A DNA stretch of 39,094 bases from Lysobacterales bacterium (GTDB lineage: Bacteria > Pseudomonadota > Gammaproteobacteria > Xanthomonadales > SZUA-36), in assembly GCA_013042915.1 (NCBI GenBank), contig JABDPF010000003.1, positions 1 to 39,094 on the forward strand. The letters run 5' to 3'. How positions within the stretch are numbered: the stretch's first letter is position 1; every line of letters begins with the position of its first letter. Shown here piece after piece: positions 1 to 39,094 of the stretch. The translations under genes were made by a program, and so were the position numbers. The notes below the pieces were generated by a model. It had not been told where the DNA came from and did no database searches. It was given only the letters and a program-made list of their open reading frames with translations.

Positions 1-2
1 TG

Positions 3-386
3 TACACCGAGGAACAGAAGCAACGGAAGATGGATAATTTCCTGATGCTGCGCTACGACTCGGAGCAGGAAATCACCGAGGCGATGAACGTCGAAATCAA
101 GCAGTTGAATTACGACCGCCGGCTGCTCGAAGGTTCGCGTCAGAGCATGGTGGAATCGTGGCGCGGACAAATCCGCGAGGCCGGCGACAAGCAACGCGCC
201 GGCCAGTCCGTGAACGATGAGGACGTTCGCCAAATGTACACCCTTCAGACCAGGCTCGCGGAAAACGGTCGTTCCCTGGCTGCACTGACCGCGCGCGAGG
301 AGAGCATCCGCGAGGAATTCAATTCCCAGCTAGAGCGCTACCGCGCGCTGGTGGAGCAGTACGCCGAGGACGATCCGGGCCGCTGA
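3..386 (+). CDS. Partial coiled-coil protein of unknown function (5' end outside window)
   Basis: The reading frame is open to the left edge of the window, so the start is probably outside. The first internal ATG is at 30, and in-frame codons continue upstream of it without a stop. The 127 visible residues are very rich in Glu, Gln, Arg and Lys with heptad-like spacing (for example RLAENGRSLAALTAREESI), so they are probably a long alpha-helical coiled coil. I see no signal peptide, membrane segment or catalytic motif in the visible part. Some DUF4124-type periplasmic proteins of this lineage have a similar helical tail after a short N-terminal domain, but that domain would lie outside the window. 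It ends 30 bases before the DUF3426 gene and may be co-transcribed with it. No function can be assigned. Confidence 0.7.
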   Translation, partial: YTEEQKQRKMDNFLMLRYDSEQEITEAMNVEIKQLNYDRRLLEGSRQSMVESWRGQIREAGDKQRAGQSVNDEDVRQMYTLQTRLAENGRSLAALTAREESIREEFNSQLERYRALVEQYAEDDPGR

Positions 387-416
387 GCCGGATCGGTCCC
401 GCCACCGCCGCCATCG

Positions 417-1181
417 ATGTTCACACGCTGCCCCGCCTGCGCCACCGTTCATCCCGTCAACGCGTCGCTGCTGGCCCGTGGCGGCGGACGCTATCGCTGC
501 GGCAAGTGCCAGGCGAGGTGCAACGCCCTGGACGCCCTTTATGACGACTGGCCGGAAGCCGGCCAGAAGCCTGCCGCCAGGGGCGAACTGCCGGTGCTGG
601 GTGTCCAGATCGACCTGGAAGAAGCGGGCCGTTCTCGCCTGCAACCCGAGGATGCCAAGCTCACAGGCGAGCCCGCCGAGACACCGCAACCACCGAAGCG
701 CATCGGGCTGTGGCTGCTGCGCACGGCATGGATCGTCGCCGGCGTAGTCATTGGCGCCGTCATCATCGTCAAAGTTGCCGAGTGGAGTGGGCATCCCGTG
801 CTGGAACGGGACGAGGCTGATCAGTGGATGGCGCGACTCGGACTGGCCGAACCACAGTCAACCGGGCCGTTTCGAGACCTTGAAATGATTCACCTCGTGA
901 GCCGGCAATTGACCGCTGACCCCTCCATTCCCGGCACGCTGAGGCTGCAGGCGACGATCGTCAACCGGGCATCCCGGTCCCAGCCTTATCCTTCCATCGA
1001 GGTTGTCCTTTTTGATGCCGAGGGCAGCCGGATCACGGATTACGACTTCGAACCCGGCGATTACCTCGCAAGCGACCCCGCAACCGGCACCGGAATGTCG
1101 CCGCACGCCTATCTTCCGCTTGATCTCGAATTGGAGGACCCCGGCGTTCAGGCCGTCGGTTTCGAACTGAATTTCCGTTGA
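417..1181 (+). CDS. Zinc-ribbon and DUF3426 single-pass membrane protein
   Basis: This 254-residue protein opens with a zinc ribbon. Cys5 and Cys8 (CPAC) pair with Cys28 and Cys31 (CGKC), and the following NALDAL matches the usual MJ0042/zinc-ribbon-5 ending. An acidic, Pro-rich linker leads to one hydrophobic segment at about residues 96-120. The C-terminal half, about 130-254, has the beta-rich DUF3426 character (motifs LRLQATIVNRAS, YPSIEVVLFD, YLPLDLELED), presumably in the periplasm. In gammaproteobacteria this family commonly lies between prmA/accC and fis; here it sits directly upstream of fis. Its molecular role is not known. The start at 417 is fixed by the zinc ribbon beginning within five residues. 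Confidence 0.88.
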   Translation: MFTRCPACATVHPVNASLLARGGGRYRCGKCQARCNALDALYDDWPEAGQKPAARGELPVLGVQIDLEEAGRSRLQPEDAKLTGEPAETPQPPKRIGLWLLRTAWIVAGVVIGAVIIVKVAEWSGHPVLERDEADQWMARLGLAEPQSTGPFRDLEMIHLVSRQLTADPSIPGTLRLQATIVNRASRSQPYPSIEVVLFDAEGSRITDYDFEPGDYLASDPATGTGMSPHAYLPLDLELEDPGVQAVGFELNFR

Positions 1182-1273
1182 CACGAGGGTAATTCCGACG
1201 CACAACGGCTCCGCAGTATGTTAGGGTTGCTTTTTGTTCAGGCACCACTTTTTCCAGGCACAAAAATCACCTC

Positions 1274-1564
1274 ATGAGCACGGCAAAAATGAGAAAATCT
1301 GCTACAGAAGCGGATCATTCCATCCCCCTTCGCAAAAGTGTCAAGACCGCCATTCGGCGCTACCTGCAGGACATGGGCGCGTCACAGCCCGATAGCCTAT
1401 ATCGAACCCTGCTGGCCGAGGTCGAACCACCCCTCATCGAAGAAGTACTGCGCTACACGCAGGGCAACCAGTCCCGTACCGCGCGCATTCTCGGCATGAC
1501 CCGAAACACCTTGCGCGCCAAGCTCACTCGTTACGACATCACGGTCGACCCACGAGGAACATGA
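1274..1564 (+). CDS. fis: DNA-binding nucleoid protein Fis
   Basis: This 96-residue protein matches Fis in length (98 in E. coli). Residues 1-22 are a flexible N-terminal arm, helices at about 24-60 form the dimer core, and the C-terminal helix-turn-helix is at about 65-86 ([20 protein letters not shown]). Fis bends DNA and activates stable-RNA promoters during fast growth. Its stop codon overlaps the purH start in ATGA at 1561-1564, so fis and purH are almost certainly co-transcribed. The 92-base gap upstream contains two CAGGCAC repeats and T-rich stretches but no convincing sigma-70 promoter or Shine-Dalgarno sequence. In E. coli fis follows dusB, so the purH linkage here differs and is typical of other gammaproteobacterial orders. 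Confidence 0.93.
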
Positions 1565-3135
1565 ACACGTCCAGCGAATCCCGCAGGGCATTGGCCCTGA
1601 TCAGCGTCTCCGACAAAACCGGTATCGTGGAATTTGCCAGCGCCCTGGCCGAGATGGGCTACGGCCTGCTCAGCACCGGCGGCACCGCGAAAGCACTGGC
1701 CGCTGCCGGTCTGGCCGTCACGGAGGTCTCCGAATTCACGGGCTCACCCGAGATCATGGGCGGTCGCGTCAAGACATTGCACCCGAAGGTACACGGGGGT
1801 TTACTGGGCCGGGCAGAAGTCGACGAGGCCGTCATGGCCGAGCAGAACATTCCGCGCATCGACATGGCGGTGATCAACCTTTATCCCTTTGAAAAAGTCA
1901 CGGCCGATCCCGACTGCCGGTTCGAGGACGCGATCGAGAATATTGACATCGGGGGGCCGGCGATGGTGCGATCGGCCGCGAAAAACTTCGACTCGGTTGC
2001 CGTGGTTACCAGTCCTGATCAGTACGGCATGGTGCTGGAGCGGCTCAGCGAAACTGAAGGCATGCTGGACCGCGCGACCCGTTACGCACTGTCCGTCGCC
2101 GCATTCAACCGCGTCGCACAGTACGACGATGCGATCAGCGATTACCTTTCCTCGCGCAACCTGTCGGGGGACGTGGATGCCTTACCCGGCCAGACCAATG
2201 CCTGCTTCGTCAAGGTAGCCGACCTCCGCTACGGTGAAAACCCGCATCAGCAGGCGGCCTGGTACCGGGATCTTTACCCTGCGCCGGGCAGCCTGGCGAC
2301 CGCGAGGCAACACCAGGGCAAGGAGATGTCCTACAACAACATCTCGGACGCCGATGCGGCGTGGGAGTGCGTGCGCCAGTTTGACGACATGGCTTGCGCG
2401 ATCATCAAACACGCCAACCCATGCGGCGTGGCGGTGGCAAGCGAGTGTGACGTCGCCTATGACCTCGCGTTCCAGACCGACCCGACCTCCGCCTTCGGCG
2501 GGATCATCGCCTTCAACCGCATGCTGGACGCCTCGACGGCACAGGCCATTATCGATCGGCAGTTCGTCGAAGTGATCATCGCCACCGGCTACGAGCCCGG
2601 GGCGCTGGCTGCGCTTGGGGCCAAACAGAACGTGCGGGTATTGGAAATCGACGGCGGAGCGCCCTCGCCCCAGCGGGAGAGCAAGCGCATCGGCTCGGGT
2701 TTATTGGTGCAAACTTCCGACCTGAAACCGGTAACGCCGACCGACTGCCGCGTGGTGACGAAATTACAGCCCACGGACGAGCAATGGCAGGACCTGATGT
2801 TCGCCTGGAAAGTGGCGAGAATGGTGAAATCAAACGCCATCGTTTACGCATCCGGCGGCCGCACGGTGGGAGTCGGAGCGGGCCAGATGAGCCGGGTCGA
2901 CTCGGCGCGAATCGGACGCTGGAAAGCCGAAGACGCCGGGCTGCCCATCCAGGGCGCGGTGATGGCTTCCGATGCTTTCTTCCCGTTCCGGGACGGGATC
3001 GACACCGCGGCCGGGGCCGGCATCAAGGCGGTCATCGAACCGGGTGGTTCGATGCGCGACGATGAAGTGATCGCCGCGGCAGACGAGCACGGCATGGCCA
3101 TGGTGTTCACCGGTATTCGCCATTTCCGGCATTGA
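1561..3135 (+). CDS. purH: Bifunctional AICAR transformylase / IMP cyclohydrolase
   Basis: PurH carries out the last two steps of IMP synthesis: formyl transfer from 10-formyl-THF to AICAR, then ring closure. The 524-residue length is normal. The N-terminal MGS-like cyclohydrolase domain (about 1-150) contains [17 protein letters not shown] and [13 protein letters not shown] (about 67-80). The transformylase domain (about 200-524) contains [24 protein letters not shown] and IIKHANPCG, in which Lys283 and His284 are the expected catalytic pair. It ends in [12 protein letters not shown] and [11 protein letters not shown]. The start overlaps the fis stop by four bases, suggesting translational coupling. 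purD follows in the usual purH-purD order after an 88-base gap. Confidence 0.97.
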
Positions 3136-3223
3136 TGCCCGTCGGCGAGCGGCCGAGGTCAGCAGTATTTGAATTTCAGGGAGTTTTCGCCAGCACGCGC
3201 GCTCCCGGGTGGAGAAATACGCG

Positions 3224-4516
3224 ATGAGAGTATTGATTGTTGGTTCCGGCGGCCGCGAGCATGCACTGGCCTGGCAGGCAGCCCGCTCGGCACAAGTCGA
3301 CCAGGTCTACGTGGCGCCGGGTAATGCCGGCACCGCGCGTGAAGCCGGCGTGGAAAACGTGCCCATCCCGGTCAGCGACATCCCCGCGCTGGTTGATTTC
3401 GCCCGCGAGCAGGGCATTGGGCTGACCATCGCAGGTCCGGAGGATCCACTGGTCAACGGCATCGTCGATCGCTTCGAAGCCGCCGGACTGGCGTGTTTCG
3501 GCCCCCGCGCCAAAGCGGCGCGGCTGGAGGGTTCAAAGGCGTTCGCCAAGGATTTCATGGCCCGTCACGGCATCCCGACCGCCGCTTACGGCAAGTTCAC
3601 CGAGGTCGAGCCCGCGATCGAGTTCATCCGCGAGCACGGCGCGCCGATCGTGGTCAAGGCCGACGGCCTGGCGGCCGGCAAAGGCGTGATTATCGCGCAG
3701 CGCGCAGAGGAAGCGGAAGCCGCCGTGCTCGACATGCTGGCCGGCAACGCCTTCGGCGAGGCGGGGCATCGCGTGGTGGTCGAAGAATTTCTCGAAGGCG
3801 AGGAGGCCAGCTTTATCGTCATGGCCGATGGCCGGAATGTGCTGCCGCTGGCCACCTCCCAGGACCACAAGCCGGTCGGGGACGGCGACACTGGACCGAA
3901 TACCGGAGGGATGGGCGCGTACACGCCCGCGCCGGTGGTCACCGACGCGCTGCACTGTCGCGTGATGAACGACATCATCCAGCCGACCGTCGACGGCATG
4001 GCCGCGGACGGTTCGCCGTTCACTGGCTTTCTTTACGCCGGCTTGATGATCGATGCCGAGGGAAATCCGCGGGTGCTGGAATACAACGTGCGTTTCGGGG
4101 ATCCCGAGACCCAGCCGATCCTGATGCGCCTGCAGTCCGATTTGCCCGAACTCTGCCTCGCCGCCATCGGGGGCCACCTCGATCGACAGCGGGCCAGCTG
4201 GGATCCACGCGCCTGCCTGGGAGTCGTGATGGCCGCCGAGGGCTACCCGGGCAGTTACGGGAAGGGTCTCAGGATCGAAGGTCTGCAGAGCACGTTTCCG
4301 GAACACGTAAAGGTTTTCCACGCCGGCACCGCGATGTTGGATGAAGGCGTCGTCACCTCCGGCGGCCGCGTGCTCTGCGTCTGCGCCCTGGGTGAGAACG
4401 TCACCGAAGCCCAGGCGGAAGCCTATGCCGCCTGCCGGCAGATCGACTGGCCCGGGGCCTTCACCCGCAGCGACATCGGCCAGAAAGCGGTCGACCGCGA
4501 GCAGGCCCGCTCATAG
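3224..4516 (+). CDS. purD: Phosphoribosylamine--glycine ligase (GAR synthetase)
   Basis: PurD joins phosphoribosylamine to glycine with ATP, the second step of purine synthesis. The 430 residues begin with MRVLIVGSGGREHALAW, the canonical N-terminal nucleotide-fold motif. This sets the start at 3224 rather than the in-frame ATG at 3209. A GGAG Shine-Dalgarno lies about nine bases upstream. The ATP-grasp region shows VVKADGLAAGKGVI (about 143-157), TGGMGAYTPAP, and EYNVRFGDPETQ near residue 286, which binds Mg-ATP. The 88-base gap after purH holds only a weak GGGAG/CTCCC inverted repeat and no T-run. The stop is four bases before the uvrD start, so the two are probably translationally coupled. 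Confidence 0.96.
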   Translation: MRVLIVGSGGREHALAWQAARSAQVDQVYVAPGNAGTAREAGVENVPIPVSDIPALVDFAREQGIGLTIAGPEDPLVNGIVDRFEAAGLACFGPRAKAARLEGSKAFAKDFMARHGIPTAAYGKFTEVEPAIEFIREHGAPIVVKADGLAAGKGVIIAQRAEEAEAAVLDMLAGNAFGEAGHRVVVEEFLEGEEASFIVMADGRNVLPLATSQDHKPVGDGDTGPNTGGMGAYTPAPVVTDALHCRVMNDIIQPTVDGMAADGSPFTGFLYAGLMIDAEGNPRVLEYNVRFGDPETQPILMRLQSDLPELCLAAIGGHLDRQRASWDPRACLGVVMAAEGYPGSYGKGLRIEGLQSTFPEHVKVFHAGTAMLDEGVVTSGGRVLCVCALGENVTEAQAEAYAACRQIDWPGAFTRSDIGQKAVDREQARS

Positions 4517-4520
4517 CCGA

Positions 4521-6698
4521 ATGGATGTATCCCATTTACTCGATGAACTGAACGAAGCACAGCGCGAGGCGGTCAGCGCCGAGAACGGCCACGTGCTGGT
4601 GCTGGCAGGTGCGGGAAGCGGCAAGACTCGGGTATTGATCCATCGCCTGGCCTGGCTGATCCAGGTAAACCATGTCTCCCCGTTGGGCATCCTGGCCGTA
4701 ACGTTCACCAACAAAGCCGCGGGCGAGATGCGCGAGCGCGCGGGCAATCTTTTGCAGGTCTCGACGCGGCCGCTGTGGATCGGCACGTTTCACGGCATCG
4801 CCCATCGCCTGCTGAGGATGCACTTCAAAGAAGCCGGGCTGCCGGAAGCCTTCCAGATTCTCGATTCCGAAGACCAGCAGCGCCTGCTGCGCCGCATCAT
4901 TCGCGATGAAGGAATGGACGAGGCGCATTGGCCTGCACGCCAGGCGCAGTGGTTCATCAATGCGCGCAAGGACGAGGGCGAGCGGCCGGAGCACATCGAG
5001 CACCTCGATCACCCGGTCACGTCCACCTGGGTGCACATTTACAAGATTTACCAGGATTACTGCAACCGCGGCGGGCTGGTGGATTTCGCCGAACTGCTGT
5101 TGCGTGCGCACGAGTTGTGGCTGGAGCAACCGGCCGTGCTGGACCACTATCGCAAGCGGCTCCAGCACCTGCTGATCGACGAATTCCAGGACACCAACGC
5201 GATCCAGTACGCCTGGATCCGGATGCTGGCCGGCAACACCGGGCGCGTGTTCGTCGTCGGCGACGACGACCAGTCGATCTACGGCTGGCGCGGCGCAAAG
5301 GTGGAGAACGTGCAGCATTTCCAGCGCGATTTCCCCGACGTGAGGACCATTCGCCTGGAGCAGAACTACCGATCCACGGGCACCATCCTGGATGCCGCCA
5401 ACGCGCTGATCCGTCACAACACTTCGCGCATGGGCAAGAACTTGTGGACCGCGGGCGAAAAGGGGCAGCCGATATCACTGTACGCGGCGTTCAACGAGCA
5501 GGACGAAGCGCGCTACGTGGTGGACCGCATCGAGCAGTGGATCGACAGCGGGCGGCGGGCGGACGATTGCGCGATTCTCTATCGAACGACCGCGCAATCG
5601 CGCTTGTTCGAGGAATACCTGCTGCGCAAGAACATCCCGTACCGCGTTTACGGCGGCCAGCGATTCTTTGAGCGGACCGAGGTCAAGGACGCACTGGCCT
5701 ACTTGCGGCTGTTGCACAACCCGAATGACGACGCCGCGATGGAGCGGGTCATCAACAAACCAACGCGAGCCATCGGCCAGAAGACGGTTTCGCTGATCCG
5801 GCTGCAGGCGCGCGAGAGCGGCCTCACCCTGTGGCAGGCCGCCAGGGAATGCATCGAGCAAGGCGTTTTCGCCACCCGTGCCGGCACCGCCGTCAAGGCG
5901 TTCATGGACCTGGTCGTCGGCATCCGCGAGCGCATGTCGGACTGGACGCTGGGCAACCAGATGCAGGGCGTGATCGACGAAAGTCAGCTGACCACTCACT
6001 ACGAAAAAGAACCTCCTGAACGCACCGAAACGCGGCTGGAAAACCTGCGTGAGCTGGTCAACGCCGCGGATGCCTTCGCGATGCCGGCCGAGGACGCCGA
6101 CGCCGGGCTGACCGAGCTTCAGTCCTTTTTGAGCCACGCCGCACTCGAAGCCGGCGACACCCAGGCCGAGAACTGGGAGGACTGCGTGCAGATGATGACG
6201 CTGCACTCGGCCAAGGGCCTCGAATTTCCGCTGGTGTTCCTGGTCGGGATGGAAGACGGGCTGTTTCCCCACCAGCGCTCTGTGGAGGAAGCCGGCGGCC
6301 GTCTCGAGGAAGAGCGCCGCCTGGCCTACGTCGGCATGACCCGCGCCCGCGAGATGCTGTGCCTGTGTTACGCCGAGGTTCGCCGCATGCACGGCCAGGA
6401 AAATTACTGCCGACCCTCGCGATTCATCGACGAAATGCCGGCCGAGCTGATCGAGGAGGTCCGCCCGTCAATCGGCGCAAGCCGGCCTTACCGCCCGGCC
6501 CGTCCGACGGGCGGGCTGTCGATGGAAAGTCCATCGGCGCCCTTCAAGCTCGGCCAGCACGTGATCCATCCGAAGTTCGGGGAAGGCACCGTGCTCGCCT
6601 TCGAGGGCTCCGGCGACAATGTCCGGGTGCACGTCAATTTCCTCGACGCCGGCGCCAAGTGGCTTGTGCTGGCTTACGCCAACTTGCAGGCGCTTTGA
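4521..6698 (+). CDS. uvrD: DNA helicase II (UvrD)
   Basis: UvrD is a 3'-to-5' superfamily 1 helicase that displaces incised strands in nucleotide-excision and mismatch repair. The 725-residue length fits. Visible motifs are I (GAGSGKT, 30-36), Ia (AVTFTNKAAGEMRER), II (LIDEFQDTN, near 220), III (GDDDQSIYGWRGA), IV (LEQNYRS), V (TLHSAKGLEFPLVFLVG, near 560) and VI (LAYVGMTRAREM). The C-terminal Tudor-like RNA-polymerase-binding domain is intact (GQHVIHPKFGEGTV, ending WLVLAYANLQAL). An in-frame ATG at 4341 would add 60 residues translated out of frame from the purD 3' end, low-complexity and unlike the family. The ATG at 4521 (MDVSHLLDELNEAQREAV) is the family start. Confidence 0.97.
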   Translation: MDVSHLLDELNEAQREAVSAENGHVLVLAGAGSGKTRVLIHRLAWLIQVNHVSPLGILAVTFTNKAAGEMRERAGNLLQVSTRPLWIGTFHGIAHRLLRMHFKEAGLPEAFQILDSEDQQRLLRRIIRDEGMDEAHWPARQAQWFINARKDEGERPEHIEHLDHPVTSTWVHIYKIYQDYCNRGGLVDFAELLLRAHELWLEQPAVLDHYRKRLQHLLIDEFQDTNAIQYAWIRMLAGNTGRVFVVGDDDQSIYGWRGAKVENVQHFQRDFPDVRTIRLEQNYRSTGTILDAANALIRHNTSRMGKNLWTAGEKGQPISLYAAFNEQDEARYVVDRIEQWIDSGRRADDCAILYRTTAQSRLFEEYLLRKNIPYRVYGGQRFFERTEVKDALAYLRLLHNPNDDAAMERVINKPTRAIGQKTVSLIRLQARESGLTLWQAARECIEQGVFATRAGTAVKAFMDLVVGIRERMSDWTLGNQMQGVIDESQLTTHYEKEPPERTETRLENLRELVNAADAFAMPAEDADAGLTELQSFLSHAALEAGDTQAENWEDCVQMMTLHSAKGLEFPLVFLVGMEDGLFPHQRSVEEAGGRLEEERRLAYVGMTRAREMLCLCYAEVRRMHGQENYCRPSRFIDEMPAELIEEVRPSIGASRPYRPARPTGGLSMESPSAPFKLGQHVIHPKFGEGTVLAFEGSGDNVRVHVNFLDAGAKWLVLAYANLQAL

Positions 6699-6721
6699 AA
6701 CCAACAGACAGAGAGAACGAC

Positions 6722-7483
6722 ATGAGCAGTGCTTCGCCCATCAAGACCGAAATTCCGGCGCGCGAGCGCCTGATCTTCGCCCTCGACGTTCCCGACCTCG
6801 ACCGCGCCCGCGCACTGGTCGAAACGCTCGGCGATGCCGTGACGTTTTACAAGCTCGGCCTCGAATTTTTCCTCTCGGGACATTACTTCGAATTGGCCGC
6901 CGAGCTCAAAGACCAGGGCAAGAAGATTTTCGCCGACCTCAAGCTGTTCGACATCCCGGCCACCGTCGCCTCGGCGGTTCGCCAACTGGCCCGGCACGAG
7001 GTGGATTTCTGCACGGTGCACGGCAACGACGCCATGCTGAAGGCCGCGGCCGAAGCGAAGGGCGGGATGCGAATCCTGGCCGTTACCGCACTCACCAGTC
7101 TGGACCAGGGTGACCTCGATGACCTCGGCTTCCAGTGCGATGCACGCACGCTGGTGCTCTCTCGCGCCAAGCGCGCGCTGGCGCTCGGCTGCGACGGCGT
7201 GGTGTCCTCCGGTCTGGAGGTTCCCGCCCTGCGCGAAGCCGTGGACCATGCCCTGGTCACCGTCTGCCCCGGTATCCGGCCGGTGTTCAATGACGAGGTC
7301 AGCGCGCTTAACGATCAGCAGCGCATCGTCACGCCGGGTGACGCCATTGCCAGTGGCGCCGACTACCTGGTCGTGGGACGGCCGATCCGCGATGCCGCCG
7401 ATCCTCGCGCCGCCGCCGAAGCGATCCAGGTACAGATTTCGGATGCGCTGGACCACTCGTCCGGAGGGGGTTGCAAAAGCTAA
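6722..7483 (+). CDS. pyrF: Orotidine 5'-phosphate decarboxylase
   Basis: PyrF decarboxylates OMP to UMP, the last step of de novo pyrimidine synthesis. The 253-residue protein has the TIM-barrel landmarks FALDVPD, YKLGLEFF, the catalytic DLKLFDIP at about 73-80 with its Asp-Lys-Asp tetrad residues, TVHGN, VSSGLEVPALR, VCPGIRP and YLVVGRPIRDA. The start at 6722 follows a GAGAGAA purine-rich site at good spacing, and the protein aligns from the residue-18 IFALDVP motif. An in-frame ATG at 6359 lies inside uvrD and is not used. It starts 23 bases after the uvrD stop, so it is probably the last gene of the fis-purHD-uvrD transcript. An intrinsic terminator at 7600-7634 closes the unit. Confidence 0.96.
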   Translation: MSSASPIKTEIPARERLIFALDVPDLDRARALVETLGDAVTFYKLGLEFFLSGHYFELAAELKDQGKKIFADLKLFDIPATVASAVRQLARHEVDFCTVHGNDAMLKAAAEAKGGMRILAVTALTSLDQGDLDDLGFQCDARTLVLSRAKRALALGCDGVVSSGLEVPALREAVDHALVTVCPGIRPVFNDEVSALNDQQRIVTPGDAIASGADYLVVGRPIRDAADPRAAAEAIQVQISDALDHSSGGGCKS

Positions 7484-7582
7484 ACTGCTGCATTACGATA
7501 CGCCCGTAACTTCATAATAATGAATAAAAACAATTCGGGGGCAAGCAGATAATAATTTAGCCGTTCAGCTAGACCGATCCTC

Positions 7583-7634
7583 TCCGGCTCTGCCGGATTT
7601 CCGGGCGGGTTTCGTACCAGCCCGGATTTTTTTT
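7583..7634 (+). terminator. Tandem hairpins with strong Rho-independent terminator after pyrF
   Basis: A first perfect hairpin is at 7583-7597, with stem TCCGGC/GCCGGA and a 3-base loop. A second lies at 7600-7626, with stem TCCGGGC/GCCCGGA, extended by GGT/ACC across one mismatch with loop TTCGT. It is followed at once by eight T at 7627-7634. The second is a textbook intrinsic terminator for the plus strand. It separates pyrF from plsB, so plsB needs its own promoter in the 97 bases downstream. Confidence 0.88.
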
Positions 7635-7683
7635 GCCCGCAAGCCAAGGCCCGAAAGTCCAAAAGCGAGCCTCGCTGATGGTT

Positions 7684-7689
7684 TAAAAT
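7684..7689 (+). promoter_or_regulatory. Possible -10 element for plsB
   Basis: TAAAAT matches the sigma-70 -10 consensus at five of six positions, lies 42 bases before the plsB start and lies downstream of the terminator, where a promoter is needed. No good -35 hexamer is seen at 16-18 bases. The call rests mainly on position. Confidence 0.3.
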
Positions 7690-7731
7690 GATTGAATTGC
7701 CTGTTGTGGGGCGCTGCGCCTGAACCCTTCG

Positions 7732-10236
7732 ATGGAAACAGAACGCCCGAAGATCGGTTTTTTCAAACGACTGAGCCTGGTCTGGTTCCGCCTGATGGGC
7801 GCGATCCTGCAGCTGTGGATCCGCCCCACCGTGCTGCCCGCACCGTTCGAGGACCTCGAACTCGACCCCGACAAACCCATCTGTTACGTGATCGACTGGT
7901 ACGAAACCACCAGCCTGGCCATCCTCGACAAGGTGTGCGAAACCCTGGGGTTGCCACGACCGCGCTGGCCGATGCAGACCGAGGGCGTCAGCGAACCGCG
8001 TTCCTACCTGGCGATGCGCCGCAAGACGGGCATGATCATCCGCCGGCCCGAGGTGCGCCGGCATTCCGAGACCCTCAAGCGATTCGTCGAAAACGTCTGC
8101 GAGGACCGGGTCGACGACATCCAGTTGGTGCCCGTTACCATCCTGATCGGCCGGGCGCCCGACAAGGAAACCGGTCTCGCCAAGATTTTCTTTACCGAGT
8201 CCTGGGAGATCGGCGGCCGGTTCTGGCGCTTCCTCAACTCGATCGTCAACGGCCGAAACACGATGGTGCAGTTCAGTGACCCGATCTCCCTGGCCACCAT
8301 GGCAGAGGAAGGCCTGGGCCCCTCGCGCACACTGCGCAAGGTCTCGCGTATCCTGCGCGTCCATTTCCAACGCCAGCGCGCGGCAGCGATCGGTCCCGAC
8401 CTGTCGCACCGTCGCACGGTGGTGGAGCAGGTGTTGCGCAGCCCCAGTGTCAGCACCGCCATCGAAGACCACGCCCGCAAGGAGAAGGTGAGTCGCGACA
8501 AGGCGGCCGAGGCGGCACGCGCGCACGCCTACGAGATCGCGGCCAATTACTCGTACGGCCTGGTTCGTATCGTCTCGTTCCTGCTGACCTGGTTCTGGAA
8601 CCGCATATACGACGGCGTCGAGGTTCGCCATTTTCGCAGCTTCAAAAAGCAGGCGCCGGATTACGAACTGATTTACGTGCCCTGCCACCGCAGCCACATC
8701 GACTATCTGCTGCTGTCGTACATCCTTTACCATCGAGGCTTTGTGCCGCCGCACATTGCGGCAGGCCTCAACCTGAACCTGCCGATTCTCGGGCGTGTCC
8801 TGCGCAAGGGCGGCGCCTTTTTCCTGCGCCGCAGTTTTCGCTCGAACAAGCTGTATTCGGCCGTGTTTCACGAGTACATCGCCAAGATCATGTCCAACGG
8901 CACCGCCATCGAGTACTTCATCGAAGGCACGCGCAGCCGAACCGGGCGTCTGCTTCAGCCCAAGGGCGGCATGCTGTCCATGACGGTCCGCAGTTACCTG
9001 CGAACGCGCTCGCGGCCCGTCATGTTCCAGCCGATCTATATCGGTTATGAAAAGCTGGCCGAGGGCAAAAGCTACATCGCCGAGCTATCCGGCGAGAAGA
9101 AGAAAAAGGAAACCTGGGGCGACCTGCTGCGCGCACGCCGCGTGCTGAAGCAACAGTTCGGAAAGGTGCACGTGAGTTTTTCCGAGCCGATCTTCTTGGA
9201 CGACCTGCTCGATCGCCACGATCCGAACTGGCGCGACAGCAGCCTTGACAGCGAGGAAAAACCCAGCTGGCTGACCCCGTTGGTCAATGAGCTCGGCCTG
9301 GGCATCATGACCGGAATCAACCTGGCCACCCACGTCAACGGCATCAACCTGCTGGCCGTCGTCCTGCTGACAACCCGCAAGCTCGCCCTGGGCCGCGAGG
9401 AACTTATCGATCAGCTGGCCCTGTATCTCGACCTGGTCGACCAGGCCGCTTACTCCGATCGGTTGACCCGCACCCAGCGCACGCCGGAGCAAATCATCGA
9501 CTACGGCATCGAGATGGGCGTCATCGAAGCGCTCGAAAACCCGCTGGGCGACATCATCGCGGTCAAGTCCGACCAGTCCATCCTGCTGACCTATTTTCGC
9601 AACAACATCGCACACCTGGCCGCGGTGCCGTCCCTGGTAACCAGTTGTTTCCTGAACACCGATCACATGCGAATCCGCGACGTGCGCCGCATCGCGTTGG
9701 CCGTGTACCCGTTTCTGAAAGCCGAGCTGTTCCTTCCCTGGGACTATGAAGGCTTCCTGGCGACGGTGGACGGCTGTATCGACTGGCTGCTGAAGCACGA
9801 TCTGCTGTTGCAATCCGAGGACGAGACCATCCTCCGCAAACCCGAAGGGGGCACCCGCGAGGACCTTCAGCTGCGAGTCATGGGCCACGCCCTCCTTCAG
9901 ACTTTCGAGCGCTACTACATCGTGGTGGCCGTGCTGGCCAAGAACGGCTCAGGCGTGCTCAGCCGGGGCGAACTGGAACGCCTGTGTATCCTGACGGCGC
10001 AGCGGATTTCCCAGCTGAACGAATTCGCGGCCCCCGAATTCTACGACCGCCACCAGATCCGGCAATTCATCAACCTGTTGGTCGAAACGAGCATCCTTCG
10101 CATCGAGGACGATAAGCTGGAGTTCAATTCGGTGCTGCAACAAATCAACGAGGACTCGAAGCTGGTGCTCAGCGAGGAGATCCGCTACAACATCCTCCGC
10201 GTCGCCCCCCAGGTTATCGCCGAGGCGCCTTTGTAA
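7732..10236 (+). CDS. plsB: Glycerol-3-phosphate 1-O-acyltransferase (PlsB)
   Basis: PlsB is the inner-membrane-associated enzyme that acylates sn-glycerol 3-phosphate from acyl-CoA or acyl-ACP, the first step of phospholipid synthesis. The 834 residues are in the family's range (807 in E. coli). The acyltransferase blocks are clear: block I is HRSHID (H319 to D324), block II GAFFLRRSF, block III FIEGTRSRTGRL near residue 400, and block IV VMFQPIYIGYEKL. The long helical N-terminal and C-terminal regions typical of PlsB are present. The ATG at 7732 has no clear Shine-Dalgarno sequence, but homology-like sequence starts soon after it. The gene stands alone between a terminator and a structured repeat. 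Confidence 0.96.
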   Translation: METERPKIGFFKRLSLVWFRLMGAILQLWIRPTVLPAPFEDLELDPDKPICYVIDWYETTSLAILDKVCETLGLPRPRWPMQTEGVSEPRSYLAMRRKTGMIIRRPEVRRHSETLKRFVENVCEDRVDDIQLVPVTILIGRAPDKETGLAKIFFTESWEIGGRFWRFLNSIVNGRNTMVQFSDPISLATMAEEGLGPSRTLRKVSRILRVHFQRQRAAAIGPDLSHRRTVVEQVLRSPSVSTAIEDHARKEKVSRDKAAEAARAHAYEIAANYSYGLVRIVSFLLTWFWNRIYDGVEVRHFRSFKKQAPDYELIYVPCHRSHIDYLLLSYILYHRGFVPPHIAAGLNLNLPILGRVLRKGGAFFLRRSFRSNKLYSAVFHEYIAKIMSNGTAIEYFIEGTRSRTGRLLQPKGGMLSMTVRSYLRTRSRPVMFQPIYIGYEKLAEGKSYIAELSGEKKKKETWGDLLRARRVLKQQFGKVHVSFSEPIFLDDLLDRHDPNWRDSSLDSEEKPSWLTPLVNELGLGIMTGINLATHVNGINLLAVVLLTTRKLALGREELIDQLALYLDLVDQAAYSDRLTRTQRTPEQIIDYGIEMGVIEALENPLGDIIAVKSDQSILLTYFRNNIAHLAAVPSLVTSCFLNTDHMRIRDVRRIALAVYPFLKAELFLPWDYEGFLATVDGCIDWLLKHDLLLQSEDETILRKPEGGTREDLQLRVMGHALLQTFERYYIVVAVLAKNGSGVLSRGELERLCILTAQRISQLNEFAAPEFYDRHQIRQFINLLVETSILRIEDDKLEFNSVLQQINEDSKLVLSEEIRYNILRVAPQVIAEAPL

Positions 10237-10285
10237 AAACCCTTTAGGCCTGCTGAATACCGTTAAAGACCCGACCGAACTACCG

Positions 10286-10442
10286 ATACCCCCTTCCAAG
10301 GGACGCTCAAGTACATCCATGTAGCGCTCGGTCTGAGCCCGCCCAGGGCTCATACGCCCCTGGAAGGGGGTATGGCCTGGACTTGGGCACAGGGGTGTTG
10401 ACATGAGGTTAGAATAGCTGCGCGACTCTGACCCCGGTTTTC
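10286..10442. repeat. Structured intergenic repeat, copy A (cruciform plus conserved tail)
   Basis: The left part forms a cloverleaf-like structure. A perfect 13-bp outer stem pairs 10286-10298 (ATACCCCCTTCCA) with 10361-10373. Inside it are TACAT/ATGTA (10312-10323) and TGAGCCC/GGGCTCA (10334-10352). The right part, 10374-10442, matches copy B at 12737-12805. The first 31 bases agree at 28 positions, and the end forms a second hairpin GAGGTTAGA/TCTGACCCC (10405-10435). It lies between the 3' ends of the convergent plsB and YdcH-like genes. The form resembles short palindromic elements moved by Y1-type (REP-associated) transposases, but no transposase is in the window and the mechanism is inferred. 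Confidence 0.75.
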
Positions 10443-10480
10443 TTGTCGCTACACGATGGCGCCGCGCGGCGGGGTTACTT

Positions 10481-10693
10481 TCAGGCATCCATGTCGGGGA
10501 TGAGCTGGGATTCCAGGAAGGCCATCCAGTCTTTGAGCTTGAGCTTGCGTTTCTTCATGCGCCGCAATTGCAGCTGATCCACGCTGGGGTCATCGGACAG
10601 CCGGGCGATGGCTTCGTCGAGGTCACGGTGCTCTTCGCGCAGTTCTGCCAGCAGCAGTGCGATTTCGCCGGGGTCTTTGTCGAATTGGTTCAC
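10481..10693 (-). CDS. Small YdcH/DUF465-family protein
   Basis: This 70-residue, highly charged protein is predicted to be all helical. The family hallmark is the basic run RRMKKRKLKLKDWMAFLE near the C terminus, typical of YdcH/DUF465 proteins (about 65-75 residues, unknown role, SlyX-like helical hairpins). A longer reading from 10759 would run across the ttcA start on the other strand. The GTG at 10693 gives the family's normal length and leaves 38 bases between the two divergent starts. No clear Shine-Dalgarno sequence is visible. The family assignment is by motif and length; the biological function is unknown. Confidence 0.75.
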   Translation of the reverse strand: MNQFDKDPGEIALLLAELREEHRDLDEAIARLSDDPSVDQLQLRRMKKRKLKLKDWMAFLESQLIPDMDA

Positions 10694-10719
10694 AATACAA
10701 GGATAGTACAAGTTTGGCG

Positions 10720-10725
10720 TAGAAT
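10720..10725 (+). promoter_or_regulatory. Possible -10 element for ttcA
   Basis: TAGAAT lies six bases before the ttcA ATG at 10732. If it is used, transcription would begin at or next to the start codon, giving a leaderless or nearly leaderless message. TTCACA at 10689-10694 resembles a -35 but is 25 bases away, which is too far, so the support is weak. Confidence 0.3.
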
Positions 10726-10731
10726 GCGCGG

Positions 10732-11595
10732 ATGATCGAAACCAAGCAACCGTGCTCACTCAAAAAGATCGCAAACCGCCTGCGACGCAACACCGGCAAG
10801 GCAATCGCCGACTTCAACATGATTGGCGAGGGTGACCGCGTCATGGTCTGCCTGTCCGGCGGCAAAGACTCCTTTACCCTGCTCGACATCCTGGTGGCGA
10901 TGCGCAGGCGGGCACCGGTGGATTTCGAGTTGGTCGCCGTCAACCTCGACCAGAAGCAGCCCGGTTTTCCGGCTGACGTGTTACCGGAATATTGCCGTGA
11001 GACCGGCATTCCGTTTTACCTGATCGAGCAAGACACGTACAGCGTCGTCAGGCGCGTGGTGCCCGAGGGCAAGACCAGCTGCGGTTTGTGCTCGCGCCTG
11101 CGCCGCGGCGCCTTGTATCGTTTTGCGGCGGAGAACGGCTACACGCGGATCGCGCTCGGTCATCATCGCGACGACATGATCGAGACGTTCTTCCTCAACC
11201 TGTTCAATGGCGGACGCATCAAGGCCATGCCGCCCAAGCTGCTGTCTGACGACGGCCGCAACGTGGTGATCCGTCCGATGGCGTACTGCGCCGAGGAAGA
11301 CATCCGTCGCTATGCCGCCTCGCGCCAGTTCCCGATCATTCCCTGCAATCTGTGCGGGTCACAGGCCAACCTGCAACGCCAGTCCATCAAGGCGATGCTG
11401 GGTGAGTGGAAGAGGCAGAACCCCGGGCGCGTGGATAATATTTTCCGTGCGATGAGCCACGTCTCGCCTTCGCAACTGGCCGACCGGGACCTGTTCGATT
11501 TCGAAAACCTGGACGCCACCTCGAAGTTGCGTGGTAGCCGAGATGACGGGTTGAGACCCGACCGGGCCCGGCTTACGCTCAACGTCGCCAACTGA
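10732..11595 (+). CDS. ttcA: tRNA 2-thiocytidine(32) synthetase TtcA
   Basis: TtcA is a cytoplasmic [4Fe-4S] enzyme that thiolates cytidine 32 of tRNA using ATP. The 287-residue protein has the PP-loop SGGKDS at 42-47 and two CxxC pairs, Cys117/Cys120 (SCGLCS) and Cys205/Cys208 (PCNLCGS), three of which normally hold the cluster. The family signature [16 protein letters not shown] starts near residue 16, as in E. coli, which supports the ATG at 10732. [16 protein letters not shown] and [11 protein letters not shown] are also typical. It runs divergently from the YdcH-like gene with a 38-base gap and is followed 12 bases later by the TRAP solute-binding gene. Confidence 0.95.
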
Positions 11596-11607
11596 AAGGA
11601 GAGCACC

Positions 11608-12714
11608 ATGGATCGCAGAAAATTTGTCAAGGGCGCGGGCATCGCCGGCGCCGCCGGTTTGCTCGCTGCCTGCGGAAAACAGGCCGGGACCACCGAGTGC
11701 GTGGAAGGCGCAAGCGCTGCCCGCGAGGAAACGTTCGAGTGGAAAATGGTCACCACCTGGCCAAGAGATTTCCCCGGGCTCGGTACCGGCGCCAACTACC
11801 TGGCGAACATCATCGGCGAGATGAGCGGTGGCCGCCTGACGGTCAAGGTCTATGGATCAAATGAACTGGTGCCGGCACTCGAGGTGTTCGATGCGGTACA
11901 ACGGGGAGTTGCCGAAATGGGACACGGCGGCGCCTATTACTGGAAGGGCGTGATCCCCGCCTCGCCGTTTTTCTCAACCATCCCTTTCGGCCTGACCGGC
12001 GCGGAAATGAACGGCTGGTTTTACCACGGCGGCGGCATGGAGCTGTACCACGAAGCCTACGCGCCCCACGGCATCACTCCCTATCCGATCGGCAACTCCG
12101 GCACACAGATGGGCGGTTGGTTCAACAAGGAAATCAACTCGGTAGACGACCTGGCCGGGCTGAAAATGCGCATTCCCGGTTTTGGCGGTGAGGTGCTCAA
12201 GAAGGTGGGCGGCACGCCGGTCAACATTCCCGGCGGGGAACTGTTCACCGCGCTGCAGAACGGCACGATCGACGCGACGGAGTGGGTCGGTCCGATGAAC
12301 GACCTGGCTTTCGGCCTGTTTCGCGCCGCCAAACACTACTACTACCCGGGCTGGCACGAACCGGGCACGGCGCTGGAGGCGCTCGTCAACCAGGAGGCCT
12401 TCGGGGCTCTGCCGGCCGACCTGCAGGCCATCGTCAAGGTTGCCTGCCAGGCCGCCAACGCCGACATGTACGCCGATTTCGAGGCACGCAACGGCGAAGC
12501 CCTGAAGTCACTGGTCGAAGAACACGGCGTGGACCTGCGACCGTTTCCGGACGAGGTATTGGCCGAGTTGAAACGTGCGTCGACCGAGGTGATCGAGGAA
12601 CTGGCTGCCTCGGACGCGATGGCGGCCAAAGTCTGGGCTTCTCTGTCGGCCTACATCGACCGGGTCAAGGGCTCCACCGCAATCGGATCGCAGTACTTCG
12701 TCGATCGACGCTGA
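11608..12714 (+). CDS. TRAP transporter solute-binding lipoprotein (DctP/TakP type)
   Basis: This 368-residue protein is the extracytoplasmic solute-binding part of a tripartite ATP-independent periplasmic transporter. The N terminus combines a twin-arginine-like motif (DRRKFVKG) with a lipobox (LLAAC, Cys near 22), so it may be Tat-exported and lipid-anchored. Family landmarks are WKMVTTWPRDFPGLGTG, SGGRLTVKVYG, GGWFNKEI, LKMRIPGFGGEVLKKVGGT with the ligand-binding Arg, and IDATEWVGPMND. The tone is closest to TakP-like binders of 2-oxo acids or other carboxylates, but the substrate cannot be fixed from sequence. An AAGGAGAG ribosome site precedes the ATG. Its permease gene dctM lies on the opposite strand, and no dctQ is present. 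Confidence 0.9.
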   Translation: MDRRKFVKGAGIAGAAGLLAACGKQAGTTECVEGASAAREETFEWKMVTTWPRDFPGLGTGANYLANIIGEMSGGRLTVKVYGSNELVPALEVFDAVQRGVAEMGHGGAYYWKGVIPASPFFSTIPFGLTGAEMNGWFYHGGGMELYHEAYAPHGITPYPIGNSGTQMGGWFNKEINSVDDLAGLKMRIPGFGGEVLKKVGGTPVNIPGGELFTALQNGTIDATEWVGPMNDLAFGLFRAAKHYYYPGWHEPGTALEALVNQEAFGALPADLQAIVKVACQAANADMYADFEARNGEALKSLVEEHGVDLRPFPDEVLAELKRASTEVIEELAASDAMAAKVWASLSAYIDRVKGSTAIGSQYFVDRR

Positions 12715-12722
12715 TTCAGACG

Positions 12723-12805
12723 CTGGAACTCAGCGTGGCCTGGTCTTGGGCAGAGGGGTGTAGACATTGGGGCAGAGTCCCAGAGCTTTTCTGGCCCCGG
12801 TCTTC
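12723..12805. repeat. Structured intergenic repeat, copy B (tail only)
   Basis: This is a diverged copy of the element at 10360-10442. CTGGAA, then an eight-base variable stretch, then a 31-base core agreeing with copy A at 28 positions (12737-12767) are in the same register. It is followed by a 31-base segment that forms GGGGCAGA/TCTGGCCCC (12769-12798, one bulge) and the shared CCCCGGT. The long outer stem of copy A is absent; a small CGCTG/CAGCG hairpin (12721-12735) takes its place. It lies between the convergent TRAP binding-protein and permease genes and may act as a transcription barrier. Confidence 0.72.
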
Positions 12806-12881
12806 GCGATGGCACGGAGCCGAACGGGCGTCCCACGCGTCGAGGTTTGTTACACAGGCGGTCGGCCTCGAGGGGGCTCCG

Positions 12882-14258
12882 TCAGCCGGGGTAAATCACG
12901 CCCGGCAGCCAGGTAACCAGGGCTGGCCAGGCCGCGAGCAGGCCCAGCACGAACAGCTGGATGGCGATGAAGGGGATCACGCCGCGGTAGATTGCGGTCG
13001 TGGGAAGATCCTCGGGGCAGACGCCGCGAAGGTAAAACAGCGAAAAACCGAAGGGCGGCGTCAGGAAGGATGTCTGCAGGTTCAGCGCAATCATAATGCC
13101 CAGCCACAGTGGATCGAGACCCATCGCCATCAACACCGGGCCGACGATCGGTACTACCACGAACGTGATCTCGATAAAATCCAGCACGAAGCCCAGCAGG
13201 AACATCACCACCATCACCAGCAGCATGGCCGTCACCACGCCGCCGGGCAATCCCGTCAGGAAATCGGAGATCATCTCGTCGCCCCCCAGCCCGCGGAACA
13301 CCAGGCTGAACAACGAGGCACCGATCAAGATCATGAACACCATCGCGGTGACCTTGGTAGTGCGGTAAACGACTTCTCTGAGGGTCGCCAAGGTCAGGTG
13401 TCTTCCCGGAAGCGCCAGCAGCATCGCCCCAATCGCGCCTACCGCGGCCGCTTCGGTGGGCGTCGCAGCGCCGCCCAGAATGGAACCCAGTACCGCCACG
13501 ATCAGCAGCAGCGGCCCGGCCGTCAGCAGCAGCAGGCGACCGATACTGACCCGATCCCCCGGCTCCAGGTCGTCGGGCGGCATGGTGGCGGGCTTGAGCC
13601 AGGCCAGCACCAGCAGGTACACGAGGTATAGCCCAACCAGCACCAGCCCCGGCACCAGCGCTCCCGCGAACAGCTCGCCCACCGACACGGTTTCCGGGCT
13701 GTAACTGCCCATCTGCAACTGGGCCTGCTGATAGGCGTTCGACAGAACGTCGGCCAGCATCACCAGCACGATTGACGGCGGTATGATCTGCCCCAGCGTA
13801 CCGGCCGCACAGATCGTGCCGGTGGCCACCGCCGGGTCATACCCTTTTTTCAGCATCGTGGGCAGCGAAATCAGTCCCATGGTCACGACCGTTGCGCCGA
13901 CGATTCCGGTGCTGGCCGCCATCATCGCCCCCACCAACACCACCGCAATACCCAGCCCCCCGGGGGTACCACGCATTATCTGGGCCAGCGACTGCAACAG
14001 CTGATCGGCCAGTCGCGAGCGCTCCAGCATCACCCCCATGAACACGAACACCGGCACCGCGATCAGGGTTCCGTTGGTCATGATGCCGAACATACGGTTG
14101 GGAAACGCTTCGAGGAACACCGGATCGAACGTGCCGGCCAGCGTTCCGACGCCGGCGAACAGCAAGGCCACGCCGGCCAGTGTGAAGGCCACCGGGTAAC
14201 CGGCCATCAGCGCCAGGCCCACAGCCAGGAACAACCCCAGTGCCATCGCGGCCGCCAC
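12882..14258 (-). CDS. dctM: TRAP transporter large permease (DctM)
   Basis: This 458-residue, extremely hydrophobic protein has about twelve membrane segments and the DctM family motifs VPVFVFMGVMLERS, MMAASTGIVGATVVTMGLI, GQIIPPSIVLVML, GGAATPTEAAAVGA and LNLQTSFLTPPFGFSLF. It carries the Na+-coupled transport channel. The length is that of a DctM alone, so the small DctQ subunit is not fused to it. The GTG start at 14258 directly abuts the TGA of the gamma-carbonic-anhydrase-like gene. An ATG four codons later is the alternative. It faces the solute-binding gene tail to tail across a repeat, whereas dctP-dctQ-dctM normally run the same way. dctQ is not in the window. Confidence 0.93.
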   Translation of the reverse strand: MAAAMALGLFLAVGLALMAGYPVAFTLAGVALLFAGVGTLAGTFDPVFLEAFPNRMFGIMTNGTLIAVPVFVFMGVMLERSRLADQLLQSLAQIMRGTPGGLGIAVVLVGAMMAASTGIVGATVVTMGLISLPTMLKKGYDPAVATGTICAAGTLGQIIPPSIVLVMLADVLSNAYQQAQLQMGSYSPETVSVGELFAGALVPGLVLVGLYLVYLLVLAWLKPATMPPDDLEPGDRVSIGRLLLLTAGPLLLIVAVLGSILGGAATPTEAAAVGAIGAMLLALPGRHLTLATLREVVYRTTKVTAMVFMILIGASLFSLVFRGLGGDEMISDFLTGLPGGVVTAMLLVMVVMFLLGFVLDFIEITFVVVPIVGPVLMAMGLDPLWLGIMIALNLQTSFLTPPFGFSLFYLRGVCPEDLPTTAIYRGVIPFIAIQLFVLGLLAAWPALVTWLPGVIYPG

Positions 14259-14813
14259 TCAGCGAGCCCCTGCCAGGTAGAGGTCTTTCAGTTTCACGTA
14301 ATGGCGCGCGCTGTACAGCAGGTACTCGATCTCCTGGTCGGTGAGGTCCCGCGCCCTGCTCGCGGGATTGCCCCGCCAGAGGGTTCCGGATTCGACCCGC
14401 TTGCCCGGGGGCACAACGGCGCCGCCGCCCACCATCGCGTCGGCCTCCAGCACGGCGCCGTCCATCACGGTGGCGCCCATCCCCACCAGGCAACGATCGC
14501 CCACGCGGCAGGCGTGCAGTACCGCCGCGTGCCCGAGCGTGACGTCGTCACCGATGATCAACGGACCGCCTTCCGGCTGCCAGGCGCTTTCGTGGGTCAC
14601 GTGGAGAACACAACCATCCTGCACGTTGCTGCGGGTGCCAATCACGATACGGTTGACGTCACCTCGCGCAACCGCCATCGGCCAGATCGACGCGTCGTCG
14701 CCCAGCACGACCGAACCACTGACGTGGGCGTCCTTTGCCACGTAAACCCGCTCGCCAAAAGATGGGGATTTGCGCATGAATCGGAATGTATTGGAGTTTT
14801 TCTCGGAGTCCAT
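14259..14813 (-). CDS. Gamma-carbonic-anhydrase-like hexapeptide protein (YrdA family)
   Basis: This 184-residue left-handed beta-helix protein of the YrdA/PaaY/gamma-CA group has GERVYVAKDAHVSGSV, DDASIWPMAVARGD, IGTRSNVQDGCVLHVTH and GHAAVLHACRVGDRCLVGMGA. The histidines in CVLHVTH and GHAAVLHA are placed as the three metal ligands of gamma-class enzymes, so it can probably bind Zn or Fe; catalysis as carbonic anhydrase is not assured for this group. The start at 14813 (MDSEKN) keeps the family's N-terminal strand before SFGERVYV. An ATG at 14777 would cut it, and a GTG at 14852 would add unrelated residues. It abuts dctM, so the two are very probably one transcript. Confidence 0.88.
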   Translation of the reverse strand: MDSEKNSNTFRFMRKSPSFGERVYVAKDAHVSGSVVLGDDASIWPMAVARGDVNRIVIGTRSNVQDGCVLHVTHESAWQPEGGPLIIGDDVTLGHAAVLHACRVGDRCLVGMGATVMDGAVLEADAMVGGGAVVPPGKRVESGTLWRGNPASRARDLTDQEIEYLLYSARHYVKLKDLYLAGAR

Positions 14814-14844
14814 GTCGGCGAAATGGTAACACCTGCGGAATTTC

Positions 14845-14853
14845 TTATTCACA
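14845..14853 (+). promoter_or_regulatory. DnaA box (TTATTCACA)
   Basis: This is a full match to the DnaA-box consensus TTWTNCACA, in the same orientation as the box at 15031 and at the left end of the AT-rich stretch. Binding is inferred from sequence only. Confidence 0.5.
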
Positions 14854-15018
14854 AGAACGGCGCGAAACTAAAAATCAATTACTTAAGCCTATTCTAAGCT
14901 TCCAGGCAGGAAATAAGTTTCCTATCTATATGTTTTTGCATTAATTTTTTGGTTTTACTTTAAAACTAACGAGAACCTGATCTCAAGCGTCATCGCATAT
15001 TCTGGCACGATCGCCGGT

Positions 15019-15039
15019 TTACACACATAGTTATCCACA
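15019..15039 (+). promoter_or_regulatory. DnaA box TTATCCACA with adjacent near-match
   Basis: TTATCCACA at 15031-15039 is the high-affinity DnaA box sequence. TTACACACA at 15019-15027 differs from the consensus at one position, lies in the same orientation and starts 12 bases earlier, about one helical turn. The pair sits 108 bases before the argS start and could regulate it. Confidence 0.55.
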
Positions 15040-15146
15040 GCCTTGTACAATAATTGCGCCGTGCTAACCGCTAACCCCCTCAAAGGTTTACAATAACCCG
15101 GTTTTCAGGGCCGGAAAACGGCCACGGCAGGGAAGAGACCCACCCA

Positions 15147-16907
15147 GTGAAAGAACATCTTGAAGAGCTTTTGGCGCAATCGCTACTGCACCTGCAACGC
15201 GACGGCGTATTGCCGGCGGAGGCCGACCTCGCGGTTCAACTCGAGCGCACGCGGTCACCGGAACACGGGGAATTCGCGTCCAATATCGCCATGGTGCTGG
15301 CCAAGCCCGCGGGCATGCCCCCGCGCCAACTGGCCGAAGCCATCATCGACCGCGTTCCCACCTCCCGGCAGGTCGAGCGCATGGAAATCGCCGGACCCGG
15401 CTTTATCAATATTTTCCTGCAGCGCTGTGCCCTGACCGGTGTCCTGAAAGACGTCCTTCGCCTGGGTGACAAGTACGGTCGATTGCGCCGGGGCGGCCGC
15501 AACCGCATCACCGTGGAATTCGTTTCCGCCAACCCGACGGGTCCTCTGCACGTCGGCCATGGCCGCGGCGCGGCCTACGGCGCCAGCCTCGCCAGCATCC
15601 TGTCAGCGGCGGGCTATCGCGTTCAACGCGAATACTACGTCAATGACAACGGCCGCCAGATGGATATCCTCGCCGTCTGCGTCTGGCTCCGCTACCTCGA
15701 GCTGTGCGGCGAGGCCGTGGACTTCCCCGAGAACGGCTACCGTGGCGACTACATTTACGACATCGCCCGCATCGTGCGCGTCGAGCAGGGCGACAAGTGG
15801 CGCTTTACCGGTCTCGACGTGGAGGAAAACTTGCCGCCGAACGCCGAACAGGGCGGTGACGGTGAAGCGCACCTCGACGCACTGATCGCCCGGGCCCGCG
15901 AGCTGCTCGGCGAAGAAGGCTACCCGGTGTTTTTCGACACGGCGCTGAACAACATCCTTACCGACATCAAGGACGACCTAGCGGATTTTGGCGTCCACTT
16001 CGACGAGTGGTTCTCGGAACGCGACCTCGAGGAGAGCGGTTCGCTGGAGCATGCCATCGAGCGATTGCGCGAGAACGGCCACCTGTATAAGAAAGACGGC
16101 GCAACCTGGTTCCGCGCATCTGAGCTGGGCGACGAAAAAGACCGCGTGGTGATTCGCGACAACGGTCGCACGACTTACTTCGCCTCGGACATCGCCTACT
16201 TCCTGAACAAGCTGGAACGCGGCTTCCAGACCGCCGTTTACGTCTTCGGCGCCGACCACCACGGTTACGTGGCGCGCCTGCAGGCCGCCGCCCGCGGGCT
16301 GGGCGAGGACCCGGAACGGCTCGAAATCCTGCTGGTGCAGTTCGCCGTGCTCTTCCGCTTCGGCGAGAAAGTGGCCATGTCCACGCGCTCGGGCAACTTC
16401 ATCACGCTGCGCGAACTGCGCGAAGAGGTCAGCACCGACGCCGCGCGGTTCTTCTACGTGATGCGCTCCCATGACCAGCACCTCGATTTCGACCTCGACC
16501 TGGCCAAGTCGCGCACCAGCGAGAACCCGGTCTTCTACATCCAGTATGCCCACGCCCGGATCTGCAGCGTCTTTCGCAACCTCGAGGACATGGACGAGCG
16601 TCACAACGCCGAGATCGGCAATGTCGCGCTGGACCTGTTGTCGGAGGACCACGAACTGCAGTTGATGCGCAACATCAGCCGCTACCCCGAAACGATCGAC
16701 TCGGCTGCCCGCCTGCGCTCACCGCATCTGCTGGCGCATTACCTGCACGCCCTGGCCACCGACCTGCATTCTTACTACAACGCGCACCAGTTCCTGGTGA
16801 AGGACGAAAACCTTCGCAACGCCCGCCTGAACCTGGTGCTGGCCACGCAGATCATCCTGCGCAATGGCCTCACGCTGCTCGGCGTCTCGGCTCCGGAGGA
16901 AATGTAA
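15147..16907 (+). CDS. argS: Arginyl-tRNA synthetase
   Basis: ArgS is the class I enzyme that charges tRNA-Arg. The 586-residue length is typical. The N-terminal Arg-tRNA recognition domain (about 1-110) is followed by the catalytic core with NPTGPLHVGHGRG (HIGH motif as HVGH), FGADHHGYVARL, and KVAMSTRSGNF in place of KMSKS, as is usual in ArgS. The C-terminal DALR anticodon-binding helices contain YIQYAHARICSVFRN and end near TLLGVSAPEEM. Translation starts at GTG 15147, preceded by GGGAAGAG at about ten bases; this start is supported by the family's usual first residues. The FtsN-like gene starts one base after its stop codon. Confidence 0.96.
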   Translation: MKEHLEELLAQSLLHLQRDGVLPAEADLAVQLERTRSPEHGEFASNIAMVLAKPAGMPPRQLAEAIIDRVPTSRQVERMEIAGPGFINIFLQRCALTGVLKDVLRLGDKYGRLRRGGRNRITVEFVSANPTGPLHVGHGRGAAYGASLASILSAAGYRVQREYYVNDNGRQMDILAVCVWLRYLELCGEAVDFPENGYRGDYIYDIARIVRVEQGDKWRFTGLDVEENLPPNAEQGGDGEAHLDALIARARELLGEEGYPVFFDTALNNILTDIKDDLADFGVHFDEWFSERDLEESGSLEHAIERLRENGHLYKKDGATWFRASELGDEKDRVVIRDNGRTTYFASDIAYFLNKLERGFQTAVYVFGADHHGYVARLQAAARGLGEDPERLEILLVQFAVLFRFGEKVAMSTRSGNFITLRELREEVSTDAARFFYVMRSHDQHLDFDLDLAKSRTSENPVFYIQYAHARICSVFRNLEDMDERHNAEIGNVALDLLSEDHELQLMRNISRYPETIDSAARLRSPHLLAHYLHALATDLHSYYNAHQFLVKDENLRNARLNLVLATQIILRNGLTLLGVSAPEEM

Positions 16908-16908
16908 G

Positions 16909-17475
16909 GTGGCAAGGCGCAAGGCAGCGACCCGAACCCGCGGCCGTTCCGGCACCCCTTCGTGGATGTGGCTGCTGACCGGCATGCTGATCGGCCTGGG
17001 CATCGCGTGGTACCTGTTCGCGAGGGGTTATATTCCGCAACCGGAACCGGCCGAGCCCGAGGCGGGCGCAGACACTGCCGAGGTGGCCGACAGCGAAGAG
17101 ATCGCGCCGGCTACCGAGGAGACAAAGACCTCGCGATATGATTTCTTCACGGTGCTGCCGGAAATGGAAGTGGTGGTTCCCGAAGACGAGCTGAGCCGCC
17201 AGGCCAGGCCGGAGACGCCCGACAGGCCGGCGGATCAGCAGGAACAATATCTACTGCAAGTCGGGTCCTTCAAGGCACGGGGCGACGCGGAACAGCGCAA
17301 GGCGCAGTTGGCGCTGCTGGGCGAGACCGCCGCCATCCAGACCGTGACCGTCAACGACACTACCTGGCATCGCGTGCGCATCGGTCCCGTCAGCGGTCCG
17401 CGGCAGGCCGAGGACATTCGTAACAAGCTGGCGGACAACCAGATCGACAGCCTGGTGATGAAGAACCCGCGCTAG
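16909..17475 (+). CDS. FtsN-like SPOR-domain membrane protein
   Basis: This 188-residue protein has a short basic cytoplasmic start (ARRKAATRTRGR), one membrane segment at about residues 20-38 (WMWLLTGMLIGLGIAWYLF), an acidic Pro/Glu-rich periplasmic linker and a C-terminal SPOR domain (from YLLQVGSFKARGDAEQ to DSLVMKNPR). SPOR domains bind denuded septal glycan, so a cell-division role like FtsN is likely. Position directly after argS is seen in other gammaproteobacteria such as Pseudomonas. The start is GTG 16909; the ribosome site GGAGGAAA lies inside the end of argS. Its TAG stop lies in a CTAG shared with the stop of the convergent batD gene. Confidence 0.9.
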   Translation: MARRKAATRTRGRSGTPSWMWLLTGMLIGLGIAWYLFARGYIPQPEPAEPEAGADTAEVADSEEIAPATEETKTSRYDFFTVLPEMEVVVPEDELSRQARPETPDRPADQQEQYLLQVGSFKARGDAEQRKAQLALLGETAAIQTVTVNDTTWHRVRIGPVSGPRQAEDIRNKLADNQIDSLVMKNPR

Positions 17476-19223
17476 CCCCCGGGATTGACCCGGTTTTCGG
17501 GCGCATACAGGTCCGTCAGCGGCGCGCGCTCGCCGGCAGCGGCTGCCAGTTTCCGAGTCCGCCAGCCTTCAAAAAGCCGCCACAGCATTTTGCCGTCCCA
17601 ATCACCCTGAACGCCCGGTTTGAAGCCGCGGGCGTCCAGGTCGTAGAGGCCCAGTCGAAGGTCCGGGTCGCCGGTCCCTGCCGCAAATTCCAACACGCTG
17701 CCCTGTCCGCCCGTTTCGTGTCGGGCCAGCCAGCGCTGCAGCGCTCGCCGCGCCGATGCCGGATCACCGTTACGGCAGGCGTTTCGGAAGGCCTTCAAAA
17801 GAGCGTTCCCGTCGATGCTCTCGACCGCTTCCGTTCCGTTCAATCCGCTAGGGGCACGCACCCTGGCGAGCAAACGCCAGACCAGAAGCAACGTCGCCAG
17901 CCACATCAGCGCAAAACCCAGCGCAATCCCTTTCCAGAACAACTCGGAGCCTTTGCCGGCGTCCGCGGCAGGTAGCGAAGCGGCCTGATCGGGCACTGGC
18001 GGCAAGGCCGCTGCCGCAGGCGGCGCCAGGTCGGCCGGCATCACCGCGAGACGCTGCTCCGGCAGCACCGCCAAGCGCTGTTCGTCTGCCTGTGTGTCCC
18101 ACCAGTCCACGCGGACCTCGGGGAGCACCAGTTCGCCGTGCTGTTCGGGAACTACCGCGTAACGAAACTCCTTGTGGCCCAGCACCCATCGCCCATCGTC
18201 GCGGGTAATCCCCTGGGGCTGGTCGGGGTAAATCCGTGCGTTTTCTATCGGCGGCCAGGTCGGCTCGACGATCATGTTCTCCTCGAGCCCGACCGCATCG
18301 ACCATCACCGTTCGCGTGACCGGCTCGCCGACACGCAGCGTGTCACCGGAGGAAATCTGCTGGGAGACTTTCAGTTTGCGCGCGGGCTGCCAGTCGTCGC
18401 CAGTGAAGGCTTCCGCACGAGGCTCGACCTGCAGCCGTATTTCCTCGCTGGCGGCACGTACACGCCGGCCGCGAACGGACTGTTTCCAGATGTCGCCTGG
18501 CCGGTTCTCCAACAGGCGCCCGGAAAGCTCCATCGCCGGCACGACAAGCTCGCCCGAGCGTTCGGGGAATACCGCGTAATGGCGCTCCAGGACGCGGTAG
18601 CGTTTACCGCCGCGTTCGGCCTGGTAAGGGGTTTCCTCGAGCAGCCGAACCGACGCCGGGGCCGGTTCGGGTTGACTGATGGCCGCCTCGGTCAGGTTTG
18701 GGTGATAGAGCACGCGCACTACCAGTCCGAACTGCGCATGCACGTAATACGGCCCATCCCCTGGGGTCACCTCGACCTCGATGAACACCGGTGGCAGTTC
18801 ACCCTCGGCCAGCTCGGGCGCCGGTTCGACGCGCAACAGCACCGGGCGGGTGCGGCTGTCACCAAACCGGAATGACGGAATCTGTATATCGCCGTCGCGC
18901 TTGGGTTCGACCGTCAGCAGCAGGCGAACCATGGCGGTCTGCCGGCCACCAACAATGGAAAGCTGCTGTTCACGGCGACTATCGAGGATCTCGAAATCCT
19001 CTTCGAGCACGCTGAGGTCGGTCTCCAGGCTCTCATCGGTGTTGTCGGCAGTGAAGGTCAGCGTGACCGTCTCACCCACCATCACCCGATCGCGGTCGAT
19101 GCGCAGTTCTACCGCCGACAGGACAGGCGTGGCCAAGCCCGCCAGGAGCACCAGCAGCATGGCCCGCACCACGAGGGAGGCTGCGCCTTGCCGGCGTTGC
19201 GAATCCGTTGTGCCCTGTTTCAT
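17472..19223 (-). CDS. batD: BatD-like protein (oxygen-tolerance family)
   Basis: This 583-residue protein has a signal peptide (hydrophobic core ending LAGLATPVLSA), then repeated Ig-like beta domains of the BatD family beginning VELRIDRDRVMVGETVTLTF. Other landmarks are RSGELVVPAMELSGRLL and FRYAVVPEQHGELVLPEVRVDWW. One membrane segment lies at about 465-487 (GIALGFALMWLATLLLVWRLL), followed by a helical C-terminal cytoplasmic tail. It is the last gene of the moxR/bat operon, ten bases after the batB/C stop. Upstream in-frame codons would read through the basic antisense of the previous gene and are rejected. Bat proteins are linked to oxygen or envelope stress tolerance, with no fixed mechanism. 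Its TAG overlaps the convergent SPOR gene stop. Confidence 0.9.
   Translation of the reverse strand: MKQGTTDSQRRQGAASLVVRAMLLVLLAGLATPVLSAVELRIDRDRVMVGETVTLTFTADNTDESLETDLSVLEEDFEILDSRREQQLSIVGGRQTAMVRLLLTVEPKRDGDIQIPSFRFGDSRTRPVLLRVEPAPELAEGELPPVFIEVEVTPGDGPYYVHAQFGLVVRVLYHPNLTEAAISQPEPAPASVRLLEETPYQAERGGKRYRVLERHYAVFPERSGELVVPAMELSGRLLENRPGDIWKQSVRGRRVRAASEEIRLQVEPRAEAFTGDDWQPARKLKVSQQISSGDTLRVGEPVTRTVMVDAVGLEENMIVEPTWPPIENARIYPDQPQGITRDDGRWVLGHKEFRYAVVPEQHGELVLPEVRVDWWDTQADEQRLAVLPEQRLAVMPADLAPPAAAALPPVPDQAASLPAADAGKGSELFWKGIALGFALMWLATLLLVWRLLARVRAPSGLNGTEAVESIDGNALLKAFRNACRNGDPASARRALQRWLARHETGGQGSVLEFAAGTGDPDLRLGLYDLDARGFKPGVQGDWDGKMLWRLFEGWRTRKLAAAAGERAPLTDLYAPENRVNPGG
17479..17497 (+). 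terminator. Short terminator-like hairpin after the argS operon
   Basis: CCGGG (17479-17483) pairs with CCCGG (17489-17493) across loop ATTGA and is followed by TTTT. It begins three bases after the SPOR-gene stop and lies inside the 3' end of batD coding sequence on the other strand. The stem and T-run are short, so termination would be weak. Confidence 0.35.
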
Positions 19224-19233
19224 CTCGATAACC

Positions 19234-20928
19234 TCACCATGATTCTCTTTCGTCGTCCGGTGCGCCCCTGCGCTGGTGCTGATTGCGGAATTTGCGACGC
19301 AACAGACCCCCGGGGTCATCCGGGATACGGCGCAGCCATTGTTCCATGGCCTGCGCGTCCTCCTCGGTCCACTGCTCCATCTGCTCCGTTTGCTGGCCGC
19401 TCGCCTCGTCCTTTTCGCTTTCCTGGGGCGATTCCTGGCTATCGCTTTCCTGGCCTTCCTCGTCCTGCCCGCCTTCCTGGCTTTCCTGCTCCTCGTCGCC
19501 CTGCTGTTGTTCATCGGACGAATCGCTTTCCCCGGGGTCGCCCTCTTCGCGCTGCTGCTGCTCCTGCTGGTCTTTCAATTTTTCGACGAGGTTGCGGTTG
19601 TAGATGGCGTCCAGCATGTCCGGGTCCTGCTCCAGGGCCCGGTCATAGGCGGCAATCGCGCCGTCCAGGTCGCCCTGCTGTGCCAGGGCGTTACCCAGGT
19701 TGTAATCCGCATCCGTGCCCTCGTGGTCGCGCCAGGCGTCGGCCGCATTGGCGTACTCACCACTGCGGTACCAGGCTTCGCCCGACAGGGCCGGGTTTTG
19801 GGCCAGCGCCGCCGCTTGCTGCGGCTGGTCGTTTTGCAGGGCTTGCCAGGCTTGTTGATCCTTGCGCATCCACAAATCGTCCCACCAGTCCGCCCGGGCC
19901 TCGGTCGGCAAGAACAGGGCATTGCTCAACAGCAGCGGCAGCACGAAAAACAGGCCTCGGCGAAAACCCGCCAGGGCCAACGGAATCAGCAGCAGGACCA
20001 GCCAGGGGCCGGCATCCTTCCAGCGCTCGCCGAGAACATCCTCACGAAGCTCAAAACCCGCGCCTTCCACCGCGCCCCACGGCTTGGCTTCACTCAAGGC
20101 CGGACCCAGTTCGGTGTAGGCACCACCGCCGGCCCGCGCCAGTTCCTGCAGATCCGGGCGCTGCAGCCGGGCGATGACCACGTTGCCCGCACGGTCGCTG
20201 ACGAAACCGCCACCGCTGGGAATCGGTGCGCCGTCCAGAGTTCCGACGGCCAGCACCGAGGTGATGATGCCCACCTCGCGCAGGCTCCGCGCTCGCGCCC
20301 TGGCGGCGGTGTCGACCGAATCGGTCACCAGTAGCACTTCACCACGGGCGAGGCCGGAGCGTTCGAACAGGGAGGCTGCCAGTTCCAGCGCGCGATCGGG
20401 ACGGCTACCGGCCACCGGGATGATGTCCGGGCGCAGGGCGGGCAGCAGGTTGGCAATCGTGTTCATATCGTTGGTTAGGGGCGAAACCACGTAGGCGTCG
20501 CCGGCGTACGCAACCATGCCCACCTGGCCCTCCTCGGTGGACGCCAGCAGATCGGCCAAACGGTAACGGGCGCGGATCAACCGGTTGGGCCGCAGGTCCT
20601 CCGCGAGCATCGAGCGTGAGAGGTCAACCGCGAGGACACGCGCGTCGCGGGCCGAGTAGGAGGTATCGGGCAGCTTCTGCCAACTGGGCCCCGAGAGCGC
20701 CAGGATCGTCACCAGCAAGGCCAAGCCGGCCAGCCAGGGGCCGGTGCTCCGCCGACCATCGTCCCCGGCCCGCTCGATGCTGAGCCAGCGCAGCAGGTGC
20801 GGGTCGCAGACCCGTGCCCAGTCGCCGGACGCCCGCTGCATTCGCCGCCATGCCCAGGGCAGCAACACGACGAGCGGTAACAGCAACAACCAACCGGGTC
20901 GGATGAAGTGGATCAAGCCGGCGTTCAT
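19234..20928 (-). CDS. von Willebrand A plus TPR protein (BatB/BatC fusion)
   Basis: This 564-residue protein joins two functions that are separate genes in some species. It has two N-terminal membrane segments, then a vWA domain with MIDAS residues VDLSRSM and VTDSVDTA. A third membrane segment (about 310-345) leads to TPR repeats with AWYRSGEYANAADAW and ADYNLGNALAQQGDLDGAI. A long acidic Gln/Glu/Ser/Asp low-complexity stretch follows, then the conserved ending QWLRRIPDDPGGLLRRKF seen in this family. It begins inside the batA stop (ATGA at 20928-20925). The vWA part probably binds a divalent metal and a partner protein, with the TPR as scaffold in the periplasm or at the membrane. Confidence 0.92.
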   Translation of the reverse strand: MNAGLIHFIRPGWLLLLPLVVLLPWAWRRMQRASGDWARVCDPHLLRWLSIERAGDDGRRSTGPWLAGLALLVTILALSGPSWQKLPDTSYSARDARVLAVDLSRSMLAEDLRPNRLIRARYRLADLLASTEEGQVGMVAYAGDAYVVSPLTNDMNTIANLLPALRPDIIPVAGSRPDRALELAASLFERSGLARGEVLLVTDSVDTAARARARSLREVGIITSVLAVGTLDGAPIPSGGGFVSDRAGNVVIARLQRPDLQELARAGGGAYTELGPALSEAKPWGAVEGAGFELREDVLGERWKDAGPWLVLLLIPLALAGFRRGLFFVLPLLLSNALFLPTEARADWWDDLWMRKDQQAWQALQNDQPQQAAALAQNPALSGEAWYRSGEYANAADAWRDHEGTDADYNLGNALAQQGDLDGAIAAYDRALEQDPDMLDAIYNRNLVEKLKDQQEQQQREEGDPGESDSSDEQQQGDEEQESQEGGQDEEGQESDSQESPQESEKDEASGQQTEQMEQWTEEDAQAMEQWLRRIPDDPGGLLRRKFRNQHQRRGAPDDERESW

Positions 20929-21980
20929 GGACGCGCCCTGTTTGACCGGACACCGGCTTCGCCGCGGGGCAGCGCCCCGCGAACACCCGGCAACAGCACC
21001 GTCAACACACCGCCAAGCGCCAGCGCGAAGGCCGCTGCCAGCGGCCAGAAGAACAACTCGTCAACCGGCCGAATGGCTTCCTGATCGCTTTCAACCGGCT
21101 CCAGTTCGTCCAGCTGCCCGTAGATTTCCGCCAGGGCCTCGGCGTCGCGTGCCCGGAAGTAAGCACCGCCGGTGCGCTCGGCAATCGCCCGCAGCGTGTC
21201 CTCGTCCAGGTCGGCCGAGGGATTGACCAGCCGGCTGCCAAAAAAGTCCTGCACCATCATTTCGTCGGCGCCCACACCGACCGTGTAGATTCTCAGCCCC
21301 TCCCGTGCCGCGAACTCGGTCGCCTGCATCGGCTGCACCTCGCCCGAGGTGTTGGCGCCATCGGTGAGCAGGATCAGCACGCGCTCGCTGGCGGCATCCT
21401 CGCGCAGACGCTTGACCGACAGGCCGATCGCGTCCCCGATCGCGGTTTCCCGGCCGGCCAGTCCAATCTCCGATTCCTCCAGCAGGATGGCGGTGGTCTC
21501 GGTGTCGAAGGTCAGCGGCGTCTGGAGGTAGGCTCGGCTGCCGAACAGCACCAGGCCAACGCGATCGCCCTTGCGGCCCTGGATGAATTCGCCGGCCACT
21601 TTCTTGACCACCGCCAGGCGGTTGACCGGCTTGTTGCCCAGCACCATGTCCTGCGTATCCATCGAGCCGGAGATGTCGACCGCCAGCAAGAGGTCGCGAC
21701 CCGTGATCGGCAGAGTCTCGATTTCGCCCACCCACTGCGGCCGCGCGGCGGCAAGCAGCAGCACCAGCCATGCAAGGCCGGCCACCAGGGCCAGTACGGG
21801 CCGTTTGCCGGTGCCGGCCATGCCTTCGCGGACCCGCTCGAACCATGGAACCCGCAGCGCCTGCAAGGCGCCGCCGGGCGCCGGCTTCATTGATCTGCGC
21901 ACCAACCAGGGCAGCGGCGCGAGTGCCAGCAACCAGGGCCAGGCCAATGTCAGTCCTTCGACGGCGGCGCCTTCAGCCAT
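20925..21980 (-). CDS. batA: von Willebrand A membrane protein (BatA-like)
   Basis: This 351-residue protein has a hydrophobic N-terminal segment (LAWPWLLALAPLPWLV), a second at about 60-80, a vWA domain with a perfect MIDAS (DISGSM at about 102-107, TDGANTSG near 200) and a C-terminal membrane helix (FFWPLAAAFALALGGVLTVLL). This is the classic BatA layout, with the vWA domain between membrane anchors facing the periplasm. It overlaps the DUF4381 gene by eight bases and the batB/C gene by four, so the operon is tightly coupled. The exact biochemical role of BatA is unknown; vWA proteins encoded next to MoxR ATPases are thought to act together in metal-dependent protein remodelling. Confidence 0.92.
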   Translation of the reverse strand: MAEGAAVEGLTLAWPWLLALAPLPWLVRRSMKPAPGGALQALRVPWFERVREGMAGTGKRPVLALVAGLAWLVLLLAAARPQWVGEIETLPITGRDLLLAVDISGSMDTQDMVLGNKPVNRLAVVKKVAGEFIQGRKGDRVGLVLFGSRAYLQTPLTFDTETTAILLEESEIGLAGRETAIGDAIGLSVKRLREDAASERVLILLTDGANTSGEVQPMQATEFAAREGLRIYTVGVGADEMMVQDFFGSRLVNPSADLDEDTLRAIAERTGGAYFRARDAEALAEIYGQLDELEPVESDQEAIRPVDELFFWPLAAAFALALGGVLTVLLPGVRGALPRGEAGVRSNRARP

Positions 21981-22449
21981 GTTTCTGCACCCAGGTGCGG
22001 GCCAGTCGATCCAGCGCGTTCACGTCAAAGCGGGGCGCGGGCGCGTACGGCCCCTGTGCCAGCACGGCCAGGTCTTCGACCGGCTCGTCCTCGGGCATCA
22101 ATCCGCTGACAAAGGCCACCCAGGCCTCGCCCTCCAGCCGGGCGCAATGGCTGTCAGGGAAAGCCGTCAGCGCCACGGCACGGAACAGTCGATTCAGCCC
22201 GGCCAGGTAGTCTTGGGCTTGCTCGTCGGGATCGTGCCTGGCGCGCAGTTCGGCAAGCTCTTCCAGCCACGCCCGGCGGCGTAGACGAACGGCCCGTTTG
22301 GCGAGGATTTTTCTAATCAGAACGACCACGAACAGCAACAACAGCAGGGCCAGCAGCCACCAGCCGGGCGCCGGCGGCCACACGCCCGGAGCGGCGGCGG
22401 GATGAATATCCGCGAGTTGCGCCAGTTGCTGTTGCAGTTCGGGATTCAC
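21973..22449 (-). CDS. DUF4381 membrane protein
   Basis: This 158-residue protein has one strong membrane segment (WWLLALLLLLFVVVLIRKIL, about 30-50) just after a Pro-rich start (HPAAAPGVWPPAPGWW), then a basic and helical cytoplasmic region including LNRLFRAVALTAFP and LEGEAWVAFVSG. This is the DUF4381 pattern, always found between the DUF58 and batA genes of MoxR operons. Translation starts at GTG 22449, 21 bases after the DUF58 stop. The function is unknown; an accessory role to the neighbouring vWA proteins is inferred from constant gene order. Confidence 0.88.
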   Translation of the reverse strand: MNPELQQQLAQLADIHPAAAPGVWPPAPGWWLLALLLLLFVVVLIRKILAKRAVRLRRRAWLEELAELRARHDPDEQAQDYLAGLNRLFRAVALTAFPDSHCARLEGEAWVAFVSGLMPEDEPVEDLAVLAQGPYAPAPRFDVNALDRLARTWVQKHG

Positions 22450-22470
22450 GATTCTCCAGTCCCGCTTGCC

Positions 22471-23412
22471 CTAGCGGGGGCGCCCCACCAGCACGCGCAG
22501 TTCACGGCCGAGCACGTCCACGGGGTCGTCGTCGGCGCGCAGGGTCAACCAGCCGCAGGCATGTTTTTGGAACAGGCGTCGCGGTGCATCGAGGTGCTGT
22601 TCGCCCATCGCGCGGTAGCGCTGGCGTGTTGGGCGATGGCCCGTATCGAGCACGGTCGAATCCCGACCGTCGGTAATCGGGTAACGGCCCTCGGGCAGTT
22701 CGTATTCCGCGGCGTCCACAACCTGGCAGCCAATCACGTCGCTGTGCTGACGCAGGCGCGAGAGGTGGCGGTGGCAGGATTCGTCGAGACCGAAGAAATC
22801 GCTGATGACGATCACCAGGCTGCCCGGGCGCACCGTGTGCCGAACCCGTTCCAGCGCGGTGGACAGCGGTTCGCGGGCGTCGTCCGACGTCTGCTCGGGC
22901 TGCAGCCATTCGACCAGGCCCTGGATAACGCGCATGGCCCCGCGGCGTCCGCCAGCCGGGCGCAGTTCCCGATGACGGCCCGGGGCGAATAAAAAGCCGC
23001 CGATGCGGTCCCCGCGGCGCACGGCGGACCAGGCAATCGCCGCGGCCATCTGGCCGGCAGCGACCGATTTGAGGCGCTTGCGGGTGCCGAAGTACAGCGT
23101 CGGGCTGGCGTCGAGAACCACCAACACCGGGCGCTCGCGCTCTTCCTGGAACACCTTGGTGTACGCGCGGCCGGTTCGCGCGGTGACGCGCCAGTCCATG
23201 TTGCGGATGTCGTCGCCCGGCTGGTAATTGCGCGACTCGAGGAAATCCACCCCGCGTCCGCGAAACCGCGAGCGGTAGGCGCCGGCCAGGGCCGAAGCCG
23301 CCGGTTGCCTCATCGGCAGCCGCAGGGCGTGGCAGCGCGGCCTCAGCGCGATCAGCTCTTCCGCGTTGAGGTGAATGCCGTCCCCCGGGTCCTGGCGCCC
23401 CACGGCGGCCAT
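22471..23412 (-). CDS. DUF58 protein of the MoxR operon
   Basis: This 313-residue DUF58 protein has the family motif at about 66-95 (RNYQPGDDIRNMDWRVTARTG), followed by a vWA-like fold with a modified first motif VVLDASPTL and VIVISDFFGLD. No membrane segments are visible, unlike longer DUF58 proteins, so it is probably cytoplasmic. The ATG at 23412-23410 shares one base with the moxR TGA (TGATG), which sets the start. A longer in-frame reading to 23658 would overlap moxR by 250 bases and is basic, low-complexity sequence, so it is rejected. DUF58 proteins are constant partners of MoxR ATPases; the job is not known in detail. Confidence 0.91.
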   Translation of the reverse strand: MAAVGRQDPGDGIHLNAEELIALRPRCHALRLPMRQPAASALAGAYRSRFRGRGVDFLESRNYQPGDDIRNMDWRVTARTGRAYTKVFQEERERPVLVVLDASPTLYFGTRKRLKSVAAGQMAAAIAWSAVRRGDRIGGFLFAPGRHRELRPAGGRRGAMRVIQGLVEWLQPEQTSDDAREPLSTALERVRHTVRPGSLVIVISDFFGLDESCHRHLSRLRQHSDVIGCQVVDAAEYELPEGRYPITDGRDSTVLDTGHRPTRQRYRAMGEQHLDAPRRLFQKHACGWLTLRADDDPVDVLGRELRVLVGRPR

Positions 23413-24425
23413 CAGGGCACGGGCACCCGGTCTAGCAGGCGGTCGGTGAGTTGGTCTACCGTCACTCCATCCGCTTCGGCCTCGTAGGACAAGAGCACGC
23501 GATGACGCATCACGTCTTGCGCCACGGCGTGCACGTCGTCCGGGGAAACGTATTCGCGCTGGTCCAGCCAGGCGCGGGCGCGGGCGCAGCGGTCCAGCGC
23601 GATGGTCGCGCGCGGGCTGGCGCCATAGCTCACCAGCCGAGCCATGTCCGGATCCCAACTTCCCGGGTCACGGCTGGCCAGCACCAGCTGAACGATGTAG
23701 TCCTCCAGCGCCGGCGCCATGTACATGTCGAGCACGCCGGCCTGCGCCAGGAAGACCTGTTCCTGTGTGACCAATACCGGGGCCTCGGGCTTTTCTCCCA
23801 GCTCTTCGCGCGCCTGGCCGCGGGCGAGTTCCAGGATTTCCTTCTCGGCCTGTGCGCTGGGGTAGCCGATCGAGACGTGCATCAAAAACCGGTCGAGCTG
23901 GGCTTCGGGCAGGGGATACGTGCCCTCCTGTTCGATCGGGTTTTGCGTGGCCATGACCAGGAACAGCTTGGGAAGACGATAGGTCACGCGCCCCACGGTC
24001 ACCTGGTGCTCGCCCATCGCCTCGAGCAGCGCGGACTGCACCTTGGCCGGGGCCCGGTTGACCTCGTCGGCCAGGATCAGGTTGTGGAATATCGGCCCTT
24101 GCTGGAACTCGAAACTGCCTTCCTGCGGGCGGTAAATCTCGGTGCCGGTCAGGTCTGCCGGCAGCAGATCCGGCGTGAACTGGATGCGGTGGAAGTCACC
24201 GGCGATGCGGTCGGCGATTACCTTGATCGCGGTGGTCTTGGCCAGGCCTGGCGCTCCTTCGACCAACAGGTGGCCGTTGCTGAGCAAAGCGATCAGCAGG
24301 CGCTCCATCAGGCGTTGCTGACCGATGATCTGCACGTTGGCGGCTTCTTGCAAAACCTTGAAGGCCTGGTGCGCGTCGCGCTCTTCGGGCGTAACCGGCC
24401 GGGCGCCCTTGTTGTCCTGTTCCAT
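23412..24425 (-). CDS. MoxR-family AAA+ ATPase
   Basis: This 337-residue AAA+ ATPase of the MoxR group has Walker A GAPGLAKTT, Walker B LILADEVNRAPAKVQSALLE, the sensor region LVMATQNPIEQEGTYPLPEAQLDRF and a C-terminal lid with GASPRATIALDRCARA and YVSPDDVHAVAQDVMRHR. MoxR ATPases act as chaperones that insert metals or remodel vWA-containing complexes. It is the first gene of a six-gene operon moxR-DUF58-DUF4381-batA-batB/C-batD whose junctions are overlaps or gaps of at most 21 bases. A possible -10 lies 30 bases upstream of the ATG. priA ends 108 bases upstream on the same strand. Confidence 0.95.
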   Translation of the reverse strand: MEQDNKGARPVTPEERDAHQAFKVLQEAANVQIIGQQRLMERLLIALLSNGHLLVEGAPGLAKTTAIKVIADRIAGDFHRIQFTPDLLPADLTGTEIYRPQEGSFEFQQGPIFHNLILADEVNRAPAKVQSALLEAMGEHQVTVGRVTYRLPKLFLVMATQNPIEQEGTYPLPEAQLDRFLMHVSIGYPSAQAEKEILELARGQAREELGEKPEAPVLVTQEQVFLAQAGVLDMYMAPALEDYIVQLVLASRDPGSWDPDMARLVSYGASPRATIALDRCARARAWLDQREYVSPDDVHAVAQDVMRHRVLLSYEAEADGVTVDQLTDRLLDRVPVP

Positions 24426-24454
24426 GTCGAGGAAATTCCTGCTTGTCTGGGTTG

Positions 24455-24460
24455 ATTCTA
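24455..24460 (-). promoter_or_regulatory. Possible -10 element for the moxR/bat operon
   Basis: TAGAAT on the minus strand would place the transcript start about 20 bases before the moxR ATG. No convincing -35 is seen at the right distance (CTTTTC), so an activator or read-through from priA may also contribute. Confidence 0.35.
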
Positions 24461-24493
24461 CGTCAGGGTAAACCGCCGAAAAGCCGAGAGTTT

Positions 24494-24530
24494 ACTGTCT
24501 AACAGTCAAGGACGGAAACAACAGTGTCAA
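24494..24530. promoter_or_regulatory. Inverted and direct ACAGT half-sites upstream of moxR
   Basis: ACTGT (24494-24498) and ACAGT (24502-24506) form a perfect inverted repeat around CTA. A further ACAGT at 24521-24525 is followed by GTCAA, echoing AACAGTCAA in the first site. On the minus strand this reads as two TTGAC-type repeats. It lies between priA and moxR, 70-105 bases before the moxR start, where an operator would fit. No T-run follows, so it is not a terminator. Confidence 0.35.
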
Positions 24531-24533
24531 ACG

Positions 24534-26711
24534 TCACAACTCCTGCGGGTCGATGTCCATCGACCAGCGTACTTTTCGGGCCGTGGACAGGCCGCGCACC
24601 CGTGGCAACCAGTGGTCGACCTGGCGGTGCAGGCCGGAGCGGTCCTCGGCCAGCAACACCAGGTACATACGCCAGCGCCCGCCTATCCGTTCCATGATGG
24701 CCGGTACCGGCCCAAAAGCCCGCGCCGCACCGCGTGGAAAGCAGGCCAGGGCATCGCGCAGGAAGCGCTCCACGTCTGCCCGATCGTGCGCATCGGCCCG
24801 CAGAAGCGCCTGGTGGCCGCAGGGCGGGAGGCCTGCAAGCTTGCGCTCTTCCAGCAACCACTCGGCGTAAGCTGCGTAGCCCTTTTCGAGCAGCAGCGAG
24901 AGCGCCGGATGCTCGGGATGCAGGGTCTGCAGGATCACCGTGCCCGGTTTCTCGGCACGGCCGGCCCGGCCTGCGACCTGCTGGATCATCTGGCCCATGC
25001 GCTCCAGCGCGCGGTAGTCCGCGCTGTACAGCGCCTGGTCGGTGTTGACAATCACCACCAGCGTCACGCCGGGAAAGTGATGGCCCTTGGCCAGCATCTG
25101 CGTGCCGACCATCAGGCAGCATTCGCCCTCGCGAACCTGCGCCAGCTGCTCGTCCATCACGCCTTTGCGGCTGACCCGGTCGCGGTCGAAACGGAGCACC
25201 GGCACCGATTCGAATTGCTTGGCCAGGTATTCCTCGAGTTGCTGGGTGCCCTCGCCCGCCCCGACCAGCGCGTCGGCACGGCACTCGGGGCACAGCTCGG
25301 GCGCCCGTCGCTGATGGCCGCAGTGATGGCAGCACAGGCGACCGCCGCCGCGGTGCCAGGTCAGGTTCGCATCGCAGCGTTCGCACAGGCCATGCCAGCC
25401 GCAGGACTGACACATAAGGACCGGGGCGTAACCGCGGCGGTTGAGGAACACCATGACCTGTTCACCCCGGTCCAGGGCGATCGAAACGGCGTCCAGCGCC
25501 GTTTCGGTCAGGCCGTGCACGGTGCGTTGTTGGCGCAGGTCCAGCACCCGCCACGAAGGAAGCGCGGCGCGCGTGGCCCGCTCCCGCAGTCTTTGCCAGT
25601 CGTAGCGCTTTTCTTTCGCATTGCGCAGCGATTCCAGCGACGGGGTGGCGCTGCCCAAAACCACCGGGATGTTCAGCTCGGCGGCGCGCTTGACCGCCAC
25701 ATCCCGCGCCGAGTAGCGGAAACCTTCCTGCTGCTTGAAAGAAGCGTCGTGCTCCTCGTCCAGCACGACCAGCCCAAGCCGGGGCATCGGCGTGAACAGG
25801 GCCGACCGGGTACCGACGAGCAGGGGTGCGCGGCCGGTGCGCGCGGCTTCCCATGCGGCCAGCCGCTCGCCGGCAGCGAGACCGGAGTGAATGACGTTGG
25901 GCTCCACCCCCAGCCGCCGACTGAAGCGCCTCAGCAACTGGGGCGTCAGCCCGATTTCCGGCACCAGCACGAGGGCCTGCTGGCCGGCCGTCAGAACCTG
26001 TTCCAGTACGCACATGTACACCTCGGTTTTGCCGCTACCGGTAACACCGTCCAGCAGGTGGCAGCGGAAGCGGCCGAGGTTGGAGACGATCGCATCGACC
26101 GCGGTGCGCTGCTCGGAGCGCAACTCGGGCCCGGGTTGCGGCTGCGCCTCGGTTAGCGGCGCCATAACCGTTTCCGCCATGCCCTTGTCGATAAGTGCGT
26201 CCAGCGTGGCGCGCCAACGGCCGGCGAGACCCCGTAACGAAGCATCCGTCTGCGGGCCGGGCGCCATCGCCTCGAGCAGGGCATAGCGCGCCGTTTCCCT
26301 GCCGGGGGGCGCCCCGAGGCGTTCACGGCCCGCATCGGTCAATTGGTGAATCTGCGGCGGGGGAGGCCGCTGTCCACGCGCGGTGCGCAAGGCCGGCGGC
26401 AGGGCGGCGGCCACCACGTCGCCCGGAGCGCGCTTGTAGTATTGCCAGCACCAGTGCAACAGGGCCAGCAGGCGTTCGTCGAGGAGCGCCTCGCCGTCGT
26501 CCAGCACGGTCTCCACGCGCTGCAGCCGGTCCGGGGCGATCTCGCTGGCCACGCCGGTTTCGATCACGATACCGACCAGGCGGCGCTTGCCGAAAGGCAC
26601 GCTCACACGGCCGCCCGGCACGGCCGGTCGGCCGGATTCGCGCGGCAAGTAGTCGAACAATTGCGGCAGGGGAACCGGCAGGGCCACCCTCAGGCAGGAA
26701 GCAGCGTTCAT
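24534..26711 (-). CDS. priA: Primosomal replication-restart helicase PriA
   Basis: PriA recognises stalled or repaired forks and reloads the replisome. The 725-residue length is normal. The N-terminal DNA-binding part begins LRVALPVPLPQLFDYLP with the family's FGKRRLVGIV. The helicase core shows GVTGSGKTEVYM, LVPEIGLTPQLL, VLDEEHDASFKQQEGFRYSARDV, VVLGSATPSLESL, VMVFLNRRGYAPVLMC and QQVAGRAGRAEKPG. Eight cysteines for two zinc ions lie between them (CQSCGWHGLCERC and CCHHCG...CPEC). The ATG at 26711 gives the usual first residues. It is divergent from mscL across a 107-base gap that must hold both promoters. Confidence 0.97.
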   Translation of the reverse strand: MNAASCLRVALPVPLPQLFDYLPRESGRPAVPGGRVSVPFGKRRLVGIVIETGVASEIAPDRLQRVETVLDDGEALLDERLLALLHWCWQYYKRAPGDVVAAALPPALRTARGQRPPPPQIHQLTDAGRERLGAPPGRETARYALLEAMAPGPQTDASLRGLAGRWRATLDALIDKGMAETVMAPLTEAQPQPGPELRSEQRTAVDAIVSNLGRFRCHLLDGVTGSGKTEVYMCVLEQVLTAGQQALVLVPEIGLTPQLLRRFSRRLGVEPNVIHSGLAAGERLAAWEAARTGRAPLLVGTRSALFTPMPRLGLVVLDEEHDASFKQQEGFRYSARDVAVKRAAELNIPVVLGSATPSLESLRNAKEKRYDWQRLRERATRAALPSWRVLDLRQQRTVHGLTETALDAVSIALDRGEQVMVFLNRRGYAPVLMCQSCGWHGLCERCDANLTWHRGGGRLCCHHCGHQRRAPELCPECRADALVGAGEGTQQLEEYLAKQFESVPVLRFDRDRVSRKGVMDEQLAQVREGECCLMVGTQMLAKGHHFPGVTLVVIVNTDQALYSADYRALERMGQMIQQVAGRAGRAEKPGTVILQTLHPEHPALSLLLEKGYAAYAEWLLEERKLAGLPPCGHQALLRADAHDRADVERFLRDALACFPRGAARAFGPVPAIMERIGGRWRMYLVLLAEDRSGLHRQVDHWLPRVRGLSTARKVRWSMDIDPQEL

Positions 26712-26779
26712 AAGGACTCGATCTTAACAGGCCCCGAGGGAAGTACGCCGCCCCGTGTACGCGAGATGGGACTTTTCGG

Positions 26780-26785
26780 TATGAT
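26780..26785 (+). promoter_or_regulatory. Possible -10 element for mscL
   Basis: TATGAT matches five of six -10 consensus positions and lies 33 bases upstream of the mscL ATG. No clear -35 is seen at 16-18 bases. Confidence 0.35.
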
Positions 26786-26818
26786 GCTTGGGCATACTGC
26801 AATCAAGAGGAGAGACCT

Positions 26819-27220
26819 ATGAGTATGATGACGGAATTCCGCGATTTCGCGATGCGCGGCAACGTGGTGGATATGGCAGTCGGTATCGTGATCGGCGGCG
26901 CCTTCGGCAAAATCGTCAGTTCGTTCGTGAGCGACGTTCTGATGCCACCGATCGGCATGATAATCGGCGGGGTTGATTTTTCCGAGTTGGCGCTGACCCT
27001 CAAGGAGGCGAGCGGCGAGGTGGCGGCCGTCACCATGAATTACGGAGCTTTCATCCAGACCGTGATTGATTTCGTAATTATCGCGTTTGCCATTTTCATG
27101 GTGATCAAGGCCATGAACAACATGAAGAAGAAAGAAGAAGCTGCGCCCGAGGAACCGCCCAAACCTTCCAAGGAAGAAGTTTTGCTGGGGGAAATTCGGG
27201 ACTTGTTGAAGAAAGAATAA
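26819..27220 (+). CDS. mscL: Large-conductance mechanosensitive channel
   Basis: MscL is the pentameric inner-membrane valve that opens under hypo-osmotic shock. The 133-residue protein matches the family (136 in E. coli). It has the N-terminal amphipathic helix ([18 protein letters not shown]), pore helix TM1 ([17 protein letters not shown]), a periplasmic loop with [19 protein letters not shown]2 ([20 protein letters not shown]), and a charged C-terminal bundle ending [11 protein letters not shown]-like ([13 protein letters not shown]). AAGAGGAGAG precedes the ATG at 26819; in-frame ATGs at 26825 and 26828 are alternatives, and MMTEF is the more usual family start. It converges on prc across a bidirectional terminator. 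Confidence 0.96.
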
Positions 27221-27242
27221 CCATTCGATCCGAAAACATGAG

Positions 27243-27271
27243 AAAACGGGGCCGTTCGGCCCCGTTTTTTT
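27243..27271. terminator. Bidirectional intrinsic terminator between mscL and prc
   Basis: AAAACGGGGCC (27243-27253) pairs perfectly with GGCCCCGTTTT (27258-27268) around loop GTTC. A seven-T run at 27265-27271 serves mscL. On the other strand the hairpin is followed by TTTTCT, so it can also end the prc transcript. Confidence 0.93.
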
Positions 27272-27287
27272 GTGCGCTGTCAGCCAT

Positions 27288-29477
27288 TCAGGGCCCGTCA
27301 GGACTGTTCTCTGTGCGGTGGCCCAACTGCACGAATTGCTCCTGCAACAACTCGAGGTCAGCACCGAGCTCGGCCATGTCGCTAACGATTTGGGCGGACT
27401 CGCGCAGCACGAAGTCGGGACCCTCGTCTTCTTCTTCCTCGTCGCTGGCCGCTTCTTCGTCGTCGGAATCGTCCGCCAGAGCCGGATCGGCAGCATCGAG
27501 GAACTCGCTTTCCTCGTCGAGCAGGGGACCGCCGTCGCGCTTTTCCTTCCGCTCTTTCTTCTTGCTCTCGCTCTCGGCAATGCGCTCTCGGCCGACCGAC
27601 TCGAGCAGGGAGACCTCGGTCTTCTTGGAGTGGCGGTTGAAATCGGCAATATCGTCCAGCAACCAGGCGTATTCCTGATCGTCCTCCATGCGCTGTCGGA
27701 ATCGATAATCCGCGACGGCCGCAAGCTGGGTTAGATCGCCCTCGGAATCGAAACGGGCCGGGTCGATACGGGTCCAGGGCAGCGCGTTGTCCAGCGCCCG
27801 TTCACCATAGTCGTCGGGATCGCCCCAGGACGGGAAGGTAATGTCGGGTACCACGCCGCGATTCTGGGTGGAGGCGCCATTGACGCGGAAAAACTGCGCC
27901 ATGGTCATTTTCAACTGGCCCAGGTCGCGACTCTCGGGCGAAGGATAGAAATCGTCGAGGTCGAGCAGGCTCTGCACCGTACCTTTGCCGAACGTGGTCT
28001 CGCCGATCACGAGTCCGCGGCCGTAATCCTGGATAGCGGCAGCGAAAATTTCGGAGGCCGAGGCGCTGTAGCGGTTGACCAGCACGGCCAGCGGGCCGTC
28101 CCAGGCCTTGCCCGACTCGAGGTCTTCCTCGACGGATATGCGGCCGTTGGTATTGCGCACCTGCACGACCGGTCCCTTGTCGATGAACAGCCCCGTCAGC
28201 GTCGTGGCCTCGAGCAGGGAGCCGCCGCCGTTGCTGCGCAGGTCGATCACGATGCCCGACACGCCTTCCTCTTCGAGTTCGCCAATCAGGCGGCGCACGT
28301 CGCGCGTGCTGGAACGATAGTCCGGCTTGTTCTGGGCGCGGCCGTTGAAGTCCAGGTAGAACACCGGCAGGTCGATGACACCGATCTTGGTGACCTCTTC
28401 GCTGCCGGCACCCGCCGGGATCTCGATGATTTCGCTGGTCGCGGCCTGCTCTTCGAGCTTGACCTCGTCACGCACGATGTCGATGGTGCTGGTGGGACCG
28501 CCCACGCTTTCTTCTTCTGGCAGCACCTCGAGGCGGACGACGGTGTCTTTAGGCCCGCGGATCAATTCGACGACGTCGTCGATGCGCCAACCGATGATGT
28601 CCACCATCTTGCCGTCCCGGCCCTGGCCGACCGCGGTGATGCGGTCACCGGCTTTCATGCGCCCGTCCTTGTCGACCGGGCCGCCGGGCACCACGCGGGA
28701 AATCTCGGTGTACTCGTTCTCACGTCCCAGCAGCGCGCCGATGCCTTCCAGCGACAACTTCATCGAGATCTCGAAATTTTCCGAGGTCCGCGCCGACAGG
28801 TACGAGGTATGGGGTTCGATCGACGCTGCAAAGGCGTTCATGAAAAACTGGAACACGTCGTCTGACTTCAGCTCGGTGATGCGGCGCTCAAGGTTGTCGT
28901 AGCGTTCGAGCAGAGTCTCGACAATCTTTTCGGGTTCTTTGTCAGTGAGCTTCAGGCGCAGGTAATCGTTCTTGACCCGCTTGCGCCACAGCGCATCGAG
29001 CTCGGCACGGTTCGTGGCCCAGAGCTCGTCCTCGCGGTCGTACTGGTAGTACTCGTCAATGGTGAAGTCAAAAGGCTGCTGGGCGCGTTGGCGTGAATAC
29101 TCGATCCGGTCCAGCACGCGGTCGGTGTACACGTTGAAGATATCATAAGCGGCCGACAGGTCCTGGTGACGCAGCGTGTCGTCCATCATAGTGCGGTATT
29201 GCTCGAAATTCTCGACATCTGACTGCATGAAGTAAATGCGGTTGGGGTCGAGCAAATCGAGATATGCGTCGAAAATCTCGCCGGACAGGTTGTCATCCAG
29301 GCGGGTCGGCTTGTAGTGGTGATTGGTCAGAAAGCGGGTCGCAATACTGGTGGCGCGACGCTGGTCCATGGTGGGTTCCAGCTTGAGCGCCTGGTCGACG
29401 TCGACCGAGGCGAACACGCTGCACGCAAGCAATGCCAACAAGGCGAAAAGGGGACTGCGTTTCAACAAGATAACCAC
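27288..29477 (-). CDS. prc: Tail-specific protease Prc/Tsp (S41 peptidase)
   Basis: Prc degrades periplasmic proteins with apolar C termini and controls peptidoglycan enzymes and lipoproteins. The 729-residue protein (682 in E. coli) has a signal peptide (LFALLALLACSVFAS), a helical N-terminal domain, a PDZ domain at about 240-325 (LEGIGALLGREN, VVPGGPVDKDGRMKAGDRI), and the S41 core with IDLRSNGGGSLLEA, SASASEIFAAA (catalytic Ser) and ETTFGKGTVQ (catalytic Lys). An unusually acidic tail at about 655-700 (DDSDDEEAASDEEEEDEG) comes before the end. The annotated start is GTG 29477. TTG at 29468 has a better-spaced GGAGTGG and would give the same signal peptide. A plausible promoter lies at 29535-29563. 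Confidence 0.93.
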   Translation of the reverse strand: MVILLKRSPLFALLALLACSVFASVDVDQALKLEPTMDQRRATSIATRFLTNHHYKPTRLDDNLSGEIFDAYLDLLDPNRIYFMQSDVENFEQYRTMMDDTLRHQDLSAAYDIFNVYTDRVLDRIEYSRQRAQQPFDFTIDEYYQYDREDELWATNRAELDALWRKRVKNDYLRLKLTDKEPEKIVETLLERYDNLERRITELKSDDVFQFFMNAFAASIEPHTSYLSARTSENFEISMKLSLEGIGALLGRENEYTEISRVVPGGPVDKDGRMKAGDRITAVGQGRDGKMVDIIGWRIDDVVELIRGPKDTVVRLEVLPEEESVGGPTSTIDIVRDEVKLEEQAATSEIIEIPAGAGSEEVTKIGVIDLPVFYLDFNGRAQNKPDYRSSTRDVRRLIGELEEEGVSGIVIDLRSNGGGSLLEATTLTGLFIDKGPVVQVRNTNGRISVEEDLESGKAWDGPLAVLVNRYSASASEIFAAAIQDYGRGLVIGETTFGKGTVQSLLDLDDFYPSPESRDLGQLKMTMAQFFRVNGASTQNRGVVPDITFPSWGDPDDYGERALDNALPWTRIDPARFDSEGDLTQLAAVADYRFRQRMEDDQEYAWLLDDIADFNRHSKKTEVSLLESVGRERIAESESKKKERKEKRDGGPLLDEESEFLDAADPALADDSDDEEAASDEEEEDEGPDFVLRESAQIVSDMAELGADLELLQEQFVQLGHRTENSPDGP

Positions 29478-29534
29478 TCCAAAAAGCCATGAAAAAGCCG
29501 CCGATGCGACGCGCGCCCGGCCGGCAAGATTCTC

Positions 29535-29563
29535 TTTATGCCTGTTTCAGACTCAATTTACAA
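29535..29563 (-). promoter_or_regulatory. Putative sigma-70 promoter of prc
   Basis: On the minus strand, TTGTAA (29563-29558) and CATAAA (29540-29535) are separated by exactly 17 bases and lie about 60 bases before the prc start. Each hexamer matches consensus at four of six positions. It sits in the 169-base gap between lipA and prc, otherwise empty. Confidence 0.45.
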
Positions 29564-29646
29564 CGAAGAGGTTCAAAAACCGGTACTTGGAAGCGACGAG
29601 AAGACACGCTGGTCGGACAGTCGGTCGCTACCCGGAACATCCGGCC

Positions 29647-30630
29647 TCAGGCGAATCCGGCCTGCTCCGCGCTGACGTCGGCGTGGTAGGAAGAACGCAC
29701 CAGCGGGCCGGAGGCAACGTGGCTGAAGCCGAGCTCGTACCCGAACTCCGCCAGTGCCTCGAATTCGGCCGGCTCCCAGTAACGCATCACCGGGTGATGA
29801 TGGGCGGTAGGCTGCAGGTACTGCCCGATGGTCACCATTTCTACATCGTGCGCGCGCAGGTCGCGCAGCGCCTGCTCCACCTCATCGCGGGTTTCACCGA
29901 GGCCCAGCATAATGCCTGACTTGGTCGGGATGTTCGGGTGCATGCCTTTGAAGCGCCGCAACAGGTCGAGCGACCACTGGTAATCCGCGCCGGGGCGCAC
30001 GTTGCGATACAGCGGCAGGACCGTCTCGATGTTGTGGTTGAACACGTCCGGCGGGGTCGCAGCCAGGATGTCCAGGGCGCGGTCGATCTTGCTGCGGCCG
30101 CGGAAATCCGGCACCAGGATTTCCACCTTGATGTCCGCTACCGCGGCCCGGACTTCGCGGATGCATTCGGCGAAATGGGCGGCGCCGCCGTCGCGCAGGT
30201 CGTCGCGGTCTACCGAGGTGATCACGATGTAACGCAAGCCCATGTCCTGCACGGTGCGCGCCAGTTGGGCGGGTTCGCCCTCGTCCGGCGGCGCCGGGCG
30301 GCCGTGCGCCACGTCGCAGAACGAGCAGCGCCGGGTGCATACCTCGCCCAGGATCATGAAGGTGGCGGTGCCCTTGGAAAAGCACTCGTGGATGTTGGGG
30401 CAGGTGGCCTCTTCGCATACGGTCACGAGGCTGCGCTCGCGCAGCCGCGACTTCAGGTTCTGCACGGCACTGCCTGCCGGCAGCTTCACCCGTATCCAAT
30501 CCGGTTTGCGCAGCCGCGGTGCATCGGGGTCGAAGCTCGCGGTGTTGCGCGACATTTTGTCCGCGCCCAGCTCCTTCGAGCCGGCCACGCGAATCGGGAT
30601 GCCCCCTGCCTTGTTGTCCGGAGCGCTCAT
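29647..30630 (-). CDS. lipA: Lipoyl synthase
   Basis: LipA is a radical-SAM enzyme that inserts two sulfurs into the octanoyl group on lipoyl domains. The 327-residue protein has the auxiliary-cluster cysteines [12 protein letters not shown] and the radical-SAM [10 protein letters not shown] (CxxxCxxC). Further landmarks are [55 protein letters not shown] and the closing [11 protein letters not shown], which carries the Arg-Ser-Ser-Tyr end of the family. The start is taken at 30630, where ATGA overlaps the lipB stop; an in-frame ATG three codons upstream is possible. It is the last gene of the minus-strand envelope and lipoate cluster. Confidence 0.96.
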
Positions 30631-31268
30631 ACCGCGCAACCCTCCCGGTCGATGACCTCATCGTGGCCGAATTGTTCGGCCAACTCTTCAACGAGATGGT
30701 CTTCGACCGCCCCGAATTCAACCTCCGCCAGGTCGCGCAGCCGGATCACGCGCAGGCCGGCAAAGCCGCAAGGGTTAATGCGGCCGAAGGGTTCGAGATC
30801 CATGTCGATGTTGAAGGCCAGGCCGTGAAAAGTGCAGGCACGACGCACGCGCAGGCCCAGCGAGGCGATCTTGTCGCCGTCCACGTAGATGCCCGGCGCC
30901 CCCTCGACGCGTTCGCCCTCGACACCGTATCGCGCCAACACCCGGATGATGGCCTCCTCGATGCGGTGCACGAAATCGCGCACGCCTACACCGAGGCGCT
31001 TGAGGTCGACCAGGGGATAGGCAACGATCTGGCCCGGGCCGTGGTAGGTGACCTGGCCGCCGCGATCGACCTGGATCACCGGGATATCGCCCGGCGCCAG
31101 GACATGCTCGGCCTTGCCGGACTGGCCCTGGGTGAATACCGGTGGATGCTCGACCAGCCACAGCTCATCGTCCGTGGCCCCGTCACGTTGATCGGTGAAG
31201 GCCTGCATAGCGCGCCAGGTGGGCTCGTAATCAGCCCGGCCGATACGTCGGATACGCAGTGTGGTCAT
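30627..31268 (-). CDS. lipB: Octanoyl-[acyl-carrier-protein]:protein N-octanoyltransferase
   Basis: LipB moves octanoate from acyl carrier protein to lipoyl domains, giving the substrate for LipA. The 213-residue protein shows [33 protein letters not shown], the catalytic Lys in [13 protein letters not shown] and the catalytic Cys in [12 protein letters not shown]. The start at ATG 31268 gives [17 protein letters not shown], a normal first segment. It lies 22 bases after the DUF493 stop and overlaps lipA by four bases. The ybeD-lipB-lipA order is the same as in E. coli. Confidence 0.96.
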
Positions 31269-31290
31269 CGGGGTATGCCCTGGCGAGGCG

Positions 31291-31581
31291 TCACAGCGCC
31301 ATCAGCACGTCGGGGCAGCCGGTAAGGTCCCGGTAGATGGCATCGAGCTGGTCCTGGGAGGTGGCTTCGACAACGACCGTCACGGCGATGTAGTTGCCCT
31401 GGCGGCTGTCATTGGTCGTCACTGACTTGCCGTCGCCGACCCACAGGTCCGCGTGGCGGCGCACGAGGCTCACCACCGTCGCCTCGAAACCGTCCGCAGA
31501 TCGCCCCATCGCCTTGATCGGAAAGCGACAGGGAAACTCGATCGCCGATTCTCTATTCGGGTTCTGTTCCTGACTCGTCAT
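31291..31581 (-). CDS. ybeD: DUF493/YbeD-family protein
   Basis: This 96-residue protein of the YbeD (DUF493) family has a small ferredoxin-like alpha-beta fold. Motifs are [19 protein letters not shown]-like ([13 protein letters not shown]), [37 protein letters not shown], the last matching the family's C terminus. Its position between dacA and lipB is fixed in many gammaproteobacteria. Its function is unknown, possibly regulatory and tied to lipoate metabolism by gene order. The start is ATG 31581, which overlaps the end of dacA by 29 bases; a TTG six bases upstream is less likely. Confidence 0.92.
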
Positions 31582-32785
31582 CTTCAAACCAACTATCGAA
31601 CCAAAGCCTCACACCGTCCATCGTGCTGCCGAAAAATCCCGCTTCGGGGACCTCGCCCAGCGTGATCAGCGCCGGGCTGGCCACCGTGCCGTCATCCAGC
31701 TTCACGTTGACCCTACCCACGACCTGGCCTTCGGTCAGCGGCGCGGTCAGCTGCGGCTCCACCTCAAGCTGCGCGCTGAGGTCATCGTATCGGCCTCGCG
31801 GAATGGTTACGAACAACTCGTCCCTGACACCCAGCGCCACGTTCTCGCTCAGGCCCTTCCACACGCGGGCCTGCGCCAGCTCCTGACCGGCCTGGTACAG
31901 CTGCACGGTTTCAAAAAACCGGAAACCGTAATTGAGCAGCGTCTGGGTTTCGCTGGCCCGGCTGGACTCGGACGCCGAACCCATCACCGTGCTGATCAGG
32001 CGCATGCCGTCGCGCTTGGCCGAGGAGGCCAGGCAGTAGCCCGCGGCCTCGGTGTGACCCGTCTTCAGGCCGTCGATCGCGGGATCGCGCCACAACAAAG
32101 TATTGCGGTTGTGCTGGCGAATGTTGTTGAAGGTGAATTCTTTTTCCGAGTACCACGGATAATAGTTCGGAAAATCACGGATCGTGGCCGCGCTGAGAAT
32201 GGCAATATCGCGAGCCGTAGTGTAATGATCGGGGTCGGGCAGGCCGGTGGCGTTGCGGAAGTGGGTGCCCGTCATGCTCAGCTGCTCGCCGTAGTGGTTC
32301 ATCAGGGCCGCGAAGGCTTCCTCGGTGCCGGCCACGTGTTCGGCCAGCGCCACGCTCGAGTCGTTCCCTGACTGGATGACCATGCCTCGGATCAGGTCCT
32401 CGACGCTGACCTGCATTTTCGGATCGATAAACATGCGCGAGCCGCCAGTGCGCCAGGCCTTCTCGCTAACCGGCACCTCTTGGTCCAGCGTGATGTTGCC
32501 CTGCGCCAGCTCGGCGAACACCACGTAGGCGGTCATCAGCTTGGTGATGCTGGCGGGCTCGACCCGCATGTCGGCGTTGTGCTCGACCAGGATGTCGCCG
32601 CTGAAGTAGTCCTGCAGGAGGTAGCTTTTCGCCCCCAGCTGCGGCGCAGCCGGAATGGGCGGTGCGGACGCCCGTGGCTTGCTCAGCGCGCTGTCGGGGA
32701 CAGGCGCCTGGGCCCCCAGGGCGCCGGCGAAGAGGGTCAGCGCCAGCAGTAACGATGCCGACACGGAAAACGGGATTCTTTTCAT
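31553..32785 (-). CDS. dacA: D-alanyl-D-alanine carboxypeptidase (PBP5/6 type)
   Basis: DacA trims the terminal D-Ala from peptidoglycan pentapeptides in the periplasm. The 410-residue protein has a signal peptide (SASLLLALTLFAGALGAQA), then the three active-site motifs SITKLM (SxxK), SGN in QSGNDSS, and KTG in GLKTGHTEAAG. A C-terminal beta domain (about 290-380) precedes an amphipathic membrane-anchoring helix (FFGSTMDGVRLWFDSWF), typical of PBP5 and PBP6. The start is ATG 32785. It lies 52 bases after rlpA and overlaps ybeD, in the same order as the E. coli mrd-rlpA-dacA region. Confidence 0.95.
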   Translation of the reverse strand: MKRIPFSVSASLLLALTLFAGALGAQAPVPDSALSKPRASAPPIPAAPQLGAKSYLLQDYFSGDILVEHNADMRVEPASITKLMTAYVVFAELAQGNITLDQEVPVSEKAWRTGGSRMFIDPKMQVSVEDLIRGMVIQSGNDSSVALAEHVAGTEEAFAALMNHYGEQLSMTGTHFRNATGLPDPDHYTTARDIAILSAATIRDFPNYYPWYSEKEFTFNNIRQHNRNTLLWRDPAIDGLKTGHTEAAGYCLASSAKRDGMRLISTVMGSASESSRASETQTLLNYGFRFFETVQLYQAGQELAQARVWKGLSENVALGVRDELFVTIPRGRYDDLSAQLEVEPQLTAPLTEGQVVGRVNVKLDDGTVASPALITLGEVPEAGFFGSTMDGVRLWFDSWFEDDESGTEPE

Positions 32786-32837
32786 GGTTTGATCACTGGA
32801 TCGCTAGGTTAATTGGGTTGACCTGCCTGCGGCCGGT

Positions 32838-33641
32838 TCAACGCTTGACGGTATGCGGCCTTTCGAAGCCAAGTTCAATGGCGCGTTGCGCAGCGCGCTC
32901 GGCCTCGGTGGCGCTGGCGTAGGGGCCCAACCATACACGGTAGAGCCCGCCGCCGTCACGGATCGACACCGGGACCAAGTCCGCCCGCTCCAGCCGGCGC
33001 TTCAATTCCTGCGCACCCTCGCGGCGTGAATACGCGCCCGCCTGCAGCCAGTTCTCGGATGGTACCGCTTTTGGCGGAGACCTGTGGGCGACTTCACTGC
33101 CGCCGCCCACGTCGATGGCGCGAACCTCCACGTTGGCGGTGCCGGTTCCGATCATGCCCAGGCGCAGCGCCGCGCCGTAGGACATGTCGATCAGGCGGTT
33201 GTCCTTGAACGGGCCACGATCGTTGATCTTGACGATTACCCTGAGGCCGTTGTCCAGGTTGGTCACCTCGGCGTAGGTCGGAAGCGGCAGGGACTTGTGC
33301 GCGGCGGTCGCCAGGTGCATGTCGTAGGGCTCGCCGCTGGAGGTGCGGCGGCCGTGGAACTTGCTGCCATACCAGGAGGCCATGCCACGCGCCCGGTAGC
33401 CCTGGCTGCTGGGCATCACGGTGTAGGTCTTGCCGAACACTTCGTACGGCGAATGGTTTCCGTAGCGCGCTCGCGGCTCGGCCCGGGGCACGGCGTCTTT
33501 CACATCGTCGGCCGAAATGTCCGCGGTGGACGGCCCGTCCACGGGCGTGCCGGACGTCGACCGGGGCGGCTTGTCGGCACAGGCGGCCAGCAACAGGCAG
33601 GCCACGCCCGTCACGGCAGCCTTGCACAGGAAACCCTTCAC
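32838..33641 (-). CDS. rlpA: RlpA lipoprotein (septal lytic transglycosylase-like)
   Basis: This 267-residue outer-membrane lipoprotein has a signal peptide with lipobox LLAAC (Cys near 21), a double-psi beta-barrel of the RlpA family at about 80-175 (GMASWYGSKFHGRRTSSGE, ATAAHKSLPLPTYAEVTN, VKINDRGPFKDNRLIDMSYGAA) and a C-terminal SPOR domain (NWLQAGAYSRREGAQ to LGFERPHTVKR). In Pseudomonas RlpA cleaves denuded glycan strands. The Asp of NDRGPF and the His of KFHGR, expected for activity, are present. It starts with GTG 33641, which overlaps the mltB stop as GTGA. Confidence 0.94.
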   Translation of the reverse strand: MKGFLCKAAVTGVACLLLAACADKPPRSTSGTPVDGPSTADISADDVKDAVPRAEPRARYGNHSPYEVFGKTYTVMPSSQGYRARGMASWYGSKFHGRRTSSGEPYDMHLATAAHKSLPLPTYAEVTNLDNGLRVIVKINDRGPFKDNRLIDMSYGAALRLGMIGTGTANVEVRAIDVGGGSEVAHRSPPKAVPSENWLQAGAYSRREGAQELKRRLERADLVPVSIRDGGGLYRVWLGPYASATEAERAAQRAIELGFERPHTVKR

Positions 33642-34621
33642 TCGCCGTGGGCCTGCGCGATGGCGTCGGCCAGGTCGTGCACCGCCATGGCGTACAGCGG
33701 GCTTCGGTTGTAACGGGTGATCACGTAAAAGTTCTTGAAGGTCACCCAGAAACTGTCGCCGTCTTCCTCGACCAGGCGTGTGACCGCGGCCGGGGTGTCG
33801 GACGCGATGTCGTCGACCGGGGTAAAACCCGCTTCGGCCAGTTCCGCCAGGGTCAGCTCGGGCTTCAGCTTGCTTCGCGAGACGCGTTCCATGTCGGCAC
33901 CCTCGGCGACCCGGGCGCGCGAGGTGACGGGCTGTTCCGCCTGCCAGCCATGGCGGTGGAGATAATTGGCGACGCTGCCGATCACGTCGGCAAGCGAATT
34001 CCAGAGATCGCGGCGACCGTCGCCGTCCATGTCCACCGCGTATTCGAGGTAGCTGCTGGGCATGAACTGGCCCAGGCCCATCGCACCGGCGTACGAGCCT
34101 TCCACCTGGTCGAGGGGCAGACCTTCTTTTTGGCCCAGCACCAGGAAGTTCATCAACTCCTTGGAGAAAAACCCGGAGCGGTCGCGGATCTCGCTGGGGT
34201 AATAAAACGACAGCGTGGTCAAGGCATCGAGCACGCGGTAGCGCCCGGTGATGCGGCCGTAAAACGTCTCGACGCCGATGATGGAGACGATGTATTCGGG
34301 GTCGACGCCGAAGCGGTCGGACGCCTGGTTGATCAGGGCCTCGTTCTCGCGCCAGAACTCAACGCCGCCGTCGATGCGCTTCTCGGTCAGGAAGATCGGC
34401 CGGTACTCGTGCCAGTCCTTGCCCTCGGCCGGGCGCGTCATCGCGTCCACGATTGACTGCTTGAAGCGCGCGCCCTCCAGCAGCGCGGTGACCTCGGCCG
34501 GGTCCAGGCCATATTCCTCGGCCGCCCTGGCCGCAAACTCCTCGGCGCCCGGGTGCTGCTGCGCCATGCAGGAGGCGCTGAGAATGGAAACCAGTGCCAG
34601 CATGAGCACTCTTTTCAGCAT
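33638..34621 (-). CDS. mltB: Membrane-bound lytic murein transglycosylase B
   Basis: This 327-residue lytic transglycosylase has a lipoprotein signal (LKRVLMLALVSILSASC) and the family-103 core. The catalytic Glu lies in IIGVETFYGRITG. Other landmarks are LTTLSFYYPSEIRDRSGFF, GSYAGAMGLGQFMPSSYL, DGDGRRDLWNSLADVIGSVANYLHRHGW, and the C-terminal NFYVITRYNRSPLYAMAVHDLA. The ATG at 34621 with AGGAA before it is chosen over upstream in-frame codons up to 34690, which would add residues that are not signal-like. It sits 71 bases after rodA and couples to rlpA through a GTGA overlap. Confidence 0.94.
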   Translation of the reverse strand: MLKRVLMLALVSILSASCMAQQHPGAEEFAARAAEEYGLDPAEVTALLEGARFKQSIVDAMTRPAEGKDWHEYRPIFLTEKRIDGGVEFWRENEALINQASDRFGVDPEYIVSIIGVETFYGRITGRYRVLDALTTLSFYYPSEIRDRSGFFSKELMNFLVLGQKEGLPLDQVEGSYAGAMGLGQFMPSSYLEYAVDMDGDGRRDLWNSLADVIGSVANYLHRHGWQAEQPVTSRARVAEGADMERVSRSKLKPELTLAELAEAGFTPVDDIASDTPAAVTRLVEEDGDSFWVTFKNFYVITRYNRSPLYAMAVHDLADAIAQAHGE

Positions 34622-34692
34622 GTCGAGAATTCCTTGTACATCGTAAGCGGGCATTTTAACCCCAAAATCGCCCCTGATTTCCGGGCCCACTG

Positions 34693-35784
34693 TCAGCGTA
34701 TGAAATTACGATGGCCGTAAATGGACATCAATATGCCGAAACCGGCCAGCAGGGTGACAATCGAGGTGCCGCCGTAGCTGACCAGCGGTAGGGGCACACC
34801 CACCACCGGCAACAGGCCGGAGACCATTGCCGCGTTAACCAGCACATAGACGAAAAACGTCAGGCCCAGTGCCCCGGCCAGCAGGCGGGCGTAGGTAGAG
34901 CGTGCCAGCGCGGCGATGTAGAGGCTTCGACCGACGATATAAAGGTAGACGGCGAACAGGGCCAGCACACCGACCAACCCGAATTCTTCCGACAGCACCG
35001 CCAGGATGAAATCGGTATGCCGCTCGGGGATGAATTCCAGGCGCGATTGCGTGCCGGTCAGCCAGCCCTTGCCGAACAGGCCGCCCGAACCCACGGCGAT
35101 CTTGGACTGGATGATGTTCCAGCCGCTACCCAGCGGGTCGGATTGCGGGTCGAGAAACGTCAGCACGCGCTGCTTCTGGTAATCGTGCATGACCAACCAC
35201 AGCGCCGGCAGGGCGGCGATGCCGGCCCCGACGAGTCCGAATATCACCCGCCATCGCAGCCCCGACAGGAACAGCGCGAAGGCCCCGCTGATCCCCACCA
35301 GCAAGGCCGTGCCGAGGTCGGGCTGGCGCAGGATCAGCACCGCCGGGATGGCCAGGATGGCGGCCGCGACCAGGACCGTCACGAAATCCGGCGGCAGGCG
35401 GCGCGGATGCAAGTACCAGGCCATCATCATCGGCACCGCCAGCTTCATGATTTCGGAGGGCTGAAAGCGGAAGAAGCCGAGGTCCAGCCAACGGTTGGTG
35501 GCGCGACCGGTGCCGACGAACCAGGTGGCCAGCAACAGCAGCACGCCCAGCATGTACAGCCACGGCGTCCAGATACGCAGGATGTGCGGCGGCACCTGGC
35601 TGAGCACCAGCAGCGCAACGAGACCGACGCCCAGGCGAACCGCCTGGCGGTACACGACGTCCGTGCTGCTGCCCGAGGCGCTGTAAAGAACCACCAGCCC
35701 CATCGCCATCAACAGCAACAGCGCCGCGAGCAGTGGAACATCGAGCTGGGGCCACTTGACCCACGTGGGAAGAAGGCGCCTCAC
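34693..35784 (-). CDS. rodA: Rod-shape SEDS glycosyltransferase RodA
   Basis: RodA is the SEDS-family peptidoglycan polymerase that pairs with PBP2 (MrdA) in the elongasome. The 363-residue, ten-segment membrane protein has LVVLYSASG, ATNRWLDLGFFRFQPSEIMKLAVPM, LRQPDLGTALL (carrying the active-site Asp), QSKIAVGSGGLFGKGWLTGTQ, FIPERHTDFILAVLSEEFGL and VPLPLVSYGGTS. Translation begins at GTG 35784, overlapping the mrdA stop as GTGA. It is followed by mltB, so synthesis and cleavage enzymes are encoded together. Confidence 0.97.
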   Translation of the reverse strand: MRRLLPTWVKWPQLDVPLLAALLLLMAMGLVVLYSASGSSTDVVYRQAVRLGVGLVALLVLSQVPPHILRIWTPWLYMLGVLLLLATWFVGTGRATNRWLDLGFFRFQPSEIMKLAVPMMMAWYLHPRRLPPDFVTVLVAAAILAIPAVLILRQPDLGTALLVGISGAFALFLSGLRWRVIFGLVGAGIAALPALWLVMHDYQKQRVLTFLDPQSDPLGSGWNIIQSKIAVGSGGLFGKGWLTGTQSRLEFIPERHTDFILAVLSEEFGLVGVLALFAVYLYIVGRSLYIAALARSTYARLLAGALGLTFFVYVLVNAAMVSGLLPVVGVPLPLVSYGGTSIVTLLAGFGILMSIYGHRNFIR

Positions 35785-37679
35785 TGCACCACCCCCTGCG
35801 CCAGCCAGGCGTCGATCACGGCTCTCGCCAGCGGCGCGGCCTCGGTTGAGCCGCCACCGCCGTGCTCAACCACCGCGGCCACCACGATGCGGGGATTCTC
35901 GAACGGCGCGTAGGCAATAAACAAGGCGTGGTGGCGAAGATGCGCCGCGGTATCCTCGTCCATGTCTTCGTCGCGCTCTTGCGCCGCCACCTGCGCGGTT
36001 CCGCTCTTGCCGGCGATCACCAGGTCCGATTCGGGGCGGATAGCCCGCGCCGTGCCCTTTTCGCCGTGCACCACCCGTCGCATGCCCTCGCGGATGGTTT
36101 GCCAGTGTTCCTGCTCCACGGTCGGCACGCGCGCCACCACCGGAGCGGCATTGCGCGTGGCATGCGCGTCGCCCGGCCGCTTGCTGGCGTAGAGCAGTCG
36201 CGGCGCAAAGCGTGAGCCGCCGTTGGCCAGGGTGGCCAATGCGTTGGCCAGTTGCAGCGGCGTGGTCACGTTGAAACCCTGGCCAATGCCCGTGATGACG
36301 GTCTCGCCGGGATACCAGGGTTCGCCGAAGCGTCCGCGCTTCCACGGCCGCGACGGCAGCACACCCGACGCCTCTCCCAGCAAGTCCAGCCCGGTGGGCT
36401 CGCCGAACCCGAACGGCGCCAGGTAGTCGTGGATGCGGTCGATCCCGAGATCCAGCGCCAACTGGTAAAAGAAGGTATTGACCGACTGTTCCAGGGCCTC
36501 GTAGATGTTGACCGAGCCGTGCCCGCCCCGCTTCCAGTCGCGGTACGGCCGGGAGACGTTGGGCAGGTAATAAGCCCCGCCGGAAAACACCTCGTCGCTG
36601 TCGTTGATCACGCCCAGTTCCAGCCCGGCCAGGCCCAGGAAGGGCTTGATCGTCGAGCCCGGCTCGTAACCACCGATCAGGGCGCGGTTGAACAGCGGCC
36701 GGCCCGGCGCGGCGAGGATGGCCGCGTAGTCTCTCGAACTGATGCCGTGTACGAACAGGTTGGGGTCGTAGGCCGGCTTGCTCACCATGGCGATGACCGA
36801 GCCGTCGTTCGGATCGATGGCCACTACCGCACCGGGCCGGTCGCCCAGCGCGTCCCAGGCCGCCTGCTGCACCAGCACGTCGAGGGACAGCACCAGGTCG
36901 CTGCCGTGCTGCGGTGGCTGGCGCTCGAGCACTCGCAGGGTGCGTCCCGGTGCATTGGTCTCTACCTTTTCCAACCCGCTCGTGCCGTGCAGTTCGTCTT
37001 CGTAGTATTGCTCGATGCCGATTTTTCCGATGTGCGTGGTGCCCCGGTAGTTGCCGGCCTGGCCCAGGCTGTCGACGCGGTTCAGGTCGTCCGCGTCGAG
37101 CCGTCCGACGTAGCCCAGCACGTGGGTGAGCAGCTCGCCGAAGGGATAGTGCCGGGCCAGGTAGGGCACGACCTCGACGCCGTTGAAGCGGTGGCGATCA
37201 ACCGCAAAGCGCGCTACTTCCTCCTCGCTCAAGTTGAATTTCAGCGGCAGGCTGTCGAACACGCGGTGGTGACGGCGGTTGCGCTCGAACCGCTCGAGGG
37301 CCTCTTCGGGCAATTCAATGATGCGGCCCAGGTCGGCCAGCACGGTGTCGAGGTCTTCGATCTTCTCGGGCACTAGTTCCAGGCGATAGGCGGGGCGGTT
37401 CTCGGCCACCGGGCGCCCGCGGCGGTCGTAAATCAGGCCCCGGTTGGGCGGTATCGGCAGCACCCGCACCTGGTTGTTCACCGAGCGGGTCGCGAATTCC
37501 TCGTGCGCGACGATCTGCAGATAGAAAAACCGCGCGATCAGCAGCAACAATGCCGCTGCCACGATAATGAAGGCGGTCATCGCGCGGCCGCTGAACTGTC
37601 GCGCCTCGAGGGCCTGGTCCTTGATCGGGCGCCGGCGGCCGCCCGGCTTCAGGCGCGGTTTGAGACGCGCCGGGTTCAC
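35781..37679 (-). CDS. mrdA: Penicillin-binding protein 2 (elongation transpeptidase)
   Basis: PBP2 is the transpeptidase of lateral wall growth. The 632-residue protein has a basic cytoplasmic start (PARLKPRLKPGGRRRPIKD), one membrane helix (TAFIIVAAALLLLIARFFYL), the PBP dimer domain with PPNRGLIYDRRGRPVAENRPAYRL, and the transpeptidase domain with SxxK in GYEPGSTIKPF, SxN in EQSVNTFFYQ and KSG in AGKSGTAQ. The start is GTG 37679, overlapping the mreD stop as GTGA. Longer in-frame reading to 38087 is mreD antisense-frame sequence and is rejected. It is co-transcribed with mreCD and rodA. Confidence 0.96.
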   Translation of the reverse strand: MNPARLKPRLKPGGRRRPIKDQALEARQFSGRAMTAFIIVAAALLLLIARFFYLQIVAHEEFATRSVNNQVRVLPIPPNRGLIYDRRGRPVAENRPAYRLELVPEKIEDLDTVLADLGRIIELPEEALERFERNRRHHRVFDSLPLKFNLSEEEVARFAVDRHRFNGVEVVPYLARHYPFGELLTHVLGYVGRLDADDLNRVDSLGQAGNYRGTTHIGKIGIEQYYEDELHGTSGLEKVETNAPGRTLRVLERQPPQHGSDLVLSLDVLVQQAAWDALGDRPGAVVAIDPNDGSVIAMVSKPAYDPNLFVHGISSRDYAAILAAPGRPLFNRALIGGYEPGSTIKPFLGLAGLELGVINDSDEVFSGGAYYLPNVSRPYRDWKRGGHGSVNIYEALEQSVNTFFYQLALDLGIDRIHDYLAPFGFGEPTGLDLLGEASGVLPSRPWKRGRFGEPWYPGETVITGIGQGFNVTTPLQLANALATLANGGSRFAPRLLYASKRPGDAHATRNAAPVVARVPTVEQEHWQTIREGMRRVVHGEKGTARAIRPESDLVIAGKSGTAQVAAQERDEDMDEDTAAHLRHHALFIAYAPFENPRIVVAAVVEHGGGGSTEAAPLARAVIDAWLAQGVVQ

Positions 37680-38170
37680 CGCAGTCTCCGTTGCCTCATC
37701 GCGCCACGGAAGCGGTCCAGGGCGAGAAACAGCCAGGGCCAGGCCAGTAAGCCGGCCAGTGGCGGCAGCCAGAAGTCCAGCGAGGGCAGCGGATCGCCGC
37801 GCAGGCTGATGATCCACAACAGGATGATGCGGTCGTTCATCAGCAATGCCAGCACCGACACGGCCAGTTGCCATGGGGGGAAGAAGCGCAGGCGCGCCCG
37901 GAAGCGGGTGACGAGGTACACGATGATCACCAGGCTCAGCGCGTGCAGGCCCAGCAGGCTGCCGGTGAAGAGGTCGAGCACCAGGCCGAACACGAAGGCC
38001 ATGCCCAGGCCAATCCGGCCCTGCGTTTCCAGGCACCAGTAAATCATCACCAGCGCCACCCAGTAGGGCCAGATCACCGCGAGCCATGCCGGCAGCGGCA
38101 GGATGGTCAGCAGCAGCGCGACCACCAGCGAGCCGAAGATAGCGGAGTAGCGGTCGCGCCGGGCAATCAT
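37676..38170 (-). CDS. mreD: Rod-shape-determining protein MreD
   Basis: MreD is a small inner-membrane elongasome protein that works with MreC and helps activate PBP2/RodA. The 164-residue protein has five or six membrane segments (for example LVVALLLTILPLP, ALVMIYWCLE, GMAFVFGLVLDLFTGSLLG and LVIIVYLVTRF). The family landmark LDLFTGSLLGLHAL is present, and the length is normal. ATGA links its start to the mreC stop, and GTGA links its stop to mrdA. Confidence 0.95.
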   Translation of the reverse strand: MIARRDRYSAIFGSLVVALLLTILPLPAWLAVIWPYWVALVMIYWCLETQGRIGLGMAFVFGLVLDLFTGSLLGLHALSLVIIVYLVTRFRARLRFFPPWQLAVSVLALLMNDRIILLWIISLRGDPLPSLDFWLPPLAGLLAWPWLFLALDRFRGAMRQRRLR

Positions 38171-39094
38171 TCCGGGGCCTCGGCGGGGCCCGGCTCGGCC
38201 GGGGTTGGGGTGGACGGCTCTTCGCTTGCCTCTGCTCGGTTCAGTTTTTCATCCGGGAATTCCGTGTTATCCGTGCCCCCTCCCTGCGTGTCGTTTTCCT
38301 CCATCGGCTCCGCCGGGGCCTCTCGGGCCGAGATCAGCAACACCTCGCGGCCGCGGTCCAGCGCAGCCAGCGGTTGCGCCTCAACCACAATAAAAGTCTG
38401 GCCCTGTTCGCGGTCTATTCGGGTCACTCGTGCCACCGGGTAACCGCCCGGAAAACGGTCGCCCAGGCCCGAGGTGACCACCAGGTCGCCCTCACGTACG
38501 TCGGCCAGTCGCGGCACGTTGGGCAGTTTCAAGGTGCCGGTCTCGCCGGAACCAAATGCCACGGTGCGCAGCCCGGTGCGGTTGATCTGCACGGGCAGGG
38601 CGTGGTTGGGGTCGGAGATCAGCCGCACGGTTGCGTAGTGCAGATGGACGTCCTCCACCTGGCCCATCACACCGGCGCCGTCGATCACGGCCTGGCCCGT
38701 GACCACACCGTCGACCGAGCCACGGTCGATCAGCACCTTGTGGGAAAACGGATCGAGATCGACGCGCACCAGCTCGGCGAAGCGGTAATCGAAGGCGAGG
38801 ACCTCGGCGCCCTCGAACAGCGCGCGCAGGCGGCGATTTTCTTCGGTCAGGGTGTCGAGGCGCTGCAGTTCGGCCTGCTGTTGCAGAATCTGGCGGTGCA
38901 GCTCTTCGTTTTCATGGCGCAGGCTGCGGCGCGACTGGAACTGCTCGACGAGGGTGCGCGTGGCGCGAACCGGCCACTGCACCAGGTGGTAGACCGGCTC
39001 GACCGCGTACTCGAGCACGCTGCGCACCCGGGGCACGTACTGGCCGCGGTGGTCCATCGCCATCAACACCACGGCCAGCAGGCCGTAGGCCATC
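38167..39094 (-). CDS. mreC: Rod-shape-determining protein MreC (5' end outside window)
   Basis: MreC is the periplasmic scaffold of the elongasome that binds PBP2. The visible part (308 residues) starts within the membrane helix (YGLLAVVLMAMDHRG), so about 15 residues are missing beyond the right edge. A coiled coil follows at about 60-95 (SLRHENEELHRQILQQQAELQRL in part), then the two beta-barrel domains (ELVRVDLDPFSHKVLIDRG, VMGQVEDVHLHYATVRLISDP, LVVTSGLGDRFPGGYPVA). The C-terminal 50 residues are an acidic Pro/Glu/Thr-rich tail not needed by the family. mreB would be expected just outside the window. Confidence 0.95.
   Translation of the reverse strand, partial: MAYGLLAVVLMAMDHRGQYVPRVRSVLEYAVEPVYHLVQWPVRATRTLVEQFQSRRSLRHENEELHRQILQQQAELQRLDTLTEENRRLRALFEGAEVLAFDYRFAELVRVDLDPFSHKVLIDRGSVDGVVTGQAVIDGAGVMGQVEDVHLHYATVRLISDPNHALPVQINRTGLRTVAFGSGETGTLKLPNVPRLADVREGDLVVTSGLGDRFPGGYPVARVTRIDREQGQTFIVVEAQPLAALDRGREVLLISAREAPAEPMEENDTQGGGTDNTEFPDEKLNRAEASEEPSTPTPAEPGPAEAPE

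Follow-up and report, generated by a model that had tools for sequence, protein, structure and literature searches.

The window analysed here, 39,094 nucleotides of a draft Lysobacterales genome, carries a member of a dispersed, probably once mobile family of elements which, from its sequence, probably functions as RNA near gene 3' ends and presents paired CsrA/RsmA sites. We give this reading a probability of roughly 0.6, with the CsrA/RsmA binding itself predicted.

Two repeat parts in the window

As the earlier note on this DNA had described, two copies of a repeat, A (10360-10442) and B (12723-12805), align in register without gaps (60 of 83 positions identical), with 28 matches in the best 31-base stretch of the alignment, the spacer core (Table 1). 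When the whole window was searched on either strand, this was the sole pair with at least 28 of 31 identities that shared an exact 8-base seed, and none of six shuffled windows gave such a pair. Both copies also lie, as claimed, between the 3' ends of convergent genes, A between a GPAT_C-type acyltransferase gene and a DUF465 gene and B between DctP and DctM. The cruciform described for copy A is real. The note had treated it as an addition to the repeat; it is rather the part that forms the family, matched on the minus strand by our R2 model, with 14.5 bits on the plus strand, and by R1 with 91.7 bits at 10268-10381. R1 and R2 were fitted to the family, and R2 itself was made from the minus-type strand, so this strand preference is no independent test.

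The resemblance between A and B is confined to a side piece, namely the spacer, which is a flank of TwoAYGGAY/YPAL-type elements, plus a GGGGTCAGA-type hairpin. The window probably holds a composite of the minus-strand RNA-type element and this separate common piece. Spacer-like sequence adjoins several other element copies of the same genome, and the GGGGTCAGA-type hairpin occurs elsewhere in it as three perfect palindromes. Compensatory changes in the terminal hairpin, read by the earlier note from the two copies, proved weak: the arms GAGGTTAGA and TCTGACCCC of copy A contain one A.C mismatch and one G.T, and pairing in copy B requires a bulge.

The outer stem of copy A is shortened on the side toward 10374. 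In hairpin A the loop is UGGGC, compared with UGGAC or UGGAU in paralogues, and the GGA has therefore been lost; only the second GGA hairpin retains it, with one intact predicted CsrA site, ACANGGANGU, judged by the CsrA/RsmA consensus. An Rfam search of the window returned nothing at the gathering threshold, and the TwoAYGGAY model gave no match to copy A at E values up to 1. Copy B, for which R2 gave no match at E values up to 10, has either lost its element or never had one. Loss may have occurred, because the orthologous gap in a relative (G019) contains an element, and the short perfect hairpin before the spacer could be the remnant of a deleted one.

Table 1. Features of the two repeat copies (positions in the window)
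Feature	Position	Strand	Basis or remark
TwoAYGGAY/YPAL-type hairpin element: long stem and two small hairpins	10281..10378	-	R2 78.8 bits, E 1.2e-17
Long stem, 3' arm in minus-strand reading	10286..10302	-	17 nt, 94% complementary to 10357-10373
Hairpin B, UACAUGGAUGUA: intact CsrA/RsmA-type site ACANGGANGU (predicted)	10312..10323	-	Sequence and family loop statistics
Hairpin A, UGAGCCCUGGGCGGGCUCA: loop UGGGC	10334..10352	-	Sequence compared with paralogues
Long stem, 5' arm in minus-strand reading	10357..10373	-	17 nt, 94% complementary to 10286-10302
Spacer core, copy A	10374..10404		28/31 with copy B; immediately 5' of the element on the minus strand
Imperfect GGGGTCAGA...TCTGACCCC-type hairpin, copy A	10405..10435		TCTGACCCC at 10427
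Short perfect hairpin ACGCTG-GAACT-CAGCGT, copy B	12720..12736		Sequence; immediately precedes the spacer
Spacer core, copy B	12737..12767		28/31 with copy A
Terminal hairpin GGGGCAGA...TCTGGCCCC, copy B	12769..12798		Sequence; motif near relatives' Y1_Tnp genes

A dispersed family with a covarying stem and two GGA hairpins

The earlier note had asked for further copies in the genome and for covariation among them, and both were found. R2 marked 35 places in the genome, with 37 matches of which two hit a place already counted on its other strand, and R1 marked 37 places. Among 369 sampled genomes of the class, 71 have the family (this genome included), as do 64 of 272 genera, in a survey that scored at most 11 candidates per genome and in which both strands of a place may count. 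All nine genomes picked for holding a motif hit had 7 to 90 matches, with 90 in Marinobacter salarius, when at most 150 candidates per genome were scored and, again, both strands of a place may count. The motif scan itself covered at least 120 stretches, and its taxon list is no census.

The stem, usually 20 to 33 bp long, varies freely in sequence while remaining paired, and it encloses two GGA hairpins whose GGAs lie 23 to 26 nt apart where both are clear. Across 48 diverse copies, 91.1% of cells were paired compared with 59.2% after shuffling, the covariation score was 0.802 compared with 0.207, and all 22 outer pairs had two-sided changes, the structure counted being derived from the same alignment with three pairs added by hand. 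Among 234 elements, the first GGA hexaloop hairpin was found in 150 and the second in 184, the clear hexaloop form being missing from 84 and 50, respectively. The hexaloops are closed by C-G and read ANGGAN in 148 of the 150 first and all 184 second hairpins. Rfam TwoAYGGAY has tandem G.A pairs in one stem; in the present elements, pairs 4 and 6 beneath the first loop are A.G in 60 and G.A in 55 of 150, often with G.G between them; no such A.G/G.A pairs were seen in the subtype of the genome studied here.

The elements are mostly intergenic, often adjoin gene 3' ends, often occur in inverted pairs, and are in some cases flanked by nested REP-like halves. At orthologous Marinobacter loci the element stays in place and both arms change together in a compensated manner, which rules out that each copy was inserted into a new palindrome, with the variable arms as targets. 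At two loci (L255 and L231), the element is absent where a relative has one.

Strand asymmetry and the adjacent gene

In the outer stems of 129 elements, the GGA strand contained 118 G.T pairs compared with 15 A.C pairs. This set came from 142 hairpins, 13 of which were dropped (for loop length, for absence of GGA, and two by hand), and the strand used to build R1 was the opposite one. In the 105 motif-found elements among the matches listed (133 motif hits minus 28 without an outer stem), the counts were 100 and 13 (p = 8e-18); one element (L135/L225) is common to both sets. Since G.U exceeds A.C on the GGA strand in both sets, selection probably acts on the RNA of that strand. The earlier note had left the choice between DNA and RNA structure undecided; the wobble pattern speaks for RNA, and a strand-symmetric DNA structure is not expected to produce it. 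Mutational bias was considered as a cause and is a formal alternative because other mismatches are skewed too (32 A.G/G.A compared with 8 C.T/T.C on the GGA strand of the 129 elements); the GGA strand is not enriched in T in the flanks (T, 0.22 and 0.21), and any effect of transcribing the near gene would run in the opposite direction.

The nearest gene, with genes called by a simple codon score, mostly lies on the strand opposite the GGA, and its 3' end precedes the element by a median of 40 nt (at most 60 nt in 58 of 83 cases), compared with a median of 167 nt on the other side of the same set (14 of 85). The contrast was weaker for the motif-found set among the matches listed (46.5 compared with 70.5 nt; at most 60 nt in 28 of 44 and 21 of 48). 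Between co-directional genes, sense and antisense orientations were nearly even (21 and 19, and 23 and 19 among the motif-found matches listed). Such placement would suit a 3'-end hairpin that works on the strand of the nearest gene and either ends transcription of the adjacent mRNA or blocks exonucleases acting on it, the GGA loops being incidental. That strand is also richer in T past the stem, with at least 7 T in 15 nt in 22 of 98 and 4 of 124 elements, compared with 2 of 98 and 0 of 124 in the GGA direction; Ysr224 has the strand of the nearest gene, and YPAL is cotranscribed with upstream genes and perhaps affects RNA stability according to the accessible part of PMC2229807. However, selection on that strand would give a wobble asymmetry opposite to the one observed, and the GGA loops are retained while the long stem changes, so we consider this explanation unlikely, although it is the strongest of the rivals.

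The T-poor sequence past the stem rules out an intrinsic terminator in the GGA direction. Scoring of the elements' flanks revealed neither a promoter signal upstream on the GGA strand nor a common promoter; in the motif-found set, among the matches listed, the other strand scored slightly above the GGA strand (7.38 compared with 7.15, p = 0.03).

The terminal hairpin and Y1 transposases

Of 30 loci with a Y1_Tnp (PF01797) gene in relatives, 16 have the GGGGTCAGA/TCTGACCCC motif next to that gene, and in 11 of the 16 the motif flanks it on either side in inverted orientation. The motif is far denser at the Y1_Tnp loci (42 per 94.7 kb) than in the relatives' other loci (14 per 285 kb). No PF01797 match was obtained in the genome studied here (a draft of 96% estimated completeness), and no Y1_Tnp match in two element-rich drafts, G003 and G033 (88 to 89% complete). 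As all three hold many elements, a Y1 transposase is apparently not required, and it is not supported as the mover of the cruciform. The transposase link suspected by the earlier note survives for the terminal hairpin; none was found for the cruciform. Likewise, the REP/BIME-like character that it proposed is borne out by the real structure, the covariation, the 3'-end placement and the inverted pairs, but the cruciform is a different, TwoAYGGAY/YPAL-type element.

An explanation in which the whole acts as DNA structure, as a palindrome of REP/BIME type that a Y1 (RAYT) transposase moves, is improbable. Convergent intergenic sites, inverted pairs, nested REP-like halves, the motif near Y1_Tnp genes and the presence of such genes in the element-rich genomes G010, G019 and G057 would all fit it, and PMC3733652 reports REPs that are placed likewise, form opposite pairs and have G.T pairing in their stems. 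The three drafts without a Y1_Tnp match count against it, as do the strong strand asymmetry of the wobble pairs and a three-way junction of about 100 to 130 bp with two GGA hairpins, unlike a REP of 20 to 40 bp.

A candidate role as CsrA/RsmA sites

Paired ANGGAN-type loops at the spacing found here fit a CsrA/RsmA dimer site. The RNA of the GGA strand would come from transcripts that read through the gene farther away, or from a promoter not picked up by the scoring, and a CsrA/RsmA dimer could bind it and bridge both loops. Jointly, the copies may mark the vicinity of 3' ends locally and act as a distributed CsrA sink, and transposition may have dispersed them, as has been reported for YPAL. 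The genome studied here encodes csrA (E 1.7e-24; 75-residue frame, 51 residues read), but, with csrA found in 50 of 61 genomes, its presence is no test of the CsrA reading.

Selection of the GGA-strand RNA for a partner other than CsrA, be it another protein or a transposition intermediate, draws on the same structural and wobble evidence and on the need of dispersed copies for a spreading mechanism; it has little probability in our view, given two C-G-closed hexaloops spaced like a dimer site, the independent match of TwoAYGGAY to a CsrA motif model and the predicted binding of TwoAYGGAY by CsrA (PMC4333381, accessible part). The literature searched on CsrA together with REP gave nothing related, and that on Marinobacter repeats gave no report; for Alcanivorax, the available text of PMC9788540 describes two other CsrA sRNAs. 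Binding by CsrA, if it occurs, would call for a new map of the CsrA regulon in many marine bacteria, since a single genome can have up to 90 matches to the paired-site model.

Comparison with known systems

REP/BIME elements with RAYT resemble the present family in placement and inverted pairs, and the GGGGTCAGA hairpin matches Y1_Tnp-flanking sequence; the cruciform differs in architecture and has no transposase link that we could find. CsrB/RsmZ sponge RNAs carry several GGA hairpins per RNA, whereas here there are two per element, in dispersed copies and with no promoter signal found.

The family appears to comprise Rfam TwoAYGGAY, Yersinia YPAL/RU-2 and Rfam Ysr224, the last of these as the opposite strand. 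A palindromic repeat, a candidate RNA and an sRNA family, each named on its own, thus appear to be a single family abundant in many gammaproteobacteria. TwoAYGGAY (RF01731) has an external stem and two hairpins with AYGGAY loops (PMC4333381, accessible part), and the family has both the two terminal AYGGAY-type loops and an external stem around them, with 22 outer pairs, all covarying. End-to-end matches to its model, at 34 to 45 bits, numbered five in four of eight loci of named genomes (gathering cut-off, 43), with scores of 45.2 in Reinekea and 34.4 to 42.2 in Marinobacter. The cut-off was exceeded in 8 of 61 genomes; copies in the genome studied here stay below it (best, 34.4 bits), and that part of PMC4333381 mentions for TwoAYGGAY neither a long stem with compensated changes nor copy numbers in the tens per genome.

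The printed RU-2 sequence (PMC2759123, Table 1b) contains the apex of the elements, two GGA hairpins included, and scored 35 against its best-aligning element, compared with a maximum of 15 among 300 shuffles. The median over 129 elements (14.5) is inside the shuffled range, and the YPAL apex appears homologous to the closest element subtypes. YPAL is dispersed and intergenic, with targets in or beside dyad symmetry and with empty and filled sites (PMC2229807, accessible part); it differs in its 168-bp length, longer arms and description as a MITE-like DNA element. In the literature searched, no paper mentions both YPAL and CsrA, or both TwoAYGGAY and Yersinia. By eye, the printed consensus of Ysr224 (RF02770) looks like RU-2 read on its reverse strand, and the Ysr224 model matches the opposite strand of the elements at 22 to 31 bits, every match being far under its cut-off of 70.

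It is conceivable, although we would not bet on it, that YPAL, TwoAYGGAY and Ysr224 are one class-wide mobile RNA family whose tens of copies per genome form a transcript-borne CsrA/RsmA sink and rewire the regulon of each gene behind which they landed. If true, a transposable element would have spread by carrying the binding sites of a host regulator.

Copies A and B share a spacer and a terminal hairpin

The repeat pair reported in the window, copy A (10360-10442) and copy B (12723-12805), was borne out by the alignment: 60 of 83 bases were identical, with 28 of 31 in the core, and among seeded pairs in the window it was the only one of this quality. As the earlier note had stated, both copies occupy gaps between convergent genes: for copy A these encode a GPAT_C-type acyltransferase and a DUF465 protein, and for copy B the DctP and DctM components of a TRAP transporter. 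The view of one structured repeat in two copies held for the spacer and terminal hairpin, which both copies have in common, but not for the cruciform adjoining copy A, which belongs to a separate family. The DUF465-side flank of copy A (10440-10500), with spacer and hairpin, recurs in diverged form on contigs C24 and C62 of the same genome, beside further elements.

Positions of shared segments in the window and of the recurrent insert in loci of G033 and Pseudomaricurvus
Feature	Copy or locus	Position	Strand	Basis
Spacer common to both copies	Copy A	10374-10404		alignment
Spacer common to both copies	Copy B	12737-12767		alignment
Hairpin common to both copies, arms like GGGGTCAGA/TCTGACCCC	Copy A	10405-10435		
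Hairpin common to both copies, arms like GGGGTCAGA/TCTGACCCC	Copy B	12769-12798		
Insert AAGGTGA-hairpin-GAGAGGG	L069	1741	minus	
Insert AAGGTGA-hairpin-GAGAGGG	L132	1739		
Insert AAGGTGA-hairpin-GAGAGGG	L150	1736		
Insert AAGGTGA-hairpin-GAGAGGG	L153	1717		
Insert AAGGTGA-hairpin-GAGAGGG	L186	5422		

For the proposed Y1 transposase, it was the terminal-hairpin motif that occurred near such genes in relatives. Around their Y1_Tnp (PF01797) genes (one top match each from 30 of the 37 genomes), GGGGTCAGA occurred 42 times in 94.7 kb, versus 14 times in 285 kb of other relatives' loci. It stood beside the gene in 16 of the 30 loci and was inverted on both gene sides in 11. The own genome holds three perfect palindromes of the motif, and a Y1_Tnp search of this draft (96% estimated completeness) gave no match.

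The cruciform represents a widespread family

With copy A and its flanks as the query, 28 BLAST matches were obtained in the own genome, some covering only the side piece shared with copy B; full-length copies form a long stem that encloses two hairpins. The covariance model R1, built from 13 copies with two-sided changes at 21 of 48 pairs, matched 37 places there (66 matches, both strands) and 22 of 61 genomes, own included. R2, a second model built on the opposite strand from 48 diverse copies, matched 35 places in the own genome. In a sample of 369 genomes from the class it matched 71, the own genome counted, representing 64 of 272 genera, with at most 11 candidates scored per genome. Covariance-model searches, as suggested earlier, yielded many more than two copies. 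In nine genomes picked because each had a motif hit, R2 matches (at most 150 candidates scored per genome, both strands of one place possible) numbered 53 in Marinobacter similis, 90 in M. salarius, 37 in Reinekea, 82 in Neiella marina, 7 in an Idiomarina MAG, 19 in Aliidiomarina iranensis, 69 in Pseudomaricurvus, 24 in a Legionellaceae MAG, and 38 in Salinibius. The family is real and interesting, and the window's copy A is an ordinary, partly decayed member, with one of two GGA sites lost and the stem shortened.

Stem pairing and wobble asymmetry point to RNA of one strand

Across the 48 diverse copies, 91.1% of cells were paired, versus 59.2% when shuffled and at most 44.2% when slid, and all 22 outer pairs had changed on both sides, so the covariation anticipated for further copies is present. 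Arms measured 20 to 33 nt in 98 of 105 elements found by the second-hairpin motif only (motif set, among the matches listed). Reading one strand, the GGA strand, both inner hairpins carry GGA. A clear hexaloop was seen in 150 of 234 first and 184 of 234 second hairpins (absent in 84 and 50), with the form ANGGAN in 148 and all 184, respectively; the own genome's first hairpin, with a five-base UGGAU loop, counts among those without one. GGA-to-GGA spacing was 23 to 26 nt in 141 elements with both hairpins clear.

In some elements of genome G033 and Pseudomaricurvus, a GGA loop has given way to an insert of about 40 nt that recurs among them and reads AAGGTGA-hairpin-GAGAGGG, then a CCTGG hairpin. 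It matched no bacterial Rfam family, and two of three folded examples were more stable than shuffles.

For copy A the GGA strand is the minus strand. Strands were assigned by the loops and by apex motifs close to them, independently of the stem. Each A.C pair on the GGA strand reads as G.T on its complement, so any cause acting on DNA without regard to strand should yield equal counts. Instead, outer stems on the GGA strand had 118 G.T versus 15 A.C in the first set (129 elements), 30 versus 7 in the 27 own copies alone, and, among the matches listed, 100 versus 13 in the motif set, where G.T was in excess in 60 elements and A.C in 5, with 40 ties. These counts are most simply explained by selection on RNA of the GGA strand; mutational bias is formally possible, because A.G/G.A mismatches (32) also exceed C.T/T.C (8) in the first set. 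A similar argument from G.T pairing in REP stems appears in PMC3733652, so the wobble argument is not new and alone does not separate the family from REPs.

Placement, gain, and loss of elements

Of 142 first-set hairpins, 109 were placed (25 lay at contig edges and 8 overlapped a called gene): 64 in convergent, 40 in co-directional, and 5 in divergent gaps. Among the matches listed for the motif set (27 of 105 not placed), the counts were 25, 42, and 11, against 77, 355, and 75 background pairs; convergent gaps were enriched (odds ratio 2.6, p 6e-4) and divergent gaps were not depleted. Relative to the GGA strand, first-set elements had the nearer gene 3' end on their 3' side (median 40 versus 167 nt), which means that the closest gene is read from the opposite strand; this bias was weaker in the motif set (46.5 versus 70.5 nt, among the matches listed).

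All 22 first-set loci judged to contain two family elements had GGA strands pointing apart; this count includes some members excluded from the 129 and omits two other hairpins, in L124 and L148, judged non-family. An R2 search of 100 of at least 120 motif-scan loci gave neighbor pairs within 500 nt pointing apart in 23 of 37 cases, towards each other in 7, and the same way in 7; by hand count, 15 of 16 isolated doublets pointed apart, and the other mixed orders were clusters of three or more elements, mainly in Neiella. Own contig C59, with plus-strand elements at 21802 and 21973, is a further exception. Clusters of three to six consecutive elements with changing directions occur in L182, L209, L210, and L222 (Neiella) and L212 (Reinekea). 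Elements also lie nested between the two inverted halves of other REP-like palindromes (L125, L133, L136, and L145 of genome G003; L007; L114), and short sequences repeated in tandem (GTGACGC or GACGGTGA, for example) abut elements in L067, L116, L118, L135, and others (G010, G019).

Orthologous loci of Marinobacter species have elements in common, with flank identities of about 66 to 98%. In four aligned groups the apex was nearly constant and the arms changed in pairs (e.g., a double change separates L283 from L258). Elements present in a relative were absent at L255 and L231, and L247 was an apparent chimera; thus an element can persist for a long time, and copies are also acquired or lost. 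At L247, M. salarius seems to carry a chimera of two inverted elements where relatives (L270; L219, two by R2) have two. The gap of copy B holds a full element in relative G019 (L131, flank identity 74%), which raises the possibility that copy B is what remains after loss of an element.

Comparison with known elements

TwoAYGGAY (RF01731) was listed in 2010 from human gut, gamma-proteobacteria, and Clostridiales (PMC2864571). Purine pairs resembling the tandem G.A pairs described for TwoAYGGAY occur in part of the present elements. Its model matched elements end to end at 34 to 45 bits (cutoff, 43), with five matches in four of eight loci of named genomes; no score in the own genome reached 43. 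PMC2229807 and PMC2759123 describe YPAL/RU-2 of Yersinia as a repeat of MITE-like type that lies near genes, and its apex is the same as in the closest subtypes of the present family. By eye, Ysr224 (RF02770) is the reverse strand of RU-2. Its model weakly matched the complement of the GGA strand (L084, L222, and L143), which may reflect annotation of Ysr224 on the nonselected strand or transcription from both strands. In the literature searched, no paper mentioned YPAL together with CsrA or TwoAYGGAY together with Yersinia, and no publication joining the names YPAL, TwoAYGGAY, and Ysr224 was found there.

The CsrA consensus is (A/U)CANGGANG(U/A), and the CsrA dimer bridges two sites. CsrA sites are described as generally paired (PMC4333381). 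The elements are putative CsrA binding sites, and any sponge or 3'-end role is likewise putative.
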